A stretch of 64,000 nt of DNA. Source: Halichondria panicea (Eukaryota; Porifera; Demospongiae; Suberitida; Halichondriidae). A model generated the notes under the pieces. It saw nothing but the letters and a program-made list of their open reading frames with translations, was not told where the DNA came from and made no database searches. Positions 1 to 64,000 of this stretch are shown here, in pieces. The DNA is taken from assembly GCF_963675165.1 (NCBI RefSeq), contig NC_087378.1, forward strand, positions 5,203,205 through 5,267,204. The letters are read 5' to 3'. Made by a program: the position numbers and the translations under genes. Each line of letters starts with the position of its first letter. Within the stretch, counting starts at the first letter, position 1.

Positions 1-938
<938 letters not shown>

Positions 939-1493
939 ATGAAGTTTAGTAAGAGTGTCACTTCGTCAAGAAGAAAGTGCCGTAAGAGGCACTTTACGGC
1001 CCCTTCAAGCATCAGAAGGAAGCTGATGAGTGCACCTCTCTCCAAGGACCTCCGCAATAAGTACCATGTTAGGTCGATGCCTGTGCGCCGTGATGATGAA
1101 GTAGTGATCACCAGGGGACATTTCAAGGGCCAACAACCCAGCAAAGTGTTAACTGTATGTATTTAATTGTGCTGTATGAATTTCGATAACCAGCAACTTT
1201 TCTGATGTACAGGTTTATCGTAAGAGATGGGTGCTTCATCTTGAACGAATCCAGCGGGAGAAAGCTAACGGAGCTTCTGTGAACGTTGGTATCCACCCTA
1301 GCAAGGTACCATTCAATATTCTCATAAGTTTTCAGATACTACTTTTTTTATATAGGTGGAAATTACTAAATTGAAGCTGGACAAAGATCGCCGCAAGATT
1401 TTGGAGAGAAAGGCCAAGGCAAAACTTGCTGAAGAAAAGAAAGGAGCGGGAAAACACAAAGAGAAAGATGTGCAGTCAATGGACACTTCTTAA
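939..1493 (+). CDS. RPL26: 60S ribosomal protein L26 (uL24)
   Basis: Three exons, 939-1154, 1213-1305 and 1356-1493, join in phase 0 to give 148 residues; the human protein has 145. RPL26 binds 25S/28S rRNA near the polypeptide exit tunnel of the large subunit. The N-terminus [19 protein letters not shown] is typical. A KOW motif ([16 protein letters not shown]) lies around residues 50-66, followed by [20 protein letters not shown] and a Lys/Glu-rich C-terminal tail. Both introns are only about 50 bp with normal GT-AG ends. It is divergent from the kinase gene. Nothing is missing or broken. Confidence 0.97.
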
Positions 1494-1559
1494 CACTTTT
1501 GTGGAATGGCGAATGTTTTGAAAGAGAAAATTGTGTTTACTCAAGTCATAATTATGTTA

Positions 1560-1582
1560 CTCAAGAGTATAATACTCTTGTA
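1560..1582. repeat. Short perfect hairpin in the RPL26 3' flank
   Basis: AAGAGTATAATACTCTT forms a self-complementary palindrome about 70 bp past the RPL26 stop. It could be a 3'-end structure or the relic of a small element. Function is not known. Confidence 0.4.
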
Positions 1583-1596
1583 TACGTACTGTAAGC

Positions 1597-1770
1597 TTAT
1601 AGCGCGAAATTTTCGAGGCATTTGAATTTTGTGGAATGGTCTCGAAATAAATTTCGTGGGGTTGACTGCTTACCGGAATATACCAGATAATATTAATAAT
1701 TGTAAATAAATGTTTGTGTAGGGCTAAATTAACCTACGAAAAAACAGCAAAAATTTCGTGCTATAAGGTA
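1597..1770. mobile_element. MITE, TACCGTATAGCGCGAAATT family
   Basis: A short non-coding inverted-repeat element. Its left end reads TATAGCGCGAAATTTTCGAG and its right end AAATTTCGTGCTATAAGGTA. Related copies lie at 5952-6194, 6624-6790, 12080-12175 (half copy), 26182-26390, 61850-62075 and 52091-52271. The ends TACCGTATAGCG...CGCTATACGGTA and the TA flanks suggest a Tc1/mariner-like non-autonomous family. The superfamily is inferred. Confidence 0.7.
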
Positions 1771-2096
1771 TTTCATTGTGCCAAAACAAATTTTTGTGCA
1801 TGACGTGCATACCATAATTATAATGGCGTTGGTGTATATTGTCGTGTAGCTTTGTAAGTGATATATGAGTGTATATAATAATTATATATACATGTAGATT
1901 TAATCCCATAATTATGCTATAATTATATCTTCGTTCTAATTACAGCACCCCTATAAGATGTACTTGACCATAATAAATTATGTGGTTGTCTACACAGCAA
2001 AATTTTTGGGTTCTGTAATTAGTGTGTTCATGATCAATATGTCTTGAGAAACCAATCAAATTGTTACATAAAGAAACATAATAATGCACCTAGCAC

Positions 2097-3219
2097 TCAA
2101 AGATTTGCCTGTTTTCTATACTGTTTCTGAACAATATCTCCTATGTCTTTAGCACAGCCCCAGCTGAGAACAACCCCTTGTCCACCGTGACCATAGCAGT
2201 GGATGACGACGCTTCCAGTGGGCCCAGTCTCTGTATCTAAACGTACACGACTCCTCAAAGGCCTTAATCCAGACCAACCACCTAATATCTGAGCTTTGCG
2301 TAGGCTTGGATTGAGCTTGAAACATCTTTCTAAGATTCCTTGTGTAGTTGAAGAATCAGGTTCCTCACTGGCATTTCCGATTTCAGCCGTTCCGCCTAAA
2401 ACAACGGTGTCAGCTCGTGGAATAATATATGTCAAGTCAAGACCTATTTCATCAACTATGAAGGCAGAAATCCAAGGAGCCTTGACCAACAGTCCTTGGC
2501 CCCTGCATGGTTTCATATCATGCTCTTCAACAAGGTTGCCAGCTCGCATACCAGTGCAGTTGACTACAATATCATAGGTTGAAAGCTCATTCAGTGACTC
2601 AATTTTACGCTTTATAATTGTTCCACAATTTGTCAGAAATTCTTTCATCATCCATCTCATATAGTTGGAGCAGTCGACTATGTAGGTGGTGAAGGCCCAC
2701 AATTCAGTACAAGCAGGAGGTGCATTAGCTGTAATTGCCTCAGTGGATTTTGGATTAACCCGCCTAAAACCAAACACACACTCTTTCCACCACGGATCAT
2801 GTGCATCCTCATAGCAGGTCAAATAGCCAGTCCTTAAACAAATCTGGATTTCGGCATTGACTTCAGAGCGATAAATGGAATGAAATTTTGCGAATGTTTC
2901 ACGGGTCCATTTCTTCATGTTTTCTTGGTATTCTGATTCACCACTGTCACGTTCACTGTATTTTAATACGAACCTGCGTAGATTAATGTTTGCAAGCAGG
3001 TACTACTCACCTCTCTTTAAGTTCCTCACTCAGGTCAAAGGGCCATAAAATCATTCCTGTCAGATCAGAGGCAGTATCAGGAGTAAACTTGTCTGCTATC
3101 AAATGCACTTGCACCATATCAGGGAATTTCTCTGTGATATGCAGGGCGGCAGAGAGCCCAATTACTCCAGCACCAACCACAGCAATACGCAGTTTCTTGA
3201 GTGTTAATACTGTAGACAT
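2097..3219 (-). CDS. DDO: D-aspartate oxidase (FAD-dependent, peroxisomal)
   Basis: Two exons, 3011-3219 and 2097-2955, give 355 residues; the human enzyme is of similar size. The enzyme oxidatively deaminates D-aspartate and related acidic D-amino acids, releasing H2O2. The FAD-binding GxGxxG loop (VVGAGVIGLSAAL) is at residues 14-26. Further family landmarks are DIVVNCTGM, the substrate-pocket segment GLRPLRSRVRLDTE, and YGHGGQGVVLSWG near the C-terminus. The protein ends QANL, which resembles catalase-type (ANL) and DDO-type (SNL) peroxisomal targeting signals. It is divergent from the myosin light chain gene, with 304 bp between start codons. D-amino-acid oxidase is the nearest alternative. 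I favour DDO from the overall pattern, and substrate preference is inferred. Confidence 0.88.
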
Positions 3220-3523
3220 AATGTCTTTTCAACTTTGTTATAAGCTATAATTATTTTTGTGCTGACGTGACACAGTCATCTGTCCAGTTCAGCGCATGCG
3301 CAAGTGCTGGGCACACTTAACCCCACCCATGTACTTAGTGGCCCACAACAATTTTTGTGTGAGGTCATTAATAATTCCTTTGCGGTTGCTATTCTACTAT
3401 CAAGTATTAAAGAAGCGAGATCAAGAAGGCCAGTCACGTCAATCGTCTAGCTATAGCGTCAAGCAGCTACACAATTGTACCAGTACATTTCTACTTTATA
3501 TCCTGATCTGTAAAAAGAACAAA
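3220..3523. promoter_or_regulatory. Bidirectional promoter between DDO and the myosin light chain, with an NRF1-like site
   Basis: The two start codons are 304 bp apart on opposite strands. The palindrome GCGCATGCGC at about 3292-3301 matches the core of the NRF1 consensus, common in animal bidirectional housekeeping promoters. Similar GCGCATGCGC words occur inside transposons elsewhere in the window, so the site could also be of repeat origin. Confidence 0.45.
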
Positions 3524-4813
3524 ATGGTAAGCCTATGCGCTAAATCGAGTGTTAGCTTGGTAGTCTGATTTCAATAATAGCTAGACTGTAAATTTAATAA
3601 TAAATTAATCTAGGCTAGTTTTATGAATTGTCGTTGGACCAAATCATGTATGGGTTGTGGCAGTTCGTGTTGCCTGTAATTGTTAAACTCTACAGAGTCG
3701 GGCACGAGCAGCTGGCAAGAAGCACCCCAAGAAGCGTGGGCAAAGAGCTACGTCAAACATCTTTGCGATGTTCGATCAGGCTCAAATTCAAGAATTTAAA
3801 GAGGTAAGACATTTGTAAGACAGTTGTCTTTATGTCCAACAAGTAAGCTTTACACAGTAAACATGTAAGATGATCAACTTGTGTATCACATTTCATATTC
3901 ACTCCCACTCGATAAACTATCTGATAGCTAACCTGTGTACCCTTCACCCACAGGCATTCAACATGATCGATCAGAACAGAGATGGTTTTATTGACCACGA
4001 GGATTTAAAAGATATGCTTGCTTCTCTTGGTGGGTATGCTAAAGTAAACAACTGTTGTTTATTGCTATGCTAATATTGCAATGCCTACAGTATTTCCTAT
4101 AGACTGTTGATGGGTGTCCCTTACTGTATCCAGTAGCGAGTTCAAAGCTTACCTAGTATGTGTGTGTTTGCAGGTCAGGAACCTGGCGATTCGGTTATAG
4201 ATGGCATGATGAAAGAAGCACCTGGACCTCTAAACTTCACCATGTTCTTGACTCTGTTTGGAGAAAAACTTACCGGTAAGTTTCATGATTATCTATAATT
4301 ATACCCAGGTACGTAGTAACTACATCAGGAGTGCAAACTCATTTTGCTGTTGTCCTTATATGGTCACAGTTTGGTATTGTGTTATGCACACATTCTTGGC
4401 ATGTCTTTAAGGTGATTGTATTGTGCAGAAGTGTTGAATACGCTTTGTGCATGTAGGTACTGATCCAGAAGATGTGATTCGAAATGCTTTCGCTTGCTTT
4501 GACGAGGAGGGTTCTGGAAAAATCAGTGAGGATCATCTTAGAGAACTCCTAACCACTATGGGAGACAGATTCACTGATGCTGAGGTATTGACGTACATGT
4601 AGTTGTGTAAATCAGTGGGTGTCCATGTATGTTGTATGTGGTATGTTTACCCCTACTCAGTGCTGTAGTTGGGTATACGATACATATTATAATTATGGTT
4701 GCAACATGCTCCAGGTTGATCAGATGCTTCGCGGTGCCCCAGTAGACAGTGCTGGAAACTTCGACTACAATGCATTCACTCGAATTCTCAAGCATGGCAC
4801 CAAGGATGAATAG
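3524..4813 (+). CDS. Myosin regulatory light chain (MYL9/MYL12 type, non-muscle/smooth)
   Basis: Six exons: 3524-3526, 3696-3803, 3954-4029, 4174-4275, 4457-4584 and 4715-4813, giving 171 residues. The light chain binds the neck of myosin II heavy chain. Phosphorylation by MLCK or ROCK activates the motor. The phosphorylation site QRATSN (Thr20/Ser21, matching human Thr18/Ser19) is intact. The first EF-hand loop [13 protein letters not shown] looks Ca/Mg-competent. Later family blocks are [33 protein letters not shown] and FTRILKHG. The first coding exon contains only the ATG, followed directly by GTAAGC. Length and order match the family closely. Confidence 0.95.
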
Positions 4814-5220
4814 ACACTGTCAGTATCAAACCCTCTATTTTATATTACCTGTTGATTCTATATATCGGACACAGCAGTAGCATTTTAGCATTTAGTACAA
4901 GATTCTGGAATAGGATGTTTTGAAACTGTCATTCTTAACACATGTAGCCAATCATGTTACATGTAAGTAGTTAGTTGTTGTAACTTTTAATTACATAGCT
5001 GTTTCATGGCATAGACCAATAGTTTTGGCCATGTCGATCTCATAACTAAAGTATATTGTACATACATTCATAGAGTATATCACAACCTGACCATGGATAC
5101 AAGAATAATTATGTTTACAATCTTGTAACTAAGATGAGTGTATAATCACAACCTGACTATGGTATATATAGCTAGTACATACAAACAGCAGCGATTTTTT
5201 TATGAACACTTATTTCGCAT
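4814..5220. other. Intergenic 3'-3' spacer between the myosin light chain and MTRF1L
   Basis: About 400 bp of AT-rich sequence between two convergent gene ends. I see only weak internal repetition of 'cacaacctgac(c/t)atgg' near 5080-5160, and no gene. Confidence 0.5.
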
Positions 5221-8200
5221 TTATTCACCACTCAAACCAATTATTAGCTCTTCTTCCTCTCGTAGCCTCAGCTGAGCTATAACAGTGTCTAATGTGTCTC
5301 CTCCAGAAAGGAACTCTTCCACACCATGAGTAGTGTAGCCTAGGCGATGATCAGTCACTCTGTCTTGAGGGAAATTATACGTTCGAATCTTCTCAAATCG
5401 CTCTTGTGTCCCCATCTGTTGTCGGCGCTGCTCACTTCTCTCTTGCATTAATCTCTGACGCTTCTGCTCATAAAGGCGAGCATGAAGAATCTTCATGGCT
5501 TTAGCTCGATTCTGTAAGAGAATACATGTGCCACTGTGTTTGCTTAAGATATACATACCGTACGTATAGGTTAATTACTCATGCACAAGGAATGTACAGC
5601 TAATACAACTCAAGCCCGAGCACAAAAGTTGTATTAGCAGTACCACCATGTGTGTCAAAACGTAGGAATAATGTCTGTATATCCAGCGTTAAGATTTCTA
5701 TATACGTGGTGGATATAAATTATAATGTATTATATCCTGTGGATATAACCTCAGTCCCACACTGTAATCGGCCTGGGACTGAGGCTAAGACAGTGTATAT
5801 AATTATTATCTATAGTGCATATACACATCCAGCGTGGATACCGTATTAGTAAAATCTTTTGCAAGTCAAACACATAATTATGTGAACTTTGCAAGAGTTG
5901 ATCAATTCGCAACAATAAAATCGCAAAACCTAAATAAGTACTGGTATTTAAATACCGTATAGCGCGAAATTTTCGAGGGGCTTAATTTTCGCGGATTTCG
6001 TGGGTTAAAATTCTACACAAAAATTAAGTCCACAAAAATTGTTCTTTAATTAGAATTACCTGCTATAACATGCAAAGAGATTTAAATGCGTGGCTTCCGG
6101 TAAGCAGTCATTCCGCAAACATTGTGTAACGAAATGGCTTTTAGAGGCCAATCCACGAAATGTAAGTACCTTGAAAATTTCGCGCTATAGGGTATACACA
6201 ATCCTTGCCAGAACGCAATAGTTAGATCACAAAGGGTCAATTTTCCTGATTAGGTTCATTCGCAAAGGTTTTCACCCGCAAATATTCTAGTATTACTGTA
6301 ATACGGTATACACATTACATGTGGATATAGATGCAGTCTCGCAAGCCACTCCTCTTCACACAAAAGAAAGGTCTGGCAACTGTGTGTATGTGGAGTCCCC
6401 TGTGCCGCCAATCGTATTGTAGATTTGTAACCATCAACCAACTCGTATCATAAAACCACACCCACATGATGTCATGCGTTTGTGGTTTATAACTGTAAGC
6501 AGAGTCATGAGTTGTTTCCTCGAGGTGTACAAGCTGTAAGTAAGCTGCTAGGGTATGAAGTGTAACAGTGCTAACAAGTGTTAATCGTGTTCAGAAAACT
6601 TCGCTAAAAGAAACTAGTATATATAGTATAGCGCAACATTTTTGAGGCTCTTAAATTTCTCTTAAAGCATTTTGTTGAGTAAATTTCATGGGTTCTGCTT
6701 GCCGGAAGCCATGCCTTTAATCTTTGCACATTATAGCAGAACAATTTTCGTGGACTTTCGTAAACAGCAACAATTTCGCACTATACGGTAATATAGCAAC
6801 TAGTATAGTCTTCAGGCTCTTCAATAAATACATACAATAATGTATTTGCGTTATTGCATGTTAAATTCAAAGGTCAGGCTTGCCGTAAGTATTTTTACTT
6901 TGACCTTCAGATCTCCTCTGGTATAAGGTTATTACATACATATCACATAGATTTGATATCTACACATAATTGTATCCACTTGTAATGTGTATACATCTAT
7001 CCACATGGGATTATAAAGATACATCCACACGGGACATATTTATTATACCCACGCTGGATATACGTATAATGTGATGCACGCTGGATATATCCCCTGCAAT
7101 GTAAATATAATTATGTGTACTACTCTAAAATTGTAATTATATCCACACTGGATATACATATACATTATTCCCGCAAAAGCATTAGTTTTGACACACACGG
7201 CACCCAGATATATAATACATTGTATAACTAGAGCACTGAAGTGCAAACCCTCGGCATCAATTTGAGGTTTAGTGAGTCTCAGCCTCGAGTCAAAGCCGCG
7301 TGTACATCTAGGTCAACGTGCAGGTTCGCTTTTGTTTGAAATCTGTTGTGTTGAGGCTATTCATATTACAAACACAGTGCTATCGCATCCAGGTGAGTAG
7401 ACTCAGAATACACAGAACAACAGACAGACAGACTGACCGACTACTACGTATACCCCGTGGTGCCTCGGGTTAATTATACCAACATGTAAGTGGTTACTAT
7501 ATACAGCACTTCATCTATCACGATACAAGGTGCACTGCATGGCACTAGATATGGCACTGGATGGCGAACGCTACCTTGTGTTGGGACTTCTCATCCTGGA
7601 TGCTGATTACAATCCCAGTCGGCAAGTGTGTGAGACGAATGGCACTGTCAGTGGTGTTGACATGTTGACCACCCGCTCTGTGGACAACAATAATTATGCT
7701 TTAATTCACAGAATAATAATCTTACCCAGAGGCTCGCATTGTGTCAATCTTTATGTCACTGGGACTTATCTCCACTTCAATCTGAATCAAAATCCCAAAT
7801 GACAACTGCCTGCCGATGTGGACTAATAAACTTGTAGTACATTATATCTCCTATCATCAAGCAAAAAATGCATTTGTCAGATAACCAGCAGTTTGTACAC
7901 TTTCTAGGCCGGATCATCCTTATTACCTGTGTTGGTTGAGGTAGAATGACGATACTCATGGTGCTGGTGTGTACTCTCCCCATCCCCTCAGTGATAGGCA
8001 CTCTCTGCACCCGGTGCACTCCCACCTCATGTTTGAGCATTCCAAACACCTCTCCACCACTCACACTAGCAACTGCATGCTGACCAATAATGGACATTAA
8101 AACGTTGAACGCAAGTACTGTAGAGACACACACACGTAAAGAAAGGTTTACAGATAAGTGTAAATTTCTATTTCTGTGTATCAACTCTTACACTAGCGCG

Positions 8201-9603
8201 ACTATTATACTGTGCATAAAACTAACCTTTTACCCAAAACTAACCTTGTACCCACCAGCATCACTTCTATCAATGGACAACTGCTCAAATGCCCACATTT
8301 TATAGCCAGCAAACCTGAAGTATAAATTCAAGTTATACATTCCAAACCATGAGGTCTTTCTTACCTCTGATACATTTGAAAGATTTCAGCTGCAAATAAA
8401 GATGCCTCAACACCACCAGCACCTGCATGTAAATGTACAAACTCAACCCTGAATCGAACAGTATCTTCCAGGTTCTAAAAAGTACAGGTATATACCTGCT
8501 CTCACTTCGAGTATGGCGCTGTGATTGTCTGCTTCATCTCGTGGCAGCACAGATTCTATCAGAAGGGTCTACTAAGGTATTAAAATTGTTAACATAATTG
8601 ATTTAGGTTCAATACCTTAATTTGCTCCAGTTCTCTGTTGCATTGCCGCAACTCCTCCTGTGCCAGTTGCTTCATGTCGCCAACTTCAGAACACAAATGC
8701 TGAAGCTCACCAATTTCCTGTAAAATAGTTTTTTTAAACCACCACACTTCAAGAATTGTTTGAAAGTTTACTTCAGATTTGCCTTCCAATTTCTGAACAA
8801 GTTTCACGACAGGTTCCAACTTAGACAGTGACTGATAAAGACTAGGGAGGTCCTGTTGGCTGCCAGAGTTAGCCTTTTCTACGAGTGCCTTGTATTGGTC
8901 CATCAGCCTTGATACATGTGCCCATAGGTTAGGCGTTAGATCAAGCTTTGCTCCAGACGACAGCACTATGAAAATTCAAAGGTAATTATTGTGCAAAGAC
9001 TACAGGCTCATTGTGTGCAACCACTGATAGACCTAAAGGAGGTCCGACAACCATGCGTCTAACATTAACTAAAACAGCATTTTCATATAACTTGCCTGTA
9101 TAGAGGTACGTGTTGCACTCTTAGACTCATATTGCATAGGTCTAGTTTTAGCAATAGGAGCTTTAACTCTCTCAGAAAAATCTGTAAAGACAAGTTTTAT
9201 ATGCTGATTCAGCATGCTAGGTGCACAGTTGTCGGACCCCTGGATTTAGACTAGCGTAGTCGCTAACTTTAAAAATATTAGTTTCAGCTTTGAGTCCATG
9301 GTAATTAGTATACCGTAATTGATGTATTACAAAGTGGCACTTAAATTATGGTGGCGTTGACAACTTGTATCGCAGAACATTATTTTTACACACTACACAG
9401 CTACATACAGTCCAGGGGAACCATGAGCAGTGCAACGAAAGGTCCGCAAAGACTGTGTGGACCATCTGTTCTGCAACAGACAGTCCAGGGGGACTGATTA
9501 TTGTGTAACACATCTCACCCCTCATTGCCTGTTGCAGTGGCAGAGATTTGGCTATCAATGCTCTGATGTGGAGGCTTGATATTCTCCTCATCCAATTCAT
9601 CAC
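5221..9603 (-). CDS. MTRF1L: Mitochondrial peptide chain release factor 1a-like (mtRF1a)
   Basis: Ten exons: 9519-9603, 8772-8965, 8616-8717, 8496-8568, 8365-8422, 8245-8314, 7927-8079, 7726-7781, 7575-7677 and 5221-5511. They give 394 residues with consistent phases. The protein releases finished peptides at UAA/UAG in mitochondria. The N-terminus ([19 protein letters not shown]) is basic, lacks acidic residues and looks like a matrix-targeting presequence. The decoding block [18 protein letters not shown] has a PxT motif (PIT), as in RF1. The catalytic loop [17 protein letters not shown] holds the GGQ. The C-terminus has the usual RVTDHR segment and an acidic tail. The GGQ is reached through a 56-bp exon. 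The last intron (5512-7574) is stuffed with nested MITEs. The first-exon junction fits phase but is the least certain. Confidence 0.92.
5838..6310. mobile_element. MITE of the ATACCGTATTA / 'TTTGCGAG' family, interrupted by another MITE
   Basis: Ends ATACCGTATTAGTAAAATCT and TTACTGTAATACGGTAT are inverted. The body (TTGATCAATTCGCAACAATAA, then AACGCAATAGTTAGATC) matches an uninterrupted relative at 21293-21480 and a diverged one at 48670-48894. Comparison with the 21.3 kb copy shows that the segment 5952-6194 is an insertion. Confidence 0.65.
5952..6194. mobile_element. MITE of the TACCGTATAGCGCG family, nested insertion
   Basis: TACCGTATAGCGCGAAATTT at the left and AAATTTCGCGCTATAGGGTA at the right are near-perfect inverted ends. 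The element sits inside the 5838-6310 element, so it is younger than its host. Confidence 0.7.
6624..6790. mobile_element. MITE of the TACCGTATAGCGCG family
   Basis: Left end TATAGCGCAACATTTTTGAG and right end CAATTTCGCACTATACGGTA. This is a third, more diverged copy within the same MTRF1L intron. Confidence 0.6.
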
Positions 9604-9907
9604 ATCACAGATTTTACAGGGTAGAGTCTAGTAAAATACGATGACTGGGTGATTTTCTTTGAGGGACCACTCCACTATAGCTAGCACTGTAGAAGAATAC
9701 ATAGATATGGCGTGATATGGGCACACGAATTATGTACGCACATAAATGCAACAGTAGCACGTTGCATGGGATCGCCATTACTGTGGCTGTATAATCAAGG
9801 ATTCGAGGCTATCCATCCCACTAGCTAGTGCGGCCTGGTAATCGAGGTACTTAAGTAGCCTCGATTACTTAGAGTGTATGGAATCAAGGCTAAGACTTAG
9901 CCTAAAT
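9604..9907. other. Upstream of MTRF1L: short inverted TAGCCTCG-like sequences
   Basis: About 300 bp that hold the presumed MTRF1L promoter. TAGCCTCGATTAC at 9856 faces GGAATCAAGGCTA ending at 9892. This resembles the 46-bp mini-element at 13604, but the flanking duplication is not convincing. Confidence 0.4.
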
Positions 9908-10062
9908 CCACGCATCAGAGTAGGTCCGACAGGCGACAGGCGCGGTGCAGCTCAAGTAATTAGCCCTTTGATTACTCTCAGCAAAAACATACGACGTGGA
10001 CGGATAATTATTCAAAGGCTAATTGCCTGAGCTGCACCGCGCCTCCTCTGTCCACGCATGAT
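9908..10062. repeat. Imperfect inverted repeat next to the minisatellite
   Basis: CCACGCATCAGAG...AGGCGCGGTGCAGCTCA (9910-9955) pairs with TGAGCTGCACCGCGCCTC...CCACGCATGATC (about 10027-10062). The unpaired centre is about 60 bp. It directly abuts the 8/9-bp tandem array and may be an element end or a folding boundary. Confidence 0.6.
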
Positions 10063-10076
10063 CACTTGCATTGCAT

Positions 10077-11248
10077 GCACCGTTGCATCTGTTGCATCTG
10101 TTGCACCGTTGCATCTGTTGCACCGTTGCATCTGTTGCACCGTTGCATCTGTTGCACTGTTGCATCTGTTGCATCTGTTGCACCGTTGCATCTGTTGCAT
10201 CTGTTGCACCGTTGCATCTGTTGCACCGTTGCATCTGTTGCACCGTTGCATCTGTTGCATCTGTTGCATCTGTTGCACCGTTGCATCTGTTGCATCTGTT
10301 GCATCTGTTGCACCGCTGCATCTGTTGCATCGTTGCATCTATTGCACCGTTGCATCTGTTGCACCGTTGCATCTGTTGCATCTGTTGCATCTGTTGCACC
10401 GTTGCATCTGTTGCACCGTTGCATCTGTTGCATCTGTTGCACCGTTGCATCTGTTGCATCTGTTGCACCGTTGCATCTGTTGCATCTGTTGCACCGTTGC
10501 ATCTGTTGCACCGTTGCATCTGTTGCATCTGTTGCATCTGTTGCACCGTTGCATCTGTTGCATCTTTTCCACGGTTGCATCTGTTGCACCGTTGCACCTG
10601 TTGCACCGTTGCATCTGTTGCATCTGTTGCATCTGTTGCACCGTTGCATCTGTTGCATCTGTTGCACCGTTGCATCTGTTGCATCTGTTGCATCTGTTGC
10701 ACCGTTGCATCTGTTGCACCGTTGCATCTGTTGCACCGTTGCATCTGTTGCATCTGTTGCATCTGTTGCATCTGTTGCACCGTTGCACCTGTTGCACCGT
10801 TGCATCTGTTGCACCGTTGCATCTGTTGCATCTGTTGCACCGTTGCATCTGTTGCATCTTTTCCACGGTTGCATCTGTTGCACCGTTGCACCTGTTGCAC
10901 CGTTGCATCTGTTGCATCTGTTGCACCGTTGCACCGTTGCATCTGTTGCATCTGTTGCATCTGTTGCATCTGTTGCACCATTGCATCTGTTGCATCTGTT
11001 GCATCTGTTGCACCGTTGCATCTGTTGCACCGTTGCATCTGTTGCATCTGTTGCACCGTTGCATCTGTTGCATCTGTTGCATCTGTTGCACCGCTGCATC
11101 TGTTGCATCGTTGCATCTGTTGCACCGTTGCATCTGTTGCACCGTTGCATCTGTTGCATCTGTTGCACCGTTGCATCTGTTGCACCGTTGCATCTGTTGC
11201 ATCTGTTGCATCTGTTGCACCGTTGCATCTGTTGCACCGTTGCATCTG
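10077..11248. repeat. Minisatellite of mixed 9-bp (TTGCATCTG) and 8-bp (TTGCACCG) units
   Basis: About 1.17 kb of uninterrupted tandem units drawn from two types, a 9-mer (TTGCATCTG) and an 8-mer (TTGCACCG). The order is irregular: single 8-mers are separated by runs of one to four 9-mers. Rare variants (TTGCACTG, TTGCATCTTTTCCACGG, CTGCATCTG, TTGCACCTG) act as landmarks. Neither unit contains a stop codon in any frame of either strand, and each 8-mer shifts the frame. Long open frames of 340-420 codons therefore appear in several frames on both strands. I regard these as compositional artefacts, not genes. Confidence 0.95.
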
Positions 11249-12079
11249 GAAATCCAAGCAAATGTTTGCTCTGCTGTCATGAGGTTAAGTAGAGGGTTCA
11301 ATTCTCGAACCTTGGAAGGATGGTAAGTTGTCTGACAGTCTGTTCGTACATGATTTTTAATGTGCAATTAATTCATGGCAGTCATCATTATTATTATATA
11401 TATATATAGCCTCCTCTGAACTGAAACAAACTCCTGCATCCTCCTCTCAACAAATTCCTGCATCCTCCTCTCAACAAACTCCTGCACGTGAGGCTCACCA
11501 GAGCAGGAATGTGAGGCAAACAGGTGCAGTTACATTGAAGAAATAATTGTATTCTCCTGCCAAGTTGTGTAGGTCTCCCAAGAAGAAGCGATGCACGAGA
11601 CCACACCTCTCACTTTCTTTGAATGGATCACCTTCAAGTTCTGAGGCAGAATTACACACCTCTCAACAGATCACCTCTCAACAGATCACACCAATTACAT
11701 CGGACAATGATGAAGTTGAGTTTACTACACGGTCCGACGTTATTGAGCATTCCTCACTACTTAATCCTCAAAAGAAGAGAAAAGAGAGAGCTCTGCCGAC
11801 ACCAAGAGGAGTTTTTACTAGCACTCCAATTAACAAACATTCTGTGGCTGCTCTCAATCAATCAATTTCTCCAATCTGCCACAAGATTAAACCGAGAAAG
11901 CTACAAAAACATTTTGAGGGCAGTCGTCATGATGCAGATGAAAAGACCTCCATTTCATCCATTACTCAAAGGCCACATCAGGATCCCCCAATGCTTGAAT
12001 TGCAGCAAAAAGTCTCCCCTGGTAAGTGAGATAGGTCGGCCGGGACCAGCTATAATTATGCATGCATCTATATAAATTA

Positions 12080-12175
12080 TAGGTTTTCACGATTGTGCAA
12101 AATAACAGCAATAATTTTTTAATGGAGGTTCCATTTTGTGGACGTTTTGTAGAATGTGTTTCGCGCTATACGGTA
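12080..12175. mobile_element. Half copy of the TACCGTATAGCGCG MITE family
   Basis: Only the right half is present, ending TGTTTCGCGCTATACGGTAT. It lies in an intron of the PHD gene model. Confidence 0.5.
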
Positions 12176-12605
12176 TAGACTCTCGGCTCTTTGAATTACG
12201 GTCACCTCTCTATATATATAATTATACCTTTTGTTTCGCTAGGCACGAATTAATTGGCATGCATGCAGGCTGTTAAAGCAGCCACCTTGCTATTGCGGCC
12301 ACTGCATGCGACACTGTCCCTATATTTTATAATTCTTATAATAATACATGTACATACATGCATACATTATGTACATTATATAGGGTGACCGGACTATAAT
12401 AATTATAGTATGTCAATGTTGAGCTCGAATGCATTATTATAAATTATGCATGCAGAACAACAGATCATAGCTATTGAAGTGGTTGACTCGGTCATCAAAC
12501 TCAAGAAAATACCAGGTAACTTTTCCGGCATAGTCCATATAAATTATGTGAGGATGCATGCATGATTATACCACCAGCATGCATTAGTGCGTTTTGGTGC
12601 TGCTT

Positions 12606-12810
12606 TTTATGAGAGGTGCATTTTAAAAAATAGGTGGTGCAATTTTTGGAGAGGTACATTTTTCAGAGAACGACATTTTGCACAGAGGTGCGTTTTTTAG
12701 AGAGGTGAATTTTGTAGAGAGACGTTTTGTACAGAGGTGCGTTTTTTAGAGAGGTGAATTTTGTAGAGAGATGCATTTTGTAGAGAGGCGCATTTTTCAT
12801 AGAGCGTTTT
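12606..12810. repeat. Imperfect tandem repeat, unit about 19-20 bp
   Basis: Variants of AGAGGTGCATTTTGTAGAG recur about ten times. A larger 49-bp period (ACAGAGGTGCGTTTTTTAGA at about 12682 and 12731) is visible. It lies in the last intron of the PHD gene model. Open frames across it are repeat artefacts. Confidence 0.75.
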
Positions 12811-13603
12811 TTCAGCCAACTCCACCCATCATGTGGTTTGGTCAAGACAGCAGCATCTAAAAAATGGCTTTTGCAAACGTACCTCTGCTTTCAAGCGTGA
12901 AAGTAAAAATCATGCACACATGCATGCATGCACTGTCATGCACACAGTAATTTGTTTTCTCAACAGCAACATTTTATTCATGCACACGTCACCATGCCCA
13001 TTAATATTTTGTGCTACTGTATATAATTATACAGAAGACGAGAAACACTGCCAGCAAAATTAATGTGGAGGGAAATTTACGAAGAAGGGAAAACGCATGT
13101 GGGTCGGGTGTGAGGCTGACTCATGCTGGCGATGGTATCACTACACCTGTGTAGGTTTGAAGGAGCTGCCTTTCGAGAGCCAAGTTTGGATATGTCCAAG
13201 CTGTCATCCACCAGCTGGAAAGTTATCCGTGATTAACTGAATAATGCCAAAACTAATTGTACGGTATATACTATTATTATCTATTTACCCAGTTATGGTC
13301 ATAATTACATGCATAATATGTTTGATTTGTGGCATTATAATTATTATAATCCGTTGTCACCATCGTTCAGCCGGTCACTCTTTATCTGCATGGTAAACAT
13401 TCAGTATTACCGGCAGAGAACTCTGATACTGATACTGACATAGAGCACAGGATCCGATTCACATTTTAGTCAGGGGATAGCTGGCCAGATTGACTTTCTA
13501 TTATTAAATAGTCTAGAGCAAGGAATCTAGGTTAGTATTAAACTCCGAGCTGCTATATATAGCGCCTTTGCATACGGGTTGGATTTGCCTGCACAGTACA
13601 GTG

Positions 13604-13649
13604 TAGCCTCGATTCCAAGCCGTTGTTCAAGGGGCTGGAGTCGAGGCTA
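13604..13649. mobile_element. 46-bp minimal TAGCCTCG element with perfect 9-bp target duplication
   Basis: TAGCCTCGATTCCAAGCC at the left faces GGCTGGAGTCGAGGCTA at the right. AGTACAGTG flanks it exactly on both sides (13595-13603 and 13650-13658). This is a miniature relative of the elements at 13978, 25615 and 55321. Confidence 0.75.
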
Positions 13650-13819
13650 AGTACAGTGCAGTGTTGCTAGACTGGAAACCACGCCCATAGTATAAATCAG
13701 CCGCCCTTCCTTGGGCCTGGGGGCTGCAACAGGTGCAACACATGCAACAGTTGCATTTTTTGTTCTTAATATTCGATCTACCCAAATCAATCCACAAGTG
13801 AGAATACAACAGGCAAATT

Positions 13820-15345
13820 AATAACCAAAGTATGAGAGGTGAATAGTGCCAAAAGAAAACGAATTTGCTGTGTTAGGAGGCGGCGGTGTTTACTTAGTGG
13901 CGGCGGCTTAACCTCGAGGGTGGCGGCAGGTGTCAGTTGTTGATGGCGGCGAGTGTTAGTTGAAGGCGGCAATGTGGTAGCCTCGTTCCCAGGCCTTACT
14001 TTTTCTTGCTGTTGTCACTGTTCATCCATAAATCACAAGAAAGTCATAGTGAGGCAGCAAAGAAAGAAATGGGCGTACAGTTAAGAAAAAGTAAGGCCTG
14101 GTTTGGGAAATCGCGTGATCCACAAGGATTTTTATGAACGTGGGCGATATGTAGCCCACAATCGTGACATAAGGTATTCTCCCACGCATTCAGAGTTAAT
14201 AAAACTGTACTGAGACAACCACCCAAGCTGTGCTGCAAGTCAGATCAGAGAACCAGCGTGGCCAGCTCTGGTGGCAGTAGCTACCTGCTATATGATAATG
14301 ATGACTAAGCTATTCTTGATCTATACTAGCATGTAGAAAGACACAAGAAAAGGTAATAGTCTGATAGAATCTGAACACACAATCTAGACTAGTAGATCAT
14401 CTAGCTAAGCCTAAGGTATATAGCTAGCTATAGTGCTTGCAAACTTCCAGTTCCAAGTCCATGTCCAGCTTGCTGCAGGCAAAGTTTTATTAGTCATAGA
14501 TATCTGCGTGGGCAGTCCAACATCTCTAGCTCAGCATGCCCACGCTCATTTTCACCCTTCTACCACCCTTCTACCCTCACGCGACTTCCCGATACAGGCT
14601 CTCCTTTTTCCTAACTCTACGTCTATTTCTTTCTTTATTCCTCCAATTAATACCGTATTTTATCTCATTGAACGATTAAGACAGTATTTTATCTTATTGA
14701 ACGATCGTGATAAAGAACAGAAAAAGGAGAGCCTGTGTAGAGGCTAGCAATGTGGTTGGTGGCGGCGGCTTAGCCTCGAAAATGTAAAGGCCAGCCGTGA
14801 ATATAGATGAGGTTAGAACCACTTGACCTTAGCTAATAGAGAAACAGAGGGTTGCTCCTGTGCTAGCTAGCCTCGAGACCATGAGCAGCCTGATATCAGG
14901 TCAGCGCTAGAGCAACTGTCTGGACTGGTCTTGACCACTCCACAATCCCTCCCAGACACTAAAAACAAGCTTGAGAAGTAGTCTGCCAAGATAACTTTAA
15001 TGTCAAGTGGTCCAACATTATCTTATTCACATCCACATTAATATATTCGAGGCTAAGCCGCCTCCACCAAGTAAACACCCGACGTAACCTCGAGATTAAG
15101 CCGCCGCCACCATAGATAGAGTCTCATGCCGCCACCAAAAAACACCAGCCGCCACCATAGATAGAAGAAGGAAACAGCCTCCGCCACATTCGAGGTTAAG
15201 CCGCCACCACCTAGTAAATACCCGCCGCCACCTTCGAAATTAAGCCGCCGCCAGCAAGTAAACACCCGCCGCTACCAAACAAACACCCCCCTCCTAAAAA
15301 CATCCTCCTTTTGGCACTACTCACCCCTCATACCAAAGTACACAT
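13820..15345. mobile_element. Foldback structure with GC-rich minisatellite arms
   Basis: The left arm (13820-13970) contains GTATGAGAGGTGAATAGTGC followed by GGCGGCGGCTTAACCTCGA-type units. The right arm (15047-15345) carries the same in reverse complement, ending GGCACTACTCACCCCTCATA. CGGCGG, CTTAACCTCGA and GTGTTTACTT words are repeated several times in each arm. A separate element (13978-14746) is inserted between the arms. About 270 bp of the centre (14770-15040) shows no gene. It resembles foldback transposons but no transposase is present. Confidence 0.7.
13978..14746. mobile_element. 769-bp TAGCCTCG-family element with 9-bp target duplication
   Basis: Left end TAGCCTCGTTCCCAGGCC, right end ...TGTAGAGGCTA, and the 9-bp duplication GCAATGTGG on both sides (13969-13977 and 14747-14755). 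Internally, 14053-14120 and 14577-14640 are diverged inverted copies of one another. No open frame looks like a transposase. It inserted into the GC-rich foldback arm. Confidence 0.75.
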
Positions 15346-15510
15346 GTTAATTGGACATGGTCGCCAAACAAAGATTGTGGTTTGGTTACAAATCATTATA
15401 AAGATCTCATTTAACATTAGATCTACCAGGAGTAACATGATTTGTGCTCCTGGTTATAATATATACAGTGCACTAACTACTCATTTATTTTGAAAAGTTT
15501 TTAGTTCTGA

Positions 15511-18467
15511 TTAGAATGTTTTCTGATCAATGACTCTCTGGCCATTTTCATCGTATTCTTTTTTAGAGATCCACATCTTCTTGAAAGTGTCCAAAGCTGC
15601 CAAAATGGAGCCCCTGTAGACATAAAGTATGCACAACACCGGTAATCATATACATGGCGATGCACACTGACTTACCCCATCCAGGTGGAATATAGTCGGT
15701 CCTGGTGAGCCGATATCTAGATGAATGTAGACGGTTTATACACATAATACATTATACCAGGAGTTCGTGTACACATGTATACCATGTGTGCATTAGCAGC
15801 AGACACTTACTCTAATTTTAATGTCTTTGGGTGTCTCTCTCTTTATTTCAGCCAAAAGTCGATCACCAAAACCTATTACCACGAATCAGAGCGTTTACCT
15901 TCACGCACACAAGTCACGTACCTTTAAATAATGTGGAGCCTCCAGAAAGCACTATATTAGAATAGAATGTCTTCCGTAGATCAATATCAGATTTTCTGAT
16001 TGAGTATGCCAATACCTGCAGTATTCAAGTGTTAATAAAACTTTATTATACAGTAGACTCTCGTTAATCCGGTTACCCTTGGGACCACGCTAGCTCAGGA
16101 AATAGCCGCGGCTTAAAAACGACCTTACCTCGAATCTAATGACTACTTTTGCGGTTCTTGTCTCGAGGATAATGTAGGATAATGAATCATTCTGTTCTCT
16201 ATTTAAGTGTAATCCAATTTTATTTGCTAAACCACACCCAAAACATCATATCCGGCCGTAATATACGTATAAAATTACATTGAAAACTTGTTTGGGACAA
16301 CCAGCACTGGCCGGTAAACGGAATAGCGAGTGGCCGTACTTGAGGGTGAGTTTTGTGCAGTAAACATATAGCTAGCATTCCGTGCCAAGCCAAATGGCCG
16401 GTATATCAAGGTGGCCGTACTTCAAAGAGCCGGAATAGCGAGAGTCTACTGTAGTTTGTATTTATGAAATCAACCAATCTCAAGGGCTAGAATCACACAC
16501 ACACACCCCACATGATACATGTAACATTTCTGACCTGATGGATTCCTTCACTCTCCTCTCCAATAAGGTAGGGATGAAAAAGAAGCTCTGGTGCTCTAAA
16601 CCGCGCACGGCCAACCTACATTTTCAGTGGTATACAGGTTGGGCAAAGCTGCATATGTACGTACGTCTATAACAGATCCATCAGGCAGCTTGTACGCAAG
16701 CGTTTCATTGTCAATTTGCTCCTGAAAATAACAATCAATCAAGCAACCAGACATACAAAACAGTACAACTCATTACTCACATCCTTTTGAGGCTGCAATG
16801 TGACATGGCACACTTTCTGTTCAAAGAAGTTAAAAGAGCAAAATGAACACTTACTGTACTACGTAACCGTCAAAATGCACACGGGTATGACAAATTTTAA
16901 CATAATTATTGATGCATCATGTCACCTCTTTCATCTGTCGGACAATCTCAAACTCTGAAGACGTTTTAAAGATGAAACCTTCTCTTCTGAGCAAGCTCTG
17001 CAGGTAGCGTGTCACATCTCGACCAGCCACGTCAGTGCGCATGATAGAATGAGGGAGAGAGAACCCTTGATAGATGGGCACTGCGTGAGTTACACCATCC
17101 CCACAGTCAAGAACAACGCCAGTAGTCCGTCCAGTTGCATATCTACATTAAAAAGCAAGAAAGTAATGTGAATACAGTGATTTGTGCCCTGGCTATGGGA
17201 AATATTTTGTATCTTCAGTGGCATTTGTTGGGGCGACCTTTCATTTTTCTGAGACAAAAATCACCATAATTATAAATTAAAGCAAAGCACCAACGTACAG
17301 ACTGAGAACAGCTTGCATTGAAATGTACAGTGCTGGAACATTGAACGTCTCAAAAAAGATCTGCAACACCAAGACATCATTATATAACATATACACACAT
17401 GTACATGTGATAGATCAACACTACCTCTGCAGCTTTAACTCTGTTTTTCCGTGGATTCAATGGAGCTTCAGTTAGTAATACTGGGTGCTGTAACAATGAC
17501 AAACAACATGGCAACACTGACACTTTAGATACTTCCTCTCTCAAAGGGGTTATAATTATTATGACTTCTTTAAGAGTTAATTACATCTACTCTTACAACT
17601 ACACATTTTACTGCCACATACGTCTTCCGCTTGAGCCTTCAGTTGATCCTTAGAGTACAAAAACTGTGACAGAGAAAAAAGTATCAATTTATCCAAAGAA
17701 GTAGTCATACTCACATTCCATATCTGCTCCATGTCATTCCAGTCGGTCACTATTCCATGCTGCATGGAACGAAACTATGAGGTAAACAAATTTAGTGTTA
17801 TACACATGTACCTCAATGGGATACTTGATATTGAGCAGTCCTCTGTGTTCCTAATGAGAAAAGAAGACACATTTCAACATGCACTGAAAACAAATTTTTA
17901 ACAGATCCCGTCGAGAATTTTAATGGAACTAAAATAGCTTAACATGTACAATCCTATCTAAGAGGTACTTACACTGACTCTATAGAGACTTTATATCTGT
18001 GCTTCTATTATGAAACAGCTCAATATGCATAATAATCTATAACACGTACACTTGTGAATCCAAGATTGATTAAAATTACAAAGTGAACATATTTTTCTAT
18101 TCAAGTTGCATACCTCTGCCTTGGTACCGATGAACATATCGCCTTCCAAGCCTCCTGCCATTAATCTGACGTGCTTGGGACGACCAACACTACACACAGT
18201 GGAGTATATTATTGACAAAACGATGATCCAAAATATCGTTTGCTTACTAGCTTGAGAAGTGTAACTTGGGATACTCCTCCCCAGCAAAGCCAGCCTTGAT
18301 GACTCCAGACCCCTACAATTTACAAAGGGGTGATAACACACTTGAAACGGTCACCACCAACATTAACATACATGTACAAGAATCACAAAATAAACATTGG
18401 TTTAAGTTCATGTTTGGCTTACATTATCGATCACAATAGGCTGGCTTGCAAAAACGTCATAAGACAT
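15511..18467 (-). CDS. ACTR1: Centractin / actin-related protein 1 (dynactin filament subunit)
   Basis: Sixteen exons run from ATG at 18467 to TAA at 15511: 18423-18467, 18248-18312, 18114-18189, 17812-17850, 17715-17759, 17622-17663, 17425-17487, 17299-17360, 16926-17142, 16781-16816, 16665-16721, 16535-16615, 15922-16015, 15811-15872, 15676-15716 and 15511-15613. They join to 375 residues; human ACTR1A has 376. The protein polymerises into the short actin-like filament of dynactin, which links dynein to cargo. Landmarks are [16 protein letters not shown] (phosphate loop 1), [12 protein letters not shown], the nucleotide-binding [30 protein letters not shown], and the C-terminal [14 protein letters not shown]. 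Most of the intron at 16016-16534 is a transposon. Alignment to centractin over the whole length excludes ordinary actin. Confidence 0.97.
16050..16453. mobile_element. Pogo/Tc1-like MITE in an ACTR1 intron
   Basis: Inverted ends TACAGTAGACTCTCGTTAAT and GGAATAGCGAGAGTCTACTG, with TA at each edge. It is very similar along its length to the copy at 23254-23683, so both are probably recent. It fills about three quarters of the intron 16016-16534. Pogo-like assignment comes from the CAGTAGA...TCG ends and TA target, and is inferred. Confidence 0.8.
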
Positions 18468-19603
18468 CTTTAATGACTGACTCGATGGTACAGTGGATAT
18501 CGATGGTACAGTATTGAGAGCAGAGTCGAGTCAGAGGAGCAGAGTATCTTTGGACACATACAATTTTACTCATAAGTCCTTTAATTGGAACAGGGTGTGT
18601 TTTATTTGGAAGAAAGATACGGAATATAAAATACCTTCATAGCCAACGCGGTAGTTAAGTTGTTGCCACCAGGTACAGTACCCAAAATGAAGTTCAGTTT
18701 ACGATCATTCGGCACTCACACGTCAATTGAAGTGTCATTGAGAGTCACATTATTCATAATTTTCTTGTAAGTGAAATGCATGCACCCTACAGTCTATTAT
18801 ACACACTGCCCCCTCCCTGGTACATGGTCCCAGTGCCTGAATCTTCAAAAAGTAGTTCATGCTGTTCAGGGGGTAGATATTATCTTATGTCGTGAAACAT
18901 GTGGTCCCCAGAAATATCTAGATCAAGCTATAATATTTGGTTTAGCATAGATGAACAGTTAGAAGGAAGGTACCCTTGAGTAACATCCGCGCTACGCTGC
19001 GGTTTAATCGAGGCCATCACTATTTGTACACACAGTTGATAATAAACTACAAGCAATATGTGCTTAATCTGTGCAACTCACTTTTAATTCATGGTCTATA
19101 AGCTTACCTATTGCAGTAGTCATAACCAGCACGCTGACATGTTACACGTTCCATTAGCGCCTTGGGAACTTATAACTTTATTAGAATGTCTCTTTTTATT
19201 GGGTGTGGTCAGTCAATTTAGCAAGAACTACACATGGCTCACAGACTAGGCGTGTTATAAATTGCTGAAAGAGATGTCTCGAGGAAACACCACTTTCTTA
19301 TTTGAGGGGAGTTACCCAGTAAAATAAAATAATACCCTCATTCATGGCCGTAACGCGGATAGTTTTTTAGGCTCCATTGCAGATTCAATGTAAAAGCATC
19401 ACGTGCACCCACTCCGTTACCAATCCCTCTAACTCTTCAATCTATGGTTTACAGGGACTGAATATTTCAGGTACTTCCCGTAATATTAATTTTGGTCCCC
19501 TATTTGTGTTGAGGTTGACCTTCATAATAATTATTGTCATAAATTTATCGTACTTACTGAAATTCAAAGTTTCAATTGGATTCCTTGTTAAAAAGCGCTT
19601 CTA

Positions 19604-19839
19604 CAGTGGCGGATCCAGGAATGTTGATAGGGGGGTTCCAAAACGGTTAAAATTTTACAAAAGAAAGGTCATCACTTTTCCTAAGCAATGAGCATACGCA
19701 TTAGAGAGCGCTGCCCACATATTAATTGCATGACATCAGCATACGATCACAAGCTGAGTTGCTAGTTGATCTCCAGCGTATTCTTGTGTGAAAGGGGGGG
19801 TTCCATGGAACCCATGGAACCTGTCTGGATCCGCCACTG
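19604..19839. mobile_element. MITE with CAGTGGCGGATCCAGG ends and 5-bp target duplication
   Basis: CAGTGGCGGATCCAGGAA at the left faces CTGGATCCGCCACTG at the right. TTCTA flanks both sides. G-runs (GGGGGGTTCC) lie just inside each end. A second copy with a different 5-bp duplication is at 45852-46203. Confidence 0.75.
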
Positions 19840-21292
19840 TTCTATGAGTATCTAATAGAATTGGCATAAGCTTCAACCAGCTAAAAGTTAGCATTTTCCA
19901 TGTATAAATCCCTGTATACAGGAAATGTTCGCGGGTACAAATGTTCACTATTTGGTTTCAGAGCCCTCAGTAGAAATTTTGGGTTCTAATATTTGCAGTT
20001 CGATGCCAGGAAACCACACCCACCAATAGCTTTGCATGTGAAATACCAGTGAGTGGGAGGTTTTTAATTTTCATGTTACTGCCCTACCCTTCCCGTTGTA
20101 TAAATATAAATGAAGCCATAATTAACCACATACCTTCTGGGGCCGAACTCAGACTTTAGTCCATTGACAGTATACATGTGTTGCAGCGCTCTGTTAGAAG
20201 CTTAACAATAGGGACTTCCTTGAGACAGCTAGCTGTTAGTCTAAAAAGTGCCACTCACTAATCTTAGCGCCAGAACAAATTCTTCGTTGCTCTCCAAATG
20301 CGCCTCCAACACCGTTCGCCGTCGCTATAAATAAGCGCCATCTACAGTTCACATATGATAAGCTGCCACCAGAGCAAGCCTGGTCCTTTTAAAAACATGA
20401 CACAGACTAGCAGAGACACTTTATTGAAAGGGTCTCCGTAAAAATGGTATACGAATGCATAAACAATAGACATGCAGACACTACAATTCCGAGGAAGATG
20501 CGGATGCGCTTTGAAAATATGGCCCCTGTCTTCCTATCCACTGCACCTGCAGGATCATGCACTCGACCCACTATCTCAGGGATCCCAGAGGTAATCAGTG
20601 GGGAGAGTGCAACAAAATTAATGCTTGTGCTGTTATCACTGACAACTGTTTAATAGCAGCGGATCTTGACTTTTCTCCGATTAGGCCCTGATAAATTATG
20701 CTTTTTTTCTATGAAACATGTGCCTATTATTCTCAAAAAAAATCTGATTTTTCCCCTGACATAACAAAGTTAAGACTAGACATAAACACAGCACACAACT
20801 GACGCAAGACATACTTAATTATATCGACTTAAACTGATCTATAATATTCAACCACCATTTTTGACATGAGAATGTCGTTATACAAAACTTAATGTAATGA
20901 TCTTTGCCAAAAATTGGCATTGATGCTGTTATTCTAGGCACCAAGAGTTCATGAACTCTTGTAGGCACCTATTACGCTAAATTATTCCGAGCATAATATA
21001 TCAGGGCCTATAGCCCTAATTGTAAGCCTTTGGTTATTCTAGCTATTAATCTACTCTGCAGTTTTATATGCTAATTTTTTCTTCATGAACTGTTCAAATC
21101 TCTTTTTACAGCAATTAATTTTGGTCATAAAATTGTGTGTCCACGTACAAAGTTTGGGCAAACCATATCCACTCCCACTCCTGATATTCAGTGGATAGCT
21201 AGCCATTAGGGTTGTGCATGGCAATTGCTGATTTTGCATAATTATAATTAATACGTACAGTACACATAATCTACAGTGATACACAGTGTAGT

Positions 21293-21480
21293 ATACCGTA
21301 TTACTAGAATGCTTTGCGAGTATCAAACGTATGCGAGCTTTGCGAGGGTTGATCAATGCGCAACAATAAATCGCAAAACCTAGTAAATATTTACACACGA
21401 TCCTGGACAGAACGCAATAGTTAGATTGCAAAGGGTCAACTATTCTGCTGATTTGGCTCATTCGCAAAGGTTGTCTCATA
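21293..21480. mobile_element. MITE of the ATACCGTATTA / 'TTTGCGAG' family, uninterrupted
   Basis: Shares TTGATCAATGCGCAACAATAA and AACGCAATAGTTAGATTGC with 5838-6310. It is the undisturbed reference that reveals the nested insertion there. It lies just upstream of the first recognisable phosphatase exon. Confidence 0.6.
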
Positions 21481-21555
21481 ACAGATGGATTGAGACTATG
21501 GCGTATTTAGAGTTTTCATACAGAGGAACTGTACTCGAGATCACTCATTTTGTAG

Positions 21556-22787
21556 GTTACTTGAAGATGCATCACCATATGAAAGAACCATTCATCAAGA
21601 GGAGCTGTGGTTGTATAAGAATCCTGTTTCTGAAGATGATACAGTACCTACTTGGTTGTTATTTGTAAGTCACAGTCAGTGGAATGTACACCAGTCAGTC
21701 TTTCACTGCAGATTATGGCCATTGGTGTACCGTTTGCTTTCATTCTATCCAATTACTTTGCAACTCAAGATAAAAACGACTTCATGCAAGCTACACTATG
21801 TGAGTGCATGTTGTACGTTGCCTGGCTACCTCAGTTTTTTAATACCCAACATTACGCCAGGTTGGTGTCAGTAGGGTTGAGTAGTTGGTCTGAATAGAAA
21901 TTGAAGTATATTATATATTATATACGTTGTGTTTATACCATTTCCCAGGTTTTTCTCTAACTGCACTCTTAACTGGTACCATACTTAACATATTGAAGAT
22001 ATCTGTTGGCAGGTAAGAAGTTGTCATACTGTAGCAACCTCTTTTTCAGACCCTTTACGCACAGGCCAAGACCTGATTTCTTTTACCGATGTTTTCCTTC
22101 TGGAGAAATGACACCAGACCTTCACTGTAACGGAGATGAGGAAGTATTGAAGGAAGGTCGAAAGAGCTTCCCAAGTGGACATAGTGGATGTGAGTGCTTT
22201 TTGTCCCGTTTCTTTATAATGAATCCAGACATTTTGAGAAGAGCGCCCAAATTATAGTTGTATTATGAAGCACCACTAAACTTTCAGCATGTTGACGTAC
22301 ATCAGGCTACATATAATTATGTGTAGAATAAAAGTTCATCTCTGCCCTCCTCATACACTGTTCAGGGATTTTTGCTTGCTTTGGCTTTCTCTGCCTCTAT
22401 CTCGGTGCAAAGCTGCAATGCTGTAGACCAGCTGGTAGGTCTCAGGGATGGAGACTCTGTGCAATGGTAACTCCTGTTGTGGCTGCTTGTGTAGTGGCTA
22501 TCACAAGGATCCAAGATCATAAACATCACACTGAAGGCAGGTTTACATTATACAGTTGTACCTACTGTATATAGCCAGCTATTGTTGGGTTCTTTGTACA
22601 ACAATGCCATGTGATTCCTTCCTGAACAGATGTGATAGCTGGAGGTCTCATTGGCTCCCTATGTGCCCTACTCTGCTATCATCATTACTACCCTCCACTG
22701 TTCCACCTGAACTGTCACTGTCCTTATACACCTGACAACATAGAAAATGGACTGAGTGCGAAGTCTAGTAATGTAGTGATATCATAA
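21556..22787 (+). CDS. PAP2-family phospholipid phosphatase (PLPP4/5-like), first exon missing
   Basis: Six exons: 21556-21664, 21712-21799, 21949-22012, 22065-22189, 22366-22536 and 22630-22787. The product is an integral membrane phosphatase that removes phosphate from lipid phosphates. Recognisable parts are EELWLYKNP near the N-terminus and the three PAP2 motifs. These are KISVGRPRP (KX6RP), SFPSGHSG, and [12 protein letters not shown] (an SRX5HX3D variant with Thr for Ser). Using the acceptor at 22064 restores KX6RP exactly. The upstream acceptor would insert seven residues and break it. The fifth intron starts with GC (AAG|GCAGGT), a GC-AG intron. About 20 N-terminal residues, with the start codon, are not found; the first visible codon is completed by an upstream exon. 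Confidence 0.88.
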
Positions 22788-24343
22788 CAATCATCAATCT
22801 GTAATTCTTTGGATATAATAATTGTTATTTATAGGTTGGTGGGTGATGATTACTCTAGTGCATGCTTATGAGAGTTTGCATTTGATTCCGAATAACTGTA
22901 GTTTCTTCCATTTTGTGGCCAGTATTGTTCGCTCTAGAGAGAAGTTTTTATACAATAATTAGATAAAACCAATTCTTTTACTCACAAATCCAACGCTGTC
23001 TCCAGGAGCTTTTCCATTTGCCGAAGATTCTGCAGTTAGAAAAACTGTGCCATAACGTCTCATTGATCTTACAACAGTTACTATGCTAGTCTTATAGCAT
23101 GCATGTACTACATTTACACCAAACTCTCTCCACTATGACAGTCACATAGGAAACAGGATCATAAACATTAACAATGTGCATAAGCACAACTAAAAATTAG
23201 GATTTTCCAGTGACGCACAAATAGAACTATAATTCCAGTTTGGCGCTTAGCAATACGGTAGACTCTCGTTAATCCGGTCACCCTTGGGACCATGCAGCTT
23301 GGCCGGAATAGCGAGGTAGCTGCAGCTCAGGAAATAGCCGCGGCTTAAAAACGACCTTACCTCGAATCTAATGACTACTTTTGCGGTTCTTGTCTCGAAG
23401 ATAATGTAGGATAATGAATGCTGTTCTCTATTTAAGTGTAATTCAACTTTATTTGCTAAACCACACCCAAAACGTCATATCCGGCCGTAGTACACGTATA
23501 AAATTACATTGAAAACCTTGTTTGGGACAGCCAGCACTGGCCGGTAAACGGAATAGCGAGTGGCCGTACTTTAGGGTGAGTTTTGTGCAGTAAACATATA
23601 GCTAGCATTCCGTGCCAAGCCAAATGGCCGGTATATTGAGGTGGCCGTACTTCAGAGAGCCAGAATAGCGAGAGTCTACTGTAGAACGAGTAGCTGTTTC
23701 CACAAGGCTATCATAGATCAGCTGTACATGTAGCCTCCGCTTAAGGCCGCGTTATAGTTTCTTTTAATTACCTAAGTGCCAGCAAAAAATAATTACTTGG
23801 CACTCAATTGGAGTAAATTGGCGCTTCAATCTATTAGAGTGGTGCTGCTGCAATTAGAAGAAAGACGGTAAGTATTATAATTATTATTAGCTTACAGATA
23901 ATGTGTTCTCCATTGAAACCTCTTGGCCTGCCATTTTCTTCGCGGATTTCATCAGCATCTGTAGGAAATATCTTGGAGCTAGATCTAGCTATGGCTATAA
24001 CGTACCTCTTTGGATCCTGAATGTTGGCATAAGTTTCTTGCTAATTTCCCACAATCTGTGATCTCATGCTGGAGAAGTAATGTTATCCTGTCTTTAGTTA
24101 CCTTACTGGGCTTCTCTGCTGCTTTAGTACTGGACATAGCTAGCATCAAAGGTATGTCTCAGTCTAGCTCTTGCATTAGATCTGCTGTAGATCGTAGATC
24201 TACAAATTAGCAATGAGGAAAAGATCGACCCGAATGCAGATTCCTGAAGTTGGATGTGCTCTAATTGGAGCACATCCAACTTTTAGAAGCGTGGATCTCT
24301 CTACTCGAACTCGCGTACTAGAGAATATCAAATAAGATTTAAA
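22788..24343. other. 1.55 kb spacer between the PAP2 gene and SLU7, with transposon remains
   Basis: It contains a pogo-like MITE (23254-23683) sitting in sequence related to the 53.3-54.2 kb element. The shared right end is AGAAGAAAGACGGTA at 23870. The small open frame at 24010-24210 shows no family similarity. A perfect hairpin, GTTGGATGTGCTC facing GAGCACATCCAAC, lies at 24249-24281. Confidence 0.5.
23254..23683. mobile_element. Pogo/Tc1-like MITE, near-identical sister of 16050-16453
   Basis: Ends GGTAGACTCTCGTTAATCCG and GAATAGCGAGAGTCTACTGT. Internal blocks such as AATAGCCGCGGCTTAAAAAC and TGGCCGGTAAACGGAATAGC are unchanged relative to the ACTR1 intron copy. Confidence 0.8.
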
Positions 24344-27300
24344 ATGGCAGCATCTGGTCAAAAGTTGTCCAGAGATGATTGGCGAAAACAGAAAGAGCTT
24401 GAAGAGGCAAGAAAAGCTGGTACTGCTCCAGCAGAAGTTGATGAAGAAGGCAGGTGGGTTTTAGCTAGTACAGTGCAGTGTAGCTCGTCTTTCTTTAATA
24501 TGCTCGTCTTTTTTATTTTTCAGAGACATCAATCCTCATATCCCGCAATACATTTCTCAAGCTCCTTGGTACGTGACTCTAGGACGGTAAGTCGTTTTAT
24601 AATTCGCTTGGTAACTTTAGATTGGCACCTTCACCAGCAAATCAGATTGCAAATGATTTGTACGTATAAAAGATAATCCACCAGTCCCATCCCTTGCGGA
24701 TGTAGGACTGGCTAGTGAGCCTATAATCTGGACAGCGTGGTAAATGTTAATAAGACGCTGTTCATATGATGTTTACCGAACATTAAGTGCACCAAATTGT
24801 TGGTTAGCTTTATGTAAATGGTCACGAAGTAGGCTCAAATTTTTCTCCTCCTAGACCTTCTTTGTCTCACCAGCGACCACAAGAAGACAAGGAGAAGCGC
24901 TTTGACGGTGTGAATAAGTGGTACAAACGTGGCATTGATTCTTCTAAGACAGCCATAAAATTCAGAAAAGGAGCATGTGAAAACTGTGGCTCGATGACAC
25001 ACAAAAAGAAGGATTGCTTAGAGGTATATATATAATAGCAATCTTGCTTTTGAGGAATATAATAATTAGGGGATGTTTCAGTGGTTTGTTTTCTAAATTA
25101 ATGTTTTCAACAGTAGTTTATATTCCCTTGCTTGTCTCCATAAGCTAGTTGGACGGTTACTAGGTATTCACTATTCTGAGGAAACGCATGCACACTATCC
25201 AATAGATACCGAGGCCGATTTTTTTTAAATAATTATGCGACCTGGTATCTATTGCATGGGTGATAGTGTGCATGCGCTTCCCCAGAATATAGGGAATCCG
25301 GCTCTCTTTTCATTTTTTAGCTGGCCTCTAATATTGCGTTGGTTGTGAAGAGTTGCACACTAGTCAGACTACAATGATCGAATGGTCAGGATGTCTACAA
25401 TGATCGAATGGTCGGGATGTCTGAGCTTGGTTCCATCAGGATGTCTGAGCTGCTGCTGACGAATACAACCCAACCATACCACCATCGTGGAGGTAAATGA
25501 GAGCCTCTGCTGGCTTCAGACTAGTTTACAAGCCTTCTCAATCAACGCAATAGAGGGCATCACAGAACAGAACTCAGCCATGGAGATTAAGGACTCACCG
25601 GACTAGTTTACAGTTAGCCTCGTTCCCAGGCCGATCCGTCTCCAATTGAACGCTATGTCGACTCTTAGGCCTGGTATTGATTGTATCTGGGCGTGGTTGG
25701 AATTCGCTCAAACAAGCGAATTCCTTAGCAAGCTAGCTAACTAGCTACCTGTGACTCGACATGGAGACTTCAGTTCTGGAAGGCCTTACTCTCTTGAAGG
25801 AACAGGCCCAGGCCCTCAAGTTCCTGTCTGAGGGAAGGGAAGTGTTTGTGTGGTTCCCAACAGGGTATGGCAAGTCTCTCTGCTACCAGTTGCTACCATT
25901 TTTTGATGGACTACAAGCTTGGTAGGACCAGCGCTCCCCTTGTCCATCGAAATCCAGAACTGAAGTATCCATAGTCGAGTCACAGGTAGTTAGCTAGCTT
26001 GCTAATATAAACACTAAAATCGCTTTGGAATTTGCTCGTTTGAGCGAATTCCAACCACGCCAAATACCAGGCCTAGGAGTCGACCTAGCGTTCAATTGGA
26101 GACGGATCGGCCTGGGAACGAGGCTAGTTTACACTACTAAGTTTGTAGTATGAATACCCAAAGTGGGGCTCATGCACACTACCGTATAGCGAGTAATTTT
26201 CGTGGGGTAAAAAATCGTTCAACTCGAGAAACGGTGGTTTTCGTGAGTAATAATTTTGTTTAATCTCGTTGCCTGCCTGCATTTCTACGTTCCGGTAAGC
26301 CACGCCTACGTTAAAATTTCGGGGGGGTCAGCTTGCCCACGAAAATAATTTTACCCCACGGAAATTACCCACTATACGGTATCACCCACGTGCAATAGGT
26401 ACCAGGCTTTCTTTTCAACATAGCCAGGAACAAGGCTAGACGGTTACATACATGTATGTTTCTGTGCAGTTGGTTATAACCATTATGCTATTGTGAACTT
26501 TTAAAACAATCTGTCATACAGAGGCCAAGGAAGGTGGGTGCAAGGTTTACTGGAGATGATATTAGGCCTGATGAACACGTCCAACCAGACTTTGAGTTCT
26601 CCTATGATGCTAAAAGGGATCGGTGGAATGGGTACAACACAGATCAACATCAAAAAGTCGTTGAAGAATTTTCTAAGGTTGAGATGGCCAAGCGACAATT
26701 GAAAGCCGAGAAACTCCAGTCAGAGCTGCTCTCAGGGAAGCTTTCTGAGTCCTCTATGAAGGTATAGTTGTTTAGTCAGTACTTTCTTCCCTTTCCACTG
26801 TACTGTGCTGTTAAGCCTGTTGGTTAGCCAATTAAAATTGTGTTAGTAATTGTATTTCTGGAATACAGTATATTGTATATTAAACTTAGTGTGGTAGTCA
26901 CTTGTACATATACATAGTGGTGATATCGTGTTCCAATGTAGCATTCATTCCACCCAGGCTGTGACCAATGACAGTGACGACAGTGACGATGAAGAGAAGT
27001 ATGCCGACCAAGCTGATATGGCAGGTACTAAGTTTGACCCTAAAACTCGAACTACAGTACGAAATCTGAGAATCAGAGAAGATACTGCTAAGTACCTGTA
27101 CAACTTGGACCCAAACTCTGCTTACTACGATCCAAAGACTCGCTCTATGAGAGAAAACCCTTTCAAACACTCAAGTAAGGAGTCTCTGCAGGCCAAATTT
27201 GCTGGCGACAATTTCGTTAGGCAAGCTGGAGACGTTAAAGACTTCGCCAAAAGTCAAAGTAAGTGAATGTTTAACATCTATAAATTATTGTATCAAAGAT

Positions 27301-28687
27301 GTTCGTCACATATCTACTTTTTCTTAAGACTGCACGTCTGCAATATTCAGTTTACTTTTAGAATCGCATGCTGTTTTTATGTTGATTACAGTGTTTGCTT
27401 GGGACGCATTTGAACACGGGACTGACATCCACTCTTTGGCTGACCCTACTAAACTCGAAGTCATGCACAAGGAGTTTAAAGTCAATAAGGGGAGCTTCAA
27501 AGATGAGCAACAAAAGAGCATTCTAGAGCAGTATGGTGGCGAGGAACACCTTGATGCTCCCCCCAAAGAGCTGCTGCTTGCCCAGACAGAAGAGTATGTG
27601 GAGTACTCAAGACTTGGAAATGTGATTAAAGGGCAGGAGAAAGCTGTGACCAAGTCCAGATATGAGGAAGATGTATTCACTAACAACCACATTGTGAGCT
27701 TCTCCTCTCCATGTATTGATACACACGCCATGTTCAATCTTATATTATACTTAGGTGCCTTAAAGTATGTGCCAATCTGCAATATTTTTATCTAAATCTA
27801 ATGCCAAGAGCATCCATTACTTTGCACTTGTTGTATCATAGACCAAGTTTAGTGCCAATAATCACTCTTTTTACTGACGCGTTACTACTACTGTATACCA
27901 AGATACCGACAGCATAATTATGCAATAAAAGTACATGTACACTTTGTACAACTTGCTTCATGTTCTGTTTCAATACAGACCGTTTGGGGCTCATACTGGG
28001 AGGAAGGTAGATGGGGGTATGCGTGCTGCTACTCGCTTGTCAAAGGGTCTTACTGCACTGGAGAGTCAGGAAAGCTTGCCAGAAAGGTATCTACGATGTA
28101 ACAGAGATCCTATTACACACTATTGACATGCGATAGAAAACTTAAATTGAAGACTTGCTAGCCTTCCCAGTGCAATCTGACTGTGTTTTTTTTTTCTTCA
28201 CCTGTATGTAGGCCAGCCAACATGCAGTGTTTAGCACCACAAACGAGCAAGCATCTTCGGAAGAAGAAGACAAGCCTGTGACCCTACTGGAGCAGCACAA
28301 AACCAAGATGGATAAGAAGAAGAAAAAGAGTAAGGAAGACCAACTAAAAGAGGAACTAGAGGAAGAAGTGGCCAAGCAAGAAAGATTAAAAAAGGTACAT
28401 AGCTGAACTGTTTTGTACGCTTTGCACTGTCTATTTCAATACGCCGAAGATTCATGACCGTGCAACTTGCATATTTACAAAGGATTGATCATTTATTCTG
28501 CTTGTAGGCATTGAGAGTTGAAGAGGAAAGAGGTAAAGATATGACAAAAATCCTTGCGATGGATGAACGCAAGAGACCTTATAACTCAATGAAGGCTGAT
28601 GAGTCCAGAGAGCCTACTGAAGAAGAGATGGAAGCCTACCGCCTGAAAAGAAGAAGGCAAGAAGATCCAATGGCAGACTTTATGTAA
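24344..28687 (+). CDS. SLU7: Pre-mRNA-splicing factor SLU7
   Basis: Nine exons: 24344-24453, 24524-24586, 24855-25023, 26522-26761, 26958-27258, 27392-27693, 27979-28086, 28212-28394 and 28508-28687. They give 551 residues; the human protein has 586. SLU7 acts in the second catalytic step of splicing and affects 3' splice-site choice. The N-terminus has [18 protein letters not shown] and [11 protein letters not shown]. The CCHC zinc knuckle [14 protein letters not shown] sits around residues 99-112. It is followed by [24 protein letters not shown] and [20 protein letters not shown]. Further on are [16 protein letters not shown] and a Lys/Glu-rich C-terminal region ending ADFM. Intron 3 (25024-26521) carries several transposons, including a helicase fragment. 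All phases close and no break is seen. Confidence 0.96.
25167..25300. mobile_element. Hairpin element with arms around AATAGATACC
   Basis: GAAACGCATGCACACTATCC, then AATAGATACC, faces GGTATCTATTGCATGGGTGA, then TAGTGTGCATGCGC. A relative at about 26143-26430 is split by a TA-MITE, and a third lies near 55390-55450. It is in intron 3 of SLU7. Confidence 0.6.
25368..25425. repeat. Short tandem duplication, about 28 bp
   Basis: CTACAATGATCGAATGGTC(A/G)GGATGT occurs twice in tandem, and GGATGTCTGAGC recurs just after. No function is evident. Confidence 0.6.
25615..26126. mobile_element. 512-bp TAGCCTCG-family element carrying a RecQ-like gene fragment (Pack-MULE-like)
   Basis: TAGCCTCGTTCCCAGGCC begins the left arm and its complement GGCCTGGGAACGAGGCTA ends the right arm. 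The arms pair for about 180 bp, to CGACATGGAGACTTCAGTTC on the left and its diverged complement near 25945-25970. Flanking 9-mers are GTTTACAGT (25606-25614) and GTTTACACT (26127-26135). Between the arms is a fragment of a helicase coding sequence. Long arms, a 9-bp duplication and a captured gene piece are the hallmarks of Mutator-like elements. No transposase is present in the element or the window. Confidence 0.75.
25761..25925 (+). pseudogene. Captured N-terminal fragment of a RecQ-like DNA helicase
   Basis: An open frame of 54 codons starts at ATG 25761, begins [20 protein letters not shown] and continues into [20 protein letters not shown]. The latter is helicase motif I (Walker A, GYGKS) in the form used by RecQ helicases. 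It stops at TAG 25923, shortly after the Walker motif. All later helicase motifs (DEAH box and others) are absent, so it cannot be an active helicase. Its first codons lie in the inverted arm, so a diverged second copy of the start appears in reverse near 25950-25970. It sits inside intron 3 of SLU7 on the same strand and is not part of the SLU7 message. Confidence 0.75.
26182..26390. mobile_element. TA-MITE of the CCGTATAGCG family inserted in a hairpin element
   Basis: Ends CCGTATAGCGAGTAATTTTC and AATTACCCACTATACGG. The host reads CATGCACACTA before it and TATCACCCACGTGCAATAGG after it. The empty site at 25190-25215 reads CACACTATCC. So the insertion duplicated TA. Confidence 0.75.
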
Positions 28688-31230
28688 TGACAATTAATTT
28701 TTACAGTAACTATAATTCGATTAAACCTCTTCATGTTTGTACGTATCATTGCACAATACCAGGAGTCATGCACTCCTGACAATACTTAAGTCTTAATTTA
28801 AGTCTTAATTTTTCAATCATTGCGAAAATGAATGTTGAGTTTTAATGGACATGGACACACTGCACAGCAGCTGGATGAGATATTGCTCTTCATGGGGATC
28901 TGGAAGGCGTTAGGCATGGCCATATATCTTCTTAATCTACCAACCACAGTGCAGTGGGTGTAGTAACACAGTATGGTCCAATAACATGATTTTCTGAAGC
29001 TTACAGAGAGTCCTTTCAGATGGTGTGTTAAAATCAAAAGTCTATTTTGGGCCTGGTTTTGAAAAAATACCGTGGGTATACCCCATGGAACACTGCATCA
29101 GGGGGGGAAAACACTATACACTACTCCACCAGCTAGGAACTCCATAGGGAAACCACAGTCATGTACTCACATAATTCTTATTTTGGCGAATTTAGGTACA
29201 TGTACGTGAACTGCCGTAAATTCTGATGTCAGTGGACAATACTACATATATTCCTGTTTTCATGCAGTTGCTAGGTCATGCCCAGGGTGTAAAGATAATT
29301 CCCTCTGATAAATCCCCAGCCAATCACATGCATGTGGTTGGCTTGCTAGTTAGAGCTGACAACTGGTTGGTGTTTTTCATCGCTAATGTGTTGCTGTTAT
29401 ATAAACAACCACATACCCAACATGTTTGGATATATTGAAGCTCAATCATTCACCTGAAAATGGCTGTGCAGTGTAGCATATTGCATAGCCAATCACATAT
29501 AATAGGAGATATAATTCAGTACAGGGCTAGCTCACTGTACTAGCTCACTGTACTAGCTCATTTTGCTGGTATACACCCTGCATTGCAATGTAGATAGTAA
29601 AGAGGTAGATATAATATTTTATGGGCAACTAAAATATTCTGGAAAATCTACGTACGTGACAGTTTTCAAAGATGCAATTTCACAACTACAGTGCTTGCAG
29701 CCTAGAGAGTAAAAAACGCAAATTTGCTGGTATTGGTACTTATGTGAATATCTTGTGATGGGAACATTTCTGATATATACCATTGTGTAGATAAAATAAT
29801 ACTCTATAAAATATACCCAAAATTTTTTCCATGGAAACCAAAAGTATGTGGTGGTTTATATAAAAGCAATAGTGGACAATCGCTTAGCGATGGAAAAGAC
29901 CATTGTCGGCTAAGGTGGCTAAGGTAGCACAACATTCCTAGCTGAATAGTTTATGTATTACAAACTGATTACTACTCAATTATCAAGTTTTTTGGGTGCC
30001 TTTTCGCTTAGCGATGGAACTCAAAAAAATTTGTCGGCGAAGGTCTAATTGTTTTTGTATAAAAAAATTTGTCCACATTTCCACTACAACAACTTTTGGG
30101 AAATATTTTTAAATAATGTTGTAGCTTATTCACACCTATACAATGGTATCAGCACAAATTCTTCTGTACATTGTATGTGATCACTATTATTATAAATGCA
30201 TGCAGCTGATGTCAAATTAAAAACACAAAATGCCTTATTTGCCAAAATACCCACTATAAGTTATAGTTATTATTTACTACTTCCCAGTATAATTATGGCT
30301 AATTATGGCTAATTATTATATACTTCTCGAATGCATACAATAAAAGTTCATCTTCAATTGTGATCACTTCAGTAACTTGCAACTGTACTATATATATGGT
30401 TGTAGTCTATACGTTTGTTATCATTCCTGTTAGCCTGGTACAACAGAAAGGGAGACGAGGAGGATCGAAGGAGGCGACAGAAAAGAAGAAGGAGGAGGAG
30501 AAGGAGAAGAGGAACGATAAGGAGAAGATTAGAGAGCTAAAAGGAAAGAAGAGGAGAAAGAGAAGCACTGGAGAGCAAAGTGGAACGAGAAGAGGCGCCG
30601 GAGAGCAAAAGGAAGAGGAAGAGAGGTGTTGGAAAACAAAGAAGAACGAGAGAGAAGAGAAGAGGCGCTGGAGAGCTAAAAGACGGTGAAAGAGGATCGA
30701 GGACAAACACAGAGGAAAACTTGCTATAGTGACTTTGTTCATAATGCAATTTCGTGATGCTCTGTATAACCTAAAAAGGCCTTGGGGGAAGAGAAGCTAG
30801 GGGACGACAGGGAAACAGAAAACCACACACAAACAATATTATTATACAATAATTATACAGACCATAACCATAATTATAAATAATTGATTATAGAAGTTCT
30901 ATAAGTGTATCGTTAATTAAATGGAAAGAGCTAAAACAACAAAAAGCTCGCGAGTGTGTACGCGATGGTGCATGTAGTCTTGCATGCTTGTTGTTGGGGG
31001 TGCTGCTCAATTTCAATTGCACCTTCTTAAAATCTCATCCCATTCGTTCATGTCAATCACATAATTACTCACAACATGCTGCAAAATTTACAGTTTACAG
31101 TTATTACAATTATATAGGGCTGATGTTATATAATAAAAAATATATATATATAATTATACGGAGCAATTCCAAATTTAGGGCAGCGTCAAGCTAATAATAA
31201 ATTACAATAGTCAAACTTGATGATGATGCG
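28688..31230. other. 2.5 kb convergent intergenic region
   Basis: This lies between the SLU7 and adhesion GPCR stop codons. It holds small tandem repeats (TAAGTCTTAATT near 28790, CTAGCTCACTGTA near 29530). A repeated CGCTTAGCGATGGAA motif (29881 and about 30006) precedes similar TGTCGGC(T/G)AAGG words. A purine tract is described separately. I see no supported gene. Confidence 0.55.
30449..30715. repeat. 267-bp purine-rich (A/G) tract with imperfect repeats
   Basis: The plus strand is almost entirely A and G. Loose repeats of CGAGAAGAGGCGC(C/T)GGAGAGC are seen. Translation gives a Lys/Glu/Arg-rich string in plus frames and Ser/Leu/Phe-rich strings in minus frames. Both are composition-driven. 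Such tracts can form triplex DNA. I do not call a gene. Confidence 0.7.
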
Positions 31231-31950
31231 TTATTGTGCAATGTCTATTTTGAAGTCAGATGTAACCATTTCAATTTCGGAATCTTGTTCGTGTGAATTT
31301 AATCGATTGTGCAGTTCCATTTTGAAGCGATCGCCATACGCCCTACTTCTTCTCCTAGAAGGAGGTGTGGCCAAAACTGGTGGACTAGCTCCGTCTAGAA
31401 ATTCATCATCAGAGTCAGCTGAAACATAACCTATCCCGCTCACACTGTGAATGTGGTATGAAGATCTCGTTTCTGACTCTTCAATTGTAGTGATTGGTTC
31501 ACCAGGTAGCTTTTTTGGCGATCGGCTCAATTTCAATTGGTCGACTAAGATCCCAGAATCAGCAGTAGATTGGTCCTCTCGAGTGTTGATATCTGACATT
31601 GGTGCGTGCACAGTTGATAATGAACTTGCTGGTAAGTTATTACTGGCAGTCATGGGCATACAAGGATGCTGAAACTGATCTGAATTGAGGAAGATATCAA
31701 ATGTATTCTGCGGCATAATGTACATAACGTCCCATGAGTTCATATTGAGTCTAGCCTCCCTATCAAGAGCCTTCAATGCTTCAAGGTGATCAGCACCGTC
31801 AAAATCAAAGCTTTCATCACTATCAATCTCATCTCCTGTTTTCCGAAGCGAGGGGTTTCGTGAAACGCGTCGAGAAAGGTTTCCCATCTCGTATGTTCCA
31901 TCCTTTGATTTCCTCTTTTTACAACCACAAGTTACAAGCCATAGATTACG
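31231..31950 (-). other. Adhesion GPCR: cytoplasmic tail
   Basis: About 240 residues after TM7, all in the last exon (31231-32290). It starts with a Cys/Lys-rich juxtamembrane segment (CGCKKRKSKDG), then Ser/Asp-rich and Ser/Pro-rich stretches with potential phosphorylation sites (RSPKKL, SRRRSR). It ends SDFKIDIAQ, without a classical PDZ ligand. Confidence 0.85.
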
Positions 31951-34900
31951 TGTTTCTTTCGCAAAGACAACGAAAATCAAGAAAATGAACAGCCCTTGAA
32001 GTGAATTAAAGATGACAAACAAATATTCAATGTAATTAGAAGTTCTCAGAACAGTAAAAGCACCGAATATCCACGTAAGACCGAATATAAGGATCACAGC
32101 AAGGATCGTAAAGATAGTTCGAACAGCAGCTCTCCTCTTCTTTACCTTGTTTCTATTTCGGAATTGCTTCGTGCTGTACCTCAAGATGATGATGAAAGCT
32201 ATAAAGAACATAATAAGGTTGAAGATTAGGATGCCAGCAATAGGCCCAAGGAATGACGCATAGAAGACAACACTATGGCTGATGAAGCAACTGTAATGTG
32301 AGAGAGAAAAATCAGTATTTCATTATCCAGTGACATTGATAGTCGATAAAGACTTACAATTGTTGATGAATGCTGAAGCTTCTGTCAATACCAATTGGCA
32401 CTACTACAGCTGGAATAGGCAACACTGCAAAAATAATAAATTTAATAACAGGAGTTTCTTACTAGTGAAAAAGCAGATCAACTAACTTACACCAACAGAT
32501 GAGTGAAGCGATGACAAAGTACGCAACAGAAGTCTTTGTAGCTGAAATGAGTTTCTGGAACATGAGCACTGCCTCCGCAGCCATCCACATCAAAGCTACT
32601 AGAGTGAAGTAGTGGATCAATGCAGAGATAGACACACACAGCTCGAATATCTCCACCCTTGCAATACCACATACAAATGCCACCAGCATCAGAGCAACAG
32701 ATAAACAGAACTGGATACGCAACACTGTAGAATCTCGTTTGCGAAGTTTACTGCAGAAACATTAAAGTTTGCTGACTTTAGCTATATTTATAGTAGCACA
32801 TACCTTTGCAATTCATACTAAAACATAATAATGGCACAAGAGTAGTCTACGTTACTAGTAGTATTTACCTGAATAGCAGTAATGTAATGACTGTCAGTGC
32901 TAGTCCCAGCAGTGATATACCAACTCCCACAACAACAATAGTGGAAAGGATGGGTCTTTGAAGCACTGGTGCTTCTGTAGGCTTAATACGAACATCCTAC
33001 AAAGCATGACAATTTAGAGTGATTAATAGTTCCACTAGGAAAGCTTCAAAACTCACCAGCAACACTGCAAAGTTAGTCAGGTGGCTACAGGAACAAGTAA
33101 CGACACCGTCCTTGTCTGATTCCAATTTGCATCCATTGGTGGTCCAGTTTCCTCTTCCACCTGTAATGAGATAATTATTATGTACCATTATCATTTTTCT
33201 GTGTTATAATTTTTAGTTTTCACTCACCAACAGCTGAGAAATCCCAAGACACACAAATTGGGTCAGAATAATTTCTATGGGTGACTGAAATAGTGTAGTT
33301 TATCGACTCCTTTAGATTCTTGATGGTTCTTTCTGATACAGTTGCCATTATAATGGGTGAAACTTCATGCGAAGCTGGACTCCTCAACACCTCAGTGCCA
33401 TTTGAAACAATGATGGGAAACAAGACACTCTTTTCATAGTAACCAAAGTAGAGTCCTATTGTATCGTCTGTTAGTTGTGAGGGGATCGAGTGAGGCAGAG
33501 AAATTGAGGACAAGAAAGTTCCTTCATCACCACTGCTTGAGGACAAAAGTCTCGCAATCACTTTTTGATCCGGGAGATGCACAAATGTAACAGTCTTTCT
33601 TTTCAGCTCATTCGGAGGAAAGATTTCATCAGACATGCCCTATGATGAAAACAATTTGTAATTAGAGTGTAACTATCAGTAAATTTCAGTAATACCTTTT
33701 CTACGGAGAATCCTAGGAAATTGTGGTTCTGATTCAAACTTTCAAATCCATCAACCTTGATGAGGCCCTCTGTGATTGCCTCCACAGCTCTGACAAGTCT
33801 ATTTCGAAATGAGAGACACAGTGTTAAATATTCTGAGCACACATACATGTACTATACTTACTTCACTGACTCTTCTTGTACTACATTAACTGGCCACTCC
33901 GGGAAGTGTAGTATGTCAACCACAGTCAATATCAACTCGTATGTCTGCAGAGCAAAACCTATTACTAAAATGTTTTCTAAGCATCAGCACGTCAATGCAT
34001 TATGACTTTAAGCATGCAATACTTGCGTAAAAAAACTTACCTCTGAATCGATAGTTGCAACTCCATTCGTCACATTCCTAGAATAGCCATAGAAAATCGT
34101 GTAGATTGGCCCAATAAATTCGCTCAATCCATCTGGGTTTTCTTTTCTGAGTCGATGAAGAGCTTTTATTAACTCCCGAAGATATTCTTTAGACAGACCA
34201 CCATCATCATCGGGCAGATTCTGTATTGAGAGGGTATATATCACATATAAAATTTGTAAGTCTTCATTGGCACTATACCTTGATAACATGTTTCAAAATA
34301 GCCTCAACACTGGCGTAACAACTCTCTACTTCAGGAGGACCCCAAACACCCTCAGGGCTACAACGTCTTGAAGCACTGCTATTGATGCATTCAAGAACTA
34401 CAACATCATTAGGGAATGCTTCTGGCCATTCAAAGTACCCTCGAGATGTGTCCGTATTTCCTCTCACGCACACAACTGTAAAATGTAAGCAGCAGATTGT
34501 TTGTGACTACTGATACAGACATTTTAATCAACCTGGCATTATAGGTATGATTAACCATCTCTTACCATCTTCATCATAGATCGCCACGGTTGCCCTCTGT
34601 GTACTCTCTGGAGTGTTGACTCCCACACTCAAGCTGGTAACAACAATGTCAAACCTCTCCACACTCTCCACAAGACGATCATCGAGCACTGACACCACAA
34701 CACATAGCGTTTTGTTCTCCTGACTAGGACTGAACTCAAGATTCCTCTCCAATGGGACATAATCGTGATCTACAGGTAACATGAGATCACCAGGTGTATT
34801 TAATTCTAGTACTCACAAATTCTCTAGAAAGGCTACAATTAGTAACTATAATTATTATACATAGTTGAACATGCATAGTTGATTTTAAAACTCACTGGCA

Positions 34901-37900
34901 GTTGCAATTGCCAGAGGACTGTTGGAAGATGCTGTAGCAACTGTGACGGTCACATTCCTCTCAATTTCCCCAGAGAGTTCCACGCACAAAGTGACACTTC
35001 TCTCAATTTCAATATCTTCACTAACATTAAGTAATAGCTCAACAAATCCCACAGTCACAATGTCGTTATCAATGATGTTGACAGTGCTGGTGTTGTCAAT
35101 GACAATGACACGAGGTGTGTAGCTGGTCGCTATGACTGTAAAGTATTCGGTAGTCTCAAGGATCGAATCGTTTACGATACTGATGAATGCACAACGTGTG
35201 CTGGTACCAGATGAAGGAGGAAATACAAGAGAGGCAGGGTCGCTGAAGGTGTAATCTGCCTGACCACCTGTGGGAAGGAAACCAATTAATGTATATCCGA
35301 TCTATCTATTGAGTAACACTAGCAATTATCTGCATGCACATCGAACATTCACGGTTTAATTACGCAAAAATAATCTATCTGCATGGTCACATTAGGCTGA
35401 CCTTGTTGGGCAGTAGCTGGCTGTGTTGAGATAAAGCATTCCACTTGAGTTTCGGTTCTCCCGGTCAACTCGATACACACCTGAGCTGGCCCCTCTCCTT
35501 CCTCCACTTCGTAAGAAGGCGCTCCAAATCTCAGAGTGGCCTCATCATCATCAATAATGGTCACAGTGGCACTTGGAATGTGGACACTGACTCCAGTGGT
35601 ACTTTCATCAATATATAAACTGACAGTGAAAGTCTCATTGGCTTCATATATGATGTCATCTATGACAGTGAAGTCTGCACACAGAGTTTGGTTGTCACTC
35701 TCAGATGCTTGAAACATGAGCGCAACTAATCTCACACTGGTGTAGTCAGCGCCACCTATATAGAACAAAAATGAGTGAAATAGAGCTAGATTCTAGTACA
35801 TTTTGTATTAAGTTTATCATTGAGACAAGGACATACCAGTTGCTGTGTTGGAACTGGTGGAGAGCATTACAGAGATACTCTTCTCAATGCGACCAAGCAG
35901 CTCCACGCATACTGGCTGGATTCTCTGGGCCTCCATGACTTCATACTTGCGTTCCTGAATCCCCATTCTCACTCCGTCATTGTCTAAGATGTATACATCA
36001 GCCACACTAGCAGCTGTAGTGTGAACCACACTGTCCTGAGAGGTCAAGAACACTTGGAACGACTCGGTGTTTTCCAAAACATTGTCATCGTTGAGGGCAA
36101 TAGACACACACTGCCTTCTAAGGCCCGTGTGGGAGATGCTCTCGTTGCGGAATAACGTGACATTGGATATTGCACGGTAATCATCATTCGGAGTAGCTGT
36201 AGTGAGGAAATAGGATATGTTAACGAATTTCACTTCTCAGATTGTATTACAGTAATAATATACGAAAGCAAAGCAACAGCATCTAGAATTTTTCACAGAT
36301 GATAGTTGTTAAACTCGACATAACTATGCGATGACAGAGGAGATTTTGCCCTACATAATAATTAGTGTATGGTTCAATTGATACAACTCCATGTGTACAC
36401 ATTTTCCCCAAATTTCTCTCTCTTACCCAGTGCCCCCTCTGCAGATGGTCTGGTAGAAACAAGAGCAGATACTTCTATCACAGCTATGCCCTTCATCAGA
36501 GCACAAACTTCAACGGCACTTCCCTCTTCATCAGAATATTCAGCTGCCTCAAATACCACTTCCACAACTGTGCACACACAAAATTAAGGATCAACAGGTA
36601 CATTGATTAGGTGGAGGTATACTATACATTAGTCAATAGTGCTTACTGTATCCACCACTTACAGTCATTGTCAGAGATGACAACAGTCAGCGTTCTGTTA
36701 ATCCCAACCGTGACTTGAGAAGATGAAATAACACGCAGCTCAATCGAAAACTCTTCCGGATTCTCAAGAATATCATCATCTATCACTGAAAAATCAGCAC
36801 ACTGAGCTTCTGTGATGTGGGCAGGGAATACAATGGGAACAGTCTTTGTGATGTAATCATCACCAGCCACAGCAGAAATGGGAAATGTTTGAAATAGAGC
36901 ATTAATGTCAAAGTCCGCCTCCCCGGAGAGTCGGGCACACACGTGTACTATCTCCTCGTCCTCAGACACAGATATTGTGCTCATTTCCAAGGTAATGGTG
37001 ACAACTGTTTGATACAACATTATCATGGGCATCAACATTAGTAATGTGCAACTTACAGTCATCGTCTTGGATAGCAACAGTGGCAGATGACTTTGTTTGA
37101 TCAATAACAATACGTGGGTCATTCGTTTGCAAGCTCAGATCCAGCTGCTTACTGCCACCCTCTTCTGTCACACTATCGTCAATGATTGTGATAGTTGCAC
37201 ACTGGGGACTGGATTCCGGCTTATCGGCACTGAGCCTATCAACAGGACTTAGCTGATACAAGGCAGAAAGCACATCTTCACTTGTTGGGGGGAGCTCAAT
37301 GGTTAATCCCTGAGTCTCAAAATCAACACCCTCTGTGAAATAAAGTATATTGAAAGTTACATGTAGCAGTTAACGTAGCAAAACCCCTTCACAAACAGCT
37401 ACTCTCCTACAAATATATGTAAGGTTCAGTGACGCCCCTAAGGACACATTCTAGTTGTTAGGTTGCAAACTTGTAGGTCTCACATATATTTGAGCTTGCA
37501 TGCATGTGTGTCTTTAAATTTACCTCTCATGAACTTTACTACGATTTACCTTTTGCAGTAACCTCCCTGGTAGATATGGTCACAGTAAATGGCTTGGTGG
37601 AATACCCTCGCAAGAAGAGACACACCTCAATATCCCCAACTCCCTCATTGACAACAAATGACTGCTCGGTAAAACCAATAGTTACCTCTGTGATGAGAAC
37701 AGATACCAAAAATAATTAAAAAGTTACACTCGAGGGCGACATTACATACCATCATTCTCCCTGATGATCACCGTAACAGTGCTGTGTTGAGTGACCTGTA
37801 CCCGTGGGTCATCTGGTATCAGTTGAAGCAGTAATTGCTCATCCCCCTCGACAACAGGGTCATCAAGCAGAGTCACACTGATGCTCGAACTTTGGATCTC

Positions 37901-40900
37901 CACTCTCTCTCCCACACTTTGGGTATTAAGAATATTGTTTGCGAAGTATATGGATTCCCCCCGAGCCTCATAATCTTCATGCTCTGTGATAGATGAATAG
38001 AAGGAGGAAGTATAATTATAATTATGTTATTTATGTACAGATAGTTTTGTATAACTGTTCATGAATTTAAATTCAATACTGGGATACTGTCACATGCAAG
38101 GGTGTGCCTGTGAACGGCATGCATTTGAGGGTGGGTACAAACGGCTCAACCCATGAATACCATTAACACATTCTATGCAGTGCTTCGGTTGATACAGAGA
38201 ATGACTACAACAACCATCATGGCATGCAGGTGCTTTTAAATATGTACACAGTTATGATAGCAGTCGAACATTTGCTTTGGAGCTCTAAACTCTGCTACAA
38301 TCAAGAGAAGTGAGTACCTGTAGCTGTTCCATTGACAGGGACCATTGATACTGAAACGGGAATGTCAACTTGACCTGATTGGCTTATGATCAGTTGGGTG
38401 CTCGCTGCGTTTCCTTCCTCTCTGACCTCAATTGTAGGGTCAGAAAAGAAAAATCCTATCCTCACAACTATAAAATAAGCAAGGCACTAATTATTATTCA
38501 CACGTACATAGCAATGACATGTATTTATACGTACACAGCGAATATTAAAGAATGTGTTCTCACCATCATTATCACGGATCAGGATGTCAGCAGTGTTCAT
38601 CGTGAAGGACACCAAACTATCGAAATAATCCACCGTCACACTGAATGTTTCTATTTCTGTTTCAAAGTAAGGGTCATTTTTGATGTCGATCAGAGTGCAT
38701 GCAGTGGTGGCATCAGGCAAGAAGATAATATTTTCAACTTCACGTGTAAAATCACCACGATCTCCATCAAAGACTGCAGGGAAAGTGAGTAAAACGGATA
38801 CATAAAGTATTTCTGGCAAAACCACACTTAAGCGGACAATGGTCCAGCACTTACAATTAGCAGTTCCCTCGAATAGAGTAGTCTCTACTACGATTGTCCA
38901 CTCCATTTCTCCAGTCCTATTGACACAGATGCTGATTTCATCTTTTGCTTGCCCTTCATTGAATTCGTATTGACTTTGTAGCAGGCTGAGTTGAATGTCT
39001 GCATGCATGCACCAGAAAATTTAAATCAGCACGAGAATATCTCAAGAGAAAAATTATTAAGAGTTAAGTTACTGAGTCAGCGACACATAGCAACTACATG
39101 AATGTTTACGCAGGCTTCAGAGAACTGCCAGGATTCGAGAATACATGTAACCTAATACCAGTGCGAATATGAATGCAGTCTAGACAAAAGATAAACAACA
39201 ATTATACCATTACCATCCAGATTATTACCAGTTTGTGATAATTACCTGCATGTAACTACAAGTATGACCTTCACTAGAAACACTTTGCGCCAAAACATTC
39301 ACTCCTACTCATATCTGACAACCACCCTTAGTGTCTTCAAATGACTAGCGCAAATCTATAAGGCTTGGGCCACACATGTATGTATGCTAGGCCAGACAAA
39401 ACAGTAGCACCATACGAATTAATAAACATACCATCATTGTCCGTGATGCGAACAACAACACGAGGTTTGGGAACAGAAACTTCCAGAGCCTCATCTTTGT
39501 AGATTTCGAAACCAAATATCTCTTCTCCCTCGTAGACTGTGTCCTCGATTATCGGTATCGTGAGACAATGTTGCTGTCCTGCATTGCTGGGAGTGAACTC
39601 CAAGACAATACTGTTGCCGGCAAAATCATCGCCATTAGTAGCCGGTCGGACTATATCTGTGGAAAGAGAAATAGTAATGTGCAGTACACCAGCTACAAAG
39701 TTTGGCTGATGCAAGCAAGAATTAAGTACCTCATGTGATCCATACAAAACGACAAAATTGGTTTTCTTGTATTATCTATCTCTGACTAACAGCATTATAG
39801 CGCAATTACTTTGAATGAGCTCAACAGGTTTCCTGGTCCTCAATGTAACGCTGAAGTTGCCACCCAACTGTTCCGGCGTCATGAGCAAACAAGTTGTGAC
39901 TGAGCCACCCTCCATCACAGTGTACCCATTCTGGTCGAAGGACAACACTACTCTCCGAGCTGTAAACATAGATTTATAGCATAATTGTTAAGCAGCAATT
40001 AACTAATCTGGTGCCAAACAACTAAAAGCAATTAAACACATGGCGCACAAATATGTAATAAATTAACAAGCAGCATGCATACCATCGTCATCTTGTATCG
40101 TCACTGATACCCGAGAAGTATCCACAGAAATTCTCTCTTGGGAAAAGGCATTGCTGAAAGCAAAGTAGAACGCCTCCTCATTCTCAAAAATCTCATCATT
40201 TTGAACTGAAATTGTTGAACACACAGTTGATGTTTGCACAAATACCAACTCTCTATTGATTGCAGGTGAGAAGTCTTCATTTTCTGTAAGAAAAAATTCG
40301 GTCCATAAGTACGTACAGCACATGCATGTACATTGTAGGTGCAGCTAGTTAGACGTACCGCCTAGCAAAAAACCTCAAGAGACATATTCGCGTATGCATT
40401 TGACCACAATATGCCATGTATAAGCATAGACAGAATACAACAGCACTATATAATACCTATAGATCTATCTAATGCTTGGTGTTACCTAGAGCAGTTCCTG
40501 GACTGGTGTTGTACGCAACAGTGACAGTCTTTTGTGATGTGACAATGTTCCCATTGCTGTCAGTGATCTTTCCACAGACTTGCACAAGACGTTCCTCCTC
40601 AGACACCACCAATGTAGAGGTGAGGGGAGCCATGATACCAACTGTAGAGAGGCACATTATCTTTATGACAGTGAATACAACAAAAATGGTGTTTGTTTTA
40701 TGGCACGATGGCAAAGTCGGTTTTATAGTAACAACGTGAACAAGCGTTCTCATACCATCATCATCCTGAATTCTTATGACAGTCTGTCGTGGCAGTACAG
40801 CGATAAATTGGTTGGTATTGCCTGTAGGTTGCAGTAATAGAGTAGCATATTCCTCATCTTCAAGTACTGCATCATTTTCGAGTGTAACTGTAATGCACTC

Positions 40901-43815
40901 AGTGTACTGTGCAAAGAATGACAGTTGTCTATTGTTCACGTTGTAATCGTCATCATCTGTGAAAATGTATCCATGTGCAAGCAATGCAAACACTCATTCC
41001 ATAGCATTAGCACTTGATGTTTACCTAATGGCATCTAAGATAGACAACATCTCAACACATTCCAGCTGGCTATTCAGTTACCTGCAGTCTGTAGTCCGGT
41101 TACTATTGACGCAGTGATGGTACTTGAGAGCATTCCACTGAGCACGGAGGCACACACCTGAAGGCTGCCACTGACCTCAGATACAGTATGAGCAGTTTGA
41201 TCCCAACCAAGAATCACACCTACATGTACATAATTATTATGACCATAATTATTTTATAGCATGCTGAGCACATAAATTTCAAACACATAAAACTAGAGTG
41301 ATGGGCATGATGTAATACTGGCAATAATACTCAGCTGTCACATAATAGTTTTGCATGTGTGTCATGCAGTTGTCTCTCACAGGAAGAGTATATTATAGAC
41401 TCCATGGCACCATTCAGAAATTGTAATCATTACACACACCGCCAGATAAACTGATTCACACGCACCAGATTAAGCATAGCAACAATGGTTTAATTTATGC
41501 TACAGATTAAGTTGAAGGACATGCACAGGAATGCAATCTAGGTCATATTTTCATTGCTTAATGACTTACCAAACTATGAATACAATGAACTTGGCCACTT
41601 AGCATTTTTATTGTGTATCTAATTCAACATTGATTAGCTATCATCCTTTCTCTTCATGATCGATTCAACAGCTTGTCTTCTAAAACAGTGGCTACACTAT
41701 AATAATAGAATCATGGTACATACTGCATCCCTCGCTCATAACTCTTAAACATACTGTATAGCTACAAGTATCCCATAAAATGTAGGCTATAGCTATAATT
41801 TATAACACATGTTGTTTTAGCCACACCAGTTCTTGGAAAATGATTTCGCCAATTAATTAAATTGTGAGGCATTCCTAGTAATGATAAACTGGCCCTAAAC
41901 TGCAGTGAACATTGCACCCAATACTAAAGTCTATCTAATAGGGATTACTAGTGCATGTATGTACCTGGCAGTGTTGGTATGGTGTCCACTCTCCACACCC
42001 ACAGTCCCTCCTCCCCAGAGTTCCCAGTGTCAGTGATGTCCAGTACATCCTTAGTGCCTGACGAGGGAAGGGTGGTGTTTTGGTCACCCCAGCTGAGGCC
42101 CACTTGAGCAAACGGGGAGCCAGAAAGTTGCATTCCTCCAGTTAAGTAGTACACGATGATGTAGGACTGCGAGCCACTCGTAGCCAGAATACATTGAAAT
42201 GTGTTTGTCTATGATAGTGGGACACAATATAAACAAAGCATTCAAACACTGACATACCAATCAAGCCAAGACTATAGAGTGCATGCGGAATGGCCATCCA
42301 TGAAAGTTAGAACAGTGTAGGTACCACAGGAATTTCAGGAATATCAATTTTAGCTATAGGTCAGTTGAAAGGTTGAAACTCTACGCTGATATAAGAGCTT
42401 CCCCACACACAAGCTCTACATGCCTCATTGGGTGATGTCAGAAGCTGAGCAATGCTAACACATTGTCAACACACGTTCCAATCCTCTGACATACACAGTT
42501 CTCAGTAAAACATTAAAGTTAAATCAACATAGGGTACTTACTTCCATAGCACTGCCGATTCCTTGCATGTTTTCCCATGTCACGACAACAACTGATGAAA
42601 CTGCAGACAATGTACTTGGCAAAGCAGTTCTGACAACCGAGGTGGCCTTAGTGAGATCAGCAACATCCACAGATTCTTTAAAGTACACCTGGCCACTCTC
42701 TGAGTAGTTGTAACTGGTCCAAAATGGTGCTATCAGGGAGGGATCAGAGCGGAATGTCCCAGGGAGAAAGTCGAAGTCTGCTCCAAGAGATATCAATCCA
42801 TTAGAATTCACCTGAAGTCAATAAGACATATGACACAATCCTGCATAAAAACCTACATAGCAAACTTCTCGTGTGAGTAATTAATGTGTACCGCTCACTG
42901 CATAATGGTCACATCACAAGCATATATAGTTATAAAATTATGTACATGCATGTAAAAAGGGATTGACTGTGTACCTGTAAAGAACTCCTTTAATACTACC
43001 TGCAGCAAACTACTACTGTAGGGAATGATGAATAATGTTGGACAACAGGCATGATAGGCTAAAATTCCAGATTAGTAACTTAGTCTACAATAATTTTGCA
43101 CAATGTACGGCGCTCGACTCTTCTACGTGTGTTACGTAGGTACATCCTCAGAGTGCAAAAAAGAGAAGACACTGGCTGGTGATAATTATGATACAAAGAA
43201 AGGTTTGGCATACATATAATGTATTTGCACTCTAGTTCTATAGATGCACAATAAATAAATTATTATACATGTAACGTATTCGCATCAATTTTGCTTCCCT
43301 GCCACAAGTACAGGTCAAATATAGCAGTAGCACATTGATTCAGCTGTTGCTTGAGCTTCCAATACAAATAATGTAGGTGATCAAAAATAATGTATAGGTG
43401 ATTGATCCATAAAAGTGGACATTAGTGGCCGGTACAATACCATCCGAACCAGTATAGAAAACATGCATACCAAACACACAAACAGTCGCTCGCAGTAACC
43501 TCTATGGTTTTAATTGTTGTCTGCATAACATGCAGCCCATGCACAAAGGGTATAGACTGTATACACATGCAGGCCGGAGCAAGACAGCTATATAGATTTT
43601 GCATGTTATAATTATAATTATGATACACTCACATAGATTGAGTTGAACTCAAGACCATTGTATCTAAATGAGTTGCTGAGCTGGAGAAGAGAGCTAGCAG
43701 TCTGTCCTCGAGGAACCACTCTCTCCCCATAACTGAAAAAACTTGAGACTGAAACAGCTTCAGCTTGAAGTGCAAGCAGGGTCAACACAAGAGCATATAG
43801 ACCTAGTCTTTGCAT
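31231..43815 (-). CDS. Adhesion GPCR with NIDO, 11 calx-beta repeats, HormR, GAIN/GPS and 7TM
   Basis: Thirty-one exons run from ATG 43815 to TAA 31231 and join without a frame break to 2428 residues. The order is signal peptide (1-20), nidogen-like domain (to about 232), eleven calx-beta repeats (about 233-1564), HormR (about 1565-1630), GAIN with GPS (to about 1924), seven membrane helices (about 1935-2185) and a cytoplasmic tail of about 240 residues. Calx-beta repeats bind calcium and form extended adhesive ectodomains. The GAIN domain self-cleaves to expose a tethered agonist. The nearest known type is ADGRV1/VLGR1, which also has many calx-beta repeats. That receptor carries LamG-type and EPTP domains rather than NIDO and HormR, so orthology is not claimed. 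Upstream of 43815 the frame stays open without an ATG. It is followed head-to-tail by GTF2F1, 567 bp away. Confidence 0.93.
31951..32996 (-). other. Adhesion GPCR: seven-transmembrane domain (class B2)
   Basis: Exons 32869-32996 (TM1), 32491-32750 (TM2-TM4), 32358-32424 (extracellular loop 2 region) and the start of 31231-32290 (TM5-TM7). The segments match secretin/adhesion-type helices. TM3 has HYFTLVALMWMAAEAVLM, TM5 IAGILIFNLIMFFIAFII, TM6 VILIFGLTWIFGAF and TM7 IFNSLQGLFIFLIFVVF. The FGLTW and NSLQGLFIF signatures are diagnostic of adhesion GPCRs. Confidence 0.95.
33057..34220 (-). other. Adhesion GPCR: GAIN domain with GPS cleavage site
   Basis: Exons 34041-34220, 33862-33944, 33696-33798, 33228-33639 and 33057-33160. 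The GPS ends in PICVSWDF, then GNWTTNGC, then VTCSCSHLTNFAVLL. The four Cys and two Trp expected of a GPS are present. The HL|T triad is intact, so autoproteolysis and a TNFAVLL tethered agonist are predicted. Confidence 0.95.
34279..34475 (-). other. Adhesion GPCR: hormone-receptor motif (HormR)
   Basis: A single exon encodes NTDTSRGYFEWPEAFPNDVV, a Cys pair and C-S-P-E-G-V-W-G-P-P-E, then SCYAS. This is the HRM/HormR pattern next to the GAIN domain in several adhesion GPCR groups. Confidence 0.85.
34566..41219 (-). other. Adhesion GPCR: eleven calx-beta repeats
   Basis: Seventeen exons separated by introns up to about 550 bp. Each repeat has an A half (an Exx.V.VCVxLxG core ending near T-A-G) and a B half (starting near D-Y and ending I-x-D-x-D-G). 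Exons: 41082-41219 (A1), 40756-40956 (B1), 40486-40641 (A2), 40083-40283 (B2), 39810-39959 (A3), 39432-39656 (B3), 38855-38998 (A4), 38564-38773 (B4), 38318-38467 (A5), 37750-37983 (B5), 37550-37687 (A6), 37057-37332 (B6), 36663-37004 (A7+B7), 36427-36567 (A8), 35837-36196 (B8+A9), 35402-35755 (B9+A10), 34896-35267 (B10+A11) and 34566-34769 (B11). Every intron is phase 1. The acidic DxDG ends are the Ca-binding positions of the fold. Confidence 0.92.
41965..43815 (-). other. Adhesion GPCR: signal peptide and nidogen-like (NIDO) domain
   Basis: Exons 43633-43815, 42542-42811 and 41965-42208. A hydrophobic leader (MQRLGLYALVLTLLALQAEA) is followed by a NIDO-type fold. Supporting landmarks are VNSNGLISLG, LIAPFWTSYNYSESGQVYF, VVVVTWENMQG, NTFQCILATSGSQSYIIVYY and VGLSWGDQ. 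These 'NGxISLG', 'APFWxD/S' and 'FQCxLxT' features are typical of NIDO in nidogen and mucin-4-like proteins. Confidence 0.88.
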
Positions 43816-44382
43816 CCTTGGTTCGGATTTTATCTCAAAACTCTCTTCAACCACTTTCAGGTCGCTACAAATGCACTCCAGTCATTTGGAGTGTTTATTA
43901 TAGCATGCAACAGTTTAACAGTGAATTCTTTCAGCATTCTATGGCCGCCCACTACAGACAGCAGTATGACACTTACCGACAATAGTTCTGTGTTTACACC
44001 AATTTAACCACATTCATCAGTACCCACTCACTTGCTACATTTTAGGTCTTTGATGGTCAAATTGTGGTATCTAATAGCTGTGGAATGTACAAAGCTTATG
44101 GTGGTGTAGACATAACCATTAACTTTCAACATTCAACTGAAGCACCAGGTCTAAAGCGATTAATAAGGTAAATCTTGGCAATAAACACTGAGCAAGTAAG
44201 CTAAACACCCAGGTGCTATCATAATTTCGTTTGAGTCACTGGATAGACCATAAATATTACAGCTCTGTCGATTGATCATAGTGAAAATGGAATCATGATA
44301 AATCAATTAGAGAAATAACAAATTACACAAGAATGTACAACAAATTACTCTCCTACTCTCCCTCCATACAACAGTGCAGTTA
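43816..44382. other. Spacer between GTF2F1 stop and the adhesion GPCR start
   Basis: Both genes are on the minus strand. This 567 bp must hold the receptor promoter and the GTF2F1 3' UTR. No repeat or extra gene is evident. Confidence 0.5.
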
Positions 44383-47300
44383 TCATGAGGGTGGCTGCTT
44401 TAATGACAGATAAAGCTTCCCTTTAATCGTCTGTTTCTCGACATTCTTAAGGTTCTGTATTATCTGGTGCAACTGATCCACAATTTTCTTCTTGTCCATA
44501 TCAGATTTCTTGCTAGTGAACTTTCTCACAAGATCCTTAGATGTGATTGGCCTTCGAGACAGATAATGCTTTACTTCTTCGTCGGTTATAGTACTTAGGG
44601 AGAATTCCTTCTTGGGTTTTTTTGGAGGTGGCTGAGGGGAAGCGGAGGGGGCATTGGACGAAGTGTCTGATTGTCTCTCTCTCTCCCGTTTTACTCCTTT
44701 GAGACTGCTATCTTCACGGGATGTCTTAGGAGACACAATGACTGGGTCTGGGAATAATCAGTCATGATTATAATTATTTATAAAAATGATTACTGTGGAA
44801 CACACTAATGGGAAGGGCATCATACAAAATACCGTGTGACATGGATTAGTGACCAATTACATTCATAACGGATAACTAAATTATCAGTGCATGGAATGTG
44901 TAACCTGAGCCACTGATAATATTCACTAACGTATATGTAGTTCCACCATTCAACTGTTCCGGATAGCCACCAACAGCAACAACATTGACCTTAATGGGAA
45001 AGCATCCCAGGAATGAATGAACATGGGTTCTAGGAGCCAAATACAAAGTAATCTACAGATGTGCACACTTGAGAGGGTGCTAATGTGGGAAAACAGCAGG
45101 AGTAATTAAGTTATTGTCCAGAAGCAAGGCCGATAGATAGCAAAACCACAATTTGGTTGTCAGCTGAATATCATTATGCTTCTACCTAGGAGGAGACTGT
45201 AATCATTCATACAACCTGTACAGCCAGCCAGAACAACAAGGACTATAGCAAAGACAATAATTATAACCCAAGTATGAAGATTTTCCGCTGGTGGAGCATA
45301 GCAGCATAATGATATTCATAGATGCCAGCCTACTGTGGTCTTGTGGCTCTGGAGAACTGTTGTGCAAGCCAGGTAGAGGCAACAGCAGGCGCACATTCAT
45401 TAACACCTTAACATTTCTCAGAGGAGTATTAAACCACCTGGTGGTGTGGCAAGTAAAAGGAGTGCATCACATAATACTAACTATAATGCATCAATAGGTA
45501 AGCACATTGCCAAAAGCTAATCCAAAATCTGTCTAGGTATGAATGTTTCTACAGCTTATCTATACCTTTGATCGTGTGCATGCCTTATCTAACGGCAGAG
45601 AAGGTTGGACATGCGTCATAAGTCATGTGTGATTTTCTTCACAACACTCCCAACGTTACAATAGATACCGCATGTGGAGGAGGTCCGACATGCTTGCACG
45701 AATCACTACAAGTTCAGGTAATTGTGGCCAATTATAACGATTTTGAAAGCTTTGCACTCAGAGATTCTGTTCTTAGTCTCTATAAAGCCTTCTATAAGTT
45801 TGCATTGACAACAAAAATGCCAGTTCATTAAACAATCTGATGCACGTGATGCAGTGGCGGACACAGGAATATTGAATATTGAAAGAGGGGGGGCTATCAC
45901 CAGAAAATTTGCAAAAAAAAGGTCAACTGTTTTTCGAGTGTAGCAATTTTACTAAAAAAAAAGGTCAACAACCTTTTGGTTGGGTACTGTATGTTCAGCA
46001 GGATAGACTAGCTAGCAGCACATTAGGACACCAGACTAGCTAGATTCAACAGCCTACAACTAAATGGTCTGCTGAAGCATAGCACGTGACATGATTGCTG
46101 TTCTAAGCTCTAAGCAATACCCACTTCGGTAAAATCCAGGGAACGAGCCAGAGCTGCAGTCTGTCTAGATGGAGGGGGGGGGGGCTACTTGTATCCGCCT
46201 CTGTGATGGTGGTCCAACCTCCTCTGATCTAACTAAAAGTTACTAGGAAAGGTCAGAAGTAAAGTAGCAGACCAATTAACAACGGTCTGTTGGCCAATAT
46301 CTTGTCATTGGTCATTGGCTGTTAGCACTTAATACAGAATGGTTTTTGTGTGCACACATCCCAGCAGCAGTTTCCTTTGAAGAATTAACACTTCTAAAAC
46401 AGCTGTTTAAGTCAGAGGGTGTGACAGACAACCCAAAACACGGTCTAGTACAAACATCACCAATTAGTAAACTGAAAACATTTAGCAAATACAATACAGA
46501 ATCTTCAAAATGAAGCCACAGAACGCAATGATGTATTTACGTACTCAACCTGCACCACTAACAGAATGTTTATTACATCAAAAGACAGTCATAATGGGGA
46601 ATAACAAAGGGAACTAGGATGCACTCAACAAATAACTCAGTCCCCATTGTGAGCATAAAGTGCCTACAGTGTCATAGCAAAACCTACGTACAAGTACATG
46701 TGCACCAATGCTCACCTTTGTCAAATGGTTTCTCAATGTCAATCTCATCATCTTCCTTCTCAGACTCAGTCTGTCCGGATTGCTTCTTTATTAAAGCATT
46801 GAGCTCCTTGCCTACATGTAAGTCACAATAAGCTAAATGCACGTTTCTTAACGGTACAGGTATGCACTTCTAAGTGATAATTATGGTGAATGCTATCACA
46901 AACAGGTTTTTAGTACAAGTACTGTAGTGCTAGAAATGTATGCGTGATACGCTATTTATGTGAGCGGCTATCATATCGCATACTTTTGTATAGCACAATA
47001 AATGATTGAGAAACTAAGTTAATTGCGAATATCGCAATTTTATGCTCATACACAATTTCTAGCACTACGGTACGGTGCATGTAAATCCACTACAGCGAAA
47101 ACATTCCATTGTTACTTCTTTGTGTCCAAGGACAATCTCGTCTGAGAACTACATGTATTAGTGTAGTACCTCCATGAAATACTCACTACTCGATTTTGAT
47201 TTGCCTACAGGGACTCTACATACCACGCTATTAACGATTACCTGTATCTTATGGTGACCCATCTCAATTCTACAGCCCCTTTGGTCTACAACAGTGCCCA

Positions 47301-50300
47301 CCTTCCTCGGTGAGCTCGTCCTCACTGGAGCTCTCACTGAACCCTTTGTCAATGTCTCCCTCTTCGGCCCGCTCCACCTCCTCATCATCTTTCGGTACCT
47401 CTTTTATCGCCTCTTTAGCCTGCAGGAAAAATAAGGAGATACATGTACGTCAAAGTAGTATTATCTCTATGTTTGAGACATGTAATTGATATTACTAACG
47501 TAAATACAGTCTGACCACCATACCTTGGATTATGTTACGATTGAATTAATATTAATGGGTGCATGAGAACATACAGTAATGATAATTTTATTCATATAAA
47601 ATATGCAACCAAGGCAACACTTCCTCCATATAAAATATGCAACCAAGGCAACACTTCCTCCAGATAGAGCATTGTGCGTGCAAACCACGTTATGTCAACA
47701 ATTTCGTGAAATTGAGATGCTGTTCGCACTAAAAGAGGAAGTTAAAGTTCAACTGTAGACTGTTGGACGCCTATGCATGTAGGTGTAATGAATGACATTT
47801 GATAGGTTACTGCTAAATAGAGATTCTGATTAAGACTAAATTCTATGAAGACTATAGTCAATGTACATCGCAAGCATTCGCATGATTATGGTGTATTAAA
47901 AATTAATGTTTAATGATCGAAATACGTAACCACATGCAGTCACAAAATCACTCATTTAGATACAAATAATAGGCCACAACAACTGAAATGACACGGCATC
48001 ACCACGCTGGCTTCCTTTTTCTCAAAATTGAATCCCTAGTGCCTAGGAAACTCATTGACAGTAGGACAGATATTAACCATGCAATTATTGGACTTGTAAA
48101 TGTGTGGGTTACAGTGACAACTCCGTTCCCACATATTACTAGTTGTTTAGAATAATAATTATGAGTTCCCCCCGAATATACCATGGATTTGTATCTTGTT
48201 GAGGTTATAGAACATCCATTTATGCATAGGAATCTTCTCCACAGAATAAACAACAGTGAACGTGGGGAATCCATGAACATAGCCTCTATGTACGACAATA
48301 GAGTTCCATTAAAGATCACGTTCGTAGACCACACAATATCAACCTTGAGTTGTACATGTACATTGTACAATCACGTACGAGAGTGTACGTTAAGCAAGCT
48401 AACATTGTTTATTTTATTCTATAGATACCAGTAATTATACAGTCACTTGAAGAATGCTTTGTACTAATTCATTGGTTTTTATAAGAGTTTTACACATGTA
48501 CGTAGGCACAAATCGGTCAGTGTAACGCTTTATTAAATTACACCAAATCGGTGTTGTGCTATGCCCTTCTCATAACAGCACCAACTGCCCTGAAACATAA
48601 ACCTCATATTTAAGAGTGCATGCAACATACCATGGCAACAAGTAAGTAGGATGGGCAGGTTGGTTGTCCTATTACTGAATGTTTTGCAAGTATCAAACAT
48701 ACACGCATGCACGTTTTGTGAGTGTTAACCGTTTTGGAAAACCTATATCAGTGTACTTGTACGACACCACAAACCATCGCAGATAGCAAAAGTTAGATAA
48801 GTTAGAATGCGTAATCTAGAGCGCAAAAGTTAGATAGCAAGTAGTGGCTAATTAGCAGAGGTTTTTCACTCGCAAAACATTCTAAAAGTACGGTTGCTAA
48901 GACAACCGTAATTTCATGGCTAAAGCATTCTCACAGTTACATGCACCTTCAGTTCTAGCCATGAACCATTCATACTAATTTCGATAAGGGTTTATTAACG
49001 TGGAGTAGTGATTACCTAAATATTAGCTAAGTGACCAAATGCTAACCAAGTTCAAGCCACCAGTGGTCACAACAAGGGATTCAGTTAGGTCGAATATGGT
49101 GCGAGTGTTGCAAATAGCCAATAATGTAGTATCTCGAAACACCAAAGAAGTTTTTGCTTACAGTGTGCAGCAAAAACTTAGTGTGCCGGTTGGGGATTAC
49201 AGCACAATACACACGCTTGTCAACACATTGAAGTTAATTTAATGTGGTCCGTGCAAACTAAACTATGACTTGAGATTACAACACATGTACCAACCAATCT
49301 GCAATCCAATGTAACCTGATCTTACCTTGTGTACTACTAACCAGTAGTCCGCTACACAAGCTAGCTGTAACTTGATTAGTGCTGACAAATCAAACTGCTA
49401 GAGTGTATTTAGCGGTAAACAGACATGTACGTACAGACGTGTACATGTAATTAATTGAATCCACTGATGTACATGACTATACCACGCATATTTGGTGGAT
49501 CGACTCGCACTTGCCGAAAATTCTTTTGTCATACACTCGCACTATAAAAATGTTCAATAACTCAAATTTACAAAACAGTAGCATGCACTGTGCAATAATT
49601 CATACACACATACAGTAAAATAATTGATAAAACACATGAGCGTGGAATTGGGGGCAGCCTGGGAGTGTTTCCATATGCACACATGTAATTGGCAACCAGA
49701 GCCAAGAGCTGACTTCCACCTTTATGCTAATTTAGTTAATGCATTAAGATGTGAGGATCACTGACTAGTGCCTCTATCAACAACACTCCAATGTGCCAAT
49801 TTACCAGGAGGTACACCTCCGTTACCTGCATGATACATGTAAATACTAGTACAACACATTATACGTACACCCCCTGTATCATCAAACAGTAAATCCACTG
49901 GAGGAAGAATCAATTTTGAACTGGAAATACTACATCATGTAGGGTGACACAAGGTAGATTGATAAAGCGCTCTAATAAAGATGATAGCTTTAGAGTGAAA
50001 ACAGATCTATGAGTGAAAATCAGCATCTTAATCCTAACGATGTGGCCCAAAAATTATGAACAGCAGTACTGTAACAATACAATAACATAGTAGAATTATG
50101 CAGAAAGAGTTGGTGCACAGCCTAACAGGAGAAGCAAGGCTCCCACAAGACCCAGTACCATCTTTTTTTGGCTACAGACTATAAATCGAATCTGATGGCA
50201 ACGACAAAATTTTCTATTGAGTACTCTACTGTGTTCTGTGTTGATGAAAACTTGTACTGCTTAGCACTCAGTAGGACTCATTACGCTCGCCCTAATTATT

Positions 50301-53300
50301 TTAATAGAGCCACGGTGACACAATTGCACCGTGCGTACATTGTAGCATGACATCTGATCATAATTATACAGCTCCTGGTAAGATAGCATGATTAACAGTA
50401 TCAGTTTGCACTGCCATATGGTAGACAAACACCCTGACTGGGAATGTGGGCTAAGTCCGACATGCTCTAGTACTCAAAAATGAGCCCACCCCCAAACTAC
50501 CATTAGAATGCATACTGGTATTTGCCATATTAAAAACAGGAAACACGTAACAAAATAGCGCTGTATAATATTATTAGTGGGCAATGTTATTGTAGAGAAC
50601 ACTGGCTACATAACCGTTTTGACTACTGTCCAACAAGAAACATAAACACTTCAGTATTCCTTCATAAAAAGTAAACCAAAGCAACAAAGAACAAGGTAAC
50701 AGGCATGCGATCATTACATATCACACTTTGCAATGAAGATGTCATCCCAGGATCAATAACAAGCCACAACACCTTGCTGTGACAGTTATTGACTTAACTC
50801 AATGATCAAGAATGTGACAAGCAAAAATTAAAGCAAACATAGCCGCATGTTTAGCACTTGGTGACTGAGAAAAAAAGATCAAGCCTTGCACTGTCTACCT
50901 TCATGCACAAGCTAGTACATGTACATGCAAATGGTGCTGTTGACCAGCATAATTATTATTGATTTTGTAGATGAGGTAAGAAGGCACATGTAAGTCGCAA
51001 TACCTGCTAAACTAGTAATCTCTGCCAAGGAGTGGGATGGAGTGAGAGGGAGGCTCTATATTTATAACAGCATAGTTTCGTGGGTATTAATTTCTGCGAA
51101 TGAGAGTAAAATCGCAAAAATTTGTACCAGCAGATACATGTAATTGAAAAATACAATGAATCTCAGTAAAACCACTTGGCGAGTAATTAGAAACGTTATT
51201 AATTTTGAGTAAATTTATACGAGCTAAACAGTAAAATTGCAGACATATCTACCTGTGAAAATATGTCACCTTAAATTAAGGTAGCCATGAACTTAAAATG
51301 CACAAAATCTACCCTCAGAAGCTAAGCCTTCCCTATCACCTTATAATCTTTCTCGGATACTGATGAAGCGTCACTCATGTAGTCCACTTCCCAGGACTCC
51401 ATATCACCCTCATCCGTCTCTTCTCCTCCCTCAAATGCACCTTTATTTTTAGAGAGCACTTTCTTACGAGACTTGGTTCTTCCCCCACCTGTTGAGGAAG
51501 ATACATGTAAATACTTTCACAACAGTAGGCACAACTAGGAAGTGTGGTAAAGAGCATCAAAATTCCACATCAAATGACCGTACCTTCATTGCCACTTGCG
51601 TCTGATGAGACAGCATCCGACTCACTGTCTGTCAACATCTGTGGTGGGATCAAGATAGGAAACACGACTTTGCATGCGGTTGTCATTAACCTATACACTG
51701 TACATGTACGTGTTGACGTTGTAATCAGAAGGCAAATGCCAATGTTGCAGTTGAACTCAAGAAAGCACTAACCAGTTCTCCCGAAGACTTGCTTTTCTTT
51801 TTCGAGACCCTTTTCCCTTCAGCCCCAAGGTGAGTTTTATCATCACCCACACCTTCCTGATCCCGCAGACGCTTGCTCACCATCACGGAGAAGTAGTTGA
51901 GTGTCTTGTTGCGCTTTTCAAACTGAGCCTCAGCTTCTTCCTCATTCAAAAAATTGTACTTGACAGGTGGGATGAAGTCATACCTGCAAGAGAATAGAAA
52001 TGGGCTCACAATGAGTACATGTACATGTATAACCTAACAGCAAACAGTCCACCACAAAATTAATGACCGGCCGCTTCAAGCGGGAGTCTACTGTACAGCG
52101 AGAATATATTTCGAGGGTATAAACTGTCGCGGGTTTAATTTTCATGGAGTACATGTAGTGCCGTATGCATGCATGCGATATTAAATTCGCAGTTATAAAT
52201 GTTCGTGGTACATGCCTAATCCACGAAAACCACGAACATTTATACCCTCGAAATATACTCGCTATACGGTATTCACTTTTGGAAACTTTCAACACAATAC
52301 TTTTTTACGAACAGATTTTAACACACAAAAATAACTTGTTCAAAACTACATTACAGGGTAACCGAAGGTTAAACTTAATGCTGAATTTAGCGGTTACTAA
52401 ATTATTGATGAATAGGAGCCCCATCCTGCTTTACAACTGCAACGATAAATTTGGAATGCATTATGGGATCATAATTAAATTTAAGCATGATTTATGGGAG
52501 AAATTTTTCGTATTTTTCGTTGTAGAGCACAGGATTCTCGTTAAAAGGGCATTAAGGGGCATGGTACCCTGCTTCAATTATGACCACATGTAGCTATAAC
52601 ATTTTATTATTAGGCTAAAAAACTTTTAGTATAGCTAGCTTTCTAGTTGTTCCAAGTCAACATGAGTCCAGTACAGTAAACTGCTACTGAACATACTGTT
52701 ACTGAAATAAGTTTGATGTGAAGATACTGTGTTGAGGACTGAGGTACAGATTTAGGTATCTCTCTCAGTGTGTTCATTGTGTTTTGTCAGCCCATCAAAT
52801 ACTCCCCTCCTTTCTTTTTCTGCTAGCTAGAACCATGGAGCATCATTTGCTATTAATGCACAATAGGTTCTATGTGACCATTCTGAACGAATATTTAGAA
52901 TAAAACTGGGTAGTTCATACGAAAATTTAAACCAACGAAGATTTCAGTAGATGGGCGGAGCCTGACAGGCAGCAAAGCCACAGGATGCCTTACCCCTCTA
53001 ATATTCAACATTGCAATTTGTACATGTAGGTACATGTATGTATGGACTGGCACAAACTTTGCTTTTTGTATTCATGATCCTTTATCAACTTCTACGTGAA
53101 TTATTGCGCATGCGCACAATAGCATCAAGTGCATACAGTTCAGACAGCAGAGACGGTCCAAGGCAGCTCAGATAAGGACTTGTGAGGCCATACAGGTCAG
53201 GTCACAGCAGCTAACTTGATAGACAAGCACAGTAATGTTTACGTTTGGGTCCAGCAGTAGCCATTACCGTCTTTCTTCTAATTACAGCGCCACAATTTGT

Positions 53301-56004
53301 GATTTTCCAGTGGTGTACAAGTAGAACAAGAGTACTACAGTAGAACCTCGATTATCCGGCTTGGCAATTTTTTTTTTAATAATTCAGAAAATGGGCGTGT
53401 CCCCTTAAATGCGCATGCGCATTGCAGCTGGTACTATGGAGACAGGCATGCTTATCTTCTGCGCATACGCAGACAACCATGTGGCACTACTGTTTATCAA
53501 TTAAGTAGGTGGATCGCGGCATGGTTTATCTATTCGATTATCCGGCATATTCAGTTATCCGGCTTGCCTCTGGAACCAAGGTGTCTGCATGGTTCCACTA
53601 TAGTAGCTGTTTTCATGAGGCTATCAAAGATCAGTTGTACATATCGCCGCCTCGCCGTGTTATAATTTCTTTTCTGCGCTAGCAACAAATACCGTATATG
53701 CTTGATCAGAGGCCGCTCTTGTATAAAGGCCGCACTCAAATAGTAGCCTCCCTTGCTAGCAAAATAAAACACTTAGTAGCCGCTCTCAAATAGTAGCCTC
53801 AGTGAACTTTGACTCTAGCATTTCTGCACGTGGCAGCCAAAACAAATTATTAATACTAGCAGCTAGCTACATGTACGTAGTTACTAGGTACATATAGTAG
53901 CTTGTTAGTGCTTCACAAAGACTTTCTCATGGCAGAGTTCAAGTTTACGCAGGTGAAAAGAACTTTTGATGACAGTTGAATTAGTTGGAGCTAATAAACG
54001 CTGCTCTTGAACAGTGGCCTCTCTCAAATTGTAGCCTCCTCTTCCAGCAAAATGAAACATTTAGTAGCCGCGGCTCCTGATCAAGCATATACGGTAATTC
54101 CAGAATTTACTTGGCGGCGCTTAATTGGAGTAAAATAAAAATTATATACTTGGCGCTTCTATTAGTGGTGCTGTAATAAAAAAAAAGACGGTATACATGT
54201 ACTGAAAACGTCTTAGTGATAACCCTGTTAGGCCTGATAACTCAGCTACTTCAGCAATCGGCATATAGTTAGGTGTACATAAAATCGAAGCAAATTGAAG
54301 CAAAGAGCTTAAACGAGACACAGACACTCCTGAGGCCAGGCAGGCACGCCTCCATTAGATCTAGGACGCAGACACACTTTACAGTGTGCATACTTATATA
54401 CACATGTATAATACGAATAGGGGCCCCTGATATGAACAAACAACCAACAAACAGCGGTAACGCACGGCAATGCTCGCCCAATAATATTGTGTATTCTCCC
54501 AGTATAATAGCCAACTTACCAGCTCTCAATTGGGTATGCCTCAAATGCTTTGTCTTCAGACACTGTCAAAATGTAGTAGGAGGAACTACTGTTCACTGTG
54601 CCCTCCTTGCGTCCAACGAAACTGCAGAGTTAAACATGTAGCATGAATATGCACATACATGTAGCAATAAAGACCTAATCAAAAATAGTAAGAAAATACC
54701 AGGCAAGGCTGCATTTAGGGGGTGGGGTAATTCTCCTCCCCCCCCTTGAGCCTAGTTTCGCCTCCTCCAGGATCAGCTTCATTAATAGACATTTTGCACT
54801 ACTATGACTTGAACAATTGTCGTTTGGCATTGCATAGCTACGGGGGGCTTTGCCGCCCCTAAACATTTCACATTCCTAATTCCCCCCCTGAACCAAAATG
54901 CAGCTCTTCCAGGTACATGTAAGCTAACATAAGTATGTTTTACCAGCCCAAAAATCCATGCTCTCATCCTTAAATTTAAAGCCACCGATGGATAGCGGTG
55001 GCCCGACAGTGTCCACTATGTTAGTGTGTAGTGTATTTACTGTTTTCCTTCACGTTTCCTCTCCTTGAGCACCCAAGGCTGGTCGTCGGGGTTAGCTCTT
55101 CGTATGTCATAACCCCTCTTCCTTTTTCTGACCTCCTCTCGTCTTTTCTTGCCAAACTCACTTCCTTCGCCTTCTTCAGGATTACCATCTTGTCTCTTTA
55201 CAGCCTTTCGATCAAGAGTAGGCTGCGCATTGTATGTGGGTAACTTGACATTTTGTAGCGACTAAGACAATCATTACCAAAAATCTGTAGTAGAGGCTAG
55301 AAGGGGTTGAAGTTAGAAACTAGCCTCGTTCCTAGCCAAAATTTTCTCTATTATAACGTTATCAGTAGGTCGAAAAGATAACTTGGCAGGTATCTATAAT
55401 ATTATTGCATGGGTATCTATTGCATGGGGTGTTTGTGCGCATGCGCTACATGTAAATCATTTCCCAGGGGAATCTGCTCTAGGTTAGTAGAATAATTATT
55501 GATAAGTACTGTCAACTAGTTCGTTTGCTCCAATAACACACTTGTCTCAATGGCATCACCTGAATTCGTCAAGCCAGAAACGAGGCTAGTTAGTAACATA
55601 CAAATTGGAGGTTTTAATATTTAAACAGGCAATCGTTTCACACTATGCGCAATCAAAAACTAGAACAGTCATTGGATTTAAAATAGCGAACACTACACAT
55701 GTTCTCAGTGACTCTTGTTGCGACTGAACAACTTACTGTATGTATTGCGGACACATTGTGAATGAAGGCTTAGAGCAGAACATAGCATGTCAAATTGGTA
55801 AATCCCTTACATTGGTTAGTGTTTCCAGGTCACATTTGTGAGGTGGTTTGAATCTCATTACATGCCAGTTCTTGTCTATAGACCTGCATAATCGAGTTCT
55901 CAAGTAATCAGTAAACATACAATGCAGTAAGTTTCTTACTTCCCTAGCTTTACTCTGTATTCTGTGGAGGATCCTTGAGGAGAAGAACTTTGTGCTGCCG
56001 CCAT
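44383..56004 (-). CDS. GTF2F1: General transcription factor IIF subunit 1 (TFIIF alpha, RAP74)
   Basis: Ten exons: 55940-56004, 55811-55883, 55041-55261, 54520-54621, 51773-51983, 51584-51638, 51340-51488, 47302-47419, 46716-46811 and 44383-44747. They give 484 residues; the human protein has 517. TFIIF binds RNA polymerase II and is needed for initiation and elongation. The N-terminal dimerisation part contains GSEFGKKRREE, DDQPWVLKERKREG and SSSYYILTVSEDKAFEAYPI, then EEEAEAQFEKRNKTLNYFSV. The middle is acidic and low in complexity, with a conserved EVDYMSDASS. The C-terminal winged helix includes YLSRRPITSKDLVRKF and ends LYLSLKQPPS. The introns are unusually long for this window (up to 3.9 kb) and rich in MITEs. 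Divergent from CNNM. Confidence 0.95.
45852..46203. mobile_element. Second CAGTGGCGGA MITE with 5-bp target duplication
   Basis: CAGTGGCGGACACAGGAATA at the left faces TATCCGCCTCTG at the right. TGATG flanks both sides (45847-45851 and 46204-46208). Long G-runs lie inside both ends, as in 19604-19839. It is in the last GTF2F1 intron. Confidence 0.7.
46920..47073. mobile_element. Small hairpin MITE around GTAGTGCTAGAAAT
   Basis: CTGTAGTGCTAGAAATG at the left faces ATTTCTAGCACTACGGTA at the right. The interior is also partly self-complementary (GCGTGATACG..., GCGATATTCGC-like). It is in a GTF2F1 intron. Confidence 0.65.
47420..51339. other. 3.9 kb GTF2F1 intron
   Basis: The longest intron in the window. 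It contains a 34-bp tandem duplication (CATATAAAATATGCAACC... at 47593 and 47627). It also has a diverged 'TTTGCGAG' MITE (48670-48894) ending beside a small ACGGTTGCTAAGACAACCGT hairpin. Otherwise it is AT-rich DNA with many TACATGTA words. No gene is supported within it. Confidence 0.55.
48670..48894. mobile_element. Diverged MITE of the 'TTTGCGAG' family
   Basis: Shares GAATGTTTTGCAAGTATCAA and AAAACATTCTAAAAGTACGG ends with the copies at 5838 and 21293, but the middle is eroded. Confidence 0.5.
52091..52271. mobile_element. MITE of the TACAGCGAG / CTCGCTATACGGTA type
   Basis: CTGTACAGCGAGAATATATT, then TCGAGGGTATAAA, faces TTTATACCCTCGAAATATAC, then TCGCTATACGGTA. The arms pair over more than 30 bp. 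A fragment of a pogo-like end (GGGAGTCTACTGTA) abuts its left side. It is in a GTF2F1 intron. Confidence 0.7.
53337..53604. mobile_element. Pogo-like MITE (CAGTAGAACCTCGATTATCCG), nested
   Basis: CAGTAGAACCTCGATTATCC at the left and GGTTCCACTATAG at the right, with internal TCGATTATCCGGCAT and CAGTTATCCGGC. It is a different subfamily from the copies at 16050 and 23254. Confidence 0.6.
53690..54096. mobile_element. MITE with TACCGTATATGCTTGATCAG ends, nested
   Basis: TACCGTATATGCTTGATCAG, then AGGCCGC, faces GCGGCTCCTGATCAAGCATA, then TACGGTA. Inside, CTCAAATAGTAGCCTC and CACTTAGTAGCCGC are repeated. Confidence 0.7.
54697..54914. mobile_element. MITE with TACCAGGCAAGGCTGCATTT ends
   Basis: TACCAGGCAAGGCTGCATTT at the left faces AAATGCAGCTCTTCCAGGTA at the right, with G- and C-runs just inside. 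TA edges are seen. It is in a GTF2F1 intron. Confidence 0.65.
55321..55588. mobile_element. 268-bp TAGCCTCG-family element with 9-bp target duplication
   Basis: TAGCCTCGTTCCTAGCC at the left faces GCCAGAAACGAGGCTA at the right. Flanking 9-mers are GTTAGAAAC (55312-55320) and GTTAGTAAC (55589-55597), one mismatch. It is in GTF2F1 intron 2. Confidence 0.75.
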
Positions 56005-56256
56005 GACAGATTCTGACTTAACTTTTAAGTAGGGCGGAGCCTACCCCACCTGGCACAGTCTTTCAATAAGGTAATAATCACTCTGGGTAATAATTGCCTG
56101 TGGATCATGTGATTGTGTCAGCCTCCTCTGAACTTTAACCTTTGAGTCAGCACAGATACATTGTACATGTTGTAACCTGTCCTGCTAACGTACGTACGTA
56201 CGTACCTTCAGCTTCAAACATAGTAGAAGTTATCACTTTCTGCGTGATTGCATTTA
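56005..56256. promoter_or_regulatory. Bidirectional promoter between GTF2F1 and CNNM
   Basis: 252 bp separate the two divergent start codons. A short CGTACGTACGTACGTACC run at 56188-56205 and a CACGTG-free, AT-balanced sequence are seen. No TATA box is obvious for either gene. Confidence 0.45.
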
Positions 56257-59200
56257 ATGGCTGCAGGCTCAAGGAGCCATTTATACAACCAGAAGACACA
56301 GACGTTGTACGTTTGCAAGCATGGCGTTTGGCTGCTAGCTCTCCTATCTCTGTTCCAGTGCTGTGGTGCTAGTTCTGTTGTATCAACTCGTCTGACTGGC
56401 TACAGACCTGTAGAAAAGTACAGAGGCATTGACGATGATGGCGTGTTCAATATTTTAGGTGAGTTTACTTTTAAACTGTTGCATATTGAAGTACTAAAAT
56501 TTGTGGATTTGTGTTGTATACAGGTCAGCAGAATTTATTTGCTATAGACATCTTTATAATTAGTGCACGTGCAAGCTATAAGCTAACCCTTAATAAGTAC
56601 ACGCAGGTAAAATCTTTCCAATTTTGTCACGTCACGTCACGCCTTTCCATGCCTATTCATGCTTTTTTCACTCTCCAGCTGGCAGCAATGTCACCTTTCT
56701 TTTGTTTGGAGAAGGTATCAACAACAACACTTACATCAAGTTCACTGAGAGCCCAAGCTCCTGTAATGATCGTGAAGTAGACAGAGTGGGCGGCAACCGT
56801 GTTCTACCGTATCCCCCGAATGATAATCGAACTGATTCTCCCAACACTCAATATAGCTTGTTCTTCAACTTGTTTTCATCAGAACAAAGAACATACTACT
56901 TTTGTTTAGACTTCGATGGTAATAACAACTATAAGCATCAAGGCTCCGATACATGGCTTACAGTAGTTGTTCAGATTGACGCCTTGCCTCTCTGGGCCAA
57001 AATTGTCTTCATTATTACTCTGATGATTCTCTCTGGCCTTTTCTCTGGTCTTAACCTTGGACTTATGGCTTTAGACCCAACCACACTTAAGATTATCAAA
57101 CAGAGTGGCACTAAACGACAACGAGTGTATGCCAACATCATTTTTCGTGTTCGAAGGCATGGAAACTACCTACTGTGTACTCTGTTGCTTGGAAATGTTG
57201 TAGTGAATAGCTCACTTACAATTTTGCTAGATGAAGTACTCCCAGGTGGCATATACGCTGTGCTTGCTTCTTCACTTGCTATTGTTGTTTTCGGTGAAAT
57301 AATTCCTCAGGCAATTTGTTCTCGGCACGGACTTGTGATAGGAGCCTGGACTATCCCACTCACCCTGATATTCATGGTCCTAACTCTTCCTTTATCTCTT
57401 CCTTTTAGTTTTGTCCTGAACTTAATTCTGGGAAAGGAGGTAGGGGCAGTGTACAATCGGGATCAACTGTTGAAACTGCTGGATGTTACTCAAGAACATC
57501 ATGATATGGTGGAGGACGAGGTCAAAATTATCACTGGTGTGTTGGCTTATAAGGGGAAGGTGGCTGAGAAGGTCATGACCAAGTTTGAGGATGTGTACTT
57601 TGTCAGTGTGGATAGTATGCTTGACTTTAAGCTGATGCGAGAGATTTACGATTCTGGCTTTAGCCGAATTCCCATTTATGAAGGAGATAAAAACAATATT
57701 GTTGGACTATTATACGTTCGTGATTTGGCGTTTGTTGATCCTGATGATCAAACTGCAGTCCAAGCCCACATGGAGTTCTACAAACATGAGCTCCAGTTTG
57801 TTTGGCATGACACTAAGCTGGGAGAGCTATTAAAAGTTTTTGTGTCTGGCAAGTGCCATATGGCCGTCGTGCAGAAGGTCAACAATGAGACTGAAGGAGA
57901 CCCTTTCTATGAGAATGTTGGTGAGTTTCGTATTATAGGCATCGAACGACATTCGTAATTAGTGTATGTGTTGTGTACATGCCAATTAACGATTGTTCTC
58001 ATCAAATCTGCAAGCCATGTTGTTGTCTTGTGCCATCTGATTGTGATTTAATTCCGTAGTGTTGTGTGTGTAAGTGTAAGATGCAAAATAGACTGGTTTT
58101 GAAATGTATGTACACTACCGTATGGTCTAATTGCTCATGCCGTTTTCAATCAGGAGTGGTGACTCTGGAGGATATACTAGAGGAAATACTTCAGCTGGAG
58201 ATTGTGGATGAGACAGACAGATTCAGTGAGCTTGTACTATGCGCGCATGCACACACACACACCACACACATGGTGTGGGCATGCAACGCATACCATAAAA
58301 ATGGAATATTTTCGTATCATCTAAGTTTTCCGTTTTTTACGTATCAGAGCATTAATCCAAAAATTAAATTGTTAATGCATGATAGGTTCTTCGTCAACCA
58401 TTCTGAGCTGTTGTACGAATATTTAGAATAGGAAATAATTGGTGGTTCATACGAAATTTGCACCAACAAAAATTACCTCCTATACGTTCCTAGGTAGCTG
58501 CGTATAATTGACATTATTCTATACGTTGCTGATTTTGTACGTAGCTGTGTATAACTATTGCTTCTGTCCTTATACTACATAGTACGTACGCAGCACCCAC
58601 TAATAAACATTGTGCCCTCTTTTACTCAGCTGATAATCAGAACAAGAAACTTAATTCAAGGAAGAACTTCAATGTGGCTGAGTTTGACAATCCCTCGGGA
58701 GAAGACACCCTCTCTTCGCAACAGAGACTGGCAGTCTTCCAGTTCCTTTCCACAGGTACATGTATAGCATTCTGCATAGTCACATATAGGTATACGTAGT
58801 TGGTGTTTTCCTGCAAATTTGAAATTGTTAAGACCATGTGCATGAAAATGTCATCGGTTTCTGTACTTTTGCATGAGAGCCCTACATAATTTTGTTTGAC
58901 GATCCTTATTATGCCTCGGTTGCGCATGCGCAGCGAGGTATGCAGTAGTGTGTGTGTGGATAGTGTTACAGCTACTCAATGATAAATAAAGGGAAAGCTT
59001 CCAGTCACGTTTTCTTGGATTGCACAATTTGTGGAATTGTAAAATTAATAATGCTTCGTTCTCGAGTTATGGCTAGTTTTGCTCACTTTGAAGGCTGTTG
59101 GAGACTTTTCAGACTCTTGCATAACAAATGGCTATACTACCTGGTAGGTAGCTCTGCACTAGCTATTGGTAGCTGCAAGAGTGAGAAAAGAACTGCAAAA

Positions 59201-60459
59201 CCACACTGTTTCTCATTTGGTTTGCAGCACCATTAATAATTATGGACTTTGAACTTTTGGTTTCCTTTTTAGCAATAATCATAGTCGATCATTTCTCACT
59301 CTTTTTCAACCAACATTCCCTGCTCTGATTCCCTACATGTACTGTAATGAACTGTACATGTGTGTGTATTTAATAATAGTCTGTAGCACTGTAGCTTCGT
59401 TGCTTATAAAGTTTTGGCGCCTCCACTGAGGGAGGCATCAGCACCCACGGTGCTTTCATTATTAAATATAATTATGAGCATTGGCCCTATTTAGCCATAA
59501 TGTCCCTCAATGCAACCCCTTAAATGTGAGACCAAATCCTTTGAGAGGAGAAGCTATCATTTTTCACACCCTAATCCTGTATTATTGTTTTTTCAGTTGT
59601 TGAACCTTTCCAGAAGAAGTACATTTCACACAATGTTCTGAAGCGTCTTCTTATGAAGAGTGTGGTTCGAAAAATATCACTAGAGGAGTCAAACAGAACT
59701 AACCTGCAGCTTTACACCACCGGAAATGAAGCTAGCTTTTTCACCTTGGTTCTTGAAGGGTGTATGGAAGTACATATTGGCAAAGATGAGCTCACATTTG
59801 ATAGCAAGTCCTTCACATACTTTGGAGCACAAGCTCTTCTTAACTCTACACTGGACACACCCACTGAGTACATTCCAGACTACACTGTGCGTCCAAGTGT
59901 CGACAGTATCGTGATCATCATTACTAAGCGACAATACCTTGCTGCTGTAGAAGCATCCCGATTCGTAGAGGAGAAAACTGGCATCTCCATTGAGGCGAAT
60001 GGGGGAGCCATTGAGAATCCGAAACGAGATGTATTTGCTAAAGAGTGGGAGCTAGCTGAGGACCAAGATCTGGGAGATTCACAATTATCGACCGGGCTTA
60101 GCTCTATAACTAAGTTCCTAAAAAAAAAGCATAAGCACTCCCAGCAACCCTCTGATAAGCGGCATTTACTGACTCAATCAAGCGAAGATAGTTCTGAATC
60201 CCAGCATTCACAATCTTTGCACAAAGCTGTTACTGTAAAGCGTTCAGTAGATGTTTTGGAAGACAGATATAAATGGTTGTCCCCACCTGAACAAAATGGA
60301 GAGAGCTTGCTGGAAACGCGGAGTGATGGCGATGTGTCAACTGAATTAAGTGTGCTGCCAACTGAAGTGCAGGACTATGAGAGTGAACCCAATGCAAGTT
60401 ACTTCAGAACTAGTGTGGGCAGAGAGGAATGGGCTCACAACACCTCCACGGAGGTTTGA
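56257..60459 (+). CDS. CNNM-family metal transport mediator (cyclin M / ACDP)
   Basis: Five exons: 56257-56458, 56679-57920, 58154-58225, 58630-58755 and 59597-60459, giving 834 residues. CNNM proteins sit in the plasma membrane and mediate Mg2+ transport and homeostasis. The N-terminal 40 residues hold a hydrophobic signal segment (VWLLALLSLFQCCGASSVV). An extracellular domain follows to about residue 165. The DUF21 membrane domain (about 170-345) has ILSGLFSGLNLGLMALDP, LLGNVVVNSSLTILLD and FGEIIPQAICSRHG. The CBS pair (about 355-515) has AEKVMTKFEDVYFV, SGFSRIPIYEGDKNNIVGLL and VGVVTLEDILEEI. The last exon encodes the cyclic-nucleotide-binding-like domain and a Ser-rich tail. Vertebrates have CNNM1-4; I do not assign a paralogue. 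Convergent with LMAN2. Confidence 0.95.
58910..58960. repeat. GCGCATGCGC palindrome-containing repeat fragment
   Basis: TATGCCTCGGTTGCGCATGC, then GCAGCGAGGTAT, is nearly self-complementary. The same GCGCATGCGC core occurs at 53107, 53410 and 55437, in or beside transposons. It is in a CNNM intron. Confidence 0.45.
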
Positions 60460-60709
60460 GTCTGACTTGTTTTGATTGTGTTCTTTATAATATCTACTCG
60501 TGTTTGTATTCTACTTGTGTTTGTATTCATATTATAATTATAATTATTTATTATGTATACACTGCAGACATTGTATTTCTCCTGGCATAGCATATAAATT
60601 ATACTTATCCGCATTCCTAAGTTTTCAAAGTACAATGTAAGAGCAATGGTCATAGAGCCAATCAAGTCCACAGGGAAAATTGAAGAGTGCATGCATGCAT
60701 GGGTATAGA
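60460..60709. other. Convergent spacer between CNNM and LMAN2
   Basis: 250 bp holding both 3' UTRs. It contains a 17-bp duplication (TCTACT(C/T)GTGTTTGTATTC) near 60494-60525 and AATTATAATTATTTATTATG. No gene. Confidence 0.5.
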
Positions 60710-63700
60710 CTAAAAAAATCTCTTCTTGTTTTTCTCTTGGTGCTTGACAAAAGCAAATCCTCCAACAACAGCTGTTATGACTCCCAACACTAAGACAATG
60801 ATGAGCACAATGGAGATAATCTGATAAGCTTTAGGACTCAGCCAGCCTTGAACGTCCTTCACATGATCTGTGTACAGATGTATGTGTGCGTTTATAGAGG
60901 GGACGTGGATTATGTAGCAGAATGTTACTATAATGACAATAAACACACCTCTAGGTGATTCAGCATTCTTAGCCTTAGGCTTGATAGTCGACCAGTCCGG
61001 GGCCTGCACACAAATTGTTATTGTGGATCAACGCACGTACGGTGCATGCATGGATGGCTGGGCCATCTGATATACTAGAAAAGTATGAGTAGGACCCTAT
61101 AATTACCTCAAAGTCTGGTTCATCTGAGTTGTCATCTACATCATATACCCTCACAGAGATGATGTCATGGTTATCTGCATATTGTATAATCATTAATACC
61201 CATTGTCATGTGTGCATGCGCATGCAAATTCTGTTATTGTGAGAAACTAGTTGTGAGTGCAGGCAACACACAGCTAGGAGAATAGACCATCCACAGACAT
61301 TATTTAGCTCTACAACGACCACTATCCTCCTCAACACACACACACACCTGCCAGATCACCAGTGGCTGCTGTCGCCCCAAAATAGTAGCCCGTTGGTAGA
61401 TCAACGTCGTTCACAACAAAGCAGGTTTTCCAGTCATCATTCCCATCAATGTTTGTCATTACCTATAGTGAAGAAACAAAAATTATTATCTGAAGGAGAC
61501 AATTAACGCCAATACCACTGTATACAGTAAACTGTAACAGTGCAGCTTGGTCGGAATAGCGAGGTGGTGGCATTTCAGGAAATAAGCCGCGGCTAAAAAA
61601 CGACCCTGCCTCGAATCTAATGACTGATTTTGTGGTTCTGTCTCAAGGATAATGAATCATGCTCTCTATTTAACCAATCTGCCAAACCACACCCAAAACG
61701 TCATCCGGCCGTAATAATTAAAAACCTAGCCAGTATACGGAATAGCAAGGGTTGAGTTGTAAACATCTAGTTAGCAATCCCTGCTAAACCAAATGGTCGG
61801 TATATCGAGGTGGCCGTACTCCAGAGAGCCGGAATAGCGAGAGTCTACTATAGCGGGTAATTTTCGTGGGGTAAAAATTCGTTAAACTTGAACAGCAGTG
61901 ATTTTTGTGAGTCAAACAATAATATTTATTTTGCTTTTATTATTGCGTGCACTGCATTGCATGCGTTCCAGTAAACACACCTAGATTTCGTGGGTAAAAT
62001 TTTTGTCGAGGTCAGCTTGCCCACAAATAATTATAATGAATGTTTTACTTCACGAAAATTACCTGCTATACGGTAGCTAAATTAATACACAAATTATTAG
62101 CTTTTATCCAAGCTACAATATACTGTCAGAGGAGGTACGACGGTACAATAAGCTAACGTGATTGCCATTCTCTGCAGTAGAGGCCAAAAAACAAGAGTAA
62201 AAATTTTTTCTAGAGTCTACAAGTAAAAAATTATCAATGCTCATGCTCAGATATTGCAAATGCATAATATATAGACACAGAAGAATTGACTTAGGTCAAG
62301 TACGTGGTGATTGATTGAAATTGGTACTTCACATCTTAGAAAAAAGAACGCAAATGTACTCACTCTACAAAAGTATACTCATTATAATAATATTCATTAT
62401 CCTTATGATTGGTCACGTGACTGTGTGCAATACCTCTTTTTGTACACTGATTCATTGCATGCATTTGTACATGGTAGCTCACCATCACTTGTCTGTTGAT
62501 GTATGAAATAGCAACAAAAGTATCCTGCTGGGAATTCCGAAATTTCACCTGAAGAAAAGCACAAACTCGTGATCATAGCTAAGGCATAGCTAAGGCACAC
62601 AAACTGCGGCCTTTTTTTTGATAGGCAGCATCAACATACAAAAAAGCAAAAAAATTTAGCCCATCATAGTAAAAAAAAGGAGCAAGCGGGGGGGGGTCAA
62701 AACCGTAGCAGACGGACCTGAACAGTCAGTGTTGCCAAGCAACAAACACAGTACACATAGCTTACAGAGCATCCTGCCATTTGACTGTGAGTGCCATCTC
62801 GGTCATGGTCATAATGAACAGAGCCGTTGTTCACCATTGCTGAAATATACGGATGGTCATGCTGTGTGGGAATTGGTAGCAACATGTGTAGTAATTAAGA
62901 CTGCCGTGTTTGTCACAGAGCGCACTCTATACCATTATATAATCTGTTATATTAAATGCATGCAACACAACGTACAGCTTGTCATAGACAATCAAGCACA
63001 CTCACCACATGCTCTCCATTATGGTTGCTATAGGTGTCTAGAAACACCCCAAGGCCAGTAAAGTAATCACGGTTACCAAGCACAGGCCCCTTCTCCCCTC
63101 TTTCCTTAGTGTACCATATCGCAGAGCCATCCCCAAACAAAGTCTTGCCTTGACCGTGGACTGCAAAGTGAATCAGAATCTCCCAGTTGTGCATCACCAC
63201 TGGCTGAAAGAGAAAAAAATGGATAGATACTAGGACTTCATTATTATAGCGTACAAAGACATGGGAATGGGATAACTCAATACTTTGCAGTACAACTCTC
63301 TACCCCATGAACAAAAGCACTTCACAAAAGATGACAAGAACAGTGCTACAATTAATGTCTGAATGGTTTTTTTGTTTTATTACAGTGACATCAATATTGG
63401 ACAATAGCATTAAAAGTAAGGTTGTAGGATTATAGGAGCCATTTTCATATCACCCCAGACCTTTAATGATCCACGAATATATGGTGGTCCAGGCAGATTC
63501 TGATTCAGAAGCTACACATCCCAAAAAATCACCGGGGCTTGCTTTTGATTTATACAACGTACGACTAGTGTAATCATTACCACGGTGTTCCAAAGCATTC
63601 CGTTTTTGCTCTGTCTGTCAGGGGTAAGCCTCACGTAGTTGGTGCTCACCACAGTGCTGCCTCCAAACTCCCAGTTAGGAACGTCCATACCTGTGCCTGA

Positions 63701-63905
63701 AATAGACCCCTACATTCAAGAATACCAATTTTTAGAGTATAATGGTCGCACCATGATATGGCTGTGTCAAAGAGTATTCTCTTCTGTAGTATCCATCTTG
63801 CTCTATGCTGTCAATCATTTGTCCTGCGTCTTGCGCACAAAATACTAAGCTCAGTAAGGAGCATACTACTAGGAGGAAGGCTGATGAAGAATAAATAGTA
63901 CACAT
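60710..63905 (-). CDS. LMAN2: L-type lectin, VIP36/LMAN2-like cargo receptor
   Basis: Nine exons: 63752-63905, 63581-63696, 63006-63203, 62766-62861, 62483-62548, 61348-61462, 61107-61174, 60949-61003 and 60710-60867. They give 341 residues; human VIP36 has 356. It is a type I membrane lectin that carries high-mannose glycoproteins between ER and Golgi. A signal peptide (MCTIYSSSAFLLVVCSLLSL) is followed by YSLTQPYHG and NWEFGGSTVVSTNYVRLTP. The carbohydrate-binding fold has GDGSAIWYT, LGVFLDTYSNHNGEH, ISAMVNNGSVHYDHDRDG, LPTGYYFGATAATGDL and DNHDIISVRVY. One membrane helix (AYQIISIVLIIVLVLGVIT) precedes a short tail NKKRFF, an ER-exit type signal. LMAN2L is the main alternative. Two MITEs occupy intron 5. 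Confidence 0.94.
61523..61850. mobile_element. Pogo-like MITE, diverged copy in an LMAN2 intron
   Basis: The right end GGAATAGCGAGAGTCTACTA and internal AATAAGCCGCGGCTAAAAAA match 16050-16453. The left end is rearranged (ACAGTAAACTGTAACAGTGC). Confidence 0.65.
61850..62075. mobile_element. MITE of the TATAGCGGGTAATTTTCG type, abutting the pogo-like copy
   Basis: TATAGCGGGTAATTTTCGTG faces CACGAAAATTACCTGCTATA, then CGGTA. It is closely related to 26182-26390 and begins exactly where the pogo-like MITE ends, sharing the TA. Confidence 0.7.
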
Positions 63906-64000
63906 GATATTATATAGACTGAGATCTGAGAGTGTTGAGTCAGCTAAGAATTAGGGCAAAGGTCACAAAAACATTATGTGTGGGTGGTGTGTTGAGTCAG
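63906..64000. other. Upstream region of LMAN2
   Basis: The last 95 bp of the window, with presumed 5' UTR and promoter on the minus strand. TGTTGAGTCAG occurs twice (63935 and 63990), a small direct repeat containing an AP-1-like TGAGTCA. Confidence 0.35.

Follow-up and report, generated by a model that had tools for sequence, protein, structure and literature searches.

The minus strand of the window (the whole 64,000-nucleotide stretch of Halichondria panicea DNA analysed here) was found, as judged from sequence, to encode an adhesion (class B2) GPCR, a product of domain shuffling within a large known family, and its gene is predicted to be intact in one open spliced frame. The best explanation of the locus, to which we give a probability of roughly 0.7, is a self-cleaved adhesion GPCR that carries a NIDO domain on a Calx-beta rod, possesses a tethered agonist and originated by exon shuffling. 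Three features of adhesion GPCRs were present, namely a 7tm_2 domain, a GPS with an H-X-S/T motif just ahead of TM1 and a long modular ectodomain, and a secretin GPCR (class B1, HormR-7TM without GPS) was rejected because of the GPS. Against solved adhesion GPCRs, phmmer returned ADGRG2 (E 1.4e-46), ADGRG6 (1.8e-43) and ADGRL3 (4.8e-40), in matches spanning the end of GAIN, the GPS and the 7TM. The sequence-only reading had named this gene the best candidate in the window for an undescribed system; the receptor is instead a new combination of known parts within the known adhesion GPCR family.

The single intact gene of that reading was reproduced by an exon chainer that scored codons, donors and acceptors, with the exon count and length of the earlier model known beforehand. 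As shown in Table 1, chaining over 30800-44300 at an intron cost of -4 gave 31 exons and 2428 aa, running from 43815 down to 31231. A stiffer setting gave 25 exons and 2329 aa (stop included), and a cost of -2 gave 34 exons and 2453 aa, with upstream pieces added, exon 19 split and the other internal exons unchanged. A multi-gene version of the chainer, applied to the whole window at a cost of -4, left the 31-exon gene undivided and ended the neighbouring upstream gene at 44383; the 3' end of this neighbour matches TFIIF-alpha (52.6 bits), and since a separate gene ends there, NIDO is the first domain in the receptor model. From the receptor stop codon to 30300, neither AATAAA nor ATTAAA was found.

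Table 1. Positions in the window of the predicted receptor gene and its parts
Feature	Position	Strand	Content	Basis
Whole receptor coding span	31231..43815	minus	31 exons, 2428 aa, stop codon included	exon chaining
Exon 1	43633..43815	minus	start codon, hydrophobic signal-peptide-like start, beginning of N-terminal region	by eye and hydropathy
Exons 2 (42811-42542) and 3 (42208-41965)	41965..42811	minus	most of NIDO domain	Pfam, genome search
Exons 4-21	34566..41219	minus	eleven Calx-beta domains, residues about 233-1564	Pfam
Exon 22	34279..34475	minus	HormR-like domain, residues about 1566-1630	alignment, structure model; below Pfam HRM cut-off
Exons 23 (34220-34041), 24 (33944-33862), 25 (33798-33696), 26 (33639-33228), 27 (33160-33057)	33057..34220	minus	GAIN region	
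Exon 27	33057..33160	minus	most of GPS, H1916-L1917|T1918, start of tethered agonist TNFAVLL	
Exons 28 (32996-32869), 29 (32750-32491), 30 (32424-32358), 31 (32290-31231)	31231..32996	minus	7TM, cytoplasmic tail	

The domain order proposed from the letters was then largely borne out by Pfam. The N-terminal NIDO (residues 58-226) scored 113.5 bits against a cut-off of 25, the eleven Calx-beta domains were recovered as 11 stretches (394 bits; cut-off 27), the GPS (residues 1879-1923) scored 56.5 bits (cut-off 22.5) and the 7tm_2 domain (residues 1941-2178) 107.8 bits (cut-off 20.6), scores so far over the cut-offs that chance was ruled out, while the HRM profile stayed under its own. Most of the Calx-beta part also matches the calcium-binding domains of Na/Ca exchangers in the PDB (best E 1.8e-7), and, by pattern match alone, a terminal D-[DNE]-D and an [ND]D-x3-E motif each occur in 10 of the 11 repeats. 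The 19 introns bounding the 18 Calx-beta exons (introns 3-21) are all phase 1, and repeat 7 (residues 975-1088) is encoded by a single exon. The putative GAIN region fits a complete GAIN fold (subdomains A and B) in its size and position; the profile match in it is confined to the GPS part, where the HL|T site and the tethered-agonist sequence could be read intact and in frame, as had been claimed. An intact H-X-S/T motif is no guarantee of cleavage, given that BAI2 with HLS is reported to be uncleaved (PMC13062082). The 7TM is followed by a cytoplasmic tail of about 240 residues.

The HormR domain placed before GAIN by the sequence-only reading could be retained in part: a HormR-like fold and Cys/Trp pattern do lie ahead of the GAIN region, but the HRM (PF02793) match at residues 1574-1617 reached 15 bits (18.5 or 23.4 when the query was shortened) against a cut-off of 26.2, and the domain is therefore named HormR-like. 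Four Cys, two Trp, one Arg and one Gly of the exon 22 domain are invariant in all seven aligned members. A structure model of the exon (pLDDT 86) matched class B or adhesion GPCRs throughout the 50 Foldseek matches listed of 260 (best E 0.06), and in VIA-align the HormR-GAIN of latrophilin-1 came top (Z 6.6, rmsd 1.6 over 49 residues) in a tie with CRFR2 (Z 6.5), all Z being below 8, the range in which the tool warns of a possible common arrangement. With the HormR profile as query against the PDB, complement C2 was the second match. Judged from the model, then, exon 22 resembles solved HormR domains. The 323 residues from the end of the HRM match (1617) to the start of 7tm_2 (1941) fall within the 280-330 reported for adhesion GPCRs (PMC12716839), which was counted in favour of an adhesion GPCR.

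From the behaviour of these families, a working scheme can be suggested. The GAIN domain would cleave itself at HL|T1918 during maturation, both halves remaining bound; a calcium-stiffened Calx-beta rod would keep the NIDO cap at a distance from the cell, so placed that it may bind extracellular matrix or a neighbouring cell; and ligand or tension would release TNFAVLL onto the 7TM bundle, giving a G-protein signal. The earlier epithets "lineage-specific", "calcium-binding" and "self-cleaving" are no more than plausible. As to the origin of the gene, the likeliest course is that an existing HormR-GAIN-7TM module acquired NIDO and Calx-beta exons at its front, two domains that also occur together at non-receptor loci of this genome.

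Three such loci, C2:264-282k, C1:15.27-15.30M and C4:6.574-6.584M, combine NIDO with Calx-beta but gave no 7TM match, which at C1 and C4 means none in the fetched stretches and none nearby among the matches listed; the exons at these two are putatively one gene each. Related 7TM domains of this genome carry other ectodomains. Upstream DNA was read at 11 of the 17 related receptor loci (C2:6982-7001k and C11:2008-2068k lying outside this reading): seven have Calx-beta exons, three have NIDO ahead of EGF/SRCR exons and one has neither NIDO nor Calx-beta, so that among these 11 and the window receptor, both domains are present in the last only. The models of the related loci are rough, as a single-gene predictor may run across gene boundaries, and the NIDO-7TM link at the three SRCR receptors is hence drawn from their strand and order and from the EGF/SRCR exons in common; the multi-gene chainer returned the C2:6941k receptor as four fragments, one of the breaks lying within the 7TM.

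An origin by copying of Calx-beta repeats was considered and dropped. In a BLAST search, 10 of the 11 repeats had a match, and these 10 matched the NIDO-Calx loci without 7TM better than the other receptors, a comparison biased by whole repeats in single exons. Mean identities over the second half of the repeat alone were 27% (C2, 23 usable repeats), 25% (C1, 14) and 22% (C4, 1) for the NIDO-Calx loci, 22% (C1, 31 repeats) and 23% (C15, 5) for the other receptors, and 26% among the window receptor's own repeats. Repeat copying is therefore not claimed.

The junction of NIDO to the Calx-beta exons deserved separate scrutiny, because the NIDO exons might form a separate short gene or a mainly soluble alternative transcript, the receptor proper beginning with Calx-beta. 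Intron 3, the 745 bases that separate them, contains an AATAAA at 41612, the sole one in the receptor introns (3.8 expected from base composition), and read-through of exon 3 terminates immediately (TLPGTYMH-stop), which makes a short soluble form or separate transcript possible. However, exon 3 joins exon 4 in frame across an intron of phase 1, as are those that follow, exon 4 of the model starts inside the first Calx-beta domain, and the multi-gene chainer made no split here, though it over-split another locus. Moreover, NIDO also starts the three related receptor loci mentioned above, and a same-strand NIDO within 15 kb upstream was found at one of 68 GPS matches, that of the window receptor, with 0.3 expected at random places. 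We consider a detached NIDO unlikely.

That the receptor serves in immune-type or self-recognition rather than as a structural adhesion receptor would accord with the SRCR repeats of sponge adhesion GPCRs, tied to immunity by domain content (PMC4302439), and with a review in which sponge aggregation factors bearing Calx-beta control allorecognition and adhesion (PMC10815962). It appeared quite improbable, as the 17 compared 7TM loci share just 30-45% of 7TM residues with the window receptor, which places it outside any recent receptor expansion among them. In a tree of 18 7TM sequences, including the partial rows C13_1772764 (110 aa) and C7_1510110 (122 aa) and lacking the intended outgroups (four single-exon receptors, L035-L038, that gave no row) as well as L040, it grouped with the partial C13 row at a support of 0.75, the next node having 0.48; at these supports the C13 row is at most a candidate nearest sister.

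The ectodomain of ADGRV1 comprises LamG and EPTP and is not known to have a HormR. Although a Calx-beta array on an adhesion GPCR and the reported pre-animal age of the ADGRV family (PMC12716839) would suit an ADGRV1/VLGR1 orthologue with a diverged N-terminus, and the ADGRF1 (43.5), ADGRG5 (34) and ADGRG1 (29 bits) chains score lower than ADGRV1, by these tests the window receptor is predicted not to be one, such orthology being very doubtful in view of its HormR-like domain, the Pfam scan of the protein, in which neither EPTP nor LamG appeared at E 0.1, and the scores of ADGRL3 (96 bits), ADGRG2 (95), ADGRL2 (92) and ADGRE1 (85) against 45 for ADGRV1, obtained with PDB chains whose lengths leave room for little beyond the 7TM. 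The starting contrast with the vertebrate ADGRV1 ectodomain, with NIDO first, thus stands; a genome search for EPTP was empty, as were its controls, and was left out of the argument.

If transcribed as modelled, the adhesion GPCR favoured here would add a nidogen-like domain to the known parts of such ectodomains, and one genome would combine related GAIN-7TM cores with NIDO, Calx-beta, SRCR or EGF ectodomains, a variety that would make early-animal adhesion GPCRs a testing ground for shuffling and receptor specificity. Such receptors would then be candidate matrix receptors in a sponge, an animal without nerves. As a long-shot conjecture, the matrix and aggregation-type proteins of this lineage might have supplied its adhesion GPCRs, NIDO and Calx-beta having been moved onto HormR-GAIN-7TM modules; the receptors would pair with matching NIDO/Calx-beta proteins of the matrix encoded in the same genome, and contact with matrix or self would thereby be signalled through G proteins.

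In the portions of the literature searched, no NIDO and Calx-beta adhesion GPCR was described, with one possible exception: the legend of a figure on Halichondria panicea receptors in PMC8242945 names NIDO, Calx-beta and GAIN, so that the figure may already show one. A term search found neither "Calx" nor "NIDO" in the main text of PMC4302439. HRM-GAIN-7TM is reported to be an ancient module (PMC12716839), and with HormR-GAIN-7TM receptors (ADGRG2, ADGRG6, ADGRL3, BAI) the window receptor shares a GPS with HL|T, a tethered agonist, 7tm_2 and a HormR-like domain about 320 residues ahead of the 7TM; it differs in its ectodomain of NIDO and 11 Calx-beta domains, not met for them in the literature portions consulted. 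ADGRV1/VLGR1 is likewise an adhesion GPCR bearing a Calx-beta array, whereas the window 7TM is not nearest to it and the protein has no EPTP/LamG match. The SRCR-bearing sponge receptors (Amphimedon Aq712029 and Aq715659; PMC4302439) are also adhesion GPCRs, and the SRCR-bearing relatives in this genome, which carry two GPS motifs, share the NIDO start, but EGF and SRCR repeats stand where the window receptor has Calx-beta. Sponge aggregation factors have extracellular Calx-beta domains as well (PMC10815962), whereas in the window receptor the array is mounted on a 7TM receptor.

The minus-strand adhesion GPCR gene of the window was modeled by an exon-chaining script (codon score plus donor and acceptor scores, with the frame kept across introns) run on positions 30800-44300. 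Under a stiff first setting the model had 25 exons and 2329 letters, stop included; after retraining on this first model, an intron cost of -4 yielded 31 exons encoding 2428 residues from 43815 to 31231, and a cost of -2 yielded 34 exons and 2453 residues, with weak upstream pieces added and exon 19 split. The single frame of 31 exons and 2428 residues described in the sequence-only reading was thus reproduced at -4, non-blind in that its numbers, though not its exon list, were known beforehand, and was also kept whole by a multi-gene chainer (cost -4, both strands, whole window), a version free to end one gene and begin another. This chainer ended the neighbouring upstream gene of the same strand at 44383, and because the last stretch of that separate gene is the TFIIF alpha subunit, NIDO is the receptor's first domain in this model. 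All introns bounding Calx-beta exons (19 of 19) were in phase 1. The hydropathy profile has a signal-like N-terminus and a hydrophobic bundle spanning residues 1935-2184, plus a pair of short peaks within Calx-beta domains 1 and 8. An AATAAA lies at 41612 in intron 3, and read-through meets an in-frame stop directly after exon 3 (41948-41965); judging from these signals, the same gene could also yield a short soluble NIDO form.

A Pfam search of the 2428 residues at E 0.1 returned five families, as summarized in the table. This profile search, which had been proposed as a check, bore out NIDO, the 11 Calx-beta repeats, GPS and 7tm_2. Most of the Calx-beta part matched the calcium-binding domains of Na/Ca exchangers (best E 1.8e-7). 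At the GPS the sequence is C-S-C-S-H-L-T-N-F-A-V-L-L, in which T1918 opens the tethered agonist, so that HL|T and the agonist TNFAVLL are intact as claimed. For a query running from the GAIN region up to where the tail begins, the best matches were ADGRG2 (1.4e-46), ADGRG6 and ADGRL3. On chains that, judged by their length, are near-7TM-only, ADGRL3 scored 96 bits against the receptor, ADGRG2 95 and ADGRV1 45, with ADGRF1, ADGRG5 and ADGRG1 below ADGRV1.

Positions of receptor domains (residues, Pfam scores) and of loci on contigs of the same genome (C1 to C15; the window is C2:5203205-5267204)
Feature	Position	Remark
NIDO	58-226	113.5 bits
Calx-beta		11 stretches, 394 bits
HRM	1574-1617	15 bits, below cut-off 26.2
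GPS	1879-1923	56.5 bits
7tm_2	1941-2178	107.8 bits
Calx-beta upstream of 7TM	C1:16.379-16.391M; 16.410-16.427M; 16.429-16.447M; 16.461-16.467M	
Calx-beta upstream of 7TM	C15:5.432-5.440M; 5.442-5.451M	
Calx-beta upstream of 7TM	C15:3.872M	single match
NIDO-headed EGF/SRCR receptors	C2:6.941-6.970M; C2:6.972-7.022M; C11:1.998-2.079M	
NIDO + Calx-beta, no 7TM match	C2:264-282k; C1:15.273-15.296M; C4:6.575-6.579M	
Double-GPS loci	C2:6941001-6951000; C2:7008001-7022000; C11:2068001-2079200; C15:3868001-3879000	
Calx-beta match	C6:2382998-2383231	within open frame of 10,065 residues

Since HRM, the Pfam profile for HormR, stayed below its cut-off even with shorter queries (18.5 and 23.4 bits), the exon concerned was aligned with six related exons of the same genome. 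Eight columns, including four cysteines and two tryptophans, were invariant in all seven, and HRM matched six of the seven members at E 1. Against the PDB, the seven-exon profile ranked BAI3 (HormR and GAIN) first (E 0.00045) and complement C2 next (0.0027). An AlphaFold2 model from this alignment (pLDDT 86) retrieved in Foldseek exclusively class B or adhesion GPCRs among the best 50 of 260 rows (top E 0.06); VIA-align placed the latrophilin-1 HormR-GAIN on top (Z 6.6, rmsd 1.6, 49 residues) with CRFR2 tied at 6.5, although a Z under 8 possibly reflects just a common arrangement. Because sequence pattern, place and predicted fold were taken together, the domain is called HormR-like; the proposal of HormR ahead of GAIN was upheld in these respects, short of a full HormR call with HRM under the Pfam cut-off.

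The genome compared (131,455,214 bases in 39 contigs) gave exon matches for at least 164 7tm_2, 110 NIDO, at least 151 Calx-beta and 68 GPS, with 150 of 227 candidates scored for 7tm_2 and 150 of 645 for Calx-beta. The 7TM block was 30% to 45% identical (both partial rows; best full row, 44%) to those of 17 other receptor loci. Upstream DNA was covered for 11 of these: same-strand Calx-beta exons were present at seven, NIDO headed three, all EGF/SRCR receptors (NIDO, EGF and SRCR by Pfam at the start of the one on C11), and the C1 locus at 16.449-16.451M had neither. Among these 12 receptors, only that of the window carried both. It was likewise the only one of the 68 GPS matches with a same-strand NIDO within 15 kb upstream (0.3 expected at random places over the 11 contigs of known length); within 80 kb there were eight (1.1 expected): the window's, one at C1:4.529M, and six that belong to the three NIDO-headed EGF/SRCR receptors.

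The receptor clusters at C1:16.37-16.48M and C15:5.428-5.4525M combine close 7TM parts (tree) with differing ectodomains: Calx-beta arrays, SRCR + LDLa (Pfam, one C15 locus), and further ones that on visual inspection resemble Ig or Sushi domains. Four receptor loci have two GPS motifs each, the outer being HLS (two), HLG and HAG, and the inner HLT; at both such loci on C2, each GPS has a HormR-like exon ahead of it, which makes a tandem HormR-GAIN arrangement.

The three NIDO + Calx-beta loci with no 7TM match are a candidate source of the receptor ectodomain, and repeat identities were too low to show such descent. The C2 locus runs NIDO, EGF and a long Calx-beta array with many nearly identical repeats, about a dozen of which (C2:264001-282000, minus strand) are nearly identical one-exon copies; from its sequence, the product seems to be a protein of matrix or aggregation type that has expanded recently.

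The present data establish the domain parts list alone, and family knowledge indicates its most likely working: the GAIN domain would self-cleave at HL|T into fragments that would remain associated, calcium would stiffen the Calx-beta rod, the NIDO cap would attach to matrix or to an adjacent cell, and the tethered agonist would be released by ligand or load. An intact motif does not guarantee cleavage (PMC13062082).

According to published work, HRM-GAIN-7TM is older than animals, and Calx-beta is among the ectodomains common to filasterean and choanoflagellate or animal adhesion GPCRs (PMC12716839). Amphimedon has 40 adhesion GPCRs, with HRM in at least eight and SRCR repeats in two, and a term search found neither 'Calx' nor 'NIDO' in the main text of that report (PMC4302439); 'nidogen' was absent from the searched part of a 2026 family review (PMC13197933). 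The NIDO + Calx-beta combination on an adhesion GPCR is thus counted as new to the literature searched, with the caveat that a figure in PMC8242945 may already show it. The observation behind the sequence-only reading was thus confirmed, and its suggestion of an undescribed system gives way to a known one: the adhesion GPCR family is ordinary, and the domain combination is unusual.
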